From: Dechloromonas aromatica (nom. nud.)
GTDB lineage: Bacteria; Pseudomonadota; Gammaproteobacteria; Burkholderiales; Rhodocyclaceae
Reading direction: 5' to 3'
DNA length: 54,095 nucleotides
Assembly (NCBI GenBank): GCA_017848965.1
Contig: JAFIHA010000006.1
Span: forward strand, 1-54,095
Shown piece by piece: positions 1 to 54,095 of the stretch (its first letter is position 1; the number at the start of each line of letters is the position of its first letter). A model generated the notes under the pieces. It was given only the letters and a program-made list of their open reading frames with translations. It made no database searches and was not told the origin of the DNA. A program made the translations under genes and the position numbers.

Positions 1-332
1 AAGGCGCATCCGGATGTGCTATTGGAAACAATGGCGCTGGCCGCGCACTAAGATCAGCCACCTACTGGCCTTGGGCGTCAGCCTGAAGACGGCGATCCAG
101 CATGGCGTCAGCAGCAAGAGCTACTGGCACATGGCACGCACGCCGGCAATGCAGCAAGCGTTGAACAATGACTGGCTTGAGCGCCAGGGCGTGCCGAGCA
201 TCAAGCGGTTATGGTGCAAGGCACAGGGCTACACGTCTTAGTCGAGCGAGCCATCTCGTTGAACCGCCCACTGCGGACCCGCACGGTGGGTGGTGTGGGG
301 GCCGGGGGAGAGAAACCTCTGGCTACCCGATT
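1..332 (+). mobile_element. Group II intron, 3' end (partial, cut by window edge)
   Basis: This is the terminal part of a group II intron. The maturase C-terminus ends at 241. About 20 nt later comes a region that folds like domain V: ACCGCCCAC at about 264-272 pairs with GTGGGTGGT at about 284-292, around an inner TGCGG/CCGCA stem. A domain VI-like stem and the terminal sequence TACCCGATT end at 332. The following exon starts AGGCG, which would complete GTTAGGC, the integron core site, if the upstream exon ends in GTT. The maturase is antiparallel to the neighbouring cassette ORF, as is typical for group IIC-attC introns. The 5' part of the intron is outside the window. Confidence 0.75.
2..241 (+). 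CDS. ltrA: Group II intron reverse transcriptase/maturase, C-terminal fragment
   Basis: An open frame enters from the left edge and stops at TAG 239-241, giving 79 residues. The sequence is the characteristic C-terminus of bacterial group II intron proteins: it starts RRIRMCYWKQWRWPRTK, continues with SYWHMARTPAMQQAL and ends near WCKAQGYTS. This is the end of the maturase (domain X and beyond), which in the family binds intron RNA to promote splicing. The reverse transcriptase domain must lie upstream, outside the window. No frameshift is visible in the part present. The internal ATG at 14 is not a start, because the conserved residues continue upstream of it. Confidence 0.8.
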   Translation, partial: RRIRMCYWKQWRWPRTKISHLLALGVSLKTAIQHGVSSKSYWHMARTPAMQQALNNDWLERQGVPSIKRLWCKAQGYTS

Positions 333-355
333 AGGCGAATGGCTCACGGCAGTTT
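333..355. other. Candidate remnant of an attC site at the intron-cassette junction
   Basis: The 3' exon of the intron begins AGGCGAATGG. Read on the minus strand this is the start of an attC-type inverse core (GCCTAAC, fitting RYYYAAC) just after the stop codon of the cassette-like ORF. Group IIC-attC introns insert between GTT and RRRY of this core. The rest of the attC would be left of the intron, outside the window, so its folding cannot be checked here. Confidence 0.35.
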
Positions 356-712
356 TCAATCCAACACTTCGTCACCGAGGTCTGTACCAATGACCGCCTG
401 AAATGCCCTAGCAGCATAGGCAATCATGATGCGGATTTCATTCGATGGGTCGTCAAACTCTTCTTGGTATTCGGTGATGAGTTTCCCCCTTTTGTATCGA
501 AGAAAGGGGAGCCATTCACCGCTGACCAAGATTTCTGAATCGGCCTCCCCAAGTGGAATGGAGATTCTCTGTGAGGTCAGTGGATTGACGGCAACGTAGG
601 GCTCTGTTCTGAGACGAACGTCGTCCCGACTCGAGACGAATTGCTTCCATTCGTCCACAGAGATGCGTTCGGTGGCTTCTCCACGCCGTTCAACTATCAG
701 GCCGATGCTCAT
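356..712 (-). CDS. Hypothetical protein, probable integron gene cassette ORF
   Basis: This 118-residue protein starts at ATG 712 with AGGAA as a good ribosome binding site and stops at TGA 356-358. I do not recognise the family. It is soluble, with no signal peptide or membrane segment. A mixed acidic C-terminus holds EEFDDPSNEIR followed by a hydrophobic alanine-rich helix (IMIAYAARAFQAVI). It lies on the strand opposite to intI and directly next to the integrase upstream region, which is the geometry of the first cassette of an array. Its stop lies about 23 nt from the candidate attC core. Base composition is visibly lower in GC than the housekeeping genes to the right, consistent with a cassette of foreign origin. 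Function is unknown. Confidence 0.7.
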   Translation of the reverse strand: MSIGLIVERRGEATERISVDEWKQFVSSRDDVRLRTEPYVAVNPLTSQRISIPLGEADSEILVSGEWLPFLRYKRGKLITEYQEEFDDPSNEIRIMIAYAARAFQAVIGTDLGDEVLD

Positions 713-834
713 GGTTTCCTTTCGCCTAGCGTTAAATGTGGAACCTAATTGACGGGAAGCTATCCGTCATATAGGCTGGATAAAAAACCAGTATTATGTT
801 GTTTCAGTGACTTGGCAGATTTTAGGGGGGCGCG
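713..834. other. Candidate attI / cassette junction region upstream of intI
   Basis: This 122-nt region separates the cassette ORF from the integrase start, where attI and the cassette promoter normally lie. Two sequences resemble a core site: GTTAAAT on the plus strand at about 731-737 (fits GTTRRRY) and ATTAGGT on the minus strand at about 743-749 (one mismatch, in the expected orientation). I cannot decide between them without comparison to a related integron. Confidence 0.35.
776..791 (+). promoter_or_regulatory. LexA (SOS) box-like site upstream of intI
   Basis: CTGGATAAAAAACCAG has the CTG-N10-CAG form of a proteobacterial LexA box with an AT-rich centre. On the minus strand it reads CTGGTTTTTTATCCAG, one base from the E. 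coli uvrB operator as I remember it. A TATTAT -10-like hexamer follows at 792-797. It lies 43 bp before the intI start. SOS control of integron integrases by LexA is established for other integrons, so the position fits. Confidence 0.65.
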
Positions 835-1848
835 ATGAACACCTTGAATCCTTCGTTGCAGAAGCACCTTGGCACTACGGCCCCCAGGTTGCTTGACCGC
901 GTGCGCGAGAAAATTCGCTTGAAGCACTACAGCTTGCGCACCGAAGAGGCTTATACCGACTGGATTAGACGATTTATTCTGCATCATGGCAAGCGCCATC
1001 CTGATGGGATGGGCGCTGTTGAGGTGGAGGCGTTTCTGACGCATCTTGCGGTGGCGGGAAAGGTGGCGGCGTCGACGCAAAATCAGGCCAAAAGCGCCTT
1101 GCTGTTCCTGTATCGCGAAGTTCTTGAAATCGATCTTCCGTGGCTTGATAACGTCGAGCGCGCCAAGGCGCCGAAACGTTTGCCCGTGGTGCTGACCAGG
1201 GATGAGGTGCATGCCATCCTGAATCGTTTGATCGGAACGCATCGTCTGATCGGTGGCTTGTTGTACGGTTCGGGGATGCGCATCATGGAGTGCTTGCGTC
1301 TACGGGTGAAGGACATCGAGTTTTCGCGGCGGGAAATCCTCATTCGCGATGGCAAGGGCTTCAAGGATCGGGTCACCATGCTTCCCGCCTCATCCATCGA
1401 ACCGCTACAGGCGCATTTGCTGCGGGTTCGCGAACTGCATGAGCGCGATCTGGCTGATGCCGTGGCGCCGGTTTTCCTGCCTTATGCCCTGTCGCGGAAG
1501 TATCCGGGGGCCGGGCGTGAATGGGGGTGGCAGTACGTGTTTCCGGCCGCCGGGTTGTCGGAAGATCCGCGCACTGGCGAGATTCGGCGCCATCATCTCC
1601 TTGATCAGGCATTCCAGCGTGCGATGAAGCAGGCTGTCCGGGAGGCTGGTCTTGCCAAGCCGGCGACGCCGCACACCTTGCGCCATTCCTTCGCCACCCA
1701 CTTGCTGGAGTCGGGTTACGACATCCGTACCGTGCAGGAACTGCTGGGCCACTCGGATGTGTCGACGACGATGATCTACACGCATGTGCTCAACCGGGGC
1801 GGGCGGGGCGTGGTGTCGCCGCTCGACGCGGTGCGTGCTTTACAGTAG
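835..1848 (+). CDS. intI: Integron integrase IntI (tyrosine recombinase)
   Basis: This 337-residue tyrosine recombinase catalyses insertion and excision of gene cassettes at attI and attC sites. The N-terminal core-binding domain (about 15-105) starts [22 protein letters not shown]. The catalytic domain carries the first Arg box ([15 protein letters not shown]), the Lys loop (RDGKGFKDR), the [17 protein letters not shown] box, the [17 protein letters not shown] box and its nucleophilic Tyr. The insertion before the HxLR box ([20 protein letters not shown]) is the additional motif that separates IntI from XerC/D and phage integrases. Length is normal and all catalytic residues are present, so it looks functional. 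It is divergent from the cassette ORF and preceded by a LexA-like box. Confidence 0.93.
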
Positions 1849-1895
1849 CCGGCTTCGGCAATACTCTCCGGCAAAAGCTGGATGGTGGAGGAGTA

Positions 1896-2135
1896 ATGAG
1901 GATATCAAGCAAGGGGCAGGTAAGGATTCCGCGCGCAATCCGCGAGAAGGCCGGCCTGTTGCCGCATGGCGAGGTCGAGTTTGAACTGCGCGATAACGGC
2001 GAGGTGGTGATTCGCCCGGTACCGGCGGTTGTCGGCAGGGTGCGTGAGGCGTTTGCGCGCGTGCGCGGTTCGGCCAATGCGGTGCGGTTCAAGGGGATGA
2101 GCACCGATCAATTCATGAACCTTTTGCGTGGTTGA
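1896..2135 (+). CDS. AbrB/MazE/SpoVT-family DNA-binding protein (orphan antitoxin-like)
   Basis: A 79-residue protein with a strong GGAGGAG ribosome binding site just before ATG 1896. The first 45 residues form a SpoVT-AbrB swapped-hairpin fold: RISSKGQVRIPRAIREKAGL, then HGEVEFELRDNGEVVIRPV. The C-terminal tail (VRGSANAVRFKGMSTDQFMNLLRG) resembles the toxin-binding tail of MazE/VapB antitoxins that pair with PIN-domain toxins. No toxin gene follows: rarA begins 3 nt after the stop and reads in the same direction. It may be an orphan antitoxin left from an excised pair, or a stand-alone regulator. The family is clear; the role is inferred. Confidence 0.8.
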   Translation: MRISSKGQVRIPRAIREKAGLLPHGEVEFELRDNGEVVIRPVPAVVGRVREAFARVRGSANAVRFKGMSTDQFMNLLRG

Positions 2136-2138
2136 ACC

Positions 2139-3452
2139 TTGAGCGATTTGTTTTCTTCTACCGAAGTCGACCGTTCCGCGCCGCTGGCCGAACAGTTGCG
2201 TCCGCAGACGCCGGACGAGGTGATCGGCCAGCAGCATCTGCTCGGGCCGGGCAAGCCCTTGCGTCTGGCGTTTGCGTCCGGCCAGCCGCATTCGATGATC
2301 CTGTGGGGACCGCCGGGCGTTGGCAAGACGACGCTGGCGCGGATGATGGCGACGCAGTTCCAGTGCGAGTTCATCGCGCTGTCGGCGGTGTTTTCCGGCA
2401 TCAAGGAAGTGCGCGAGGCGGTGGCGCAGGCCGAACTGTGGAAGGTGCAGGGCAAGCGGACCATCCTCTTCGTCGATGAAATCCATCGTTTCAACAAGGC
2501 GCAGCAGGACGGTTTTCTGCCCTTTGTCGAGAGTGGGCTGTTCACCTTTATCGGCGCGACCACGGAAAACCCGTCGTTCGAGCTGAACTCGGCGCTGCTG
2601 TCGCGCGCTTCGGTGTATGTCCTGAAGTCGCTCGACGAGGCCGAGATGGGGCAATTGTTCGATCGCGCCGGGGCGCAGGCGCTGGCCGATCTGGCGTTTG
2701 ACGAGGCCGCGCGGACGCGCCTGATCGGCCTGGCCGACGGCGACGCGCGGCGCCTGCTCAACCTGCTCGAACAGGTGCGGACGGCGGCGCGGGCGGCGGG
2801 CGTTTCTGCGGTCGACGGCGCTTTCATCGAAGCCGCCATGGCGCAGAGCCTGCGTCGTTTCGACAAGGGCGGCGACGCCTTCTACGACCAGATTTCGGCG
2901 CTGCACAAGTCGGTGCGCGGTTCCAGCCCGGACGGCGCGCTCTACTGGTTCTGCCGCATGCTCGATGGTGGCGCCGACCCGCGTTACCTGGCGCGGCGGA
3001 TCATCCGCATGGCCTGGGAAGACATCGGCCTGGCCGATCCGCGGGCGATGCAGATTGCCAACGACGCGGCCGAAACCTACGAGCGCCTCGGTTCGCCGGA
3101 AGGCGAGCTGGCCCTGGCGCAGGCGGTGACTTACCTGGCGGTGGCGGCCAAGTCGAACGCCGGCTACAACGCCTACAACGCGGCGCGCGCCTTCGTCGCC
3201 AAGGATGGCTCACGGCCGGTGCCGGTGCATCTGCGTAACGCGCCGACCAAACTGATGAAGGAACTCGGCTACGGCAAGGCCTACCGCTACGCGCACAACG
3301 AGCCGGAAGCCTACGCCGCTGGCGAGAGCTACCTGCCGGACGGCATGGCGGAGCCGGGCTGGTACGCGCCGACGCCGCGCGGGCTGGAGGGCAAGATCGG
3401 TGAAAAACTCGCCCACCTGCGCGATCTGGATCGCAAGGCGGGCAAGAAGTAG
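2139..3452 (+). CDS. rarA: Replication-associated recombination protein A (RarA/MgsA)
   Basis: A 437-residue clamp-loader-like AAA+ ATPase acting at stalled replication forks. Walker A is GPPGVGKTT at residues 57-65 and Walker B/DEXX is LFVDEIHRFNKAQQD near residue 112. A sensor/arginine-finger region (ATTENPSFELNSALLSRA) follows. The C-terminal MgsA_C domain includes LARRIIRMAWEDIGLADPRA and HLRNAPTKLMKELGYGK. Length is typical. The chosen start is TTG 2139, directly behind the AbrB-type gene, because MSDLFSSTEV is followed by the conserved PLAEQLRPQTPDEVIGQ. No clear Shine-Dalgarno is visible, which suggests translational coupling to the gene in front. Confidence 0.93.
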   Translation: MSDLFSSTEVDRSAPLAEQLRPQTPDEVIGQQHLLGPGKPLRLAFASGQPHSMILWGPPGVGKTTLARMMATQFQCEFIALSAVFSGIKEVREAVAQAELWKVQGKRTILFVDEIHRFNKAQQDGFLPFVESGLFTFIGATTENPSFELNSALLSRASVYVLKSLDEAEMGQLFDRAGAQALADLAFDEAARTRLIGLADGDARRLLNLLEQVRTAARAAGVSAVDGAFIEAAMAQSLRRFDKGGDAFYDQISALHKSVRGSSPDGALYWFCRMLDGGADPRYLARRIIRMAWEDIGLADPRAMQIANDAAETYERLGSPEGELALAQAVTYLAVAAKSNAGYNAYNAARAFVAKDGSRPVPVHLRNAPTKLMKELGYGKAYRYAHNEPEAYAAGESYLPDGMAEPGWYAPTPRGLEGKIGEKLAHLRDLDRKAGKK

Positions 3453-3458
3453 CTGGGG

Positions 3459-4418
3459 TCAGTCGATCTTCTTGTGATCGATGTTGCCCTTGAAGACGGG
3501 CTCGCCGTATTTTTCCGGGCGCTTGGCGGTTTCCTTGGCACTGCCGTTGCCGGCCTTGATGTTGCGGTCCATCCATTTCAGCATGTCCACCCACATCGCC
3601 CGCTGGTCGCGCGGCGATGGCATCATCGTCGCGTTCGGCAGTTCGATGGTGACCACCGGCACGTTCTTGTGCAGGCCGCCGTAATTGCCCAGCGAACCCG
3701 GGTAGACGCCGAGACGGTTGAGCGCCAGGCGGCCGAAGCGCAGCGGTTGCGGCGCCGGGCCGTCGTAGTCGAGCAGGTTGTAAGGGGCGTGGATGCTGAT
3801 GATGACGTCGGGCTTGTAGTCGGCGATCTGTTTCTCCAGCCAGCGCGTCTCGATTTCCGAGCCGCCGGATTCTCCGGGGAAGCGCCGCGGGTCGCGGCCG
3901 GTGCGTTCGATCCAGTATTTCTTGGCGTCGCTGTCCCAGTCCGGGGTCGGGAAGTTGCGGTTGAGATCGACGCCCTTGCTGTTGACCCGGGTTGAAGGGC
4001 GGATCAGCAGGCCATCCGGGTTGGACGCCGGAATCATCCGCCAGTGGTACTTCTTGCCGGAATCCTCTCCGACCCATTCGAGCCAGCGGAAGACGATGGA
4101 AACGGCGGTCAGTTCGTCGCCGTGGATGCCGCCGACGACCAGCACGCGCGGTGCCTTGTCCGGGTGCTTGCTGACCGCCTTGATGTCGCGCCAGACCAGG
4201 GCGCGACCGCCAGCGGTACGCTCGCTGCCGGTGACGAAGGACTGCTTGCGGCAGTGGTCGGCGTCGACGCTGTGCGGGCGGGCGCCAGGGTCGCCGCACC
4301 AGGCGGGGGTGACGCTGGGGGGGGTGGGGGGGGGGGGGGCTGGGTTGGCTGAGGCGGAAGCGATGCAGGCGGCGGCAAGTGTCACGGAAAGCAGGGTTGG
4401 GATGAAATGGCGAGTCAT
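3459..4418 (-). CDS. M14-family zinc carboxypeptidase / murein peptide amidase, secreted
   Basis: The 319-residue protein starts at ATG 4418, where MTRHFIPTLLSVTLAAACIA forms a signal peptide ending near ASASA. The longer reading from 4553 adds a non-conserved leader. Zinc-binding residues of the M14 fold are visible: GGIHGDE (HxxE) and the later His in IISIHAP. The catalytic Glu is in TIELPNA, and the substrate Arg/Asn region is RVNSKGVDLNRNFPTPDW. It probably cleaves peptidoglycan peptides or amidates in the periplasm (MpaA-like); the substrate is inferred. Directly after the signal peptide the coding strand carries C14-A-C8 (4317-4339), encoding a Pro-rich segment. It is convergent with rarA, 6 nt apart. 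Confidence 0.85.
   Translation of the reverse strand: MTRHFIPTLLSVTLAAACIASASANPAPPPPTPPSVTPAWCGDPGARPHSVDADHCRKQSFVTGSERTAGGRALVWRDIKAVSKHPDKAPRVLVVGGIHGDELTAVSIVFRWLEWVGEDSGKKYHWRMIPASNPDGLLIRPSTRVNSKGVDLNRNFPTPDWDSDAKKYWIERTGRDPRRFPGESGGSEIETRWLEKQIADYKPDVIISIHAPYNLLDYDGPAPQPLRFGRLALNRLGVYPGSLGNYGGLHKNVPVVTIELPNATMMPSPRDQRAMWVDMLKWMDRNIKAGNGSAKETAKRPEKYGEPVFKGNIDHKKID
4317..4339. repeat. Homopolymer tract G8-T-G14 inside the M14 peptidase gene
   Basis: The plus strand reads eight G, one T, then fourteen G, within the first 50 codons of the minus-strand peptidase gene. A 14-nt mononucleotide run in a reading frame is a slippage hot spot. One base gained or lost would truncate the enzyme just after its signal peptide. 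The frame is intact at the length shown. The exact length is also prone to sequencing error. Confidence 0.9.
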
Positions 4419-4490
4419 GCGTTTTGAATATTTATGAGCGAGGCGTAATGATAACCGGGTCAGTCCGATTCTGGGCGTTGGCGTGTCGCG

Positions 4491-5854
<1,364 letters not shown>

Positions 5855-5870
5855 TCGTTGCGGCGCCGGT

Positions 5871-7292
5871 TCAGCGTCCGAGCTTGAGTTCCGGCGCCTC
5901 GCCGCTCATGCCGATCTTGCCGTCCATCGGCGAGATGGCGGCGGTCAGCGGTGGCGCGTTGCGGACCAGGATGTCGTAATAGCTGCGGATGTTTTCGACC
6001 ATGATCACCGCTTCGCCGCCGCGCGCCCGGCCGGATTTGAGCCGGCTGTAATACTTGGGCTTGGCCAGCAGCGGCAGGACCCGCTTCATGTCGTACCAGG
6101 CGCCGGGGTCGGCGTTCAATTGCTTGCCGATGGTCCGTGCCGCGTTGAGGTGGCCGGGGCCGATGTTGTAGCCGGCGATCGCCAGCCAGGTGCGGTCGGG
6201 TTCCGGCATGTCGTGCGGCAGGCTGTTGCGGATCATGTTCAGGTAGCGGGCGCCGGCCAGGACGCTCTCGCGCGGGTCGAGGCGGTTGCTGACGCCGAGC
6301 CGGTCGGCGGTTTCCTCGGTCAGCATCATCAGCCCGCGGACATTGGTATAGCTGGTGGCGAACGGGTCCCAGTGCGATTCCTGCCAGGCCAGCGCGGCGA
6401 TCAGCCGCCAGTCGATGCCGGTCTGCCGTTCCGCATCCAGAAAATGCTTGCGCAACTGTGGCAGCGTGGTCTTGATGTGGCCGAGGAATTTTTCGACGTC
6501 GTCCTGCTGCAGGCGGCGGACGTGGCCGAAATAGCGTTCTTCTAGGCGGGCCAGCGTGCCATCGGCGCGGATTCTTTCGAGATAGGCTTCGATCCGCGCC
6601 TTCAGTTCCGGATTCGGCACCGGCCCCAGCCACCAGACGACCGGCGCCTCGCTGCTCAGCGGCAGGGTGGTGCGCAGGCTGGGAACATACTGGTTGGCGA
6701 TGTCGGCGAACTTGCCGTCCATCGCGACGTAGGAAATCTTCTGTTCGCCGAGCGCTTCGAGCAGGTCGATGACGTCGCCCTGACCGATTTCGATCAATTG
6801 CAGGCCGGGGATTTTTTCCATCAGACGGCGGATCGTTGCTGCCTGCCGGGTTCCGGCCAGCGCGTGCACGGTCTTGCCGGCCAGTTGGTCGAGCGAGGTC
6901 AGCGGCAACGAGGCCTCGTGCTGGGCGAGCACATCGTAGGTCTTGAACAGTGGCGGGCCGCTCTGCATCTCCGGATTGCTTCCCGGCGACAGCCAGGAGG
7001 CGGCGATGTGGTAGGAGCCGTTGAGCAACTGCCGGCTGAGTTCGCCGGGTGAGAGAACGTTGAATTTGACCGGGACGCCCAGTTCTTCGGCCAGTCCGTT
7101 GACCAGATCGTATTCCAGCCCGCTGATGCTGCCCGATTCGTCGAGCTGGTAGGTGAGCGGGCCGGGGCGCGTCAATACGACGAGGTTCTGCTTGCCCGGC
7201 GTCGGGTAGGGAAGCGGTACCGGCCATCCCCTGTCGCAGGCAGCGAGCAGCAGAGTGAGCAGAAATGCGACAAGGCTGTTAAACCGCGCCAT
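5871..7292 (-). CDS. mltF: Membrane-bound lytic murein transglycosylase F
   Basis: A 473-residue lipoprotein that cleaves peptidoglycan glycan strands with 1,6-anhydro-muramic acid formation. The signal peptide ends in a lipobox (LLTLLLAAC), so Cys19 would be lipidated. Residues about 35-265 form an SBP_bac_3-like regulatory domain (LVVLTRPGPLTYQLDESGSI). The C-terminal SLT lysozyme-like domain has the catalytic Glu in ALAWQESHWDPFATS, then NVRGLMMLT and AIAGYNIGPGHL. Order and length match E. coli MltF. Its start lies 27 nt from the divergent tRNA-Ser gene, so the promoters overlap. Confidence 0.92.
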   Translation of the reverse strand: MARFNSLVAFLLTLLLAACDRGWPVPLPYPTPGKQNLVVLTRPGPLTYQLDESGSISGLEYDLVNGLAEELGVPVKFNVLSPGELSRQLLNGSYHIAASWLSPGSNPEMQSGPPLFKTYDVLAQHEASLPLTSLDQLAGKTVHALAGTRQAATIRRLMEKIPGLQLIEIGQGDVIDLLEALGEQKISYVAMDGKFADIANQYVPSLRTTLPLSSEAPVVWWLGPVPNPELKARIEAYLERIRADGTLARLEERYFGHVRRLQQDDVEKFLGHIKTTLPQLRKHFLDAERQTGIDWRLIAALAWQESHWDPFATSYTNVRGLMMLTEETADRLGVSNRLDPRESVLAGARYLNMIRNSLPHDMPEPDRTWLAIAGYNIGPGHLNAARTIGKQLNADPGAWYDMKRVLPLLAKPKYYSRLKSGRARGGEAVIMVENIRSYYDILVRNAPPLTAAISPMDGKIGMSGEAPELKLGR

Positions 7293-7319
7293 AACTTGTG
7301 CTATTATCTCGGCCGCTGC

Positions 7320-7407
<88 letters not shown>

Positions 7408-7435
7408 GCAAACGATTGACGATGAAAGTTGAGAT

Positions 7436-7464
7436 GCCGGCCCTTTTCAGGCTGGCTTTTTTTT
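7436..7464 (+). terminator. Rho-independent terminator after tRNA-Ser
   Basis: GCCGGCC (7436-7442) pairs with GGCTGGC (7450-7456), one G-T wobble, around a CTTTTCA loop, and eight T follow (7457-7464). It lies 28 nt behind the tRNA and ends its transcript. Confidence 0.85.
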
Positions 7465-7601
7465 CGTCCTGTTTTTCGTTGGAATAGCGTTTGGCAAGCA
7501 TGAATTCCCCGCTGGGCAGAAATCTTGCGGCGATGTTACCGCAAGGGCCGTGCCGCATTGGTAAGGAAATGCGCGATTCTTGAGTCGGCGGCGGGCGCCG
7601 G

Positions 7602-7700
7602 CTATTCGCCCGGCCCGGGCCAGATCCAGCCGAGCAGGTAAAGCAGCATCAGAACAGTGCCGATGAAGAGCAGCGGAACAAGGATGAGGGAAGCGGACAT
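7602..7700 (-). CDS. Small single-pass membrane protein (32 residues)
   Basis: A short ORF starts at ATG 7700 and stops at TAG 7602-7604. It encodes 32 residues starting MSASLILVPLLFIGTVLMLL and ending WIWPGPGE, that is, one hydrophobic helix of about 22 residues with a short polar tail. Codons are GC-rich in third position like real genes here. The ribosome binding site is weak (AGGGA about 12-15 nt upstream). It lies 55 nt downstream of the hybrid kinase gene on the same strand and could be cotranscribed. No family is recognised; it could be a chance ORF. Confidence 0.4.
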   Translation of the reverse strand: MSASLILVPLLFIGTVLMLLYLLGWIWPGPGE

Positions 7701-7755
7701 GCGCCGATTATCCCTGCTTCATTATTCCCTTTGAATTGTACGATGGTCGTACCGA

Positions 7756-10377
7756 TCATTGCCCCGGCCGCGACTGGCGTAGCCATTGGAGGAGGGTTTC
7801 GAACAGCCGTTCCGGCGCCACCGGTTTGCCGAGGTGGTCGTTCATGCCGGCTTCCAGGCAGCGTAGGCGGTCTTCGGCGAAGGCGTTGGCGGTCATGGCG
7901 ATGATCGGTGTCTCGCGGTTCAGCGATGCGGCGCGGATGGCGCGCGTTGCTTCGATGCCGTTGAGGGTCGGCATCTGCATGTCCATCAGGATCAGCGCAT
8001 AGGTTTCGCGCTGCGCCAGCGCCACCGCCTCGCCGCCGTCCTCGGCGGTGTCGACGCAGAGGCCGCAATCCTCGAGCAGGCCGAGCGCCACTTCGCGGTT
8101 GATCGGCTCGTCCTCGACGAGCAGGACGCGGCTGGCCAGGAATTCGCGGATGATCTGCAACTCGGCCGAACTGCCCGGCGTGTCGGCTACCCGCGCGTTG
8201 TCGTCGTGGCGCAGGCGGGCGGTGAACCAGAAGGTGCTGCCCTGGCCGGCGACGCTGTCGACGCCGATTTCGCCACCCATCAGGTGCACCAGGCGCTTGC
8301 TGATCGCCAGGCCGAGGCCGCTGCCGCCGTACTTGCGGGTCATCGAGTTGTCGGCCTGCTCGAAGGCGGTGAATAGGCGTTGCCGGGCTTCATCGGCGAT
8401 GCCGATGCCGCTGTCCTCGATCGCGAAACGCAGGGTCACGTTGCCGTCGATGATTTCGCCGGCCTGGCAGCGCACGGTGACCTGGCCGGCATGGGTGAAT
8501 TTGATCGCGTTGCCGGTCAGGTTGAGCAGGACCTGGCCCAGGCGCAAGGGATCGCCAATCAGCGACAGCCCCCTGGTCGCGTCGCTGACGTCGATGTGCA
8601 GGGCCAGTCCCTTTTCGGCGGCGCGTTGGGCGGTCAGGCTGTGCAGGTTCTCGAGCACGCTGCCGAGCCGGAAATCGGTTTCCTCGAGTTTCATCCGCTC
8701 GGCTTCGATCCGGGAGATGTCGAGGATGTCGTTGATCACGTGCAGCAGGTGCTTCGACGCGCCATCGATCTTGCCCAGTTGCTCGCGCAACTGGCGCTCG
8801 CTGGTCTGGCGCAGGATCATGCAGGTCATGCCCATGATCGCGTTCATCGGCGTGCGCAGTTCGTGGCTCATGTTGGCGAGGAAGGTGCTCTTGGCGCGGC
8901 TGGCGTCCTCGGCGCTTTCCTTGGCCTGGATCAGGGCGGCGGTGCGTTCCTCGACCAGCGCTTCGAGATGGTCGCGGTGGCGGTGCAGTTCCGCTTCCGT
9001 GCGCTTGCGCTCGCTGATGTCGCGGAAGGCGCTGACCGAACCGCCGGTCGCCCGGCCGACCGGGTCGCGGATCGGTCGGGCGGCAATCTCGACATCGACC
9101 AGGCTGCCGTTGCGATGGCGGAACTGCAGTTCGCCATGGAAGGCGCGGCCGTTGCGCACTGCCTCGAACAGCGGGCACTGCGCCAGCGGAACCGGGTTGC
9201 TGCCGTGGTTATGGAAGAGATCGTGACCGATGGCGCCGATTACCTCCTTGGTCGAATAGCCGAGGATTTCGGTGAACGCCGGGTTGACCATCAGGACCCG
9301 CCCGCCGCGGTCGAGCACGTAGATGCCGTCGGCGATCGTGTCGGTGATCGCGCGCAGCCGTTCCGCCTCGCGTGCCTGGTGCCGACGCATGTGCCACAGG
9401 CGTGCGGTCAATGCCGAAATGGTCAGCAGGGCGAGGATGCCGGCGAGAATCTGCCAGCGGTAACGCTGCCAGACATCGCGCATGCGGAAATCGGCCTCCT
9501 CGTAGGGAGGCAGGCGCAGGGCGCGGGTCAGTTGGTCGACGTACTGATAATCGCCGGGGATGGTGAAACCATGGATGCCCATCGCCTGCGCTACCGCCAT
9601 GTCCGGCGTGATCAGCAGCAGCGCCCGGTTGACGCGCTTGACGATGTCTTCCGGTACCTTGGGCAGCGCGGCGAAGGCCCATTCGGGGTAGAGCCGGGTC
9701 GAGGTGGCAAAGGGGAAGCCGGCGAAGCGCTGCGGGTTGATGACGCGCAACGCGCCGGGTTGCAGCTTGCCTTCGTGGCTCAGGGTTTCCAGGATGCCGG
9801 TGCGCACGAAGCCGACGTCGGCTTCGCCGGCGAGCACCGCATGAATCACCTTGTCGTGGCTGCCGACGGCGATCAGTTTCGCCTCATCCGGCAAGTCGAT
9901 GCCGGCCAGTTGCAGTTCGTAGGCCTGCGTCTGGTAGCCGCCGAGGAAGGTGGCGCCGGCGCCGGGAATCGCCACCCGGGTGCTGCGGATATCGCGCAGT
10001 TTGTGGATCTGGCTGTCGGCGCGGGTGATGATGACGCCGCCGAGCTGGGCGGTGGCCCGGCCATTCTCCAGGGACTGCTGGGTGGCCATGGCACCGGAGA
10101 GGCGGTTGCCGTAGCGCAACTGGATGTAATGCGCCGGGTTGGTGAACACCAGATCGATGCGCCCGGCGGCGATCGCCGCGTTCATCTCGGCATTGTCCAG
10201 ATATTCGACGCGGACGACATGGCCGGCGGTGGCGCCGCTCAGGTAAATGCCGAGCATGTCGTATTTTTGGGCCATCACCGGTTTCGGGCGGAAGGCGAGG
10301 ATGCCCAGCGTCAGGGTCTCTTGCGCCAGTCCGCACAAGGGCAGGGCGGCGAGGAACAGCGCCAGCCAGAATTTCAT
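7756..10377 (-). CDS. Hybrid sensor histidine kinase with PhnD-like periplasmic domain, PAS and receiver
   Basis: An 873-residue inner-membrane kinase. The signal peptide is MKFWLALFLAALPLCGLA. A periplasmic PhnD/phosphonate-binding-like domain spans about 25-290, including YQTQAYELQLAGI and VLAGEADVGFVRTGILE. One transmembrane helix (ILAGILALLTISALTARLW) follows, then a PAS domain (about 340-455) and a coiled coil. HisKA has the H-box [18 protein letters not shown] and the ATPase domain has IEDSGIGIADEARQRLF and [13 protein letters not shown]. The C-terminal receiver has its phospho-Asp in LILMDMQMPTLNG. It probably senses a small ligand such as an oxyanion or phosphonate analogue; the ligand is unknown. 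No cognate output regulator lies beside it. Confidence 0.9.
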   Translation of the reverse strand: MKFWLALFLAALPLCGLAQETLTLGILAFRPKPVMAQKYDMLGIYLSGATAGHVVRVEYLDNAEMNAAIAAGRIDLVFTNPAHYIQLRYGNRLSGAMATQQSLENGRATAQLGGVIITRADSQIHKLRDIRSTRVAIPGAGATFLGGYQTQAYELQLAGIDLPDEAKLIAVGSHDKVIHAVLAGEADVGFVRTGILETLSHEGKLQPGALRVINPQRFAGFPFATSTRLYPEWAFAALPKVPEDIVKRVNRALLLITPDMAVAQAMGIHGFTIPGDYQYVDQLTRALRLPPYEEADFRMRDVWQRYRWQILAGILALLTISALTARLWHMRRHQAREAERLRAITDTIADGIYVLDRGGRVLMVNPAFTEILGYSTKEVIGAIGHDLFHNHGSNPVPLAQCPLFEAVRNGRAFHGELQFRHRNGSLVDVEIAARPIRDPVGRATGGSVSAFRDISERKRTEAELHRHRDHLEALVEERTAALIQAKESAEDASRAKSTFLANMSHELRTPMNAIMGMTCMILRQTSERQLREQLGKIDGASKHLLHVINDILDISRIEAERMKLEETDFRLGSVLENLHSLTAQRAAEKGLALHIDVSDATRGLSLIGDPLRLGQVLLNLTGNAIKFTHAGQVTVRCQAGEIIDGNVTLRFAIEDSGIGIADEARQRLFTAFEQADNSMTRKYGGSGLGLAISKRLVHLMGGEIGVDSVAGQGSTFWFTARLRHDDNARVADTPGSSAELQIIREFLASRVLLVEDEPINREVALGLLEDCGLCVDTAEDGGEAVALAQRETYALILMDMQMPTLNGIEATRAIRAASLNRETPIIAMTANAFAEDRLRCLEAGMNDHLGKPVAPERLFETLLQWLRQSRPGQ

Positions 10378-10487
10378 TGTTCTCCCGTTTCGCCGTTTCG
10401 GCTTGTCAATACGCCTAATGGCCTTGGTTTTTTAGGGGTATTGTAAGCCTGTTGGTGGTGCCGGGGTGTCCGTATAATCGGCCGACC

Positions 10488-11372
10488 ATGATCGACACCC
10501 TGTTCCTGCCGCTGGCGCTCGCCTTCATCATGTTTTCGCTCGGCCTGGCGCTGCGCGCCGACGATTTTCGCAGCGTCGTCGTCCATTGGCGGGCGCTGCT
10601 CATCGGTCTCGCCGGCCAGATCCTGATGCTGCCGCTGCTCGCCGCCGCGCTCGGCGTCGGCCTGGGCCTGTCGCCGACCATGCTGCTCGGCCTGATGCTG
10701 ATCGCCGCCAGCCCCGGCGGCGTCAGTTCCGCCTTCCTGACCCACCTGGCGCGCGGCAACACCGCGCTGTCGCTGGTCGTCTCGGCGTTGAGCAGCCTGC
10801 TCGCGGTGTTCAGCCTGCCGCTGGTGATCAAGCTGCTGCTCGGCTGGCAGGCGGCCGGCGTCGCCGCGCCGTCGTTCTCGCCGGGCGACATGCCGCTCGG
10901 CAAGCTGTTCGGCGGCGTCCTCGTCGTCACCACCCTGCCCATCGTCGTCGGCATGCTGCTGCGCCTGCGTTTCAAGCTGATCGGCGAGCGCGGCGAACGC
11001 ATCGTCGGCCGACTGGCGACCGGCTTCTTCGTCGCCATCGTCGTCGTCACCTTCGTTGCGCACCGCAGCACGATCATCGACGGCTTTCCCAAGGTCGGCA
11101 GCGCCACCGTCCTGCTCAACCTGCTGACCATGCTCGGCGGCGTCTTGCTCGCCTGGGCCGGCGGGCTGCAGCGCCGGGAGGCGATCGCCATTAGCCTGGA
11201 ATGCGGTCTGCAGAACGCCGGTCTCGGCATCTTCGTCGCGCTCGCCGTCTTCCAGCGCCCGGAGCTGGCGGTGCCGAGCGTCGTCTACGCGCTGACGATG
11301 AATCTCGGCGCCATCATCTTCCTTGGCATCGTCCGTCGCCAAGGTGCCGGCGCCTGCCTCAGACCGAGTTGA
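10488..11372 (+). CDS. Bile acid:sodium symporter (BASS) family transporter
   Basis: A 294-residue integral membrane protein with about nine or ten hydrophobic helices. The start is ATG 10488 (MIDTLFLPLALAFIMFSLGL). BASS features are the early FSLGLALRADDF segment, LMLIAASPGGVSSAFLTHLA (the conserved sodium-site region), and the late SLECGLQNAGLGIFVAL motif. Members co-transport organic anions with Na+ in the cytoplasmic membrane; the substrate here is not predictable. A TATAAT box lies only 10 nt before the start and there is no Shine-Dalgarno, so the mRNA may have a very short leader or start elsewhere. It is divergent from the hybrid kinase. Confidence 0.85.
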   Translation: MIDTLFLPLALAFIMFSLGLALRADDFRSVVVHWRALLIGLAGQILMLPLLAAALGVGLGLSPTMLLGLMLIAASPGGVSSAFLTHLARGNTALSLVVSALSSLLAVFSLPLVIKLLLGWQAAGVAAPSFSPGDMPLGKLFGGVLVVTTLPIVVGMLLRLRFKLIGERGERIVGRLATGFFVAIVVVTFVAHRSTIIDGFPKVGSATVLLNLLTMLGGVLLAWAGGLQRREAIAISLECGLQNAGLGIFVALAVFQRPELAVPSVVYALTMNLGAIIFLGIVRRQGAGACLRPS

Positions 11373-11406
11373 CTGCAGAGCCGGAAAGCCGCTCGCTGTC
11401 AAGGTC

Positions 11407-11434
11407 TTGGCGTTTTCCGGAAAATCGGTAGAAT
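11407..11434 (+). promoter_or_regulatory. Promoter of the tRNA-Gly/tRNA-Val pair
   Basis: TTGGCG (11407-11412) and TAGAAT (11429-11434), 16 bp apart, lie 21 bp before tRNA-Gly. The GC-rich stretch GCGCGCC directly after the -10 is the discriminator type seen in stringently controlled stable-RNA promoters. Confidence 0.6.
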
Positions 11435-11455
11435 GCGCGCCTCGCACACGGAAAC

Positions 11456-11531
11456 GCGGCAGTAGCTCAGTTGGTAGAGCGATACCTTGCCAAGGTATAG
11501 GTCGAGAGTTCGAGACTCTTCTGCCGCTCCA
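11456..11531 (+). tRNA. tRNA-Gly (anticodon GCC)
   Basis: GCGGCAG (11456-11462) pairs with CTGCCGC (11521-11527); the discriminator is T and CCA is encoded (11529-11531). The anticodon stem ATACC/GGTAT encloses TTGCCAA, anticodon GCC. The D arm AGCTCAGTTGGTAGAGC and the T arm GAGAGTTCGAGACTC are canonical. It is 16 nt from the next tRNA and probably cotranscribed with it. Confidence 0.96.
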
Positions 11532-11547
11532 CAGCCTTTCCGTTCCG

Positions 11548-11624
11548 GCGTCCTTAGCTCAGTTGGTTAGAGCGCCACGTTGACATCGTGGAGGTCGATG
11601 GTTCGAATCCGTCAGGACGCACCA
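11548..11624 (+). tRNA. tRNA-Val (anticodon GAC)
   Basis: GCGTCCT (11548-11554) pairs with AGGACGC (11614-11620), followed by A and encoded CCA. The anticodon stem CCACG/CGTGG encloses TTGACAT, anticodon GAC. The D arm and T arm (GATGGTTCGAATCCGTC) are standard. The second gene of a two-tRNA unit. Confidence 0.96.
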
Positions 11625-11686
11625 CTGCGGTGGTTTTCCCGCTTTTTCCCGATTTCTCCGCCAGCCGGGCTGCTACGATGTGCGCC

Positions 11687-13099
11687 ATGAGTCTCTATCA
11701 GGACATTGCTGCGCGTACCGAAAAGCTGATCGGCGAAGGCGTACTGCGCCCGGGCGAGCGCCTGCCGTCGGTGCGCCAGGCCTGCCGCACGCACGCCGTG
11801 AGCCCGATCACCGTGACCCAGGCCTATGCGCTGCTGGAGAGTCGCGGGCTGATCGAGGCGCGGCCGAAATCCGGCTATTTCGTGCGCGCCCGCCTCGGCC
11901 AGAAGCTGCCCGAGCCGGCGATGACGCATCCGGCCGGCGGCGCCACCGAACTGCAGGTCAGCGATTTCATCTTCCAGATCCTCGACAGCGTGCGCGATCC
12001 GGACATCGTGCCGCTCGGTTCGAGCTTTCCGGCGGCGTCGCTGTTTCCTTTCGACAAGCTCGGGCGTTGTCTGGCCAGCGCCTCCCGCCGGCTCGATCCG
12101 CAGTCCACGCTGAGCGACCTGCCGCCGGGCAACGAGGCCTTGCGCCGGCAGATCGCGCTGCGCTACCTGGCGCAGGGCGCCTCGGTGTCGCCGCAGGAGA
12201 TCGTCGTTACCGCCGGTGCGATGGAAGGCCTCAACCTCTGCCTGCAGGCGGTGACCCGGCCGGGCGACCTGATCGCCGTCGAATCGCCGACCTTCTATGC
12301 CGGTCTGCAGGCAAGCGAGCGCCTCGGCCTGCGCGTCATCGAGATTCCCAGCCATCCGCGCCAGGGCGTCAGCCTGACGGCGCTCGAAGCGGCGCTGCGC
12401 GAGCATCCGGTGAAGGCCTGCCTGTTCATGCTCAACTTCGCCAATCCGACCGGCAGCCTGTTGTCCGACCCGCGCAAGCAGGAACTGCTGCAGTTGCTGC
12501 GCCGCCACCAGGTGCCGCTGATCGAAGACGACGTCTATGGCGAACTGCATTTCGACCGCCAGGCGCCCTTGTGCAGCAAGGCCGCCGACAGCGACGGCCT
12601 GGTCATGCACGTCTCCTCGTTCTCCAAGTGTCTGGCGCCCGGCTACCGACTCGGCTGGGTCGCTGCCGGCCGCTACGCCGAGGCGATCCGCCGGCAGAAA
12701 CTGGCGACCAGCCTGGCGACCTCGGTGCCGGTGCAGATCGCGCTTGCCGATTACCTGCGCCAGGGCGGTTTCGACAAGCACCTGCGCCAGTTGCGACGGC
12801 GCCTGGCCGAGCAGGCGGCGACGCTGGTCGCCGCCGTCGAGCGACATTTCCCGGAAGGCACCCGGCTGGCCCGGCCGCAGGGCGGCTATTTCCTGTGGCT
12901 CGAACTGCCGCCGCAGGTCGATGCGCTGCGCCTGCACCGCGAGGCGCTGGCGCGCGGCATCAGCGTCGCGCCGGGGCCGATCTTCTCGGCCAAGCGCGAG
13001 TTCGCCCACCACCTGCGGCTGAATTTCGGCCATCCGGTTGGCGAGGCCCAGCTGGCGGCAGTGGCGACCCTGGGCCGCCTGGTCGCGGCCGCGGTGTAG
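11687..13099 (+). CDS. MocR-type regulator: GntR winged helix fused to PLP aminotransferase-like domain
   Basis: A 470-residue fusion protein. Residues 1-75 form a GntR winged helix-turn-helix (GVLRPGERLPSVRQACR, then SPITVTQAYALLESRGLIEA). Residues about 110-465 form a fold type I aminotransferase domain with a PLP-lysine motif SSFSKCLAPGYRLGWV and the LIEDDVYGELHFD aspartate motif. MocR proteins use PLP or amino compounds as effectors and normally act as regulators rather than enzymes. ATG 11687 is preferred over ATG 11678 because homology begins at SLYQDIA. The target is not evident: no PLP or amino acid gene is adjacent. It follows tRNA-Val by 62 nt. Confidence 0.9.
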   Translation: MSLYQDIAARTEKLIGEGVLRPGERLPSVRQACRTHAVSPITVTQAYALLESRGLIEARPKSGYFVRARLGQKLPEPAMTHPAGGATELQVSDFIFQILDSVRDPDIVPLGSSFPAASLFPFDKLGRCLASASRRLDPQSTLSDLPPGNEALRRQIALRYLAQGASVSPQEIVVTAGAMEGLNLCLQAVTRPGDLIAVESPTFYAGLQASERLGLRVIEIPSHPRQGVSLTALEAALREHPVKACLFMLNFANPTGSLLSDPRKQELLQLLRRHQVPLIEDDVYGELHFDRQAPLCSKAADSDGLVMHVSSFSKCLAPGYRLGWVAAGRYAEAIRRQKLATSLATSVPVQIALADYLRQGGFDKHLRQLRRRLAEQAATLVAAVERHFPEGTRLARPQGGYFLWLELPPQVDALRLHREALARGISVAPGPIFSAKREFAHHLRLNFGHPVGEAQLAAVATLGRLVAAAV

Positions 13100-13303
13100 C
13101 CGCAGAATCGCACTGACCAGAGCACAGGTTCTTGGCGAAGTTGACCGCTGAGTCGCATCAACTTGACAGGCTCGAATCGACCCAAAGCGGATACTGGCGA
13201 ATTGAGAAAGCAGACGTTCAGGAACGTTTGTATTCACCGGCGAGGAGGGGCTTCATCACGTAGCGTCCGGTGGATTGATGGATTGGGCCGCAAGTCATCG
13301 GTC
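13100..13303. other. Non-coding gap between MocR gene and hypothetical gene
   Basis: About 200 nt in which I see no convincing gene. Composition drops in GC from here to about 13,850 relative to its neighbours, suggesting the left edge of acquired DNA. An open frame across it (13163-13534) has atypical residue content and overlaps the better ORF on the other strand. Confidence 0.4.
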
Positions 13304-13738
13304 TTAGGCGCTGGGCTTTGCATCGGGATGCACCATTTGCAAATGCTGTACAAGCCCACGCTTCCAAAGGCCGCACACAGGGCATTTTTGTTTTACAAGG
13401 CGATTCAGAACCCTGTAGCCTTCCACCTTCCGAAGCCGTGCAACATTGCCGTTGACGAGATATTCAACACGAGCGTATGTCATCTCCGCCCCGCGGCAGG
13501 AGTTAATCTTCAATCGACGAAAGCTCTCAGATAGCCGGGCGATTGGGTCGGGAACTGAGTGGCTTCTGTACAAGAGAAGAAGGTCAGCTACCAACTCGCA
13601 GAAGCTCGTTGAGTAGGTAGTTGCAAAGTTTGCCCTCCCTACGTTGAGGGGATTAATTCCGGTCGGTCCGATGCGCTTGCATTCAGTGAGGAGGGCATCC
13701 TCATCACCAGCGAAGACAGCAGATGATTGATAGGACAT
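13304..13738 (-). CDS. Hypothetical protein with C-terminal C2H2-like zinc finger
   Basis: The protein is 144 residues from ATG 13738; an upstream TTG at 13753 would add five. I do not recognise the N-terminal 115 residues. The C-terminus has KCPVCGLWKRGLVQHLQMVH, a Cys-x2-Cys ... His-x4-His arrangement like a C2H2 zinc finger, found in some bacterial and mobile-element proteins. The first half has a helical segment FCELVADLLLLYRSHS. Codon use is less GC-biased than surrounding genes. It lies next to an insertion sequence remnant, so it was probably acquired horizontally. Function is unknown; nucleic acid binding is a guess from the finger. Confidence 0.55.
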   Translation of the reverse strand: MSYQSSAVFAGDEDALLTECKRIGPTGINPLNVGRANFATTYSTSFCELVADLLLLYRSHSVPDPIARLSESFRRLKINSCRGAEMTYARVEYLVNGNVARLRKVEGYRVLNRLVKQKCPVCGLWKRGLVQHLQMVHPDAKPSA

Positions 13739-13849
13739 ACCTATACGGCCCAACGAAGCTGTAGAAAAATTCTCTTCATGCCGGGATCGTGCCGTGAACC
13801 ATATGGAATATCAAGGTTCCAATGCGCATTGGGTTTGGGGAGCAGCAGC

Positions 13850-14083
13850 ATGGCGCGCTAGAAGTGGATCGACACCAGCCCCCGCTTCTTGGCGGTGGAT
13901 CTGGCGAAGCAGTTGTTGCCGGGCAGTTTCGAGCATGCGGTGCATCATCTGTTCGAACATGAAATCGACCTCGGTGGCTTTGCCGCCCGCTACCGCAACG
14001 ACCTGAACGGCGCGCCGGCCTACCCTCCCGGGATGCTGCTCCAGGTCATCCTCTGTGCCTACGCCCGGGGCCAACGTCCGCTA
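13850..14083 (+). pseudogene. Transposase remnant, N-terminal part (IS1182/IS5-like)
   Basis: The frame from ATG 13850 has a TAG at codon 4 and then reads WIDTSPRFLAVDLAKQLLPG, FEHAVHHLFEHEIDLGGFAA and RYRNDLNGAPAYPPGMLLQV, followed by ILCAYARG. This is the N-terminal DUF772-like region of IS1182-type transposases. Homology stops after about 75 residues, where the usual SRGI-like continuation is replaced by unrelated sequence. The catalytic DDE domain is absent. It is therefore a dead fragment with an early stop and 3' truncation. It marks a past insertion next to the broken end of the norE cluster. Confidence 0.7.
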
Positions 14084-14213
14084 TGCGACGCTTTCTTGAG
14101 AGAGCGCTCGTGGCCGGGTGCTGCCAGAGAGCTTCTGGTCACGATGACGATATTGCGTGGTCAGCCGGGATAAGTTTCGGCGGTCAACGCCATCGAGATT
14201 CCACTGTAGCCGC

Positions 14214-14403
14214 CTAAAGCGTCGCCCAGCGGGCGAATTCGGCGCCGAACAGGGCGACCAGCACCAGCGCCACCGGCACCGCCAGCACGAAGCCGGCCAG
14301 CACGCGGCGGATGAACGGATGCGCCAGTGGCGCTTCGAGGAAGCAGCGCCAGCCAGGCCAGGGTCGGCGCCAGCAGACGCGGGGCGGGGGCGGTCGGGGT
14401 CAT
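14214..14403 (-). pseudogene. Possible frameshifted small membrane-protein gene after norE
   Basis: Starting at ATG 14403, 1 nt after the norE stop, the frame reads MTPTAPAPRLLAPTLAW and then becomes implausible. One frame over, the sequence continues FLEAPLAHPFIRRVLAGFVL and AVPVALVLVALFGAEFARW to TAG 14214-14216, with a clear transmembrane helix. A single-base indel near 14345-14355 would join them to a protein of about 62 residues. It could be a small subunit associated with NorE, but I do not recognise it. The IS remnant begins about 130 nt further left. A sequencing error is an alternative. Confidence 0.3.
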
Positions 14404-14406
14404 GGT

Positions 14407-14871
14407 TCAGGCGAGCACCCACAACATGCCGAGGATGCCCCAGAGCGCATGCACCAGGTGGTTGAAGGTCAGGTAGTAGTAGACGGTGAACAAGATGCCG
14501 GATTCGCCGTTGATGCCGTGGGCGAGGTTCCAGCGGATCTCGAGGAGCTTGGCCAGCAGGCCGCCGCTCAGCCCGTATAGCGACAGCCGCCGGCGACTAG
14601 CGCCGATGGCCTGCACCGAGCAGGCGATCAGGAAGCTGCTGCTGAGCATGAGCAGCGTGATAGCCGTGTCGGCGGTGCGCGACAGGCGCTCGGCGCCCTC
14701 GGCGAAAGCCTCGGGGAAATGCGCGCGGGCGACGAAGTAGACCGTGAACAGCACGAGAAACTCGACGAACTCGCAGCAGATGCCGACCCAGATTCCCTTG
14801 TTGCCGGGGATGCGTGTGTGGCGAGGGCCGCGGTTGCCATGATCTTGCGTTCCGGATTGCGATACCGCCAT
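14407..14871 (-). CDS. norE: Heme-copper oxidase subunit III-like protein NorE, possibly C-terminally short
   Basis: A 154-residue membrane protein from ATG 14871. Subunit III features are GNKGIWVGICCEFVEFLVLF, VYFVARAHFPEAF, a TLLMLSSSFLIACSVQAI helix and YYYLTFNHLVHALWGILGML. NorE-type proteins assist nitric oxide reductase or related oxidases and lack metal centres. Family members I know continue about 30-40 residues with one more helix, whereas this one stops soon after the HLVHALWG helix. The next ORF and an IS remnant follow on the left, so the end may be truncated. It is divergent from ccoG. Confidence 0.7.
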   Translation of the reverse strand: MAVSQSGTQDHGNRGPRHTRIPGNKGIWVGICCEFVEFLVLFTVYFVARAHFPEAFAEGAERLSRTADTAITLLMLSSSFLIACSVQAIGASRRRLSLYGLSGGLLAKLLEIRWNLAHGINGESGILFTVYYYLTFNHLVHALWGILGMLWVLA

Positions 14872-14937
14872 CGCCCCATCGCCGGCGGCGGCGCACAGGG
14901 ACAGATGGCGCGAATGGCGATCGGTACAGGGGGCTGG

Positions 14938-14956
14938 TAGGCACAATCTGTGCCTA
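14938..14956. promoter_or_regulatory. Perfect inverted repeat (8-bp arms) between norE and ccoG
   Basis: TAGGCACA-ATC-TGTGCCTA is a perfect 8-bp inverted repeat with a 3-nt spacer, 67 bp from the norE start and 83 bp from the ccoG start. It is a typical dimeric operator for a shared divergent promoter region. It does not match the FNR box (TTGAT-N4-ATCAA). The regulator is unknown. Confidence 0.6.
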
Positions 14957-15038
14957 TAACAAATTGCAGTTTCTGAATCTGTTCCTGTCTGGCGGCCGGT
15001 GGTCTACTGGCGGCCGTCAAACACCGAGGAGCGGGAGC

Positions 15039-16421
15039 ATGAACAAGCCGGTCAGCAAGGTCAGGGAAGCCAAGCTGGAGTTGTATCGCAAGCATGGGAA
15101 GATCCACGCCCGCTCGGTCGAGGGCCGCTTCAACCGCTGGCGCTGGGGCATGGTCTGGTTCACCCAGGCGATCTTCTACGGCCTCTGCTGGCTGCCCTGG
15201 GAGAGCGAGGCCGGACGCCGGCAGGCGGTGCTGTTCGACATCGCGCACGAAAAACTCTACCTGTTCGACCTCGTGCTCTGGCCGCAGGACGCGCTACTCT
15301 TCGCCTTCGCGCTGATCCTGGCGGCCACCGCGCTGTTCCTGACGACGGCGCTGGCCGGCCGGCTGTTCTGCGGCTTCGCCTGTCCGCAGACGGTGTACAC
15401 GATGCTGTTCACCTGGATCGAGGCGCGCGTCGAAGGCGATCACCTGGCCCGCCTGAAGCTCGACCGCAGCCCGCCCGGGCCGCGCAAACTGGCGCTGCGC
15501 CTCACGAAGCACCTGCTGTGGGCGGCGCTGGCGGCGTGGACGGCGATCACCTTCGTCGGCTACTTCACGCCGATCCGCGAGTTGCTGCCCAGCATCGCCG
15601 CGCTGTCCACCGGCCCCTGGGAAGCCTTCTGGCTGATCTTCTACGCCGCCTTCACCTACGTCCAGGCCGGGCTGGCGCGCGAGGCGGTGTGCCAGCACAT
15701 GTGCCCGTATTCGCGCTTCCAGGGCGTGATGTTCGATCCGGCCACGCGCAACGTCGCCTACGACCGCCAGCGCGGCGAACCGCGCGGCAGCCGCGGCGCC
15801 GGCCACGGCGACTGCATCGATTGCGGCATCTGTGTCGAGGTCTGCCCGACCGGCATCGATATCCGCGACGGCCTGCAATACCAGTGCATCAACTGCGGCC
15901 TCTGCATCGATGCCTGCGACCGGGTGATGGACCGGATTGGCGCGCCGCGCGGGCTGATCCGCTTCGCTTCCGAGAACGAGCTGAGCGGCCGTGCCGGCGC
16001 CGGCTGGCGGCAGCGGCCGCGCCTGGCGGTGTACGCCAGCGTTCTCGTCGCTGTCGCCGGCCTCGCCGCGTGGACGCTGGCCGAGCGCTCGCTGCTGCGC
16101 GTCGACGTCCTGCGCGACCGCGGCGCGCTCGCCCGCGAGACCGCCGACGGCCGGATCGAGAACGCCTACACATTGAAACTCGTCAACATCGCCGACCGGC
16201 CGCGCCGCTTCACTGTTGCGGTCGCTGGCCCGCTCCCGCTTGAAATCGTCGGCGCCAGCGAGTTCGCGGTCGGTGCCGGCAGCCTGGTCCCGGTCGCGGT
16301 CACCGTTGCGGCGCCGGCCGGCGAGCAGCGCGCCGGCATCGTGCCGATCCGCTTCGCGGTCAGCGCCGTCGACGATCCGGCGCTGCGCGTCGACGAAGCG
16401 AGCAGTTTCGCGCTGCCATGA
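15039..16421 (+). CDS. ccoG: Cytochrome c oxidase accessory protein CcoG (FixG/RdxA family)
   Basis: A 460-residue polyferredoxin-type membrane protein implicated in copper handling for cbb3 oxidase assembly. ATG 15039 follows a GAGGAGCGGGAG ribosome site. Five hydrophobic helices lie in the N-terminal half, with the cysteine motif FCGFACPQTVYTML and MCPYSRFQGVMFD. Two 4Fe-4S motifs follow: CIDCGICVEVCPTGIDI and CINCGLCIDACDRVM. A C-terminal periplasmic Ig-like FixG_C domain spans about 345-460. Length and order match the family. No ccoNOP genes are in the window. The next small gene overlaps its stop by 4 nt (ATGA). Confidence 0.93.
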   Translation: MNKPVSKVREAKLELYRKHGKIHARSVEGRFNRWRWGMVWFTQAIFYGLCWLPWESEAGRRQAVLFDIAHEKLYLFDLVLWPQDALLFAFALILAATALFLTTALAGRLFCGFACPQTVYTMLFTWIEARVEGDHLARLKLDRSPPGPRKLALRLTKHLLWAALAAWTAITFVGYFTPIRELLPSIAALSTGPWEAFWLIFYAAFTYVQAGLAREAVCQHMCPYSRFQGVMFDPATRNVAYDRQRGEPRGSRGAGHGDCIDCGICVEVCPTGIDIRDGLQYQCINCGLCIDACDRVMDRIGAPRGLIRFASENELSGRAGAGWRQRPRLAVYASVLVAVAGLAAWTLAERSLLRVDVLRDRGALARETADGRIENAYTLKLVNIADRPRRFTVAVAGPLPLEIVGASEFAVGAGSLVPVAVTVAAPAGEQRAGIVPIRFAVSAVDDPALRVDEASSFALP

Positions 16422-16633
16422 CCCGTCACGAGGATGTGCCGCCGCTCTGGCGGCACGCCGACGGCCGGCCGCTAGCCTGTGTCGAGAAAATCCGCGTCCT
16501 CGACGAGAACTACCGCGAACTGGCGCAGGTGCTGCGCGACGCGCTCGAAGACGGCATCCTGCTCGGCTGCGCCGAAGGCGAACTGCGGGCGGCGTTGCAC
16601 GAGCTGGTCGAGCGCGTCCGCCCGGGTTTCTGA
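16418..16633 (+). CDS. Small hypothetical protein, translationally coupled to ccoG
   Basis: A 71-residue soluble protein whose ATG overlaps the ccoG stop (ATGA at 16418-16421), a sign of translational coupling and so of a real gene. Content includes CVEKIRVLDENYRELAQVL and ALEDGILLGCAEGELRAAL, suggesting a mostly helical amphipathic protein with two cysteines. No known family is recognised. The coupling suggests a role linked to CcoG, for example in respiratory assembly; that is inference from position only. It is convergent with the GNAT gene, 5 nt apart. Confidence 0.65.
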   Translation: MTRHEDVPPLWRHADGRPLACVEKIRVLDENYRELAQVLRDALEDGILLGCAEGELRAALHELVERVRPGF

Positions 16634-16638
16634 GACGC

Positions 16639-17280
16639 TCATCGGGCGTCGTGCAGGACGCCGGCACGGCGCAGGCGGAGTGCCGACCAGCCGTTGCCGG
16701 CGAGGAACATGCGCGTCGTCAACTGGTCGTGCTGCGCGGCGTCCACCGTCGGTCCGAGGTCATGGATGCGCTTGTCGCGGATATCCACGTAGCGCAGCGG
16801 CTGGCGGCGGCCGAGCGAGCGCCACAGGGCGAAGGCGGCCGGCGACTGGCGGGCGCCGCTGACCAGGCAGATGCCGCGTGCCAACGCCCAGGCATAGACG
16901 GCGCTGGCCAGGCCGCGCCCCTGCCAGGCCGGTGCGTACTTCGAATGCGGCGAGCGGACGTGACGGTCGCTGCGGCGGTCGATCTCGATCAACCGGTTGA
17001 ACACCGTATAGCCGGCGAGCCGGCCGCTGGCGGCATCGACGACATAGACGAAGTGCTCGCCGTCGGCTTCGCGGTGGCGAAAGAGCAGACCGGGCAGCGG
17101 CGCCGGCCAGGTCGCGCAGGCGTGCAACGCGTCGCCGGGCGTCTGCAGGCGCCGGTCGAGCGCCGCCAGTTCGGCTTCGAGGCTGGCCGGCGGCAGCTCG
17201 ACGTCGATCCGCAGTTCGCTTCGCAACGGTCGACGCAAGGCCAGGGCGGGGAAGGAAAAAGCGGGCAGGGCAAGGAGCAT
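16639..17280 (-). CDS. GNAT-family N-acetyltransferase-like protein
   Basis: A 213-residue protein with a GGGAGGA ribosome site before ATG 17280. The centre resembles a GNAT fold: HFVYVVDAASGRLAGYTVFN (beta strands), KYAPAWQGRGLASAVYAWAL (Q/R-x-x-G-x-A acetyl-CoA loop), then LWRSLGRRQPLRYVDIR. The N-terminus is proline/arginine-rich without a clear signal. The substrate is unknown. It starts 13 nt after the stop of the solenoid-protein gene on the same strand, so both are probably one transcript and act on a common structure or process. Confidence 0.65.
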   Translation of the reverse strand: MLLALPAFSFPALALRRPLRSELRIDVELPPASLEAELAALDRRLQTPGDALHACATWPAPLPGLLFRHREADGEHFVYVVDAASGRLAGYTVFNRLIEIDRRSDRHVRSPHSKYAPAWQGRGLASAVYAWALARGICLVSGARQSPAAFALWRSLGRRQPLRYVDIRDKRIHDLGPTVDAAQHDQLTTRMFLAGNGWSALRLRRAGVLHDAR

Positions 17281-17293
17281 GGCGTGTCCTCCC

Positions 17294-18166
17294 TCAGCCG
17301 GCGGCAGGGCCGGACCAGTGGCCGCTGATCAGGTCGGGCGGATGCACGGCGGCACTGACGCGGGCGCTTTGTGCCCAGTCGGCGAGCGCCACGTCGAGCC
17401 CGGCGAAGATGCCGTAGCCGGCGCCGGCGCGGATCGTGCCGCCGGCACTCAGGCTTTCGCCGGCGCGGATGCTGCCGCCGGCAGCGATGTCCTCGCCGGC
17501 CCGGATGCCCCAGCCGGCTTCGAGGTGACGGCCGGTTTCGATCGCCCCGCCAGCCAGGATGCCGTGACCGGCGCGCAGAGCGCCGCCGGCGGCGACCCGG
17601 CCGCCGGCCTGGAGGCCGCGGGCACAGACGACGGCGGCCGCCACTTCGAGATCGAGGCCGACACTGACGTGGTCGGCGGCTTCCAGGCTGGCGGCGCAGC
17701 GCAAATCGCCGCCGACGCGCAAGCGACCGCCGCAACGCAGCGCGCCGCCGGCGTCGATGCTCCAGTCGGCGCGCAGTTCGCCGCCGACCGTCAGCTTGCC
17801 GGCGCAGCGGATGCCGCCGTCGCTGCGCAGGTCTTCGCCGACCACCAGGTCGCCGTCGACGCGCAGGCCGCGAGCGACCCGTAGCTGGCGGCCGACGCGC
17901 AGCAGGGCGCCGGCCTCGGCGTTGCCGAGCACTTGCAGCGTGCCGGCAAAGACGAGGCTGTCGGCGGTGAGCGCATCGACGACGCGCACCTCGTCGGTCG
18001 GCCCGAACTGGTCGAGCAGCCAGCAGGCGTCGTTGCTGCGTCCGTCGGCGACCAGCGCGTCGAGCAGTTCCTGGTAGTGGCCGTGTTCGGTGTAATGCCG
18101 GGCGAACCAGCGGAATCCCTCGCGACAGGGGCGTTTTGCCTTGATCAGGCTCTTGGTGAGTTGCAT
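17294..18166 (-). CDS. Repetitive glycine-rich beta-solenoid-type protein
   Basis: A 290-residue protein with GGAG 7 nt before ATG 18166. Residues 1-60 are a short helical domain (KRPCREGFRWFARHYTEHGH, then LLDALVADGRSNDACWLLD) seen at the start of other uncharacterised repeat proteins. From about 75 to 275 the sequence is a near-continuous run of six-residue units of the form (L/I)-x-(A/V)-G-(G/x)-x, for example ALRAGHGILAGGAI and IRAGEDIAAGGSIRAGESL. This should coil into a left- or right-handed beta-solenoid, as in hexapeptide-repeat or polymer-forming (bactofilin-like) proteins. There is no signal peptide. It could be a cytoplasmic scaffold or phage-derived; the partner is the GNAT gene. 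Confidence 0.65.
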   Translation of the reverse strand: MQLTKSLIKAKRPCREGFRWFARHYTEHGHYQELLDALVADGRSNDACWLLDQFGPTDEVRVVDALTADSLVFAGTLQVLGNAEAGALLRVGRQLRVARGLRVDGDLVVGEDLRSDGGIRCAGKLTVGGELRADWSIDAGGALRCGGRLRVGGDLRCAASLEAADHVSVGLDLEVAAAVVCARGLQAGGRVAAGGALRAGHGILAGGAIETGRHLEAGWGIRAGEDIAAGGSIRAGESLSAGGTIRAGAGYGIFAGLDVALADWAQSARVSAAVHPPDLISGHWSGPAAG

Positions 18167-18315
18167 GGCGTCTCCACGATGACCTTGAGCCGCCGGGCTT
18201 CGCGGCGCGGCGGCGGAATGGCAGTCATGGCGGCGGATGCCGGTGGACGGGAGGGGGCCTTGCGCGGCCAGGACTGCACGATGAACGGCGCGCCGGAAAG
18301 GGCGCCGGGCAAGGT

Positions 18316-18361
18316 GCCGTGCGGGGCGCCCGGGCTAGTGCCCGGGCCGCGCCCGCACGGC
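18316..18361. other. Long GC-rich hairpin of 46 nt
   Basis: GCCGTGCGGG at 18316-18325 pairs with CCCGCACGGC at 18352-18361. The interior continues as CCCGGGC-TAGT-GCCCGGG with only a small asymmetric bulge between the stems. No T-run follows on either strand, so it is not an ordinary terminator. It could be an RNA structural element, a REP-like sequence or a cruciform. Confidence 0.7.
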
Positions 18362-18487
18362 CGTGGAAAGCACGGCGGGCGACCCCGTGACCTTGAAGGC
18401 GAGTTGCAACGCCGGGCGCCGGGCGGACGCGCCGCTGCCTGCCGGGATCGGCAGGCGGGCAGGGCGGTCGTGGCGGGCGTCGGACAT
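18335..18487 (-). CDS. Possible short ORF or remnant (50 codons) ending in the hairpin
   Basis: From ATG 18487 the frame gives MSDARHDRPARLPIPAGSGA, then RRPALQLAFKVTGSPAVLS and ends VRARPGH at TAG 18335-18337, inside the loop of the 46-nt hairpin. Codon choice resembles real genes, and the continuation in a different frame downstream (APFIVQSWPRK) suggests a gene interrupted by the hairpin sequence. No homology is recognised, and a chance ORF is quite possible. Confidence 0.25.
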   Translation of the reverse strand: MSDARHDRPARLPIPAGSGASARRPALQLAFKVTGSPAVLSTAVRARPGH

Positions 18488-18545
18488 CGGCGGTGGTCGG
18501 GAAAAATGCGGGCGCCCGGATTATAGACCAGGGTCCGGCGGGCGG

Positions 18546-18563
18546 ATTGTGGTTAACCACAAT
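18546..18563. promoter_or_regulatory. 18-bp perfect palindrome, probable operator of dctA
   Basis: ATTGTGGTTAACCACAAT is a perfect palindrome about 100 bp before the dctA start. The half-site CCACAAT recurs once more 9 bp downstream (18572-18578). Such an arrangement is typical of a dimeric repressor or activator with an extra half-site. No regulator gene is adjacent, so the protein is unknown. Confidence 0.65.
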
Positions 18564-18664
18564 TCGGAAAGCCACAATTTCCCGATATTCGCCTAGCCAC
18601 CATACTCGCGGCCCATCGCTCGGGGATGGGTTCCCGACATGTCCATTTTGATCGGGGGAATGCA

Positions 18665-20008
18665 GTGAAGAAGATTTTTCAGAGCCTCTACGTCCAGGTG
18701 CTGATCGCCATCACGATCGGCGTCCTGCTCGGGCACTTCTATCCGGAAACCGGCGCGGCGATGAAGCCGCTGGGTGACGGTTTCATCAAGCTGATCAAGA
18801 TGATCATCGCGCCGATCATCTTCTGCACCATCGTCGTCGGCATCGCCGGCATGGAAGACATGAAGAAGGTCGGCAAGACCGGCGGCCTGGCCGTGCTCTA
18901 TTTCGAGGTGGTCAGCTCGATCGCCCTCGTCATCGGCCTCATCGTCGTCAATGTCTGGGCTCCCGGCGTCGGCATGAACGTCGATCCGGCCTCGCTCGAC
19001 ACCTCGGCCATCGACAAGTACGCGGCGCCCGGCCAGATGCAGACGACCACGCAATTCCTGCTGAACATCATCCCGACCAGCGTCGTCGATGCCTTTGCCA
19101 AGGGCGACATGCTGCAGGTGCTGTTCTTCTCGGTCCTCTTCGGTTACGCGCTGCACGCCTTCGGCGAGCGCGGCAAGCCAGTGTTCGATTTCATCGAGCG
19201 CCTGTCGCACGTCTTCTTCCGCATCGTCGGCGTCATCATGAAGGTCGCCCCGGTCGGCGCTTTCGGCGCCATGGCCTACACCATCGGCAAGCATGGCGTC
19301 GGCAGCCTGGCCCAACTGGCCAGCCTGATGGGCGCCTTCTACCTGACCTGCGTGCTGTTCGTCTTCGGCGTCCTCGGCACCATCGCCATGGGTCACGGCT
19401 TCTCGGTCTGGAAACTGATCAAGTACATCAAGGAGGAGCTGTTCCTGGTCCTCGGCACCTCGTCGTCGGAATCGGCGCTGCCGCGCCTGATGGCGAAGAT
19501 GGAAAACGCCGGCGCCCAGAAGTCGGTGGTCGGCCTGGTCGTCCCCACCGGTTACTCGTTCAACCTTGACGGCACCTCGATCTACCTGACGATGGCGGCG
19601 GTCTTCATCGCCCAGGCGACCAACACGCCGCTCGACCTGTCGCACCAGATCACCCTGCTGCTGATCCTGCTGCTCACCTCGAAGGGCGCCGCCGGCGTCA
19701 CCGGCAGCGGCTTCATCGTGCTCGCGGCAACGCTGTCCGCCGTCGGCACCGTGCCGGTCGCCGGCCTGGCGCTGATCCTCGGCATCGACCGCTTCATGTC
19801 GGAAGCCCGCGCGCTGACCAACTTCGTCGGCAACAGCGTCGCCACGCTGGTTGTCGCCAAGTGGTGCGGTGCCCTCGACCAGGAGCGCTTGCGCGCCGTC
19901 CTCAACAACGAGACGGTCGACGAGGCCGACCATCCCGAACTGGTCCTCGACGACGCGCCGGCGCCGGACATCGCGCACACGCCGCAGCCAGCCACCGCCC
20001 ACCACTGA
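18665..20008 (+). CDS. dctA: C4-dicarboxylate transporter DctA
   Basis: A 447-residue sodium/proton symporter of the DAACS family, importing succinate, fumarate and malate across the inner membrane. The start chosen is GTG 18665 ([20 protein letters not shown]), with GGGGGA six nt upstream, because DctA proteins begin KKxxxxSLYxQV. Conserved features are [28 protein letters not shown] (serine-rich reentrant loop), [20 protein letters not shown] and the [11 protein letters not shown] loop. It ends at a strong terminator. An 18-bp palindrome in front suggests specific transcriptional control. Confidence 0.95.
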
Positions 20009-20045
20009 GCGACCAACGATCTCCTCCAGCCGCTGTGCTGCTTGC

Positions 20046-20074
20046 GCCCCGTCCCTGCCGACGGGGCTTTTTTT
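20046..20074 (+). terminator. Rho-independent terminator after dctA
   Basis: GCCCCGTC (20046-20053) pairs with GACGGGGC (20060-20067) around CCTGCC, followed by seven T. It lies 38 nt behind dctA and separates it from the phosphatase operon. Confidence 0.9.
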
Positions 20075-20155
20075 CGTCCGCCGCCGCGCCAGCCCGGCTT
20101 GAGCCAGGCGGCGCTTGGGTTTACATTGGTGCCGACCGCCTGTGCGGCGATTCCA

Positions 20156-21835
20156 ATGTCCTCCGAGCGACCCGCCGTGACTTCCAGCAACCATTCCCTG
20201 ACGCCCGACGCCGCCGGCGACATCCAGTGGCTGGCCAGCCTCAGCCAGGATTTCGCCGCCTCGCTGTCGATGCCCGAGACGCTCGACAACGCCATCGCCC
20301 AGATCATGAGCTACCTCGAGGTCGAGGCGGCGTCGATCTTCCTGCTCGACCCCGGCGAGGCGACGCTGACCTGCCTGGCCTGCGCCGGTGCCGTCGATAT
20401 CCGCGGCCTGACCGTCGCCAACGGCCAGGGCATCGTCGGCCGCGCGGTGAGCAGCGGCCAGTCGCAACTGGTGCGCGACGTTGCCGCCGACGGCGACTTT
20501 TCCGGGGCGATCGACGCGCTGACCGGTTTCCGCACCCGTTCCATCCTGTGCGCGCCGCTGCAGGTCAAGGGGCGCAAGCTGGGGGCGCTGGAGGTGATCA
20601 ACAAGCGCGCCGCCGACGCCAACTTCGATGCCGGCGACTGCCAGTTGCTGCAGGCGCTTGCCGGCGTCGTCTCGCTCGCCATCCACAATGCGCGGATGGC
20701 CGAAGCGCTGGTCGAGCAGGAGCGGATGCGGCGCGACCTCGACCTCGCCCGCGAAATCCAGCGCGGCCTGCTGCCGCAGTCGCCGCCCGGTTTTCCGGTG
20801 TGCGCGATCAACCTGCCGGCGCTCGAGGTTTCCGGCGATTTCTACGACTTCTTTCCGCTGCCCGACGGCCGCATCGTCTGGGGCCTGGGCGACGTATCGG
20901 GCAAGGGCATGAACGCGGCGCTGCTGATGGCCAAGACGATCAGCCTGTTCCGCTGCCTGGGCAAGCGCGAGCCCGACATCGGCCGCCTGCTCGCCGACCT
21001 CAACGACGAGATTGCCGAAACCGCGCTGTTCGGCATGTTCGTCACCATGGTGCTGGGCACCTACGAGCCGGCGAGCGGCGCGGTGCGCCTGGTCAATGCC
21101 GGTCACCAGCCGCCGCTCTTGCGCCGGCGCGACGGCAGCTACGCCGAGTTCGCCGCCGCCGGGCCGCCGCTCGGCGTGCTGCCCGGCATGAGCTACGAGG
21201 CGGTGACGCTGCAACTCGATGGCGGCCGCCTGTTTGTGTTCACCGACGGCGTCACCGAGGGTTTGCGCGAGGACGGCAGCATGCTCGGCCTCGCCGGCCT
21301 GCAGGCGATCTTCGATGCCCACGCCGGCGCCGACGCCGCCGCCCAGCTGGCGGCGGTGGCCGACACCTTGCAGGCCGGCGGGCGCCGCCTGCGCGACGAC
21401 CTGACCTTGCTGGCGATTGCTCCGCCGCCCTTGCTCGACCGCGAATTTCCGGCCGAATCCGGCGTCCTCGCCGAAGTCCGGGCGACGCTGGAGGCGGCGC
21501 TGAACGGCGTCGGCCTTGCCGCCGAAGCGGTCGGCGAGCTGGTGCTGGCGGTCAACGAGGCGTGCATGAACATCATCCAGCACGGCTACGCCTATGCTGA
21601 AGGTCAGGTTTTCCGCTTGCGCCTGTGGCGCGATGGCGGCATGCTCCAGGTGCACCTGCTCGACCACGGCCGCCCGGCCAGGCTGGACGACCTCTGTCCG
21701 CGGGCACTGGACGAGCTGCGCCCGGGCGGGCTGGGGGTGCATTTCATGCGCCAGTTGAGCGACGGCATCGCCTACCTGCCGCCGCCGCCGGGCTACGATA
21801 ATCTGTTGCAGATCAGCAAACGACTCAAGGCATGA
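20156..21835 (+). CDS. GAF - SpoIIE/PP2C phosphatase - RsbW-type ATPase switch protein
   Basis: A 559-residue protein from ATG 20156, without membrane segments. Residues about 35-190 are a GAF sensor domain (NAIAQIMSYLEVEAASIFLL). A linker leads to a SpoIIE/RsbU PP2C phosphatase at about 225-420 (DLDLAREIQRGLLPQ, SGDFYDFFPLPDGR, GDVSGKGMNAALLMA, FTDGVTEG, RRLRDDLTLLAI). The C-terminus (about 430-555) is an HATPase_c_2 anti-sigma kinase-like domain with ELVLAVNEACMNIIQHGY and GGLGVHFMRQL. One polypeptide therefore carries the phosphatase and the kinase of a partner switch. It overlaps the STAS gene by 4 nt. The expected substrate is that STAS protein. Confidence 0.9.
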   Translation: MSSERPAVTSSNHSLTPDAAGDIQWLASLSQDFAASLSMPETLDNAIAQIMSYLEVEAASIFLLDPGEATLTCLACAGAVDIRGLTVANGQGIVGRAVSSGQSQLVRDVAADGDFSGAIDALTGFRTRSILCAPLQVKGRKLGALEVINKRAADANFDAGDCQLLQALAGVVSLAIHNARMAEALVEQERMRRDLDLAREIQRGLLPQSPPGFPVCAINLPALEVSGDFYDFFPLPDGRIVWGLGDVSGKGMNAALLMAKTISLFRCLGKREPDIGRLLADLNDEIAETALFGMFVTMVLGTYEPASGAVRLVNAGHQPPLLRRRDGSYAEFAAAGPPLGVLPGMSYEAVTLQLDGGRLFVFTDGVTEGLREDGSMLGLAGLQAIFDAHAGADAAAQLAAVADTLQAGGRRLRDDLTLLAIAPPPLLDREFPAESGVLAEVRATLEAALNGVGLAAEAVGELVLAVNEACMNIIQHGYAYAEGQVFRLRLWRDGGMLQVHLLDHGRPARLDDLCPRALDELRPGGLGVHFMRQLSDGIAYLPPPPGYDNLLQISKRLKA

Positions 21836-22176
21836 GGGACAGGGTGGAAATCAGTACGCGCAAGGCGGGGGAATACGACTGGCTGGGCTTGTCCGGCGAT
21901 GTGGACATGCACGCCGCGCCGCAGGTGCGCAAGGCATTGCTCGACGCGCTGCAGGGGAAGAACGGCCTGCTCGTCGATCTCGCCGGCGTCAGCTACATGG
22001 ACAGCTCGGGCGTCGCCTGCCTGGTCGAGGCCTTCCAGACGGCGCGCCGGCAGGGTAGCCGTTTCGCGCTGGTGGCGGTGGCACCGCCGGTCCTTGCGGT
22101 GTTGCGCCTGGCCCGGCTGGACAAGGTATTCACGCTCTACGCCACGGTGGACGAGGCGCTGGCCGGTGGCCGCTGA
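21832..22176 (+). CDS. STAS-domain protein (anti-anti-sigma / MlaB-like)
   Basis: A 114-residue STAS protein. The core reads LGLSGDVDMHAAPQVRKALL and LLVDLAGVSYMDSSGVACLV. DSSG holds the serine that is phosphorylated in SpoIIAA/RsbV, so partner switching is chemically possible here. STAS proteins are also the MlaB subunit that binds the MlaF ATPase in lipid transporters. Position supports both readings: it overlaps the phosphatase/kinase gene upstream (ATGA) and the MlaE-like permease downstream. It could be a switch that links phosphorylation state to lipid transport; this is inference. Confidence 0.85.
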   Translation: MRDRVEISTRKAGEYDWLGLSGDVDMHAAPQVRKALLDALQGKNGLLVDLAGVSYMDSSGVACLVEAFQTARRQGSRFALVAVAPPVLAVLRLARLDKVFTLYATVDEALAGGR

Positions 22177-22969
22177 GTTCCTGAGCCAGCGCGTCGAGGC
22201 GCTCGGCCGCCGGACGGCGGCGGCGCTGGCCGAATTCGGCTATATCGCGGCGCTCCTCGTCGAGGCCTGCTACTGGCTGTTGCTCGGCCACTGGCGGCGG
22301 CAGCCGGTGCGCCTGCCGGCGGTTTTCCGGGAGGCGGTCGGGGTCGGCGTCGCGGCGATTCCGGTGGTCGGCCTGGCGGCTTTCGCCACCGGCATGATGC
22401 TGGCGATCCAGGGCGTCTACACGCTGCGCACCTTCGGCGCCGAGGAACAGGTGGTGATCGGCGTCGCCCTCTCGGTGGCGCGCGAGTTCGGGCCGCTGAT
22501 CACCGGCATCTTCGTCGCCGGCCGCTCCGGTTCGGCGATCGCCGCGCGCATCGGCACCATGCAGATTTCGCAGGAGATCGACGCCCTGCGCGTGATCGGC
22601 ATCAACCCGGTGCGCTACCTGGTGGCGCCGATCCTCGCCGCGATGTTGCTGACGCTGCCGGCGCTGACCGTGCTTGCCGACCTGCTGGCGCTGCTCGGCG
22701 CCGCGCTCTACTGCGCCGGCGATCTCAACCTGCCGGTCGGCATCTTCTTCGAACGGACCTTCACCATCCTGCGCGTCGCCGATGTCCTCGACGGCCTGAC
22801 CAAGAGCCAGCTGTTTGCCGTCGTCGTCACCCTGATCGGCGCCAGCAACGGCTTCTCGGTCACCGCGGGCGCCGAGGGCGTCGGCCGGGCGACGACGCGC
22901 TCGGTGGTGCTGTGCTGCATCGCCATCATCCTGGTGGACATGGTGTTCACCTTCTTCACCAGCCGCTGA
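22166..22969 (+). CDS. mlaE: MlaE-family ABC transporter permease
   Basis: A 267-residue inner-membrane permease from GTG 22166, which overlaps the STAS gene end by 11 nt. MlaE signatures are FATGMMLAIQGVYTLRTFGA, REFGPLITGIFVAGRSGSAI, AARIGTMQISQEIDALRVIG and INPVRYLVAPILAAMLLTLP. About five or six hydrophobic segments are present. The family moves phospholipids or other lipids between inner membrane and periplasmic MCE proteins. Neighbours supply the ATPase, MCE protein and lipoprotein. The longer frame from 21899 overlaps the STAS gene and is a shadow. Confidence 0.9.
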   Translation: MAAEFLSQRVEALGRRTAAALAEFGYIAALLVEACYWLLLGHWRRQPVRLPAVFREAVGVGVAAIPVVGLAAFATGMMLAIQGVYTLRTFGAEEQVVIGVALSVAREFGPLITGIFVAGRSGSAIAARIGTMQISQEIDALRVIGINPVRYLVAPILAAMLLTLPALTVLADLLALLGAALYCAGDLNLPVGIFFERTFTILRVADVLDGLTKSQLFAVVVTLIGASNGFSVTAGAEGVGRATTRSVVLCCIAIILVDMVFTFFTSR

Positions 22970-22972
22970 ACG

Positions 22973-23791
22973 ATGGCCGCCACCGAATCCGCCTTCGAAT
23001 ACGCGATCGAGGTCGAGCACCTGGTCACCCACTACGGCGCGCGCAAGATCCTCGACGACATCAATTTCAGCGTCCGCCAGGGCGAGATCATGGTCATCAT
23101 GGGCGGCAGCGGTTCCGGCAAGAGCACGCTGCTGCGTCACCTGCTCGGCCTGCACCGGCCGACTTCCGGCAGCATCCGCCTGCTCGGCCACGACATCACC
23201 CAACTGAGCGCCGACCAGATGTACGACCTGCGCAAGAACATGGGCGTCGCCTTCCAGGGCGGGGCGCTGTTCAACTCGATGACGGTCGGCGAGAACGTCG
23301 AACTGCCGCTGCGCGAACACACCCGGCTCGACGACAACACGATCCGCATCATGAGCCGGATGAAGCTGGAGGTGGTCAACCTCGCCGGCTTCGAGGACCT
23401 GATGCCGGCCGAGCTGTCCGGCGGCATGATCAAGCGCGCGGCACTGGCCCGGGCGATCGTCATGGACCCGCGCCTGCTCTTCTTCGACGAGCCGTCGGCC
23501 GGCCTCGACCCGGTGGTCTCGGCGGAGCTCGACGAACTGATCCTGACCCTGCGCGACGCGATGAACATGACCATCGTCGTCGTCACCCACGAACTGGAAA
23601 GCGCCTTCAAGATCGCCGACCGCATCACCGTCCTCGATCAGGGACGTATCCTGATGTCGGATACGGCGGCGGCGGTGCGCGCTTCCGACCATCCGCGCAT
23701 CCGCGCGCTGCTCGACCGCACGCCGCGCAGCGACGCGGTGGACGCCGATGCCTACCTGGAACGACTGACCCGGGAGATTTTCCGAGCATGA
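22973..23791 (+). CDS. mlaF: MlaF-family ABC transporter ATP-binding protein
   Basis: A 272-residue ATPase starting 3 nt after the permease stop. Walker A is GGSGSGKSTLLRHL (about 44-57), the Q-loop lies in NMGVAFQGGALFNSMTV, the signature is AELSGGMIKRAALARAI and Walker B is LLFFDEPSAGLDPV, with the switch His in VVVTHELESAFKIAD. The FQGGALFNSMTV sequence is diagnostic for the MlaF/Mkl group. It powers the lipid transporter with the MlaE- and MlaD-like partners. Its stop overlaps the start of the MCE gene. Confidence 0.93.
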   Translation: MAATESAFEYAIEVEHLVTHYGARKILDDINFSVRQGEIMVIMGGSGSGKSTLLRHLLGLHRPTSGSIRLLGHDITQLSADQMYDLRKNMGVAFQGGALFNSMTVGENVELPLREHTRLDDNTIRIMSRMKLEVVNLAGFEDLMPAELSGGMIKRAALARAIVMDPRLLFFDEPSAGLDPVVSAELDELILTLRDAMNMTIVVVTHELESAFKIADRITVLDQGRILMSDTAAAVRASDHPRIRALLDRTPRSDAVDADAYLERLTREIFRA

Positions 23792-24711
23792 AACGCGACA
23801 ACGTCAATTACCTGCTGGTCGGCAGCTTCGTGCTGCTCATGGGCATCGTCCTGCTCTACGCGCTGTACCGGATCACCGGCCAGGCGGCGAACGGCGAACC
23901 TTTCGTCACCCATTTCGCCAACGTCGCCGGGATCAAGGCCGGCTCGCCGGTGACCCTCGACGGCTACGCCATCGGCAACGTGGCCAGCATCGAGCCGGTA
24001 CGGCGCGACGGCCGCAACGCCTACCGGGTGACGCTGCAGTTGCGCGAAGCGGTCGGCATCCCGGCCGACAGCCGGGCGCGCATCACGGCGCCGGGCATGC
24101 TGGCGGCGCCGCTGGTCGACATCCGCAGCGGCCAGAGCCAGGAGATGCTGGCGGCCGGCGCCGAACTGCCGGGCGAAGCCGGCGGCAGTCTCAGCGATTC
24201 GGTCGCCGGGCTGGCCGGTGATTTGCGCGCTCTGGCCAACGATGGCATCCGGCCGCTGGTCGAGCAGATTGCCGGCCGCATCGACCGCGTCGGCGGCAGC
24301 CTCGAAGAGAACCTGCCGGCGACGCTGCGCGAGCTGCGCTCGGCGATGACCCGTCTGAACGCCACGGCCGGCCGTGTCGACGACATGTTCTCGGCGCAGA
24401 ACCGCCAGCACATGGAAGGCATGCTGAAGAACGGCCACGACGCCTCGCTGCGCATCGCCCAACTGTCGCAGGAAATCCTCGGCGCCAGCCGCGAACTCGA
24501 AGGCCTGCTCAAGGATTCCCGGCTGATCGTCGCCGGCAGCGGCCAGGACCTGCAACAGTCGCTGCGCCACGCAGACGCGCTGCTCCACCAGCTCGAAGCC
24601 GCCGGCCGCAACCTCAACGAATTCAGCCGCACCATCCGCAACAATCCGGCGGCGCTGATCCAGAGCCGGCCGCCGGTCGATGCCGCCACCGCCCAGGGAG
24701 AAAAACCGTGA
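23788..24711 (+). CDS. mlaD: MlaD/MCE-domain protein
   Basis: A 307-residue protein from ATG 23788 (4-nt overlap with mlaF). One N-terminal membrane anchor (YLLVGSFVLLMGIVLLYALY) is followed by an MCE domain at about 40-115 (FANVAGIKAGSPVTLDGYAI, ITAPGMLAAPLVDIRSG). A long helical region of about 150 residues follows (LVEQIAGRIDRVGGSLEENL). It is longer than E. coli MlaD (about 183 residues) and resembles PqiB/LetB-like or organellar-type MCE proteins with coiled-coil tails. It anchors in the inner membrane and binds lipid in the periplasm. The tail may help span toward the lipoprotein encoded next. Confidence 0.9.
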   Translation: MKRDNVNYLLVGSFVLLMGIVLLYALYRITGQAANGEPFVTHFANVAGIKAGSPVTLDGYAIGNVASIEPVRRDGRNAYRVTLQLREAVGIPADSRARITAPGMLAAPLVDIRSGQSQEMLAAGAELPGEAGGSLSDSVAGLAGDLRALANDGIRPLVEQIAGRIDRVGGSLEENLPATLRELRSAMTRLNATAGRVDDMFSAQNRQHMEGMLKNGHDASLRIAQLSQEILGASRELEGLLKDSRLIVAGSGQDLQQSLRHADALLHQLEAAGRNLNEFSRTIRNNPAALIQSRPPVDAATAQGEKP

Positions 24712-25247
24712 TCCGTCTGCTGGCCATCCTCGTCCTCCTCGCCGGCCTCGCCGCCTGCGGCGGCAATGTCGCGCCGGCGCCGCAGGAGCAGTTCTACCGC
24801 CTGCAGGCGGCGCCGCTCGCCGACGCCGGTGCCGCCGGACTGGCGGTCGGTCGTTTCACTGCCGACAGCATCTACGCCGAGCGGCCGCTGGTCTACGGCG
24901 ACCCGGGCGACCCGCACACCTCTCGCCAGTACCACTACCACCTCTGGCTCTATCCGCCGGCGCAACTGGTGCGCGACCACCTGGCGCAGACGCTGGGCGC
25001 CCGCCAGGCGGATTTCGCCGAGCGGCGGATCGAGGGCCGGGTGCTGCGCTTCGACCGCGTCGGCCGGCAGGCCGTGGTCGAACTCGAACTGCGCGTTGTC
25101 CAGGGACGGGAGGCGGTTTTCGACCGGCGCTATGCGGCCGAGGAAACGGCCAGCGGCGACGGCCTGCGCGCCCACGTCGAAGCCAGCGAGCGGGCCCTCG
25201 CCACGATCTACGGCCGCTTCCTCGCCGATCTGCGCACCCGCCGCTGA
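24708..25247 (+). CDS. ABC-type transport auxiliary lipoprotein (PqiC-like)
   Basis: A 179-residue lipoprotein from GTG 24708 (overlaps the MCE gene by 4 nt). The signal peptide LLAILVLLAGLAACGG carries a lipobox with Cys at about residue 17. The mature part matches the PF03886-type fold by pattern: FYRLQAAPLADAG, GRFTADSIYAERPLVYGD, HYHLWLYPPAQLVRDHL and the C-terminal ASERALATIYGRFLADL. PqiC-type lipoproteins sit in the outer membrane and dock the periplasmic MCE tunnel. It is the last gene of the phosphatase-STAS-Mla operon. Confidence 0.85.
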   Translation: MIRLLAILVLLAGLAACGGNVAPAPQEQFYRLQAAPLADAGAAGLAVGRFTADSIYAERPLVYGDPGDPHTSRQYHYHLWLYPPAQLVRDHLAQTLGARQADFAERRIEGRVLRFDRVGRQAVVELELRVVQGREAVFDRRYAAEETASGDGLRAHVEASERALATIYGRFLADLRTRR

Positions 25248-25281
25248 GCAGCGGCGGCGACTTCTGCGATAATCCGTTGCC

Positions 25282-26259
25282 ATGCTCGCCTTCCTCCTCC
25301 GCCGCCTGCTCTACGCGATCCCGATCCTGATCGGGGTGAACCTGATCACCTTCGCGCTTTTCTTCGTCGTCAATACGCCCGACGACATGGCGCGCATGCA
25401 GCTCGGCATCAAGCGCGTGACGCCGGAAGCGATCGCCCAGTGGAAGGCCGAGCGCGGCTACGACAAGCCGCTGTTCATCAACGGTGCGGCGCCCGGGCTG
25501 GCGACGCTGACCGACACCATCTTCTTCGAGAAGTCGGCCCGTCTCTTCGTCGGCGATTTCGGCCGCGCCGAGGACGGCCGCGACATCGCCCGCGAGATCG
25601 GCGCGCGGATGGGGCCGTCGCTGGCCATCGCGCTGCCCACCTTCCTCCTCGGCCTGTTCGTGACGATCAGCCTGGCGCTGACCCTGGCCTTCTTCCGCGC
25701 CACCGCCTTCGACGTCTGGGGCGTCGTGCTGTGCGTCGCCGCGATGTCGATTTCCGGGCTGTTCTACATCATCGGCGGCCAGTACCTGTTCGCCAAAGTC
25801 TTCCGCCTGGTGCCGATTTCCGGCTATGGCGACGGGCTCGACGCCTGGCGCTTCCTGGTCCTGCCGGTGGCGATCGGCGTCGTCGCCGGCATCGGCGCCT
25901 CGGCCCGCTGGTACCGGACGATCTTCCTCGAGGAAGTCTCGAAGGACTATGTGCGCACCGCGCGCGCCAAGGGATTGAACGAGACCGTCGTCTTCTTCCG
26001 TCATATCCTGAGGAACGCGCTGATCCCGATCCTGACCGGCGTCGTCGTCGTCATCCCGACGCTGTTCATGGGCTCGCTGCTCACCGAGTCCTTCTTCGGC
26101 ATTCCCGGCCTCGGCAGCTACACGATCGACGCCATCCAGGCGCAGGATTTCGCCGTCGTGCGCTCGATGGTCTTCATCGGCTCGGTGCTCTACATCGTCG
26201 GTCTGATCCTGACCGACATTTCCTACACCCTGGTCGATCCGCGGATTCGTTTCTCATGA
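25282..26259 (+). CDS. yejB: Oligopeptide/microcin-type ABC transporter permease (YejB/OppB-like)
   Basis: A 325-residue permease with six hydrophobic segments, starting FLLRRLLYAIPILIGVNLIT, the OppB family N-terminus. The EAA loop is visible in YVRTARAKGLNETVVFFRHI, followed by LRNALIPILTGVVVVIPTLF and the SYTLVDPRIRFS end. It differs from plain DppB in a long insert between helix 1 and helix 2 (about 45-115), as in YejB proteins. It begins 34 nt after the lipoprotein gene. Its stop overlaps the next permease. It likely forms the pore with the OppC-like partner. The substrate is probably peptides. Confidence 0.87.
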   Translation: MLAFLLRRLLYAIPILIGVNLITFALFFVVNTPDDMARMQLGIKRVTPEAIAQWKAERGYDKPLFINGAAPGLATLTDTIFFEKSARLFVGDFGRAEDGRDIAREIGARMGPSLAIALPTFLLGLFVTISLALTLAFFRATAFDVWGVVLCVAAMSISGLFYIIGGQYLFAKVFRLVPISGYGDGLDAWRFLVLPVAIGVVAGIGASARWYRTIFLEEVSKDYVRTARAKGLNETVVFFRHILRNALIPILTGVVVVIPTLFMGSLLTESFFGIPGLGSYTIDAIQAQDFAVVRSMVFIGSVLYIVGLILTDISYTLVDPRIRFS

Positions 26260-27635
26260 TGGGCCTGCAGATCGTCGTCCTCTGGTCCGACCTGCTGGTC
26301 TGGCTGTTGCTCATCACCGGCGTTGCGGTCGGCGTGCTGATCGCTCGCACGCCGCTGCTGCTCGCCGCCTGGCGGCGGGTCGGGCGCAGCCGTGCCGGCA
26401 TGGCGTCGGCCACCGTGCTGCTCGTGTTCCTGATCGTCGGCCTGCTCGATTCGTTGCACTACCGGCCGGCGCTCCCCGGCGCGCCGGGTGACAAGACGCA
26501 GTATTCGATCGAGGTGCTGTCGTTGCTCGACGCGCTGGCCGGTCCGCTGCGCACGGAAAACGAGAAGACTTACTCGGCGCCGCTGGCGACCCGGCTCTAC
26601 GCCAAGGAGACGGTGGAGCGGCCGGGCGTTGGCACGTTGCGCGAGTTCCCGCGTCTCAAGTTCGGCGGCGCCCATCTCGGCGACAACGAGGCCGCGGCAA
26701 ATGCCGATATCGCCGGGCGGGCAGCGGGCGGCGCGGCGCTCGGTCTGCTCTTCTGGCTGGCGCTCGCTGCTGCCAGCGCGGCAGCGGTCGGCGGCTGGCG
26801 CAAGCTCGTCCGCGGCGAAACCGTCTTTGCCTGGAACGCCGTGCTGCTCACCTTGCTCGTCCTCTGCCTGACGCTCGGGCCGCTCTTCGCGCTGGCCGGC
26901 CACTACCACGTCTTCGGTACCGACAAGGTCGGCCAGGATGTCCTCTACCAGATTCTCAAGAGCGTGCGCACGGCGCTGATCATCGGCCTGGTGACGACGC
27001 TGGTGATGCTGCCGATGGCGGTGCTGCTCGGTATCGTCGCCGGCTATTTCCGGGGCTGGATCGACGACCTGATCCAGTACGTCTATACCGTCCTCAACTC
27101 GATTCCCGGCGTGCTGCTGATCGCCGCCGCCGTGCTGATGATGCAGGTGGTGATCGACACCCACCCGCAATGGTTCGCCACCGCCGCCGAGCGCGCCGAC
27201 CTGCGCCTCTTGGCGCTCTGCTTCATCCTCGGCATCACTTCGTGGACCGGGCTGTGCCGGCTGCTGCGCGGCGAGACGCTGAAGCTCAGGGAACTCGAAT
27301 ACATCCAGGCGGCGCAGGCCTTCGGCGTCTCCAGCGGGCGCATCATCCTGCGCCACATCCTGCCCAACGTCATGCACATCGTCATCATCGCGCTGGTCAT
27401 GGATTTCTCCGGGCTGGTGCTGGCCGAGGCCGTGCTGTCCTACGTCGGCATCGGCGTCGATCCGACGATGACGAGCTTCGGCACGATGATCAACAACGCG
27501 CGCATGGAACTCGGCCGCGAGCCGGTCGTCTGGTGGTCGCTGATCGCCGCCTTCGTCGCCATGTTCGTCCTGGTGCTGGCCGCCAACCTGTTCGCCGACG
27601 CGGTGCGCGACGCTTTCGATCCGCGTGCCGCATGA
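26256..27635 (+). CDS. yejE: Oligopeptide-type ABC transporter permease (YejE/OppC-like), long form
   Basis: A 459-residue permease from ATG 26256, overlapping the upstream gene by 4 nt. The first helix pair (LLVWLLLITGVAVGVLIART and MASATVLLVFLIVGLL) is followed by a non-membrane stretch of about 90 residues (about 65-155), then a standard OppC core: GHYHVFGTDKVGQDVLYQIL, YVYTVLNSIPGVLLIAAAVL, the EAA loop ELEYIQAAQAFGVSSGRII and VLSYVGIGVDPTMTSFGTM. E. coli YejE is about 341 residues, so this copy carries an enlarged N-terminal part. Confidence 0.87.
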   Translation: MMGLQIVVLWSDLLVWLLLITGVAVGVLIARTPLLLAAWRRVGRSRAGMASATVLLVFLIVGLLDSLHYRPALPGAPGDKTQYSIEVLSLLDALAGPLRTENEKTYSAPLATRLYAKETVERPGVGTLREFPRLKFGGAHLGDNEAAANADIAGRAAGGAALGLLFWLALAAASAAAVGGWRKLVRGETVFAWNAVLLTLLVLCLTLGPLFALAGHYHVFGTDKVGQDVLYQILKSVRTALIIGLVTTLVMLPMAVLLGIVAGYFRGWIDDLIQYVYTVLNSIPGVLLIAAAVLMMQVVIDTHPQWFATAAERADLRLLALCFILGITSWTGLCRLLRGETLKLRELEYIQAAQAFGVSSGRIILRHILPNVMHIVIIALVMDFSGLVLAEAVLSYVGIGVDPTMTSFGTMINNARMELGREPVVWWSLIAAFVAMFVLVLAANLFADAVRDAFDPRAA

Positions 27636-27663
27636 TCCGTCATTCAACGCCGAGCCCGAGCCG

Positions 27664-28017
27664 ATGTCCGAACTGATCCATCTCGCCGATTACAAGCGCC
27701 AGGGGCCGGAAGCCGTCCAGGCGCTGCTCGCCAGCGAACTGGCGCCGGGCGTCACGGTGCATGCCGCGGCCTGGGTGTTCGCCATGCCGGAAGCCGAATT
27801 CGCGGCCAGCGATGCCGATCCGGACCGCATGGCGGAACTGCTGCACGAGGCCGGGCTGGCCTTCTTCAGCGGCAACGACGACCAGCCGCCCAACCTCGTC
27901 CTGCGCGACGCCGACCGCTTCCGCCGCCATTTCCGCCAACTGGCCTGCCGTGAGGCGGCGCTCACCGCGCTCGGTACCGGCATCCTGATCCGGCGCGATC
28001 CGGCGCGTTGCGTTTGA
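27664..28017 (+). CDS. Hypothetical protein between transporter permease and ATPase genes
   Basis: 117 residues from ATG 27664; a GTG at 27625 inside the permease end is an alternative that adds 13 residues. There is no strong ribosome binding site. It is a soluble mixed alpha/beta protein without signal or motif known to me; segments are LIHLADYKRQGPEAVQALLA, AAAWVFAMPEAEFAAS and NLVLRDADRFRRHFRQL. It lies inside the peptide-transporter operon, 23 nt before the ATPase gene, where YejB/E/F clusters usually have no extra gene. A role in transporter control or substrate processing is a guess from position. Confidence 0.6.
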   Translation: MSELIHLADYKRQGPEAVQALLASELAPGVTVHAAAWVFAMPEAEFAASDADPDRMAELLHEAGLAFFSGNDDQPPNLVLRDADRFRRHFRQLACREAALTALGTGILIRRDPARCV

Positions 28018-28040
28018 ACTCACCGTCACCGATTCCCGCC

Positions 28041-30020
28041 ATGGCCGATACCCCCTTGCTCACCGTGAACGACCTGCGCCTCGGCTTCCTGGCCGGCGAG
28101 CGGCTGCTCTACGCGGTCGACGGCATTTCCTTTGCCATCGCCCGCGGCGAAACCTTCGCCCTGCTCGGCGAATCGGGCTGCGGCAAGTCGGCCACCGCGC
28201 AGGGCATCCTGCGCCTGTTGCCGGCGGCGGGGCGGATCGCCGGCGGCTCGGTGCGCTTTGCCGGGAGCGAGCTGCTGGCCTTGCCGGAAGCCGAGATGCG
28301 GGCCTATCGCGGCGGGCGCATGGCGATGATCTTCCAGGAGCCGGCGACCAGCCTTAACCCGGTACTCACCGTCGGCCGCCAGATCGGCGAGGTGCTCGAA
28401 CGCCACCGCGGCCTGGCCGGCGCGGCGGCGCGCCAGCGCATGCTGGAACTGCTGCGCCAGGTCGGCATCGCCGATCCGGAGCGGCGCCTCGACGAGTATC
28501 CCTTCCAGCTTTCGGGCGGCATGAAGCAGCGGGTGATGATCGCCATCGCGCTGGCCGGCGAGCCGGAACTGCTGATCGCCGACGAGCCGACGACGGCGCT
28601 CGACGTCACCGTGCAGGCGCAGATCCTCGACCTGCTGGCCGGCCTGCAGGCGGCGCGCGGCATGGGCATGCTGCTGATCACCCACGATCTCGGCGTGGTC
28701 GCCCGCATGGCCCAGCGGATCGGCGTCATGTACGCCGGCGAGCTGGTCGAGGTGGCGAGCCGCGCGGACTTCTTCACGACGCCGCGCCATCCCTACACCC
28801 AGGCGCTGTTCGCCGCGCTGCCCGAGGTCTCGCGGCGCGGCACGGCGCTGACCACGATTCCCGGCCAGGTGCCGGCGCTGGCGGCGATGCCGGCCGGCTG
28901 CCGTTTCGCCGGGCGTTGTCCGCAGGTCATGCCGGTCTGCCGCGAGCAGTCGCCGGACTGGCGCGAAGCGGCGCCGGGGCACGCCGTGCGCTGCCACTGG
29001 CAGGGCAGCGCGGCGCTGGCCGATCCCGCCCCGGTCGCGGTGGCGGAGGCGACAACGCCGGCCGCACCCCTGCTCGAACTGGCCGACCTGAAAGTGCATT
29101 TCCCGATCCGCCAGGGCATCCTGCAACGCGTCGTCGGCCATGTCCGCGCCGTCGACGGCGTTTCGCTGGCCATCGCGCCGGGCCGCACGCTGGCCCTGGT
29201 CGGCGAATCCGGTTGCGGCAAGACGACGGTGGGCAAGGCGCTGCTGCAACTGATCGCGCCGACCGCCGGCAGCGTCACCCTGGCCGGTCGCCAGCTGGTC
29301 GGCGCCGACCGCCGCGCGCTACGCGCCGCCCGCCAGCAGGCGCAGATGATCTTCCAGGACCCGTTCGCCTCGCTCAACCCGCGCCTGCGCATCGGCGAGA
29401 TCATCGCCGAGGGGATCGCCGCGCTCGGTGTTGCCGGCGACCCGGCGGCGCTAGTCGCCGCGCTGTTGCAGCAGGTCGGCCTGCCGGCCGACGCGGCGCA
29501 GCGTTTCCCGCACGAGTTTTCCGGCGGCCAGCGCCAGCGCATCGCGATTGCCCGAGCGCTGGCGGTGCAGCCGCAACTGCTGGTCTGCGACGAACCGACC
29601 TCGGCGCTCGACGTCTCGGTGCAGGCGCAGATCCTCAACCTGCTGAAAACCTTGCAGGCAGAACTGGGCGTCGCCTACCTGTTCATCACCCACAATTTCG
29701 CCGTCGTCGAATACCTGGCGCACGACATCGCGGTGATGTACCTCGGTCGCATCGTCGAACAGGGCAGGGCGGAAGAAGTGCTGGGCCGTCCCCGCCATCC
29801 CTATACGCAGGCGCTGCTTTCGGCGGTGCCGGTGCCGCGGCTGGATGGCGCCGGGCAGCGCATCGCGCTGGCCGGGGAGGCGCCTTCGCCGGCCAAACCG
29901 CCGGGCGGCTGCCATTTCCACCCGCGCTGTCCGCGGGCGAGCGAAATCTGTCGTCAGCGCTATCCGGATAGCGTCGCCGTCTCGGCGACGCATACGGTGG
30001 CCTGCGTGCTCGCCGCTTGA
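28041..30020 (+). CDS. yejF: Fused dual ATP-binding protein of peptide ABC transporter (YejF-like)
   Basis: 659 residues from ATG 28041 with two complete OppD/OppF-type ATPase domains. First domain: Walker A GESGCGKSATAQGILRL (about 46-62), signature FQLSGGMKQRVMIAIAL, Walker B LLIADEPTTALDVTV, and the OppD cysteine-rich tail CRFAGRCPQVMPVCREQ that can bind an iron-sulfur cluster. Second domain: Walker A GESGCGKTTVGKALLQL, signature EFSGGQRQRIAIARAL, Walker B LLVCDEPTSALDVSV, and tail CHFHPRCPRASEICRQR. It energises the two permeases upstream. No substrate-binding protein gene is present in the window. Confidence 0.92.
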   Translation: MADTPLLTVNDLRLGFLAGERLLYAVDGISFAIARGETFALLGESGCGKSATAQGILRLLPAAGRIAGGSVRFAGSELLALPEAEMRAYRGGRMAMIFQEPATSLNPVLTVGRQIGEVLERHRGLAGAAARQRMLELLRQVGIADPERRLDEYPFQLSGGMKQRVMIAIALAGEPELLIADEPTTALDVTVQAQILDLLAGLQAARGMGMLLITHDLGVVARMAQRIGVMYAGELVEVASRADFFTTPRHPYTQALFAALPEVSRRGTALTTIPGQVPALAAMPAGCRFAGRCPQVMPVCREQSPDWREAAPGHAVRCHWQGSAALADPAPVAVAEATTPAAPLLELADLKVHFPIRQGILQRVVGHVRAVDGVSLAIAPGRTLALVGESGCGKTTVGKALLQLIAPTAGSVTLAGRQLVGADRRALRAARQQAQMIFQDPFASLNPRLRIGEIIAEGIAALGVAGDPAALVAALLQQVGLPADAAQRFPHEFSGGQRQRIAIARALAVQPQLLVCDEPTSALDVSVQAQILNLLKTLQAELGVAYLFITHNFAVVEYLAHDIAVMYLGRIVEQGRAEEVLGRPRHPYTQALLSAVPVPRLDGAGQRIALAGEAPSPAKPPGGCHFHPRCPRASEICRQRYPDSVAVSATHTVACVLAA

Positions 30021-30066
30021 GCGGCCAGCGCGCCTGGCGCCTTTCGCCGCTGGCAGGGGAAGCTCG

Positions 30067-31476
30067 CTAGCGCTTCTTCTTGCCGCGCGGTGTCGGCTTG
30101 CCTTTGCCCGCGCTGCTGCGGGCCTTGCTTGCCCGGGAATTGCCCGCCTTGGCCTTGCCCGCCGCCGATTTCTTGTTCTTGGCGCTGCCGGCCTTGCCCT
30201 TCTTGCCCTTTTTGCCCCGGGCCCTGGGTTCCGGGGCGATGATGGCCGGCGAGGATTCCATGCCCAGCATGCGTTGCAGGCTTTCCAGATTGCCGTTGCC
30301 GGGAACCAGCAATTTCGAGCCGGCGGCCAGACGAACATTGCCGGGCAGACCGTTGGCCTGGATCAGTTCGCGGCTGCTGACGCCGAGCTGGCTGGCGATA
30401 TCGTTGATCCGCTGCGGTGACTTCACCGCGTAGGCCTGCCACTGCGTCAGTGGTGCCTGGTTGTTGGCGAGATTGGCGTTGAAGATGGCGATGCGGTCGG
30501 CGGGCAGGATCAGCGGCGTGTGTGCCTTGATGATCGGCCGGTTGTGCGAGGGATTGAGGTGGCGGAATTCCTCGACGCTCATGTTGGCCAGGCGGGCCGC
30601 CGTCTTGACGTCCATCGGCCGCGGCGCGGCGGCGGTGGCCAGGTAGGGTTCGTTGGGAATCAGCGGCAGGTTGAGGCGGGCGAAGGTTTCCGGGTTGCCG
30701 ATGATGTTCTTCAGCGCCTGCAGCTTCGGCACGTAATGCCGGGTTTCCTTGGGCATGCGCAGGTTGGGATAGTCGGTCGGCAGGCCGCTCGCGGCGTTGC
30801 GCTCGACGGCCCGTTTGACCGCGCCTTCGCCCCAGTTGTACGAGGCCAGCGCCAGGTGCCAGTCGCCGTGCATGTCGTAGATGGTTTGCAGGTAGTCGAG
30901 GGCGGCGTTGGTCGAGGCGAAGACGTCGCGCCGCTCGTCCTGCCACCAGTTCTGCTCCAGGTTGAAGCGACGGCCGGTGGCCGGGATGAACTGCCACAGC
31001 CCGGAAGCGGCGGCCGGCGAATGCGCCATCGGGTTGAACGAGCTTTCGACCATCGGCAGCAGTGCCAGTTCGGTCGGCATGCCGCGTTCTTCGAGCGCTT
31101 CGACGATGTGGTGCAGGTAGGGACGGCTGCGCTCGATCATCTGCCGCAGCATGCCGGGGCGCGCCATGTACCACTGCTGGTAATGGAGGACCAGGTCGTC
31201 GTTGAGATCGGTCATCGCAAACCCGTTGCGCACGCGTTCCCAGATGTCGGACGAGCGCAGCGTGAGGTCGATGGTCAGCGGCAGTTCGGGCTGCGGGCCG
31301 ATTTCCATGATGTTGAGACCGTCGCCCAGCGTCGGGAAGGACGACGGGATCGAGGTCTGCAGACGCGGGTGAACCTCGAGGTCGGCGCTTGCGACAAGCG
31401 GCATGACCAACGCGGCAATTCCCGCGCACACGCCGCAGAAACGGCGGAGCAAGGGCGGGAAGAGGGAATGGGACAT
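30067..31476 (-). CDS. mltD: Membrane-bound lytic murein transglycosylase D with basic C-terminal tail
   Basis: 469 residues from ATG 31476, signal peptide FCGVCAGIAALVMPLVASA. The SLT domain (about 100-240) has the catalytic Glu in LALLPMVESSFNPMAHSPAA, SGLWQFIPATGRRFNL and ASYNWGEGAVKRAV. Two LysM-like repeats follow at about 285-330 and 340-390 (VKSPQRINDIASQLGVSSRE). The last 60 residues are an unusual Lys/Ala/Gly-rich tail (KKGKKGKAGSAKNKKSAAGK) resembling histone H1. The enzyme cuts glycan strands in the periplasm; the tail may bind anionic polymers. There is no lipobox, so it is probably soluble or anchored by the LysM domains. Confidence 0.9.
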   Translation of the reverse strand: MSHSLFPPLLRRFCGVCAGIAALVMPLVASADLEVHPRLQTSIPSSFPTLGDGLNIMEIGPQPELPLTIDLTLRSSDIWERVRNGFAMTDLNDDLVLHYQQWYMARPGMLRQMIERSRPYLHHIVEALEERGMPTELALLPMVESSFNPMAHSPAAASGLWQFIPATGRRFNLEQNWWQDERRDVFASTNAALDYLQTIYDMHGDWHLALASYNWGEGAVKRAVERNAASGLPTDYPNLRMPKETRHYVPKLQALKNIIGNPETFARLNLPLIPNEPYLATAAAPRPMDVKTAARLANMSVEEFRHLNPSHNRPIIKAHTPLILPADRIAIFNANLANNQAPLTQWQAYAVKSPQRINDIASQLGVSSRELIQANGLPGNVRLAAGSKLLVPGNGNLESLQRMLGMESSPAIIAPEPRARGKKGKKGKAGSAKNKKSAAGKAKAGNSRASKARSSAGKGKPTPRGKKKR

Positions 31477-31716
31477 TGACCGGTGCTCCATGCGCGAACG
31501 GATTCGGCAAAGGGCGCAATTATAACCGAGGTCAGAGTCAGGGGTTTTTCCGAAATCGTAAATTGACGATGGCTCGGCGCCATCTAAACCAAAGTCTAAT
31601 GGCCGGCGCTGGCCGGGAACGATAGTTTCGCCATCCTGGTTTGCAGGCGACCGGCGTTCGCCTGGCCATTACCGGTGGTCCGTGTCCTCGGCATGGAGGC
31701 ACCGCAGAGGGATGCA
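31477..31716. other. Divergent promoter region between mltD and chemoreceptor gene
   Basis: 240 nt without a gene. It must hold the promoters for both genes. I looked for a flagellar sigma28 promoter ahead of the chemoreceptor and found only a partial TAAA element at about 31587, without a convincing GCCGATAA partner. Confidence 0.5.
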
Positions 31717-33315
31717 ATGGTTTTCGATGATTTCGGGGGATTTTTCCGCGCTGCTCAGTGGTCTTTGCGGCAGCGGTTTTCGCTGGCGATCTGGACGATC
31801 GTCGCGGTGATCGTGATCCAGGTGTACGGCATCCGTCTGCTCGGCAAGGCGGCCACCTTCCATTTTCTCGAGCGCAATCACATGGAACTCGCCCTGCGTA
31901 TCGACGCGGCGCTGGGGGCGGTGGAGCAGGCGGCGGGCAATGCGGCGGCGATTCGTGTCGACGATGTCGCGCAAATGCTGCGCGATGCCCGCGCGTTGGC
32001 CGTCCAGGCGGGCGACGAGACCTTCGCCGTGGAGAAGGCGATGCTCGGCCTGTTCGGTTTTGCGCCGTTGATCGAGCTGCCGGCCAAGGACATCGCCGAT
32101 GTGGACGGCATGCTCGCCATCCTTGCCGCCGATCCGGCCGCCAGCGGTGCCTTGTCGCGCGAACTGGCGCTCCGGCTGCGTCCCGGCATGGATGCAATGA
32201 TGCGGAATTCCCGCGATTTCGCGCCGCTGACCTTTCGCGCGTCGCAGTTCATCAAGATGAATGCTGCGCTGTTGTCGTTTTTCTGCGCGCTGGCACTGAT
32301 CCTGACGGCGACGGGACTGCGCCGGCGCACCCTGTTGCCATTGGCGGCAGCGCTTGCCTCGGCGCAGCGGGTGGCCGCGGGCGATCTGAGCGAGAAGCGG
32401 GAGGTCGCCGGCAGCGACGAAGCGTCGCAGTTGATGCGTGCCCTGTCCGAAATGAATGCCAGTCTGGCCAGGCTGGTCAGTGCGGCGCGCCAGGATGCCG
32501 GGATGATCGCCGCGAGCGCGACGACGGTACGCCAGCAGTCGGAATCGGGCGCCGCCGGGATGACGCTGCAGAACGACGCGGTGACACGGATTTCGAGCAC
32601 GATCGAAGAGCTCGCCGTGAGCATCTCGGTAGTCGCCGAGCGGGCCGGCGAGGTTCGCCGCCTGTCGGCGGAAAGCCTGTCCTGCTCCCGCAGCGGCTGG
32701 GACCAGATGCAGTTGCTGGCCGCCGGGGTCCGCGAAACGCAGCAGGCGGTCGAAGACATCCGGAGCACGACGGAGGCTTTCGTGCGCAATACCGGTTCGA
32801 TTTCCGCCCTGACGCAGCAGGTGAAGGCGATTGCCGAGCAGACCAATCTGCTGGCCTTGAACGCCGCCATCGAGGCGGCGCGGGCCGGCGAATCGGGGCG
32901 CGGTTTCGCCGTGGTGGCCGACGAAGTGCGCAAGCTGGCCGAGCAATCCCGGCGTTCGGGCGAGGACATCGAAAATCTCACCCGCCGCTTGTCCGAAAAT
33001 TCCCAGTCGGTGTCCCGTTCGGTGGAGCGCGGGGTCGAGACGCTGGCCAATGGCCAGGCATCGCTCGCCGATACGCTGCGGGCGCTGGAAACGGCGATCG
33101 GGCGTGTCGGCGAGGCAAGTCGCGGGATCGACGAGATCGAGTTGTCGGTGAAGGAGCAGGCGGTGGCCGGCAACGAGATAGCCCGCAACATGGAGAGCAT
33201 CTCGGCGGCACTGGAGGCGACGACGGCCAGTCTGGCGGTCAATCTGCAGGAGGCCCGGGGGCTGGACCGGCTCGCCGAGCGATTGACGGCATCGGTCGGC
33301 TCCTTCCGCATCTGA
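31717..33315 (+). CDS. Methyl-accepting chemotaxis protein
   Basis: 532 residues from ATG 31717 (GAGGG about 7 nt upstream). Two transmembrane helices ([17 protein letters not shown], about 23-39, and [17 protein letters not shown], near 190) bracket a periplasmic sensor domain of about 145 residues with no family I recognise. A HAMP domain follows ([20 protein letters not shown]) and then the cytoplasmic signalling domain with the highly conserved hairpin tip [20 protein letters not shown] and [20 protein letters not shown]. No C-terminal CheR-tethering pentapeptide is present. Che genes are not adjacent. The ligand is unknown. Confidence 0.92.
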
Positions 33316-33437
33316 TGCGGGAAGCGCCGGGCGGCTTCCGAAGGCCGTGGCGCCGGCCCGCGAGCCCGGCAGGCGGGCTGTACGGCCCGCGCTGAAATGC
33401 ACTCAGCTTGCGCTGCGAATGGGGTTAGACTTATGCC

Positions 33438-36400
33438 ATGCAAGCCCGGAAAATCTTCTTCGCATGGCTCGTGGCGCTGCTCTTCCTGCCGACTGTCGGT
33501 TGCGGCGGGGACAGCGCCGGGCAGGCGCGCGTGGTGCGCGTCGGGGTCTACGAAAATCCGCCGAAAATCTTCGCCTCGTCGCAGGGCAAGGCGGCCGGGT
33601 TGTTTGGCGAATTGCTCGAACCGATCGCCCGCGCCGAACACTGGCAGTTGCAATACCTTCCCTGCACCTGGGTAAAGTGCCTCGAAGCCTTGCAGCAGGG
33701 CGAGATCGACCTGATGCCGGACGTCGCCTTCTCGGTCGAGCGGGCGGGGATTTTTTCCTTCCACAAGTTCTCGGTGGCCAGTAGCTGGTCGCAGATCTAT
33801 GCCCATCCCCGGCGCAACATCCAGACCTTGCCCGACCTCGCCGGGATGCGCATCGCCGTGCTCGACGGCGGCATCCAGGAATCTTTCATCACGCAGTTGC
33901 TCGACAACGCGGGGATTTCCTACCAGTTGCTCAAGGTCAGGTCGCTCGACGAAGGCTATCGCCTGGTCAGCGACGCAGAGGCCGATGCGGTAGTCACCAA
34001 CAGCTTCTTCGCCGCCCGCAACGGCCAGAATTACCATCTGGTCGAGACGCCGATCGTCTTTCTGCCGTCGACCTTGTATTTCGCCACCGCCAAGGGGCAA
34101 AACAGCGACCTGCTGGACGCCATCGACCGCCATCTGGTGAATTGGCGGCACGATGCCGGGTCGATCTATTTCGACGCGTTGCACCGGGCGATGGCGATGC
34201 CGCCGGAAGTCCTGGCGCCGCGCTGGTTGCTTTGGTCGCTGGCAGTCGCCGGTGGCGCGCTGCTGCTGTTGCTGGCGGCGAGTTTCCTGCTGCGCCGGCA
34301 GGTGGCGTTGCGCACCAGCGAACTGGAGGCGGAGCGCGCCAACCTGGAACAGCAGGTCAGCCAGCGCACCGCCCAATACCTTGCCGCCAAGGACGAAGCC
34401 GAGCGTCTGACGCGGGTGAAGAGCGAGTTCCTGGCCAACATGAGCCACGAAATCCGCACGCCGATGAATGCCGTCCTCGGCATGCTCTACCTGGCGCTGA
34501 AGAACGTCGAGCTACAGCCATCGGTGCGCAACCAGCTCGGCAAGGCGCAGGGGGCGGCGCATTCGCTGCTCGGCATCATCAACGACATCCTCGACTTCTC
34601 GAAGATCGAGGCCGGCAAGCTTGAGCTGGAGGCGACCGAGTTCGGTCTCGATGGCGTGCTCGAGCGCTTGGCCGACGCGATTGGTTTCCAGGCGGAGAAC
34701 AAGGGTATCGAATTCCTGATCCGCTACGATCCCGCCATCCCGTCGCGGCTGATCGGCGATCCGCTGCGCCTGGGCCAGGTTCTGCTCAACCTGTGTGGCA
34801 ACGCCGTCAAGTTCACCGAGCGGGGCGAGGTTGAACTGGCCTTCCGCTGCCTCAGCGTGAACGACGACGAGGTAAATCTGCAGGTCTGCGTGCGCGATTC
34901 CGGGATCGGCATGGCACCGGAGGTGCAGCAGCGGCTGTTCGAGAAATTCACCCAGGCCGACCAGACCACCACCCGCCGTTTCGGCGGCACCGGCCTGGGG
35001 CTGGCGATCAGCAAGAACCTCATCGAGATGATGCATGGCCGGATCTGGGTCGAGGATACGCAGCCCGGCGTCGGCACGACGATCTGCTTCACCCTCCGCC
35101 TGCCGATTGCCCAGGCCGCGCAGGCGCACCAGCGGGCGCTGGTCGAGCGGGCCGGGCCGTTGCTGCAGGGCGTGCGCGTGCTGGTTGTCGATGACAGCGA
35201 GGCGGCGCGCGAGATCATGGCCGAGATGCTGCGTTTCTTCCGCCTCGACGTCGGCACCGCCGCCAGCGGCGCGGCGGCCTTGACCGCCCTGCGGGCGGCG
35301 GGCGGCGCCCCCTTCGACCTGGTGCTGATGGACTGGCACATGCCGGGCATGAATGGTGACGAAGCGGCGCAGCGCATCCACAGCGACCTCTCGCTGGCGC
35401 GCCAGCCGAAGATCGTGATGGTCACCGCCTACGGTCGCGAGGACGTGTTCAAACGTTCGGAGCAGGCTGGCATCGATGCCTTCCTGATCAAACCGGTGCC
35501 GCCGTCCACACTGCTCGACACGATCCTGACCGTGCTCGGGCGCGGCCGGGTATTCGGCGGCGATGGCGGGGCGAACGAAGAGGCGAGGCAGCCGGTAGCG
35601 CCGCATCTCGTGGCCCACGGCCAATTGGCCGGTGCGCGCTTGCTGCTGGTCGAAGACAATGAGATCAATCGCGAATTCGCCAGCGAGCTGCTGCGTGACG
35701 AAGGGATTGTCGTCGACGTCGCGGAAAATGGTGAAGTCGCCGTCAGCAAGGTCAGGCAGCAGGACTACGATGCGGTGCTGATGGACATCCAGATGCCGGT
35801 CATGGACGGCCTTGAAGCGGCGCGCCGGATCCGCGCCTTGCCGGACGGGAAGTACGCCCGCCTGCCGATCATCGCCATGACCGCGCTGGCCATGGCCCAG
35901 GATGCCGAACAAAGCCAGGCGGCGGGAATGAACGATCATGTCACCAAGCCGATTTCACCCGACCGGCTGATGGCGGTTCTGGCCAAATGGGTCGACCGCT
36001 CAGCCCCCGCCGTCAGCCCCGTGGCGGCGCCGACGGAAGTCCCCGCGTCGGCGGGCGGTATTCCTGATGACTTGCTGGCCCAGACGGCTTTCGACGCCCG
36101 CGAAGGGGTGCGCCGGATCGGCGGCAAGGTGGCTTCCTACCGCAAGCAGTTACGGCGGTTCCGCGAAAACTACGCCGACGCGGTGAGCATCCTGCGGCAA
36201 CGCCTAGCCGAGGACGACACGGTCGCCGCCGAGGCGCATTGCCACACCCTCAAGGGCGTCACCGGCAACCTCGGGGCGCACGCGTTGTATGAAAGATTCA
36301 CCGTCATCGACAATCTCCTCAAGCGCGGCCTGACGCCTGCCCCGGAACAGCTCGACGAGGTGGAAACCCTGTTGCGCCAGGCCATGGCGGCGATCGATTC

Positions 36401-36674
36401 GCTCGCCACACCGGCCGCGCCGGCGCTTTCGCCCGCTGCCGCGCCACTGCCGCCCGCCGCCTTGCGCGCCTTGCTCGAGCGTCTGGCCAATGCGCTGGAG
36501 TACGATCTCGGCGCCGTCGAGCCGCTGCTCAACGAACTGCGCGCCGGGGTGGCGGGAACGCCGCTGGTGCCGGTGGTCGATGCCGTTGCCGCGTACGTCG
36601 ATGTCTTCGATATCGATAGCGCCGTTGCCCAATTGAAGAATATCGCCGCCCTTGACGAGAGTTCGCAGTCATGA
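33438..36674 (+). CDS. Hybrid sensor histidine kinase: SBP_bac_3 sensor, kinase, two receivers, Hpt
   Basis: 1078 residues. The signal/anchor is [19 protein letters not shown] periplasmic extracellular solute-binding-like domain spans about 35-245 ([38 protein letters not shown]). The transmembrane helix [20 protein letters not shown] leads to a coiled coil, HisKA ([20 protein letters not shown]) and HATPase ([15 protein letters not shown]). Two receiver domains follow: [18 protein letters not shown] with [13 protein letters not shown], and [18 protein letters not shown] with [13 protein letters not shown]. The C-terminal Hpt domain has [15 protein letters not shown]. This is a full four-step phosphorelay in one chain. 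It overlaps the following c-di-GMP response regulator by 4 nt. Confidence 0.93.
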
Positions 36675-39277
36675 CCCCCACCGCCAGTGAAACGACCGGC
36701 CTGCGTCCGCGCATCCTGATCGTCGACGATGTTCCCGAGAACCTGCACGCGCTGATGGGCGTTCTGCGCGAGGACTACGCCATCGTCGCCGCCACCAGCG
36801 GCGAGAAGGCGCTGGAACTGGCGCAGGCGCAGCCACAACCCGACCTCATCCTGCTCGACATCAGGATGCCCGGCATGGATGGCTACTCGGTGCTCGCCGC
36901 GCTGAAGATCAATCCCGTCACCACCGAGATTCCGGTGATCTTCGTCACCGCGCTTGCCGAGGCGGCCGACGAGGCGCGCGGCTTCTCGCTCGGGGTGGCC
37001 GACTACATCACCAAGCCGGTCAATGCCGAACTGCTCAAGGCGCGGGTGCGCAATCAACTGGAGTTGAGGCGCTACCGCAAGCACCCGGTGCTGTTCGACA
37101 TCGCCGCCCACGCCGATCCGGCGCATCCGCCGACCTTGCTCGTCGTCGACGACGTTCCGGAGAACATCCACGAACTGCTCGCCGCGCTCAAGGACGAATA
37201 CACGATCATGGTCGCCAGCAGCGGTGCCAAGGCGCTCGATGTCCTGCACGGCAGCGTGCTGCCCGACCTGATCCTGCTCGACATCGTGATGCCGGAACTC
37301 GATGGCTATGAAACCTGCCGCCGTATCAAGGCGCTGCCGCAGGGCAACCGGATTCCAGTGATCTTTGTCACGGTGATCGACGCCACCGAGGAGAAGGTCC
37401 GCGGCTTCGACCTCGGCGCCGCCGACTACATCACCAAGCCCTTCGACATCGACGAGGTACGGGCGCGCATCCGCAATCATCTCGAACTGGCGCGCCTGCG
37501 CCGCTTCCTTGAGGATCTGGTGGCCCAGCGCACGGCGCTGCTTCAGGTCAGCGAAGAGAAGTACCGCACCCTGGCCTACCGCGATCCGCTGACCGGCTTC
37601 GCCAACCGCGTCCTGTTCGCCGAGATGCTGCAGCATGCGATCCTGCACGCGGCTACCAGCCAGGGGCAATTCGCGCTGCTCAGCATCGACCTCGACAATT
37701 TCGCGATGATCAACGAAAGCCTCGGCCACAGCCTGGGCGACCAGTTGCTGATCGAAGTCGGCCAGCGCCTGCAGAGCCTGCTGCCGGAGCGCGACGCCAT
37801 CGCCCGCACCGCCGGCGACGAATTCAGCGTCATCCTCGACTGCGGCGACGAGGCGCCGGCGATCGACCTCCAGGCCCAGCGGATGATCGACGCCCTGGCC
37901 GCGCCTTTCGTGCTCAAGGGGCAGAGCGTCTATGTCGGCGCCAGTATCGGCATCGCCGTTTTTCCGGGCGATGGCGGCAGCACCGAGACCCTGCAGAGCA
38001 ATGCCGATGTCGCTCTGCATCAGGCCAAGGTCCAGGGACGCGGCGGTTTGCGTTTCTTCTCGCCGGAAATGGGGCTGCGCGCCAAGCAACGCCTGCAACT
38101 CGAGGCGGAGTTGCGCCAGGCCTTGAGCAACGGCGAACTGCGCGTGCATTACCAGCCGCAGGTCGACCTGATCAGCGGCGACATCGTCGGCCTCGAAGCG
38201 CTGGTCCGCTGGCTGCATCCCGAGCGCGGCCAGATCCTGCCGGCGGAGTTCATCCCGCTCGCCGAAGAGAGCGGGCTGGTGGTGGCGCTGGGCGACTACG
38301 TGTTGCGCGAAACCTGCCGGCAGATCAAGCAGTGGGCGGACAACGGGCTGGCGTCGCGGCAGGTCGCGGTCAATGTCTCGGCCGTCCAGCTAAGTCGCGG
38401 CCGACTGGTCGAGTCGGTCAGGGAAGTCCTCGTCGAGACCGGCATTTCCCCGCAGCAACTCGAACTCGAAATCACCGAGAGCTTCCTGATGGTCGACCGG
38501 GATCAATCCTTCAAGGTGCTCGAGGAACTCAAGGCGCTGGGCGTCCGCCTGTCGATCGACGACTTCGGCACCGGCTATTCCTCGCTCGGCTACCTGCAGC
38601 GCCTGGAAGTGGACAAGCTGAAGGTCGATATCTCTTTCGTCCGCGACATGACCACCAACCTTGGCAACGCGTCGATCGTCAAGGCAGTCATCGCCCTCGG
38701 TCACAGCCTCGGCCTCGAAGTCGTCGCCGAGGGCGTCGAGGAGAGCGGACAGGCGCGCTATCTGCGCTCGCTGCGTTGCGACGTCATGCAGGGCTACCTG
38801 ATCAGCCGGCCCTTGCCGGCGGAAGAGATGACGCGTTTCCTGATCGCCTACGAGCCGGCGAAGATTCCGGTCGACAACGAGGGGCTGTCGACGCTGCTGC
38901 TGGTCGATGACGAGCCGGGCATCCTCAGTTCGCTGTCGCGGCTGCTGCGCCGGGAAAATTACCGGATCCTGACCGCCAGCACTTGCGAGGAGGCGCTGCG
39001 GCAACTGGCCGAGCACCAGGTCGGGGTCATCATCATCGATCAGCGGATGCCCGGCATGAGCGGCACCGAGTTGCTCGCCCGCGCCCGGGCCATGCACCCG
39101 AAGACGGTGCGCATGGTGCTTTCCGGTTATACCGCGCTGGACAGCCTGACCGAGGCGATCAACCGTGGCGAGATCTACAAGTTCCTGACCAAGCCCTGGG
39201 ACGACGCGGAAATGATCCACACCGTGCGCGACGCCTTCCGGCATTACGGCGAATCGATCGACGCGGCGGCGGGCTGA
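36671..39277 (+). CDS. Response regulator REC-REC-GGDEF-EAL-REC
   Basis: 868 residues, coupled to the hybrid kinase by ATGA overlap. Receiver 1 has [18 protein letters not shown] and [13 protein letters not shown]; receiver 2 has [18 protein letters not shown] and [13 protein letters not shown]. The GGDEF domain (about 300-460) has [11 protein letters not shown], an AGDEF variant that can still be active. The EAL domain (about 480-725) has [49 protein letters not shown] and EVVAEGVEE, so the phosphodiesterase residues look intact. A third receiver ([32 protein letters not shown]) closes the protein, as in RpfG/HD-type regulators. It likely turns kinase output into c-di-GMP change. Confidence 0.93.
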
Positions 39278-39285
39278 GGCGGCGC

Positions 39286-40188
39286 TCAGTGTCGCCCGCC
39301 GTGCCTTTCCCGGAACTCCCGGATCGTTTGCAGGAAGGCGTGCAGTAGCGGCGAGCTTTCGTCGCTGCGGTAGATGCAGCTGAGATCGACGACCGCGTCG
39401 GGGGCGTTGGCCAGGCGGCGGTAGACGACGCCCGGCACGCTCAGGCTGCTGGCCGCTTCCGGGACCAGGCTGAGGCCGAAGCCGGCGGCGACCAGGGCGA
39501 CGCTGGTTGGCGCGTCGCCGACTTCCTGGGCGACCTGCGGCTCGAAACCTTCGCCGGCGCACAGCGCCCAGACCTTGTCGATGAAGCTGGGGCGGGCGCC
39601 GCTCGGAAACAGGATGAGCGGCTGGCCGGCCAGTTCCTTGAGCAGGATCGCCGGCTTGGCGGCAAGCGGGTGTTTTTCGTTGAGGGCGACCATGATGCTT
39701 TCGATCATCACCGGTTCGCTGGCGATGTCGGGCAGCGGCGCCAGCATGCGGTTGAAACCGGCGATGATGCGGTGCTGGCGCAGGGCTTCGATCTGCTCCT
39801 TCTTGCTCATCTGGTGCAGGGCGATCTGCACGTCCGGGTGGCGGGCGCGGAAGGCGTGCAGCACCTTGGGAATGACGTCGAGGATGCCGGAACCGAAGAT
39901 GCCGATGTCCATCTTGCCGCGCTTGCCCTGACCGGCCTCGCGGACGCGTTCGACGGCCTGGGTCATCAGGTCGCGGATGTTGCGGGCGTCGCGCAGGAAC
40001 ATTTCGCCGGCCTCGGTCAGTTCGACGCCGCGCGCCGTGCGCAGGAAGAGCTGGGTGCCGAATTCCTCCTCCAGTTGCTGGATCTGCCGCGTCAACGGCG
40101 GCTGCGAGATGTGCAGGCGGTGGGCGGCGCGGCCGATGTTGAGTTCTTCGGCGACGGCGATGAAGTACTTGAGTTGGCGGAATTCCAT
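39286..40188 (-). CDS. LysR-family transcriptional regulator
   Basis: 300 residues from ATG 40188. The winged HTH is MEFRQLKYFIAVAEELNIGR through RAAHRLHISQPPLTRQIQQL. The effector domain resembles CatM/BenM-type regulators of aromatic catabolism (GIFGSGILDVIPKVLHAFRA; QHRIIAGFNRMLAPLPDIAS; GFGLSLVPEAASSLSVPGV). It starts 13 nt after the sigma54-activator gene on the same strand and may be cotranscribed. In Comamonas testosteroni TA441 a LysR protein (AphT) assists the meta-pathway genes, so an analogous role is plausible. Its operator is not identified. Confidence 0.9.
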   Translation of the reverse strand: MEFRQLKYFIAVAEELNIGRAAHRLHISQPPLTRQIQQLEEEFGTQLFLRTARGVELTEAGEMFLRDARNIRDLMTQAVERVREAGQGKRGKMDIGIFGSGILDVIPKVLHAFRARHPDVQIALHQMSKKEQIEALRQHRIIAGFNRMLAPLPDIASEPVMIESIMVALNEKHPLAAKPAILLKELAGQPLILFPSGARPSFIDKVWALCAGEGFEPQVAQEVGDAPTSVALVAAGFGLSLVPEAASSLSVPGVVYRRLANAPDAVVDLSCIYRSDESSPLLHAFLQTIREFRERHGGRH

Positions 40189-40201
40189 GCCGCGTGCTCC
40201 G

Positions 40202-41878
40202 TCAGCCGCCGTCCTTCTTCTTCAGGCGGTATTGCAGTTGCGGCCGGGTGATGCCGAGCGTGCGCGCGGCGCCGGCCAGGTTGCCGTCGGCGCGCTTGAC
40301 GGCTTCGTCGATGAGGCGGGTTTCCAGGTCGTCGAAGGCGATGCCGCTGTCGAGGATGGCGGCGATCAGGTCGGACTTGGCGCCGGGTTCCGGTTGCGCT
40401 TCCAGGCTGCCCGCCTGGCTGATCTGCGTTTCGTGGAAGTCGCTGACGGCGACGTTGGCGAACAGGTGCTCGATCTCGATCCAGCCGCCATTGGGGGCGA
40501 GGATGATGCCGCGCTCGATCATGTTTTCCAGTTCGCGCACGTTGCCCGGCCAGCCGTAGCTCTTGATCGCCTGCATCGCCTTGTCGCTGACGCCGAGCAG
40601 CTTCTTCTCGTAGAGCGTGCAGAAGCGGGCGAGCATGGCGTCGATCAGCGGCGGGATGTCGGCGATCCGCTCGCGCAGCGGCGGAATCTGGATCGGGTAC
40701 ACGCTCAGGCGGTAGTAGAGGTCCGAGCGGAAGCGGCCTTCCTTGACCGCGGCCTGCAGGTCGACGTTGGTGGCGGCGACGAGGCGGATGTTCAGCTTGC
40801 GCACGCGGTCGTCGCCCAGGCGTTCGATCTCGCCTTCCTGCAGCACGCGCAGCAGCTTGGCCTGGGCGGCGAGCGGCAGTTCGCCGATTTCGTCGAGGAA
40901 GAGGGTGCCGCCGTCGGCGCGCTCGAACTTGCCCATGCGCGAGGTATGCGCGCCGGTGAAGGCGCCTTTCTCGACGCCGAACAGTTCGGATTCGATCAGG
41001 TCGTTGGGCATCGCCGCGCAATTGACGGCGACGAACGGTCCCTGCTTGCGCTGGCTCATCTGGTGCAGGGTGCGCGCGAAGCGTTCCTTGCCGACGCCGG
41101 TTTCGCCGAGCAGCAGCACGGTGACCTGGGTGCCGGAGGCGCGCGTCACCAGGTCGTAGGCGTGCTTGAAGCCGACCGAGTTGCCGACCAGTTGCTGCGT
41201 CTGCACCTGTTGCGCGATGGTCGTGCGCAGGTAATCGACCTGATGGCGCAGTTCGAGCAGGCGGTTGAGCATCGAGTCGGATTCGAAGTAGCTGGCGTGC
41301 TCTTCGGCGTCTTCCCACTCTTCCAGCGGCTTGCCGACGATGCGGCAGTTGTTGTGGCCGCAGGCGACGCACTCGACTTCCTTGAACAGGATGAAGCGGC
41401 CCATGAAGGCCGAGGTGTAGCCGGAGGCGTAGCCGATCTGCGACCAGCAGACGGGGTCTTCCGAGCGGCCCAGTTCGCGCAGGTGGATGTCCTGTTCCCA
41501 GGAGTTCTCCCAGAGGAATTCGCCGTAGAAGCTGCCTTTCTCGAAGTCGATTTCCATCTCGACCGGCGTCACGCGCACGACGCCTTCGAGCATGTGCAAC
41601 TGCGGGCCGGTGAAGAAGGCATCCTGCAGCGACTGGTTGCCGCGGATGCGCTTGGCCAGTTCGGCGTCGCTGACGCCGGCGGCGTAGCCCATACGGGTCA
41701 GCAGGCGGCGGGCGTGTTCCTTGCCGACCGAGCCGACCAGTTCGCGGCGCAGGGCGCCGAGCGCCGTGGTGTGCATCAGCACCATGCGGTTTTCGGCAAG
41801 CCAGATCGTGCCGTCCTTCTCGCAGAACTTGACGAGGTTGCGCAGGTCGTTCGATTCCGGGTAACGGATGATGGTCAT
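40202..41878 (-). CDS. dmpR: Phenol-responsive sigma54-dependent activator (DmpR/XylR family)
   Basis: 558 residues in the usual order. An XylR_N aromatic-sensing domain (about 10-125) contains LVLMHTTALGALRRELVG-like sequence, and a V4R domain (about 145-205) has the cysteines of VECVACGHNNCRIVGKP. A linker leads to an AAA+ domain with Walker A GETGVGKERFARTL, the sigma54 contact loop ELFGVEKGAFTGAH and Walker B GGTLFLDEIGEL. The C-terminal Fis-type HTH ends LAGAARTLGITRPQLQYRLK. Members bind phenols directly and activate phenol hydroxylase operons. It is divergent from dmpK, and the shared gap contains a matching sigma54 promoter and upstream sites. Confidence 0.95.
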   Translation of the reverse strand: MTIIRYPESNDLRNLVKFCEKDGTIWLAENRMVLMHTTALGALRRELVGSVGKEHARRLLTRMGYAAGVSDAELAKRIRGNQSLQDAFFTGPQLHMLEGVVRVTPVEMEIDFEKGSFYGEFLWENSWEQDIHLRELGRSEDPVCWSQIGYASGYTSAFMGRFILFKEVECVACGHNNCRIVGKPLEEWEDAEEHASYFESDSMLNRLLELRHQVDYLRTTIAQQVQTQQLVGNSVGFKHAYDLVTRASGTQVTVLLLGETGVGKERFARTLHQMSQRKQGPFVAVNCAAMPNDLIESELFGVEKGAFTGAHTSRMGKFERADGGTLFLDEIGELPLAAQAKLLRVLQEGEIERLGDDRVRKLNIRLVAATNVDLQAAVKEGRFRSDLYYRLSVYPIQIPPLRERIADIPPLIDAMLARFCTLYEKKLLGVSDKAMQAIKSYGWPGNVRELENMIERGIILAPNGGWIEIEHLFANVAVSDFHETQISQAGSLEAQPEPGAKSDLIAAILDSGIAFDDLETRLIDEAVKRADGNLAGAARTLGITRPQLQYRLKKKDGG

Positions 41879-41962
41879 CTTGTCTCTCTGTCCTGGCGGG
41901 CTTGCCCGGGTGGGTGATGCCTCTTTTTATTGGGGTGCAGGCGCCTGCAAGGGCTGCCGTAA

Positions 41963-41975
41963 TTTTCTCGAGATT
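41963..41975 (-). promoter_or_regulatory. Shared 13-bp element, copy 1 (dmpR side)
   Basis: The minus strand reads AATCTCGAGAAAA, identical to 48003-48015 upstream of catechol 2,3-dioxygenase. It contains the palindrome CTCGAG. It lies about 85 bp in front of the dmpR start. It is a candidate operator for a regulator common to both transcription units. Confidence 0.5.
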
Positions 41976-42046
41976 ATTTCACGGTTTCCCTTTTCGTGGG
42001 GCATATCGCAATACGTAATTCCAGTCTCGCTGCCAGACCAGGGCTG

Positions 42047-42065
42047 TTGATCATTTAGTTAATCA
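42047..42065. promoter_or_regulatory. Upstream activating sequence for the DmpR-type activator
   Basis: TTGATCATTTAGTTAATCA is an imperfect inverted repeat resembling the XylR/DmpR consensus (TTGANCAATTGATCAA). It lies about 105 bp upstream of the sigma54 -12 element, a usable distance for enhancer binding. A weaker related sequence lies about 30 bp further right. Confidence 0.6.
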
Positions 42066-42158
42066 TCGGGAAAGTAGTTCATTTAATCGTAACGATGCAC
42101 CGCAGCATTGCACTGGGCGGGTTTTGCTGATTTCCATAAAAACAATGCCTTAGTTGTC

Positions 42159-42173
42159 TGGCACGCTCCTTGA
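42159..42173 (+). promoter_or_regulatory. Sigma54 (-24/-12) promoter of dmpKLMNOP
   Basis: TGGCAC-GCTCC-TTGA fits the RpoN consensus TGGCAC-N5-TTGC with GG at -24 and the expected 5-bp spacing; only the last base of the -12 element differs. It lies 52 bp before dmpK and faces the phenol hydroxylase genes, as expected from the adjacent DmpR-type activator. Confidence 0.85.
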
Positions 42174-42224
42174 TAAAGAAGATGCGGCAGCGATGTGCGC
42201 TGTGCGGATTTCAGGAGACAGAAG

Positions 42225-42491
42225 ATGGGACAGCAGGAGAGGCAGAGCAGCACGTTCGACGCCGGGCGTCGCTACGTCCGTATCTGCAAGCGTCGTCCGG
42301 ATGGATTCATCGAATTCGAGTTCGCGATCGGCGATCCGGAACTGGCTGTCGAGCTGATGTTGCCGGAATCGGCATTTCACGAGTTCTGCCTGGCCAACGA
42401 GGTGATCGTGCTCGATCCGGCAACGTCGGAGGGCGACTGGGTTTCCCGGTTGAACGACGCCTCGCGCCAGGGCTTTGAAGACGCAGTTTGA
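42225..42491 (+). CDS. dmpK: Phenol hydroxylase assembly subunit P0 (DmpK-like)
   Basis: 88 residues from ATG 42225 with AGGAGA in front. The sequence (FDAGRRYVRICKRRPDGFIE; LPESAFHEFCLANEVIVLDP) is that of DmpK/PhK, the small auxiliary protein thought to help load iron or assemble the oxygenase. It is first in the operon, as in Pseudomonas dmp and Comamonas aph clusters. The in-frame ATG at 42195 is upstream of the ribosome site and would add ten non-conserved residues. Confidence 0.9.
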   Translation: MGQQERQSSTFDAGRRYVRICKRRPDGFIEFEFAIGDPELAVELMLPESAFHEFCLANEVIVLDPATSEGDWVSRLNDASRQGFEDAV

Positions 42492-42538
42492 CGAAGTTTC
42501 AACACCCCCGTTCGCGGGAATAACGACAGGAGACAAAC

Positions 42539-43528
42539 ATGCAGATTGATCTGCGCACCGTGGCAATCAAACCCTTGCGCCACACCTTCGACCATCTGGT
42601 CGACCGGTTCGGCGACAAGCCGGCCAGCCGCTACCAGGAAGGCAGCTACAACATCCAGCAGGAACACATCTTCCACTACCGGCCGAGCTGGGACGCCGAC
42701 AACGTGCTGTTCGACAAGAAGCGCACCAAGATCCGGATGCAGGACTGGTACGCGCTGAAGGACCCGCGCCAGTACTACTACGGCTCCTACACCATTGCCC
42801 GCGCCCGGCAGCAGGAAGCGGCCGAATCGAGCTTCGAGATGATCGAGGATCGCGGCCTGGCCGAACTGATTCCTGCCGAACTGCGGCAGACCGCGCTCGA
42901 CGTCCTGGTGCCGATGCGCCATGTCGAGTGGGGCGGCAACATGGGCAATTCCTACATCGCCGCCTACGGCTACGGCACGGTGATCACCCAGCCCTGTCTC
43001 TATCACGCGATGGACCACCTGGGCGTCGCCCAGTACCTGACCCGCATCGGCCTCGTCCTCGACGGCCCGGACGCGCTGGAAACCGCCAAGTCCGCCTGGA
43101 TGTCCTGCCCGAACTGGCAGCCGCTGCGCGAGCACGTCGAGAACCTGCTGGTGCTGCAGGACTGGTTCGAAATCTTCGTCGCCCAGAACCTGGTCCTCGA
43201 AGGCCTGCTCAATCCGCTGCTCTACGACCACCTCGACGCCGACTTCTCGGCCAAGGGCGGCACCGCGATCTCGATGATGACCCGCTTCATGGCCGAATGG
43301 TCGACCGAGACCGCCAAGTGGGTCGATGCCCAGATCAAGGTTGCCGCCGCCGAATCGCCCGAGAACAAGGCCGTTCTCAGCGACTGGGTCAAGCACTACC
43401 GCACCGCCACGCTCGCCGCGCTGGCGCCGATTGCCGCCCGCGCCTTTGGTGAACCGTCGGCCGATGTGCTGGCCGACATCGCCGCCGAATTCAATGCCCG
43501 CTGCGCCAAGCTTGGCCTGGCCGTCTAG
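42539..43528 (+). CDS. dmpL: Phenol hydroxylase P1 oxygenase beta subunit
   Basis: 329 residues, starting MQIDLRTVAIKPLRHTFDHL after AGGAGACAAAC. It belongs to the beta subunits of soluble diiron monooxygenases, which have the ferritin-like fold but lack the iron ligands. Recognisable segments are YNIQQEHIFHYRPSWDADNV, MRHVEWGGNMGNSYIAAYGY and QNLVLEGLLNPLLYDHLDAD. With DmpN and DmpO it forms the hydroxylase hexamer that turns phenol into catechol in the cytoplasm. A small UUCG-loop hairpin (CCCG-TTCG-CGGG, about 42508) lies in the dmpK-dmpL gap. Confidence 0.95.
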   Translation: MQIDLRTVAIKPLRHTFDHLVDRFGDKPASRYQEGSYNIQQEHIFHYRPSWDADNVLFDKKRTKIRMQDWYALKDPRQYYYGSYTIARARQQEAAESSFEMIEDRGLAELIPAELRQTALDVLVPMRHVEWGGNMGNSYIAAYGYGTVITQPCLYHAMDHLGVAQYLTRIGLVLDGPDALETAKSAWMSCPNWQPLREHVENLLVLQDWFEIFVAQNLVLEGLLNPLLYDHLDADFSAKGGTAISMMTRFMAEWSTETAKWVDAQIKVAAAESPENKAVLSDWVKHYRTATLAALAPIAARAFGEPSADVLADIAAEFNARCAKLGLAV

Positions 43529-43536
43529 GAGTTTTC

Positions 43537-43806
43537 ATGTCTACCGTATTCATCGCCTTTCAAACCAACGAGGACACCCGGCCGATCATCGAGTCGATCC
43601 TCGCCGACAACCCGCATGCCGTGCTCGACGAGCAGCCGGCCATGGTCAAGATCAACGCCGAGGGCAGCCTGGTGATCAAGCGCGAATCGATCGAAGAGCG
43701 CATCGGCCGCGATTTCGACCTGCAGGAGTTGCAGGTCAACCTGATCACGCTCTCCGGAAACATGGATGAGGACGACGACCAGTTGACGCTGGCCTGGAAA
43801 AACTGA
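43537..43806 (+). CDS. dmpM: Phenol hydroxylase P2 regulatory (coupling) protein
   Basis: 89 residues starting MSTVFIAFQTNEDTRPIIES, an effector protein of the MmoB/DmpM family without cofactors. It binds the hydroxylase and couples electron use to substrate turnover. Features are ILADNPHAVLDEQPAMVKIN and IGRDFDLQELQVNLITLSGN. Size is normal. It begins 8 nt after dmpL and ends 15 nt before dmpN. Confidence 0.95.
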   Translation: MSTVFIAFQTNEDTRPIIESILADNPHAVLDEQPAMVKINAEGSLVIKRESIEERIGRDFDLQELQVNLITLSGNMDEDDDQLTLAWKN

Positions 43807-43821
43807 GCAAGGAGAACTCTC

Positions 43822-45378
43822 ATGGACATGAAAGCCACCAAGAAAAAGCTGGGCCTGAAGGAAAAGTACGCCCACATGACGCGCGGCCTCGGCTGGGACA
43901 CCACCTACCAGCCGATGGACAAGGTCTTCCCGCAGGCTGCCTTCGAAGGCATCAAGATTCACGACTGGGACAAGTGGGAAGACCCCTTCCGCCTGACCAT
44001 GGACGCCTACTGGAAGTACCAGGCCGAGAAGGAGCGCAAGCTCTACGCGGTGCTCGACGCCTTCGCCCAGAACAACGGCCACCTCGGCATCACCGACGCC
44101 CGTTACCTGAACGCGGTCAAGCTCTTCCTGACCGGCATCTCGCCGCTGGAATACGTCGCCCACCGCGGCTTTGCCGCCGCCGGCCGCAACTTCCCCGGCG
44201 TCGGCCCGCGCGTCGCCTGCCTGATGCAGTCGATCGACGAAGTCCGCCACGCGCAGACGCAGATTCACGCGTTGTCGAACTACAACAAGTTCTACGAAGG
44301 TTTCCATGCCGGCGCCACGCATCAGATCGAGCGCGTCTGGTACCTGTCGGTGCCCAAGTCCTTCTTCGACGACGCTTTCAGCGCCGGTCCCTTCGAATGG
44401 ATGATCGCCATCGGCTTCTCCTTCGAATACGTGCTGACCAATCTGCTGTTCGTGCCCTTCATGTCGGGCGCCGCCTACAACGGCGACATGGCCACCGTCA
44501 CCTTCGGTTTCTCGGCGCAGTCCGACGAAGCGCGCCACATGACGCTCGGCCTCGAATGCATCAAGTTCATGCTGGAACAGGACCCGGACAACCTGCCGAT
44601 CGTCCAGAAGTGGATCGACAAGTGGGCCTGGCGCGGCATCCGCGTGCTCACCCTGGTCGGCATGATGATGGACTACATGCTGCCGAAGCGCGTGATGAGC
44701 TGGAAGGAAGCCTGGGAAATCTATTTCGAGCAGAACGGCGGCGCGCTGTTCAACGACCTCGCCAAGTACGGCATCAAGGTGCCGGAGTGCATCACCCAAT
44801 GCACGGTCGACAAGGAACACATCTCGCATCAGGCCTGGGCCACCTTCTACCAGTACGCCCACGCCTCGGATTTCCATACCTGGCTGCCGAACGACGAGGA
44901 AATGGACTGGCTGTCGGCCAAGTACCCGAACACCTTCGACAAGTACTACCGGCCGCGCTTCACCCAGTGGCGCGAAATGGCCGACAAGGGCGAGCGTTTC
45001 TACAACAACACGCTGCCGATGCTGTGCCAGGTCTGCCAGATTCCGATGGTGTTCACCGAGCCGGACGACCCGACCAAGATCTGCTATCGCGAATCCGAGT
45101 ATCAGGGCGAGAAGTACCACACCTGTTCGGACGGCTGTAAGCACATCTTCGACGACGAACCGGAGAAGTACATCCAGGCCTGGCTGCCGGTGCACCAGAT
45201 CTACCAGGGCAACTGCTTCCCGGAAGGCACCGACCCGACCGTCGAAGGCTTCGATCCGATGCTCAAGGTGCTCGAGTGGTACCACATCGAGAACGGCAAG
45301 GACAACATGGACTACGAAGGTTCCGGCGACCAGGCCAATTTCGCCGCCTGGCGCGGCATGGCAACGCAGAACACCTGA
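43822..45378 (+). CDS. dmpN: Phenol hydroxylase P3 oxygenase alpha subunit (diiron)
   Basis: 518 residues; the catalytic subunit with the carboxylate-bridged diiron site. Two ExxH motifs are visible: the first in SIDEVRHAQTQIHAL and the second in QSDEARHMTLGLE. Further ligand Glu residues lie in the helices before each. The C-terminus carries a Cys-rich segment (CQVCQIPMVF ... CSDGCKHIFDD) typical of phenol and toluene hydroxylase alpha subunits, which likely binds zinc. It hydroxylates phenol to catechol with O2 and electrons from DmpP. A hairpin follows before dmpO. Confidence 0.97.
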   Translation: MDMKATKKKLGLKEKYAHMTRGLGWDTTYQPMDKVFPQAAFEGIKIHDWDKWEDPFRLTMDAYWKYQAEKERKLYAVLDAFAQNNGHLGITDARYLNAVKLFLTGISPLEYVAHRGFAAAGRNFPGVGPRVACLMQSIDEVRHAQTQIHALSNYNKFYEGFHAGATHQIERVWYLSVPKSFFDDAFSAGPFEWMIAIGFSFEYVLTNLLFVPFMSGAAYNGDMATVTFGFSAQSDEARHMTLGLECIKFMLEQDPDNLPIVQKWIDKWAWRGIRVLTLVGMMMDYMLPKRVMSWKEAWEIYFEQNGGALFNDLAKYGIKVPECITQCTVDKEHISHQAWATFYQYAHASDFHTWLPNDEEMDWLSAKYPNTFDKYYRPRFTQWREMADKGERFYNNTLPMLCQVCQIPMVFTEPDDPTKICYRESEYQGEKYHTCSDGCKHIFDDEPEKYIQAWLPVHQIYQGNCFPEGTDPTVEGFDPMLKVLEWYHIENGKDNMDYEGSGDQANFAAWRGMATQNT

Positions 45379-45409
45379 TCGATCAGAAACGGGGGCCGGC
45401 GTGCCCCCG
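45375..45409. other. Palindrome and hairpin in the dmpN-dmpO gap
   Basis: CTGATCGATCAG (45375-45386) is a perfect 12-bp palindrome overlapping the dmpN stop. Directly after it CGGGGGC (45390-45396) pairs with GCCCCCG (45403-45409) around a CGGCGT loop. No T-run follows, so this is more likely an mRNA stabiliser or processing site than a terminator. It is one of the larger gaps in the hydroxylase operon (53 nt). Confidence 0.65.
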
Positions 45410-45431
45410 CTTACAACAAAAGGAGACAAAC

Positions 45432-45788
45432 ATGGCTGTCAAAGCCCTCTACGATTACAACTACCCGGCCGCCGACACCCAGGACAAGTTCCACGGCAAC
45501 CAACTGCTCTACGTCGGCTGGGACGACCACCTGATGTTCTGCGCCCCGTTCGCCTACTGCCTGCCGCCGGACACCAAGTTTTCCGAGCTGGTCGAGAAGC
45601 ACCTGCCGCATTCCTACAGCCGTCACCCGGACTGGGCGCAGATCGATTTCGCCAAGGCGGTCTGGCTCAAGTCCGGCCAGCCCTTCCAGCCGGACATGAA
45701 CAAGACGCTGGCCGAGCAGGGGCTCAAGCACAAGGATGTGCTGCGCCTGCAGACGCCGGGTCTGAACGGCAACGGCACGTATTTCTGA
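45432..45788 (+). CDS. dmpO: Phenol hydroxylase P4 oxygenase gamma subunit
   Basis: 118 residues from ATG 45432, preceded by the same AGGAGACAAAC leader as dmpL. Content (AVKALYDYNYPAADTQDKFH; YCLPPDTKFSELVEKHLPHS; HPDWAQIDFAKAVWLKSG) matches the small gamma subunit, which packs around the alpha subunit of the hydroxylase. The longer frame from 45276 overlaps dmpN and is a shadow. Confidence 0.95.
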   Translation: MAVKALYDYNYPAADTQDKFHGNQLLYVGWDDHLMFCAPFAYCLPPDTKFSELVEKHLPHSYSRHPDWAQIDFAKAVWLKSGQPFQPDMNKTLAEQGLKHKDVLRLQTPGLNGNGTYF

Positions 45789-45800
45789 GCCGGGGGCGGC

Positions 45801-46862
45801 ATGAGCTACGAACTGACCATCGAACCGCTGGGCCAGACGATCGAAGTCGAGGATGGCCAGACCATCCTCGACGCCGCCCTGCGCGCCGGCATCTACCTGC
45901 CGCACGCCTGCTGCCACGGCCTGTGCGCCACCTGCAAGGTGCAGGTGACGGACGGTGAAGTCGATCACGGCGAGGCGTCGACCTTTGCGCTGATGGACTT
46001 CGAGCGCGAGGAGGGCAAGTGCCTGGCCTGCTGCGCCCGGCTCGAATCCGACGTGGTGATCGAAGCCGAGATCGAGGACGATCCCGATTCGCAGAACCTG
46101 CCGGTCGAGGACTACGCGGGCGAGGTGGTCAGGATCGAAGCGCTGACGCCGACCATTCGCGGTATCTGGATCAAGCTGGACCGGCCGCTGCAGTTCCAGG
46201 CCGGTCAATACATCAATCTGGAAGTCGAGGCCTTCCCCGGCCAGTCGCGCGCCTTCTCGCTGGCCAACGCGCCGGACGGCGGCGATGTCGTCGAACTCAA
46301 CGTGCGCATCGTGCCGGGCGGCCAGGTCACCGCCTGGCTGCACCAGCAGTTGCAGGTCGGCGACCGGCTCAAGCTGAGCGGTCCTTACGGGCGCTTCTTC
46401 GTCAAGAAGTCGGCCAATCTGCCGCTCATCTTCATGGCCGGCGGTTCCGGGCTGTCCAGCCCAAAATCGATGATCGAGGAACTGCTCGCTGAAGGCTGCA
46501 CGCTGCCGATGACCCTCGTCTATGGCCAGCGCAACCGGGGCGAGCTTTACTACGACGCCGAGTTCCGGGCGCTTGCCGAAAAGTACCCGAACTTCAGCTA
46601 TGTGCCGGCGCTCTCCGACGAGCCGGCCGGGTCGGACTGGGACGGTGCGCGCGGCTTCGTGCACGAGGCGGCCAAGGCCCACTTCGCCAACGATTTCCGT
46701 GGCCACAAGGCCTACCTGTGCGGGCCGCCGGCGATGATCGAAGCTTGCGTCACGACGCTGATGCAGGGCCGGTTGTTCGAGCGCGACATCTACATGGAGA
46801 AGTTCTTCTCCGCGGCCGATGCCTCGCAGCAGTTGAAGAGTCCGCTGTTCAAGAACATCTGA
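45801..46862 (+). CDS. dmpP: Phenol hydroxylase P5 reductase (2Fe-2S, FAD)
   Basis: 353 residues. The N-terminal plant-type 2Fe-2S domain has CCHGLCATCKVQV with the distal Cys in KCLACCARLESDV. The FAD-binding domain has RAFSLANAP (RxxS motif) and the NAD domain has FMAGGSGLSSPKSMIEEL and KAYLCGPPAMIEACVTTL. It passes electrons from NADH through FAD and 2Fe-2S to the DmpLNO hydroxylase. Length equals that of Pseudomonas DmpP. It starts 12 nt after dmpO. Confidence 0.97.
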   Translation: MSYELTIEPLGQTIEVEDGQTILDAALRAGIYLPHACCHGLCATCKVQVTDGEVDHGEASTFALMDFEREEGKCLACCARLESDVVIEAEIEDDPDSQNLPVEDYAGEVVRIEALTPTIRGIWIKLDRPLQFQAGQYINLEVEAFPGQSRAFSLANAPDGGDVVELNVRIVPGGQVTAWLHQQLQVGDRLKLSGPYGRFFVKKSANLPLIFMAGGSGLSSPKSMIEELLAEGCTLPMTLVYGQRNRGELYYDAEFRALAEKYPNFSYVPALSDEPAGSDWDGARGFVHEAAKAHFANDFRGHKAYLCGPPAMIEACVTTLMQGRLFERDIYMEKFFSAADASQQLKSPLFKNI

Positions 46863-46876
46863 GCGGGAGCGCGGCG

Positions 46877-47212
46877 ATGATCTATTTCAACGTGCTGATC
46901 GAGGAAACCGGCGAGAGCTACCGCTGCTCGCCGCAGGAGTCGCTGCTGGCCGGCATGGAACGCCTGGGCAAGAAGGGCATTCCGGTCGGCTGCCGGGGCG
47001 GCGGCTGCGGCGTGTGCAAGGTGGAAATCGTTTCGGGCAGCTATCTGAAGCGAGTGATGAGCCGGGATTACGTCAGCGTCGAGGACGAAGCGGCGGATCG
47101 CGTGCTGGCCTGCCGGGTAAGGCCGACCAGCGACATCACGCTGAAGGTGCTGGGCAAGATGGCGAAGAACGTCTGCCGGCTGAGCACGGCGGGGGTGGCC
47201 GCCGCGCTGTAA
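46877..47212 (+). CDS. dmpQ: 2Fe-2S ferredoxin that reactivates catechol 2,3-dioxygenase (DmpQ/XylT-like)
   Basis: 111 residues from ATG 46877. The plant-type cluster motif is CRGGGCGVCKVEI with the fourth Cys in RVLACRVRPTSDI. Members named XylT/DmpQ/PhhQ reduce the inactivated Fe(III) of catechol 2,3-dioxygenase. The position at the end of the hydroxylase genes and just before the dioxygenase supports this; here, however, a divergent GntR gene separates the two, so dmpQ and dmpB are on different transcripts. Confidence 0.9.
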   Translation: MIYFNVLIEETGESYRCSPQESLLAGMERLGKKGIPVGCRGGGCGVCKVEIVSGSYLKRVMSRDYVSVEDEAADRVLACRVRPTSDITLKVLGKMAKNVCRLSTAGVAAAL

Positions 47213-47225
47213 AGGCGGTCGCGTC

Positions 47226-47936
47226 TCAGGCGGCCGGCTTGCGGTTGAGTTCTTCGCTGGGGATCGCCTCGATCGACCGGAAGGTCATCAGGATGTGCTC
47301 GGCGAGGAGGGCGGCGGCCTGGTCGGCGTCGCGTTTGATGGCGGCTTGCAGCAGGGCTTCGTGCTCGGCGTGGATGTCGCGGGGAATCGGCTGCAGGTAG
47401 AGCGACAGGCGTCGGTAGCGTTCGGCCTGGTAGTAGAGGATGGAGAGGAAATGCTTGAGCCAGCGGGACGGACAGGCGGCGATCAGTACCTCGTGGAAGA
47501 TGCGGTTGCGTTCTTCCCATTCCTCGCGGGCGTCGCTGCCGATGCGTTTTTCCTCGGCCTTGGCGAGACGGTGGAAGGCGCCGACCAGATTGGCTTCCCA
47601 GGCGTCGTCACCGATCGCGATCGACTGGCGCAAGGCTTCGCATTCGAGCATGACGCGGGTCCGGGTGATGTCGCCGAAATCCTCGAGCGACACCGGCGAG
47701 ACGCGGAAACCGCGCTGGCCCTGGCTGACCACCAAGGCATCGGCGATGAGCAGGGAAAGCGCTTCGCGCAGGGTGCCGGCGCCGACCCCGTAGTTGTCCT
47801 TGAGGTGCTCGACGCGCAGCTTCTCGCCGGGCGCCAGCGTGCCTTCGATGATGTCCCGGCGCAAGGCGCGGTAGGCCGATTCGACCAGGGTTTTGGGTTC
47901 GGCGGAGAAGCCTTCGGCAGCGGCGCTGATGTTCAT
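47226..47936 (-). CDS. GntR-family (FCD) transcriptional regulator, AphS-like
   Basis: 236 residues from ATG 47936; the frame is open 30 codons further to 48026, but that part lies across the dioxygenase promoter and looks non-conserved. The wHTH at about 15-80 includes LAPGEKLRVEHLKDNYGVGA and TLREALSLLIADALVV. The FCD ligand domain has the metal-type residues in RTRVMLECEALRQSIA, EERNRIFHEVLIAACPS and DIHAEHEALLQAAIKRD. In Comamonas testosteroni a GntR protein (AphS) represses phenol catabolic genes. It is divergent from dmpB, and palindromes between them are candidate operators. Confidence 0.88.
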   Translation of the reverse strand: MNISAAAEGFSAEPKTLVESAYRALRRDIIEGTLAPGEKLRVEHLKDNYGVGAGTLREALSLLIADALVVSQGQRGFRVSPVSLEDFGDITRTRVMLECEALRQSIAIGDDAWEANLVGAFHRLAKAEEKRIGSDAREEWEERNRIFHEVLIAACPSRWLKHFLSILYYQAERYRRLSLYLQPIPRDIHAEHEALLQAAIKRDADQAAALLAEHILMTFRSIEAIPSEELNRKPAA

Positions 47937-48002
47937 GGAGGTGGCGGGAAAACGAGGATGAAAAATTCTAACCCGGCGCAGAAATTTTCGGGTTAATTTA
48001 AA

Positions 48003-48015
48003 AATCTCGAGAAAA
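48003..48015 (+). promoter_or_regulatory. Shared 13-bp element, copy 2, with inverted repeat across the dmpB -35
   Basis: AATCTCGAGAAAA is identical to the element in front of dmpR. Its ATCTCGA part (48004-48010) is repeated inverted as TCGAGAT at 48026-48032, so the two arms bracket the -35 hexamer of the dmpB promoter. A bound regulator here would block the promoter. Confidence 0.55.
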
Positions 48016-48019
48016 CGTA

Positions 48020-48048
48020 TTGACATCGAGATTGCTTGTAAATATCGT
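48020..48048 (+). promoter_or_regulatory. Sigma70-type promoter of the meta-cleavage operon (dmpB onward)
   Basis: TTGACA (48020-48025), a 17-bp spacer, and TATCGT (48043-48048). The -35 is perfect and the spacing ideal; the -10 is moderate. It lies 59 bp before dmpB. Sequences on both sides are palindromic, indicating repression. Confidence 0.75.
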
Positions 48049-48067
48049 AATAGTAAATCGGTTGCAC

Positions 48068-48083
48068 GATTGATCGATCAATC
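48068..48083. promoter_or_regulatory. 16-bp perfect palindrome in the dmpB leader, probable operator
   Basis: GATTGATCGATCAATC is a perfect palindrome about 20 bp after the -10 box, a classical repressor position. Its core TGATCGATCA also occurs at the end of dmpN (45376-45385). The GntR regulator encoded alongside is the obvious candidate to bind it. Confidence 0.65.
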
Positions 48084-48107
48084 ACATCAATAAAGAGGAG
48101 CAGACAA

Positions 48108-49034
48108 ATGGCAATGACAGGCGTACTTCGTCCCGGGCACATCCAGCTGAAGGTGCTCGATCTCGATGAGAGCGTGGAGTTTTACTCGAACGTGCTCGGC
48201 CTCACGGAAACCGGCCGCGACGCGCAAGGGCGCGTCTATTTCAAGGCCTGGGACGAGCGCGATCATCACAGCGTGATCCTGCGTCAGGCCGACAGCGCCG
48301 GCATCGACTTCTTCGCCTTCAAGGTCGATAGCTGCGCGACGCTCGACAAGCTGGAAAAGGACCTCAACGCCTACGGCGTCGCCACCAAGCGCATCCCGGC
48401 CGGCGAACTGCTGGAAACCGGCGAGCGCGTGCGCTTCACGCTGCCCACCGGCCACGACATCGAGCTTTATTCGAAGAAGAGCGAAGTCGGCAACGGCATG
48501 AGCGACGTCAATCCGGAAGCCTGGACCGCCGCCGCCGAAAAGGGCATCGCCCCGATCCGCCTCGACCATTGCCTGCTCTACGGTCCGGACATCGAGAAGG
48601 CGCAGGCCATCTTCACCGACGTGCTCGGTTTCTACCTGGTCGAGCACATCGCGCTCGACGACAGCCAGGACCTGGCGATCTGGCTGTCCTGCTCGATCAA
48701 GGCGCACGACATCGCTTTCGTCCGCCATCCCGAGCCGGGCAAGCTGCACCACGTCTCCTTCCTGCTCGAAAGCTGGGAAAAGGTGCTGCGCGCCGCCGAC
48801 ATCATGTCGATGAACCGCGTCTCGATCGACATCGGCCCGACCCGTCACGGCGTCACCCGCGGCACGACGATCTACGCCTTTGACCCCAACGGCAACCGCT
48901 TCGAAACCTTCTGCGGCGGTTACCAGTGCTACCCGGACAACAAACCGACCAAATGGACGATGGACGAAGTCGGCGCCGCCGTCTTCTATCACGACCGCAA
49001 GCTCAACGACCGCTTCCTGACGGTGGTCAGCTGA
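48108..49034 (+). CDS. dmpB: Catechol 2,3-dioxygenase
   Basis: 308 residues after an AGAGGAG ribosome site. An extradiol dioxygenase of the vicinal oxygen chelate fold, opening catechol to 2-hydroxymuconic semialdehyde. Fe(II) ligands are the His in IRLDHCLLYGPD, the His in GKLHHVSFLLES and the Glu in NRFETFCGGYQ. Active-site Tyr/His residues lie in GTTIYAFDPNG. Start MTGVLRPGHIQLKVLD and length are those of the XylE/DmpB group. It overlaps the next gene by one base (TGATG). It is first in the meta operon. Confidence 0.97.
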   Translation: MAMTGVLRPGHIQLKVLDLDESVEFYSNVLGLTETGRDAQGRVYFKAWDERDHHSVILRQADSAGIDFFAFKVDSCATLDKLEKDLNAYGVATKRIPAGELLETGERVRFTLPTGHDIELYSKKSEVGNGMSDVNPEAWTAAAEKGIAPIRLDHCLLYGPDIEKAQAIFTDVLGFYLVEHIALDDSQDLAIWLSCSIKAHDIAFVRHPEPGKLHHVSFLLESWEKVLRAADIMSMNRVSIDIGPTRHGVTRGTTIYAFDPNGNRFETFCGGYQCYPDNKPTKWTMDEVGAAVFYHDRKLNDRFLTVVS

Positions 49035-49462
49035 TGCAAGTCGCCGCCAGCACCCCGGGCATCACCGCCGAGGCGGCGGCAGCCGCCTGCAGCGCGGCGG
49101 TGGCGCATGCCGCCGCACGCGGCTGGCGGATCAACGTCGCCGTCGTCGACCGCGGCGGCAACCTGATGGCCTTCCTGCGCCAGCCGGGCGCCTTCATCCA
49201 CTCGATCCAGATCGCCATCGACAAGGCCTACACCTCGGCCAGCTTCGGCTTTCCGACCAAGGCCTGGATGGGGGCGATCGGCCACGACGACGGGATGAAG
49301 CTCGGCTTCGCCAACCAGCCGCGCCTGATCGTCTTCGGCGGCGGCCTGCCGGTGCCCGGCGACGGCGGCGAGTGGCTCGGCGGCATCGGCGTCTCCGGCG
49401 CTTCCGAGGCCGAGGACGAGGAATGCGCCAGGGCTGGCCTGGCCGCCATCGGCCTCGCCTGA
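49034..49462 (+). CDS. GlcG/HbpS-family protein (DUF336)
   Basis: 142 residues, start ATG 49034 overlapping the dmpB stop. Typical GlcG/HbpS sequence: AAAACSAAVAHAAARGWRIN, VAVVDRGGNLMAFLRQPGAF and SIQIAIDKAYTSASFGFPTK, then GVSGASEAEDEECARAG. Members bind heme or small ligands, and many lie within aromatic degradation operons without a defined role. Here it sits between the dioxygenase and the semialdehyde dehydrogenase. It might protect or service dmpB, but that is inference from position. Confidence 0.87.
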   Translation: MQVAASTPGITAEAAAAACSAAVAHAAARGWRINVAVVDRGGNLMAFLRQPGAFIHSIQIAIDKAYTSASFGFPTKAWMGAIGHDDGMKLGFANQPRLIVFGGGLPVPGDGGEWLGGIGVSGASEAEDEECARAGLAAIGLA

Positions 49463-49492
49463 CAACAAGAATTCAACAAGGACCAATAGGGA

Positions 49493-50947
49493 ATGAAACA
49501 GATACTGAACTTCATCAACGGCGAATTCGTCGCCACTGGCAAACAGTTCCAGAAGCGCTCGCCGCTCGACAACAGCCTGATCGGCATGGTGCACGAGGCC
49601 GGCAAGGCCGAGGTCGATGCCGCCGTGCGCGCCGCCCGCGAAGCCCTTGATGGGCCGTGGGGGCGGATGACCGTGGTCGAGCGCACCGATATCCTGAACC
49701 GCGTTGCCGACGAGATCACCCGTCGCTTCAACGAATTCCTCGACGCCGAGTGCGCCGATACCGGCAAGCCGAAGAGCCTCGCCTCGCATATCGACATCCC
49801 GCGCGGCGCCGCCAACTTCAAGATCTTCGCCGACGTGATCAAGAACGCGCCGACCGAGTTCTTCGAAATGGCGACGCCGGACGGCAAGGGTGCCATCAAC
49901 TACGCGATGCGCCGGCCGGTCGGTGTGGTCGGTGTTGTCTGCCCGTGGAACCTGCCGCTGCTGCTGATGACCTGGAAGGTCGGCCCGGCGCTCGCCTGCG
50001 GCAACACGGTGGTGGTCAAGCCGTCGGAAGAAACCCCGTCCACGGCGACCCTGCTCGGCGAAGTGATGAACGCCTGCGGCGTGCCGAAGGGCGTCTATAA
50101 CGTCGTGCATGGTTTCGGTCCCGATTCGGCCGGCGAATTCCTGACCACCAACCAGGGCGTCAACGCCATCACCTTCACCGGCGAGACGCGCACCGGTGCC
50201 GCCATCATGAAGGCCGCCGCCGACGGCGCCCGGCCGGTGTCGCTGGAAATGGGCGGCAAGAATCCGGCCATCGTCTTCGCCGACGCCAACCTCGACGTCG
50301 CCATCGAAGCCACCATTCGTTCCTGCTTCTCCAACTGTGGCCAGGTCTGCCTCGGCACCGAGCGCGTCTATGTCGAACGCCCGCTGTTCGACAGCTTCGT
50401 CGCTCGCCTCAAGGAAGGCGCCGAGAAGCTCAAGCTCGGCGTGCCGGGCGATGCTTCCGCCAACATGGGGCCGCTGATCAGCCAGGAGCACCGCAACAAG
50501 GTGCTCTCCTACTACCGGAAGGCGGTGGACGAGGGTGCCACCGTCGTCACCGGCGGTGGCGTGCCCGAGATGCCGGGCGAACTGGTCAACGGTGCCTGGG
50601 TGCAGCCGACCATCTGGACCGGCATCGACGAGAACGCCGCAGTGGTGCGCGAGGAAATCTTCGGGCCCTGTACGACGGTGATGCCGTTCGACAGCGAAGA
50701 GGAAGTCATCAAGCGCGCCAACGGCACCGACTACGGGCTGGCCGCCTCGGTGTTCACCCAGGACGTCAATCGCGCCCACCGCGTCGCCGGGCGCATCGAA
50801 GCCGGTCTGGTCTGGGTCAACAGCTGGTTCCTGCGCGACTTGCGCACGCCGTTCGGCGGCTCGAAAAACTCCGGCATCGGCCGCGAGGGCGGCGTGCATT
50901 CGCTCGAGTTCTACACCGAACTCAAGAACGTCTGCATCAAGCTGTAA
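49493..50947 (+). CDS. dmpC: 2-hydroxymuconic semialdehyde dehydrogenase
   Basis: 484 residues of the aldehyde dehydrogenase superfamily, oxidising the ring-cleavage product with NAD+ to 4-oxalocrotonate in the oxalocrotonate branch. Features are NAD-binding GVVGVVCPWNLPLLLMTW and NTVVVKPSEETPSTA, catalytic Glu in VSLEMGGKNPAIV, catalytic Cys in SNCGQVCLGTERVYV, and the late EEIFGPCTTVMPF. Length and start (MKQILNFINGEFVATGKQFQ) match DmpC/XylG. It follows the GlcG-like gene by 30 nt. Confidence 0.96.
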   Translation: MKQILNFINGEFVATGKQFQKRSPLDNSLIGMVHEAGKAEVDAAVRAAREALDGPWGRMTVVERTDILNRVADEITRRFNEFLDAECADTGKPKSLASHIDIPRGAANFKIFADVIKNAPTEFFEMATPDGKGAINYAMRRPVGVVGVVCPWNLPLLLMTWKVGPALACGNTVVVKPSEETPSTATLLGEVMNACGVPKGVYNVVHGFGPDSAGEFLTTNQGVNAITFTGETRTGAAIMKAAADGARPVSLEMGGKNPAIVFADANLDVAIEATIRSCFSNCGQVCLGTERVYVERPLFDSFVARLKEGAEKLKLGVPGDASANMGPLISQEHRNKVLSYYRKAVDEGATVVTGGGVPEMPGELVNGAWVQPTIWTGIDENAAVVREEIFGPCTTVMPFDSEEEVIKRANGTDYGLAASVFTQDVNRAHRVAGRIEAGLVWVNSWFLRDLRTPFGGSKNSGIGREGGVHSLEFYTELKNVCIKL

Positions 50948-50958
50948 GGCGCATCGGC

Positions 50959-51783
50959 ATGTCCGCCAACTCTCCCGAAATCGGCCAGCGCATCGTCGCT
51001 GCCGGCATCGCGACCAACTACCACGATGTGGGGAGCGGGGCGCCGGTGCTGCTGATCCACGGCTCCGGCCCCGGCGTCACCGCCTGGGCCAACTGGCGGC
51101 TGGTGCTGCCGGAACTGGGCAAGACCTGCCGGGCGATTGCGCCCGACATGGTCGGCTTCGGCTACACCGAGCCGCCGGCCGGCATCGACTACAACATCGA
51201 CGCCTGGGTGGCGCACGCGGTCGGCCTGCTTGACGCGCTGGGCATCGAGCGGACCGACCTGATCGGCAACTCCTTCGGCGGCGCCATCGCGCTGGCGCTG
51301 GCCATCCGTCATCCGCAACGGGTGCGCCGGCTGGTGCTGATGGGCAGCGTCGGCGTGCCCTTTGCCATCACGCCGGAACTTGACGCGGTCTGGGGCTACC
51401 AGCCGTCACTGGCGGCGATGCGCGGTTTGCTCGACATCTTCGCCCACGACCGCGGGCTGGTTACCGACGAACTGGCCGAGCTGCGCTACCAGGCGAGCAT
51501 CCGGCCCGGCTTCCAGGAATCGTTCGCGGCGATGTTCCCGGCCCCGCGTCAGCGCTGGGTCGATGCGATGGCCAGCGCCGAGGCCGACATCCGGGCGATC
51601 CAGCACAAGACGCTGATCATTCACGGCCGCGACGACCGGGTCATTCCGCTGAGCAACTCGCAGACCCTGAACCGCTGGATCGACGACTCGCAACTGCACG
51701 TCTTCGGCCGCTGCGGCCACTGGGTGCAGATCGAGCACAGCGCCGATTTCAACCATCTGGTCGGCCATTTCCTGGCCGACTGA
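50959..51783 (+). CDS. dmpD: 2-hydroxymuconic semialdehyde hydrolase
   Basis: 274 residues, alpha/beta-hydrolase fold. The oxyanion segment is LLIHGSGPGVTAWANWRLVL, the nucleophile elbow GNSFGGAIALALA (Ser), the acid is in IIHGRDDRVIPLSNS (Asp) and the catalytic His in FGRCGHWVQIEHS. It cleaves 2-hydroxymuconic semialdehyde (or methyl derivatives) to formate and 2-hydroxypenta-2,4-dienoate, the hydrolytic branch of the pathway. It begins 11 nt after dmpC. Confidence 0.95.
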   Translation: MSANSPEIGQRIVAAGIATNYHDVGSGAPVLLIHGSGPGVTAWANWRLVLPELGKTCRAIAPDMVGFGYTEPPAGIDYNIDAWVAHAVGLLDALGIERTDLIGNSFGGAIALALAIRHPQRVRRLVLMGSVGVPFAITPELDAVWGYQPSLAAMRGLLDIFAHDRGLVTDELAELRYQASIRPGFQESFAAMFPAPRQRWVDAMASAEADIRAIQHKTLIIHGRDDRVIPLSNSQTLNRWIDDSQLHVFGRCGHWVQIEHSADFNHLVGHFLAD

Positions 51784-51800
51784 AACGAGGAAACAAGACG

Positions 51801-52583
51801 ATGGAACAAGCACAAATCCTGCAACTGGGCGACGAACTCTACGAGGCGCTGGCCAGCCGCCAGACGATCAGCCCGCTGACCTCGCGCGGCTTCGACATCA
51901 CGATCGAGGACGCCTACCACATCCAGCAGCAGATGCTGGCCCGCCGCCTGGCCAATGGCGAGAAGGTGATCGGCAAGAAGATCGGCGTCACCAGCAAGGT
52001 GGTGATGGACATGCTCGGCGTCTACCAGCCGGACTTCGGCTACCTGCTCGACGGCATGGTGTACAACGAAGGCGAGTCGATCCCGATGGATACGCTGATC
52101 CAGCCCAAGGCGGAAGGCGAGATCGCCTTCGTGCTGAAGAAAGATCTGATGGGGCCGGGCGTTACCAACGCCGACGTGCTGGCCGCCACCGAAGGCGTCA
52201 TGGCCTGCTTCGAGATCGTCGATTCGCGCATCCAGGACTGGAAGATCAAGATCCAGGACACCGTCGCCGATAACGCCTCGTGCGGCGTCTTCGTGCTCGG
52301 CGACCGCCTGGTCGATCCGAAGAAGCTGGACCTGACGATGTGCGGCATGGTTGTCGAGAAGAACGGCGAGATCATCGGCACCGGCGCCGGCGCCGCCGCG
52401 CTCGGCTCGCCGGTCAATGCCGTCGCCTGGCTGGCCAATACCCTGGGCAAGCTCGGCATTCCGCTGAAGGCCGGCGAGGTCATCCTCTCCGGTTCGCTGG
52501 CGCCGCTGTTCCCGGTCAAGGCCGGCGACAGCCTGCGCGTCACCGTCGGCGGCATCGGCGGCTGCTCCGTGCGTTTCGTCTGA
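51801..52583 (+). CDS. dmpE: 2-oxopent-4-enoate hydratase
   Basis: 260 residues, GAGGA ribosome site. A member of the fumarylacetoacetase-like hydratase group (DmpE/XylJ/MhpD). Metal-binding residues lie in KAEGEIAFVLKKDL and ACFEIVDSRIQDWK; further conserved parts are KKIGVTSKVVMDMLGV and SPVNAVAWLANTLGKLGIPL. It adds water to 2-oxopent-4-enoate, giving 4-hydroxy-2-oxovalerate for the aldolase DmpG, which is expected beyond the right edge. Confidence 0.95.
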   Translation: MEQAQILQLGDELYEALASRQTISPLTSRGFDITIEDAYHIQQQMLARRLANGEKVIGKKIGVTSKVVMDMLGVYQPDFGYLLDGMVYNEGESIPMDTLIQPKAEGEIAFVLKKDLMGPGVTNADVLAATEGVMACFEIVDSRIQDWKIKIQDTVADNASCGVFVLGDRLVDPKKLDLTMCGMVVEKNGEIIGTGAGAAALGSPVNAVAWLANTLGKLGIPLKAGEVILSGSLAPLFPVKAGDSLRVTVGGIGGCSVRFV

Positions 52584-52593
52584 GGCCGCGGCA

Positions 52594-53388
52594 ATGGATC
52601 TGCAAATCAACGGCAAGACGGCGCTGGTCACCGGCTCGACCGCCGGCATCGGCTTCGCCATCGCCGCCGAACTGGCGCGCGAGGGGGCCGTGGTCACCAT
52701 CAATGGCCGCAGTCAGGCCGGCATCGATGCGGCGCTCGGCCGCCTGCGTGAGCAGGTGCCGGGCGCCCGCGTCAGCGGTGTTGCCGCCGACCTGGCAACG
52801 GCCGCCGGCTGCGCCGCACTGTTTGCCGCCTGCCCGCAGGCCGACATCGTCGTGAACAACCTCGGCATCTTCGACCCGGCGCCCTTCGAGGCGATTGCCG
52901 ACAGCGAGTGGCAGCGCTTCTTCGACACCAACGTGATGAGTGGCGTGCGCGTCGCCCGTCACTACCTGCCGGCGATGAAGGCCGCCAACTGGGGCCGTAT
53001 CGTCTTCATCTCCAGCGAATCCGGCATCAACACGCCGGGCGAGATGGTGCATTACGGCATGACCAAGTCGGCCCAGCTCGCCGTTTCCCGCGGCCTGGCG
53101 CAGAGCTGCGCCGGCACCGGCGTCACGGTCAATGCCGTGCTGCCCGGACCGACCCGCTCGGAAGGCGTCGCCGATTTCTTCGCCAAGCTCGCCGCCGACG
53201 CCGGCATCGCTGTCGACGAGATGGAGCGCCGCTTCTTCGCCGAGGGCCGGCCGACCTCGATCCTCAAACGCATGATAGCCCCCGCCGAAGTGGCGGCGCT
53301 GGTCGCCTACGTCTGCAGCGCGCGAGCGTCGGCGACGACCGGCGCGGCGCTGCGCGTCGAGGGCGGCGTTGTTTCCACCATGTGTTGA
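52594..53388 (+). CDS. SDR-family oxidoreductase inserted in the meta operon
   Basis: 264 residues, Rossmann-fold short-chain dehydrogenase. The cofactor loop is [19 protein letters not shown] (TGxxxGIG), the NNLG motif [10 protein letters not shown], catalytic Ser in [10 protein letters not shown] and the YxxxK pair in [36 protein letters not shown] and EGGVVSTM close it. SDR enzymes are not part of the standard dmp order, in which dmpF directly follows dmpE. It may act on a side-chain alcohol/ketone of alkylphenol intermediates or be a later insertion. It starts 10 nt after dmpE and is cotranscribed. Confidence 0.9.
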
Positions 53389-53411
53389 CCCTGACAACAA
53401 GGACTATCCCC

Positions 53412-54095
53412 ATGACCCAGAAAATCAAATGCGCACTGATCGGTCCCGGCAATATCGGCACCGATCTGCTCTACAAACTCAAGCGCAGCCCCTTCCTCGA
53501 ACCGGCCTGGATGGTCGGCATCGATCCCGAATCGGAAGGCCTCAAGCGGGCCGCCGAAATGGGCCTGAAAGTCACCGCCGGCGGTGTCGACGGCTTGCTG
53601 CCGCATGTGCTGGCAGACAACATCCAGATCGCCTTCGACGCGACCTCGGCCTACGTCCATGCCGAAAACTCGCGCAAGCTGAACGAACTCGGTGTGCTGA
53701 TGATCGACCTGACGCCGGCCGCCATCGGTCCCTACTGCGTGCCGCCGGTCAACCTCGTCGAGCATGTCGGCAAGCGCGAGATGAACGTCAACATGGTCAC
53801 CTGCGGCGGCCAGGCGACGATCCCGATGGTTGCCGCGGTGTCCCGCGTGCAGCCGGTGGCCTACGGCGAAATCGTCGCCACCGTCTCGTCCAAGTCGGCT
53901 GGCCCCGGCACGCGCAAGAACATCGACGAATTCACCCGCACCACCGCCGGTGCCGTCGAGAAGGTCGGCGGCGCGAAGAAGGGCAAGGCGATCATCATCA
54001 TCAACCCGGCCGAGCCGCCGCTGATCATGCGCGACACCGTGCATTGCCTGACCGAAACGGCGCCCGACCAAGCCAAGATCACCGAGTCGATCCAC
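53412..54095 (+). CDS. dmpF: Acylating acetaldehyde dehydrogenase, partial at right edge
   Basis: 228 codons of an open frame from ATG 53412 to the window end; the usual length is about 300-312. NAD-binding [18 protein letters not shown], then [35 protein letters not shown] and the catalytic Cys in [38 protein letters not shown] follows. It converts acetaldehyde, delivered by channel from the aldolase DmpG, to acetyl-CoA. Its position after the SDR gene makes it the last visible gene of the meta operon. Confidence 0.96.

Follow-up and report, generated by a model that had tools for sequence, protein, structure and literature searches.

An operon of six forward-strand genes lies within the window (the whole 54,095-nucleotide stretch of Dechloromonas aromatica DNA analysed here) and encodes, in order, a GAF-PP2C-HATPase protein, a STAS protein, the permease MlaE, the ATPase MlaF, a long MlaD and a PqiC-like lipoprotein (Table 1). 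These are the genes, at positions 20,156 to 25,247, that a sequence-only reading of the DNA had named, and Pfam is consistent with all six names; NCBIfam has related models for five of the six, with none matching the PqiC-like lipoprotein. That reading also described the six genes as overlapping, which holds for four of the five junctions (by 4, 11, 4 and 4 bases) but not for MlaE and MlaF, which are separated by a 3-base gap. The outer neighbours in the window are dctA, from which the operon is set apart by a hairpin with a T run, and an oppB-like gene.

Table 1. Features of the operon and its border in the window
Feature	Position	Strand	Basis or reading
Terminator-like hairpin with T run, lying between operon and dctA	20046..20067	+	Sequence
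GAF-PP2C(SpoIIE)-HATPase_c_2 protein, 559 aa	20156..21835	+	Predicted sensor phosphatase fused to RsbW/SpoIIAB-like kinase
GAF domain, residues 41-176	20276..20683	+	Pfam; predicted signal input
SpoIIE/PP2C phosphatase domain, residues 236-421	20861..21418	+	SpoIIE E 3e-44; D228, D246, D364, D414, D415
HATPase_c_2 kinase domain, residues 431-541	21446..21778	+	E468, N472, D503, G524/G525/G527
STAS protein, 114 aa	21832..22176	+	Predicted switch protein in MlaB's place
Predicted phospho-site: Ser58 codon, in MDSSG	22003..22005	+	DSSG in 65/68 aligned rows
MlaE permease, 267 aa, GTG start, without fused STAS domain	22166..22969	+	MlaE domain only
MlaF ATPase, 272 aa	22973..23791	+	Pfam, NCBIfam, clade placement
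MlaF tail DADAYLERLTR, residues 256-266 (Y261, L265)	23738..23770	+	Typical of class
MlaD, 307 aa, MCE domain and long C-terminal part	23788..24711	+	Pfam
PqiC-like lipoprotein (ABC_trans_aux)	24708..25247	+	Pfam; lipobox by eye

Related loci were retrieved by a phosphatase-kinase search and comprise the best 80 of at least 542 relatives, so that close kin are favoured; counts of loci are uncorrected for kinship. Twelve of the 80, from Pelagibacteraceae, contain a phosphatase relative only, without the linkage described below, which leaves 68. Across these 68 loci the five aspartates that we take to bind metal in the PP2C domain are largely retained: D228 in 66 (2 gaps), D246 in 62 (one Y, one H, 4 gaps), and D364, D414 and D415 in 62 each (6 gaps). 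The same is true of the kinase domain among 65 loci, in which E468 and N472 (presumably the N-box) occur in 60 and 59, D503 in 62, and G524, G525 and G527 (presumably the glycine box) in 62, 61 and 61, respectively; all six residues are invariant across the 26 rows of alignment A3. Among solved structures, the kinase profile is closest to RsbW and SpoIIAB, and in Rv1364c the part that has been solved (3ke6) aligns across phosphatase and kinase jointly; the solved structures matching the GAF domain are mostly cyclic-nucleotide phosphodiesterases, together with a cyclase.

The STAS protein has a STAS fold of the kinase-regulated type and scores above the TIGR00377 cut-off, and against the MlaB family model NF033618, whose cut-off is 90 bits, it reaches 25.7 bits. 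The intact DSSG serine that had been read from the sequence is Ser58, and its motif is DSSG in 65 of 68 aligned rows, DSSV in one and a gap in two. It is the sole STAS gene of its operon: a second MlaB near an MlaE in the same genome belongs to a separate mla operon, so that no additional MlaB was found in the same complex. (The broader rule of exactly one STAS gene per MlaE operon was rejected, because two alphaproteobacterial MlaE-MlaF operons adjoining an alanine-racemase-like gene that was named by eye, L138 and L139, show none.)

Kinase, STAS and MlaE genes are consecutive in 59 of the 68 loci (linkage being counted, for L038-L105, from length-filtered domains), whereas dctA and the oppB-like gene, the outer neighbours in the window, recur in one of the 68; this arrangement is therefore far above chance. 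Nor is it confined to close relatives, as the linked loci span Alpha-, Beta- and Gammaproteobacteria and Myxococcota; within the genus, however, the GAF-PP2C-HATPase protein occurs in only 2 of 36 genomes. The switch genes go with three transporter layouts: MlaE-F-D-PqiC, as in the window; MlaE-D-A-C with a convergent MlaF (L046, with MlaC and MlaA, is such a locus); and MlaF-E-D, which lies beside the phosphatase-kinase-STAS module in one genome (G245) and apart from it in others. Judged from sequence, the genomic part of the earlier reading is thus supported more strongly than that reading could know, given a linkage that extends across classes, the retention of the serine and of the catalytic residues, and a single STAS gene in the operon.

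The association can also be approached from the ATPase. Among 397 genomes, an ATPase-led search found seven besides the window's that contain this class of MlaF: four have the module beside the transporter, one has it elsewhere, one has distant relatives of it elsewhere, and one is without it. The kinase class and the MlaF class co-occur with a Fisher p of about 2e-7, with the window left out, kinship uncorrected, and the kinase cut-off set at the gap seen between six genomes at 2.8e-174 or better and the next at 3.7e-92. Within one order, around G075, 12 of 17 genomes have the MlaF class, the module having been looked at in G075 only. Five loci have kinase and STAS but no adjacent MlaE; four of these five genomes hold an MlaFED operon in which no STAS gene was seen, and three of the four MlaF proteins fall in the module clade (the fourth is interrupted and was left out of the tree). 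Exceptions are of several kinds. One locus (L072) has the module without an adjacent MlaE, in a genome with two MlaE operons, one of the STAS-fused kind, the other of a kind without STAS; two loci (L076, L094) have MlaE but not MlaF adjacent; L103 has a phosphatase without kinase and L104 no STAS downstream; and, among genomes, G116 has the MlaF class with no close module and G302 the module without that MlaF class.

In a phylogenetic tree, the ATPases of module-linked transporters form one clade, outside the five STAS-fused systems included (the Mla-Pqi chimeric, or Mpc, transporter is itself absent from the tree). Members share a C-terminal tail pattern, found in 49 of 53 MlaF proteins of the class and in 0 of 11 others; since the pattern was drawn up from tails already viewed, it describes the class and is no test of it. 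The tail residues Y261 and L265 resemble Tyr261 and Leu265 of E. coli MlaF in their spacing, the alignments to PDB chains having ended before the tail. The helical subdomain of the window's MlaF is 45-55% identical to that of four MlaB-partnered MlaF proteins, 43-51% to that of five STAS-fused ones and 31-37% to that of two STAS-less alphaproteobacterial ones, as compared with 37-63% over core segments; these values, from small groups, are suggestive only. In paired alignments, coupling of STAS with MlaF did not exceed that of the control pair (50 loci, effectively 41 at 80% identity): top scores, with the largest of 30 shuffles in parentheses, were 13.5 (11.5) for STAS-MlaF, 13.2 (8.1) for STAS-kinase and 12.7 (11.7) for kinase-MlaF. 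Because several columns recur among the leaders of all three pairs, and because kinase and MlaF, which are not expected to bind, score about as high, coupling was rejected as evidence of contact and is read as shared descent.

The sequence itself shows the genes and their order, catalytic residues that are intact and a serine that is conserved. Most likely, the STAS protein takes the place of MlaB, and its phosphorylation works as the switch; phosphorylation is inferred from what is known of the families concerned, and MlaF binding and polarity are inferences too. The HATPase domain would phosphorylate Ser58, the PP2C domain would remove the phosphate, and the GAF domain would set the phosphatase. 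The unphosphorylated STAS protein may bind the MlaF helical subdomain together with the tail of the neighbouring subunit's MlaF, as MlaB does in E. coli, which would let the transporter assemble and hydrolyse ATP. Ser58 is predicted to be the centre of a helical face that kinase and MlaF would both use, so that a phosphate there would block MlaF binding and halt lipid transport without a transcriptional step. In short, this is probably a partner switch in which a STAS protein standing in for MlaB keeps MlaF, within a predicted MCE-type lipid ABC transporter, active only while Ser58 is unphosphorylated.

The STAS protein could instead be a fixed structural subunit in MlaB's place, with the kinase-phosphatase acting on another STAS protein or target and co-transcription reflecting a shared regulon. 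In E. coli, MlaF stability needs MlaB, and phosphorylation is not shown in the available text of the two accounts (PMC7367683, PMC5016091); moreover, the window's genome has other switch parts, to judge from its 10 PF01740 matches and from another clear HATPase_c_2 gene, which lies on contig C54. Yet a merely structural STAS protein would have no need of the serine and the kinase-type fold, both of which are kept, and phosphatase, kinase and STAS hold together even apart from the transporter (L086, L087, L095, L098, L211), G159, in which the module is split and distant, excepted. We consider this explanation unlikely. Unlikely, too, is a switch of other polarity, in which phosphorylated STAS activates or stabilises the transporter or a STAS-kinase complex docks on MlaF. 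In its favour, T52A MlaB of E. coli is inactive though still bound (PMC7367683, PMC5016091, in the text available), which is at odds with simple phospho-control and suggests that activity may require a hydroxyl or a phosphate; but T52E is reported to weaken MlaF binding (PMC7367683), and in the analogous SiaABCD system it is the unphosphorylated partner that activates, phosphorylation preventing binding (PMC8457831).

A further alternative is a transcriptional partner switch of the classical kind: its STAS protein or its kinase would bind a sigma or anti-sigma factor, with the transporter genes as passengers under its regulation. This would account for the resemblance of the STAS, kinase and phosphatase domains to Rsb/Spo proteins, and for the existence of unlinked modules and of G302. 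It appears very improbable, however, inasmuch as Pfam finds no sigma-factor gene among the six operon genes, the module and the MlaF class co-occur across the phylum sample, and most unlinked modules occur in genomes that have a STAS-less MlaFED operon.

If the partner switch acting on MlaF through Ser58 is correct, then lipid flow between membranes would be under fast post-translational control, an ABC transporter would join the known outputs of partner switches, and an MlaF clade with a recognisable tail would be available for testing. More generally, we lean towards the view that a widespread class of MCE transporters is gated post-translationally through an MlaB-like STAS subunit, on which a dedicated serine kinase-phosphatase acts--the first partner switch with an ABC transporter as output--such that GAF-sensed signals set intermembrane lipid traffic without new protein synthesis. 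That MlaB is phosphorylated was put forward as a hypothesis, in 2016 and in 2020, by two eLife papers that, in the text available, left open whether and by what MlaB is so regulated (PMC5016091, PMC7367683); in the literature searched, such control of these pumps is suggested, but no demonstration was found. As a candidate kinase, phosphatase and substrate are here supplied by one operon, the question becomes directly testable.

The sequence-only reading knew of no described system with this control, which stands in part: the idea of MlaB phospho-control is older, as just noted, and the transporter resembles Mpc (MpcEFDA), an MlaE-F-D-PqiC system described in 2025 and reported to be conserved in Hyphomicrobiales (PMC12436622). 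The available text of that account assigns neither a kinase nor a phosphatase to Mpc. Both transporters have an MlaE-type permease, an MlaF-type ATPase, an MlaD with a long C-terminal part, a PqiC-like lipoprotein and a STAS domain; in Mpc, a lipid-moving complex that spans the envelope, the permease carries the STAS domain at its N-terminus, whereas the present operon has a free-standing STAS protein of the kinase-regulated type, its gene preceded by that of a kinase-phosphatase. E. coli MlaFEDB is likewise an MCE ABC transporter whose small STAS protein, MlaB, is a chain of its own, in which T52, the phospho-site equivalent, lies at the interface with MlaF, whose tail residues are those matched in spacing here (PMC7367683, PMC5016091, PMC7790496); in these sources, as available, MlaB is a shortened STAS protein for which neither kinase nor phosphatase is known. 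In the canonical Mla system (MlaFEDCB and MlaA), the operon comes with MlaC and frequently MlaA, and MlaD is short, whereas neither MlaC nor MlaA is among the six genes here and MlaD is long. The Rsb/Spo switches (RsbU-RsbW-RsbV and SpoIIE-SpoIIAB-SpoIIAA) and Rv1364c share with the operon a PP2C phosphatase, a HATPase kinase and a STAS protein with a phospho-serine (predicted in the present case). To our knowledge, the outputs of Rsb/Spo switches are sigma factors; here, by contrast, the switch genes adjoin those of an ABC transporter. SiaABCD of Pseudomonas aeruginosa also has a kinase, a phosphatase and a small switch protein, which binds and thereby controls an enzyme instead of a sigma factor, and phosphorylation stops that binding; as described in the available text, its target is a diguanylate cyclase and its phospho-residue is T68 of SiaC (PMC8457831).

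All six operon genes described by the sequence-only reading are present as described; they overlap at four of the five junctions rather than throughout, MlaE and MlaF being 3 bases apart. The phosphatase aspartates and kinase boxes of P0001 are intact, as is the DSSG serine of the STAS protein that the same reading had pointed out (Ser58, within MDSSG of P0002). A binding-protein-dependent permease gene (oppB-like) lies 34 bases 3' of the operon. The solved domains matching the P0001 GAF domain (window positions 20276-20683) are mostly those of cyclic-nucleotide phosphodiesterases or a cyclase, and N149, K150, F157 and D161 of the domain do not vary across A1 (an alignment of 29 phosphatase-kinase homologues), for which reasons its signal may be a cyclic nucleotide.

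Features of the operon and of its upstream flank
Feature	Position	Annotation
dctA, upstream of operon	18626-20008	Pfam SDF
Terminator-like hairpin between dctA and operon	20046-20067	
P0001 GAF-SpoIIE/PP2C-HATPase_c_2	20156-21835	GAF 41-176, SpoIIE/PP2C 236-421, HATPase_c_2 431-541 (residues)
P0002 STAS	21832-22176	
P0003 MlaE	22166-22969	
P0004 MlaF	22973-23791	
P0005 MlaD	23788-24711	
P0006 PqiC-like lipoprotein	24708-25247	

Scanning genome contigs with A1, with both patterns taken from the phosphatase part, matched at least 595 stretches, at least 542 of which encode a relative; the best 80 of these were retained. Twelve of the 80 (L106-L117; Pelagibacteraceae, 36-38% identity) match over the GAF-phosphatase part only, and linkage to the transporter is absent from these twelve. 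In six of them (L107, L109, L110, L111, L115 and L116) a kinase-STAS pair lies about 9 kb from the phosphatase on the opposite strand, with no MlaE called beside either. Among the other 68 loci (L038-L105) kinase, STAS and MlaE are consecutive in 59, so that the suggested survey does find the SpoIIE-HATPase fusion recurring beside mla genes; and because the loci span Alpha-, Beta- and Gammaproteobacteria and Myxococcota, the possibility that the linkage is not kept outside close relatives is set aside. The flanking dctA and oppB-like genes, on the other hand, recur in just one of the 68, the close relative L038. The remaining loci comprise five whose kinase and STAS genes lack an MlaE within 400 bases (L072, L086, L087, L095, L098), one that ends at a contig edge (L092), one with no STAS downstream (L104), and two in which a kinase domain is not seen (L103, and L099, which is cut off by the contig end).

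MlaF, MlaD and PqiC are also present in 40 of the 59 loci. In another 12 little contig is left (351 to 2,631 bases after STAS); two, both from Lysobacterales (L076, L094), have MlaE without an adjoining MlaF; and five gammaproteobacterial loci (L046, L051, L057, L083, L101) have a convergent-MlaF layout, consisting of kinase, STAS, MlaE and a short MlaD. In the two of these read gene by gene (L046, checked by Pfam, and L083), MlaA- and MlaC-type genes follow MlaD. With these loci added to the window type, the switch accompanies both Mpc-like and Mla-like transporters; it also accompanies MlaF-E-D sets (beside the module--that is, the phosphatase, kinase and STAS genes--in genome G245, and in genomes where the two are unlinked). 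In L094 (12244-13038) and L076 no MlaF or MlaD is called near the module and MlaE; the gene after MlaE in L094 encodes a DUF481 protein.

A search starting from the ATPase was meant to avoid the bias of fetching loci by their kinase. At E 1e-97 the MlaF-class model A2 (25 rows) found a match in 8 of the 397 genomes scanned from the phylum, one being the window's. In G075, G211 and G456, phosphatase-kinase, STAS, MlaE, MlaF, MlaD and PqiC are consecutive (G456 has a second class MlaF in an MlaF-E-D set, L160, with no STAS nearby); G245 has kinase, STAS, MlaF, MlaE and MlaD, with a separate SpoIIE-type protein (Pfam) about 600 bases further; G440 has MlaF-E-D without STAS nearby, its full phosphatase-kinase-STAS set lying on a different contig; G159 has MlaE-F-D-PqiC with no STAS nearby, and phosphatase-STAS and kinase-STAS pairs, both more distant in sequence, on two other contigs; and G116 has MlaF alone and no close module. 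A1 matched 18 of the same 397 genomes at E 1e-60, six at 2.8e-174 or below and the others at 3.7e-92 or above. Taking these top six, five genomes have both kinase and MlaF, one the kinase only (G302, where an unrelated gene follows the module), three MlaF only (G245, G159, G116), and 388 lack both; Fisher's test gives p 4e-9, or 1.7e-7 when the window is excluded, with kinship ignored.

Within an MlaF tree of 64 rows, one branch (98/97) holds 45 linked, 5 convergent and 3 unlinked rows; outside it fall 4 MlaB-type, 5 STAS-fused and 2 STAS-less alphaproteobacterial rows, for which the tree carries a long-branch warning. The class tail DADEYLxRLTG, a pattern written after the tails were inspected, occurs in 49 of 53 class rows and in none of 11 outside; all 25 rows of A2 share Y261 and L265 (window numbering), which resemble the E. 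coli MlaF tail by spacing, not through an alignment.

The window's own genome (68 contigs) has one further MlaE, on contig C21, within a locus (L140) that includes MlaF, MlaD and a 92-aa STAS protein (STAS by Pfam) and that resembles an ordinary mla operon carrying an MlaB of its own. Because of this, and because P0002 is 29% identical to that STAS protein (over 56 residues), the window transporter is a second, distinct system, with one STAS gene in its operon. The MlaB-like protein (L140:3214-3489) has DSSA where P0002 has DSSG, and hence might also be phosphorylated. Within the genus the distribution of the phosphatase-kinase is patchy: P0001 has a match at E 1e-60 in two of 36 genomes, one of them the window's own, and the count stays at two over all 60 genomes searched. 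The other genome is G008; its match shares a contig with L038, an Azonexus hydrophilus locus in which the phosphatase and kinase parts occupy separate frames.

Where the module stands apart from a transporter, it may act at a distance. In L086, L087, L095 and L098 phosphatase, kinase and STAS adjoin two further genes, one for an FHA protein and one for another PP2C phosphatase (identified by Pfam in L087 and by eye in the other three), which may constitute a second phospho-signalling unit; the arrangement is tail to tail, likewise in L211 of G440 (by eye). A search of the genomes of these four loci for MlaE and STAS_2 found MlaF-E-D operons in each, namely in G061 (L126/L141), G062 (L142), G063 (L137) and G064 (L136), and no STAS gene was seen in these operons (MlaD of G062 is cut by a contig edge). 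MlaF falls in the class branch for three of the four; that of G061 (L126, G061:C125), left out of the tree, is interrupted by an in-frame stop, through assembly error or decay. STAS_2 matches are the module's own alone in G062, and the module's plus one in a frame of 548 aa in G064 and of 716 aa in G061; in G063 an ordinary MlaB and a STAS-fused MlaE are present as well. STAS-less operons are expected if the module STAS serves those transporters from a distance. Magnetospirillum molischianum (L072) does not fit such remote service: one of its two MlaE operons is of the STAS-fused kind, and the other belongs to the STAS-less alphaproteobacterial kind. A Sel1-repeat protein gene precedes the STAS-less MlaF-E-D operons in L136 (7670-11722; Pfam), L137, L142 and L156 (by eye). 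Alphaproteobacterial MlaE-MlaF pairs in L138 and L139 adjoin alanine-racemase-like and DnaB-like genes (by eye), with no STAS gene seen; L138 has two MlaD genes on the opposite strand.

Beyond the gene content, gene order, conservation and MlaF clade observed here, a mechanism can be proposed. Judging from their families, kinase and phosphatase would both act on Ser58 of the STAS protein, with the GAF domain setting the phosphatase; by analogy with E. coli Mla, the STAS helical face would bind MlaF, and phosphorylation of Ser58 would free STAS from MlaF, stopping the pump. Excerpts of published work place the equivalent residue of E. coli MlaB, T52, near the middle of the MlaF-binding helical face and report weaker MlaF binding by T52E (PMC7367683); they also report that MlaF stability requires MlaB (PMC7367683, PMC5016091) and that T52A is inactive though bound (PMC5016091, PMC7367683), so that this residue may have some other role as well.

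The claim that no system with this control has been described holds in part. Within the open-licence literature (bioRxiv outside), no paper was found that names both SpoIIE and MlaE, and, judged by title or abstract start among the matches listed there for partner switches or phosphorylation in connection with MlaB, MCE proteins, ABC transporters or lipid transport, none describes such control. Phospho-control of MlaB, however, with no known kinase, had already been proposed (excerpts of PMC5016091 and PMC7367683), and a layout like the window's had been described for the Mpc transporter. What we call new, the parts being known, is the target of the partner switch. According to the portions consulted, the Mpc STAS domain is fused to the permease (PMC12436622), and a switch of such a kind controls an enzyme directly in SiaABCD (PMC8457831).
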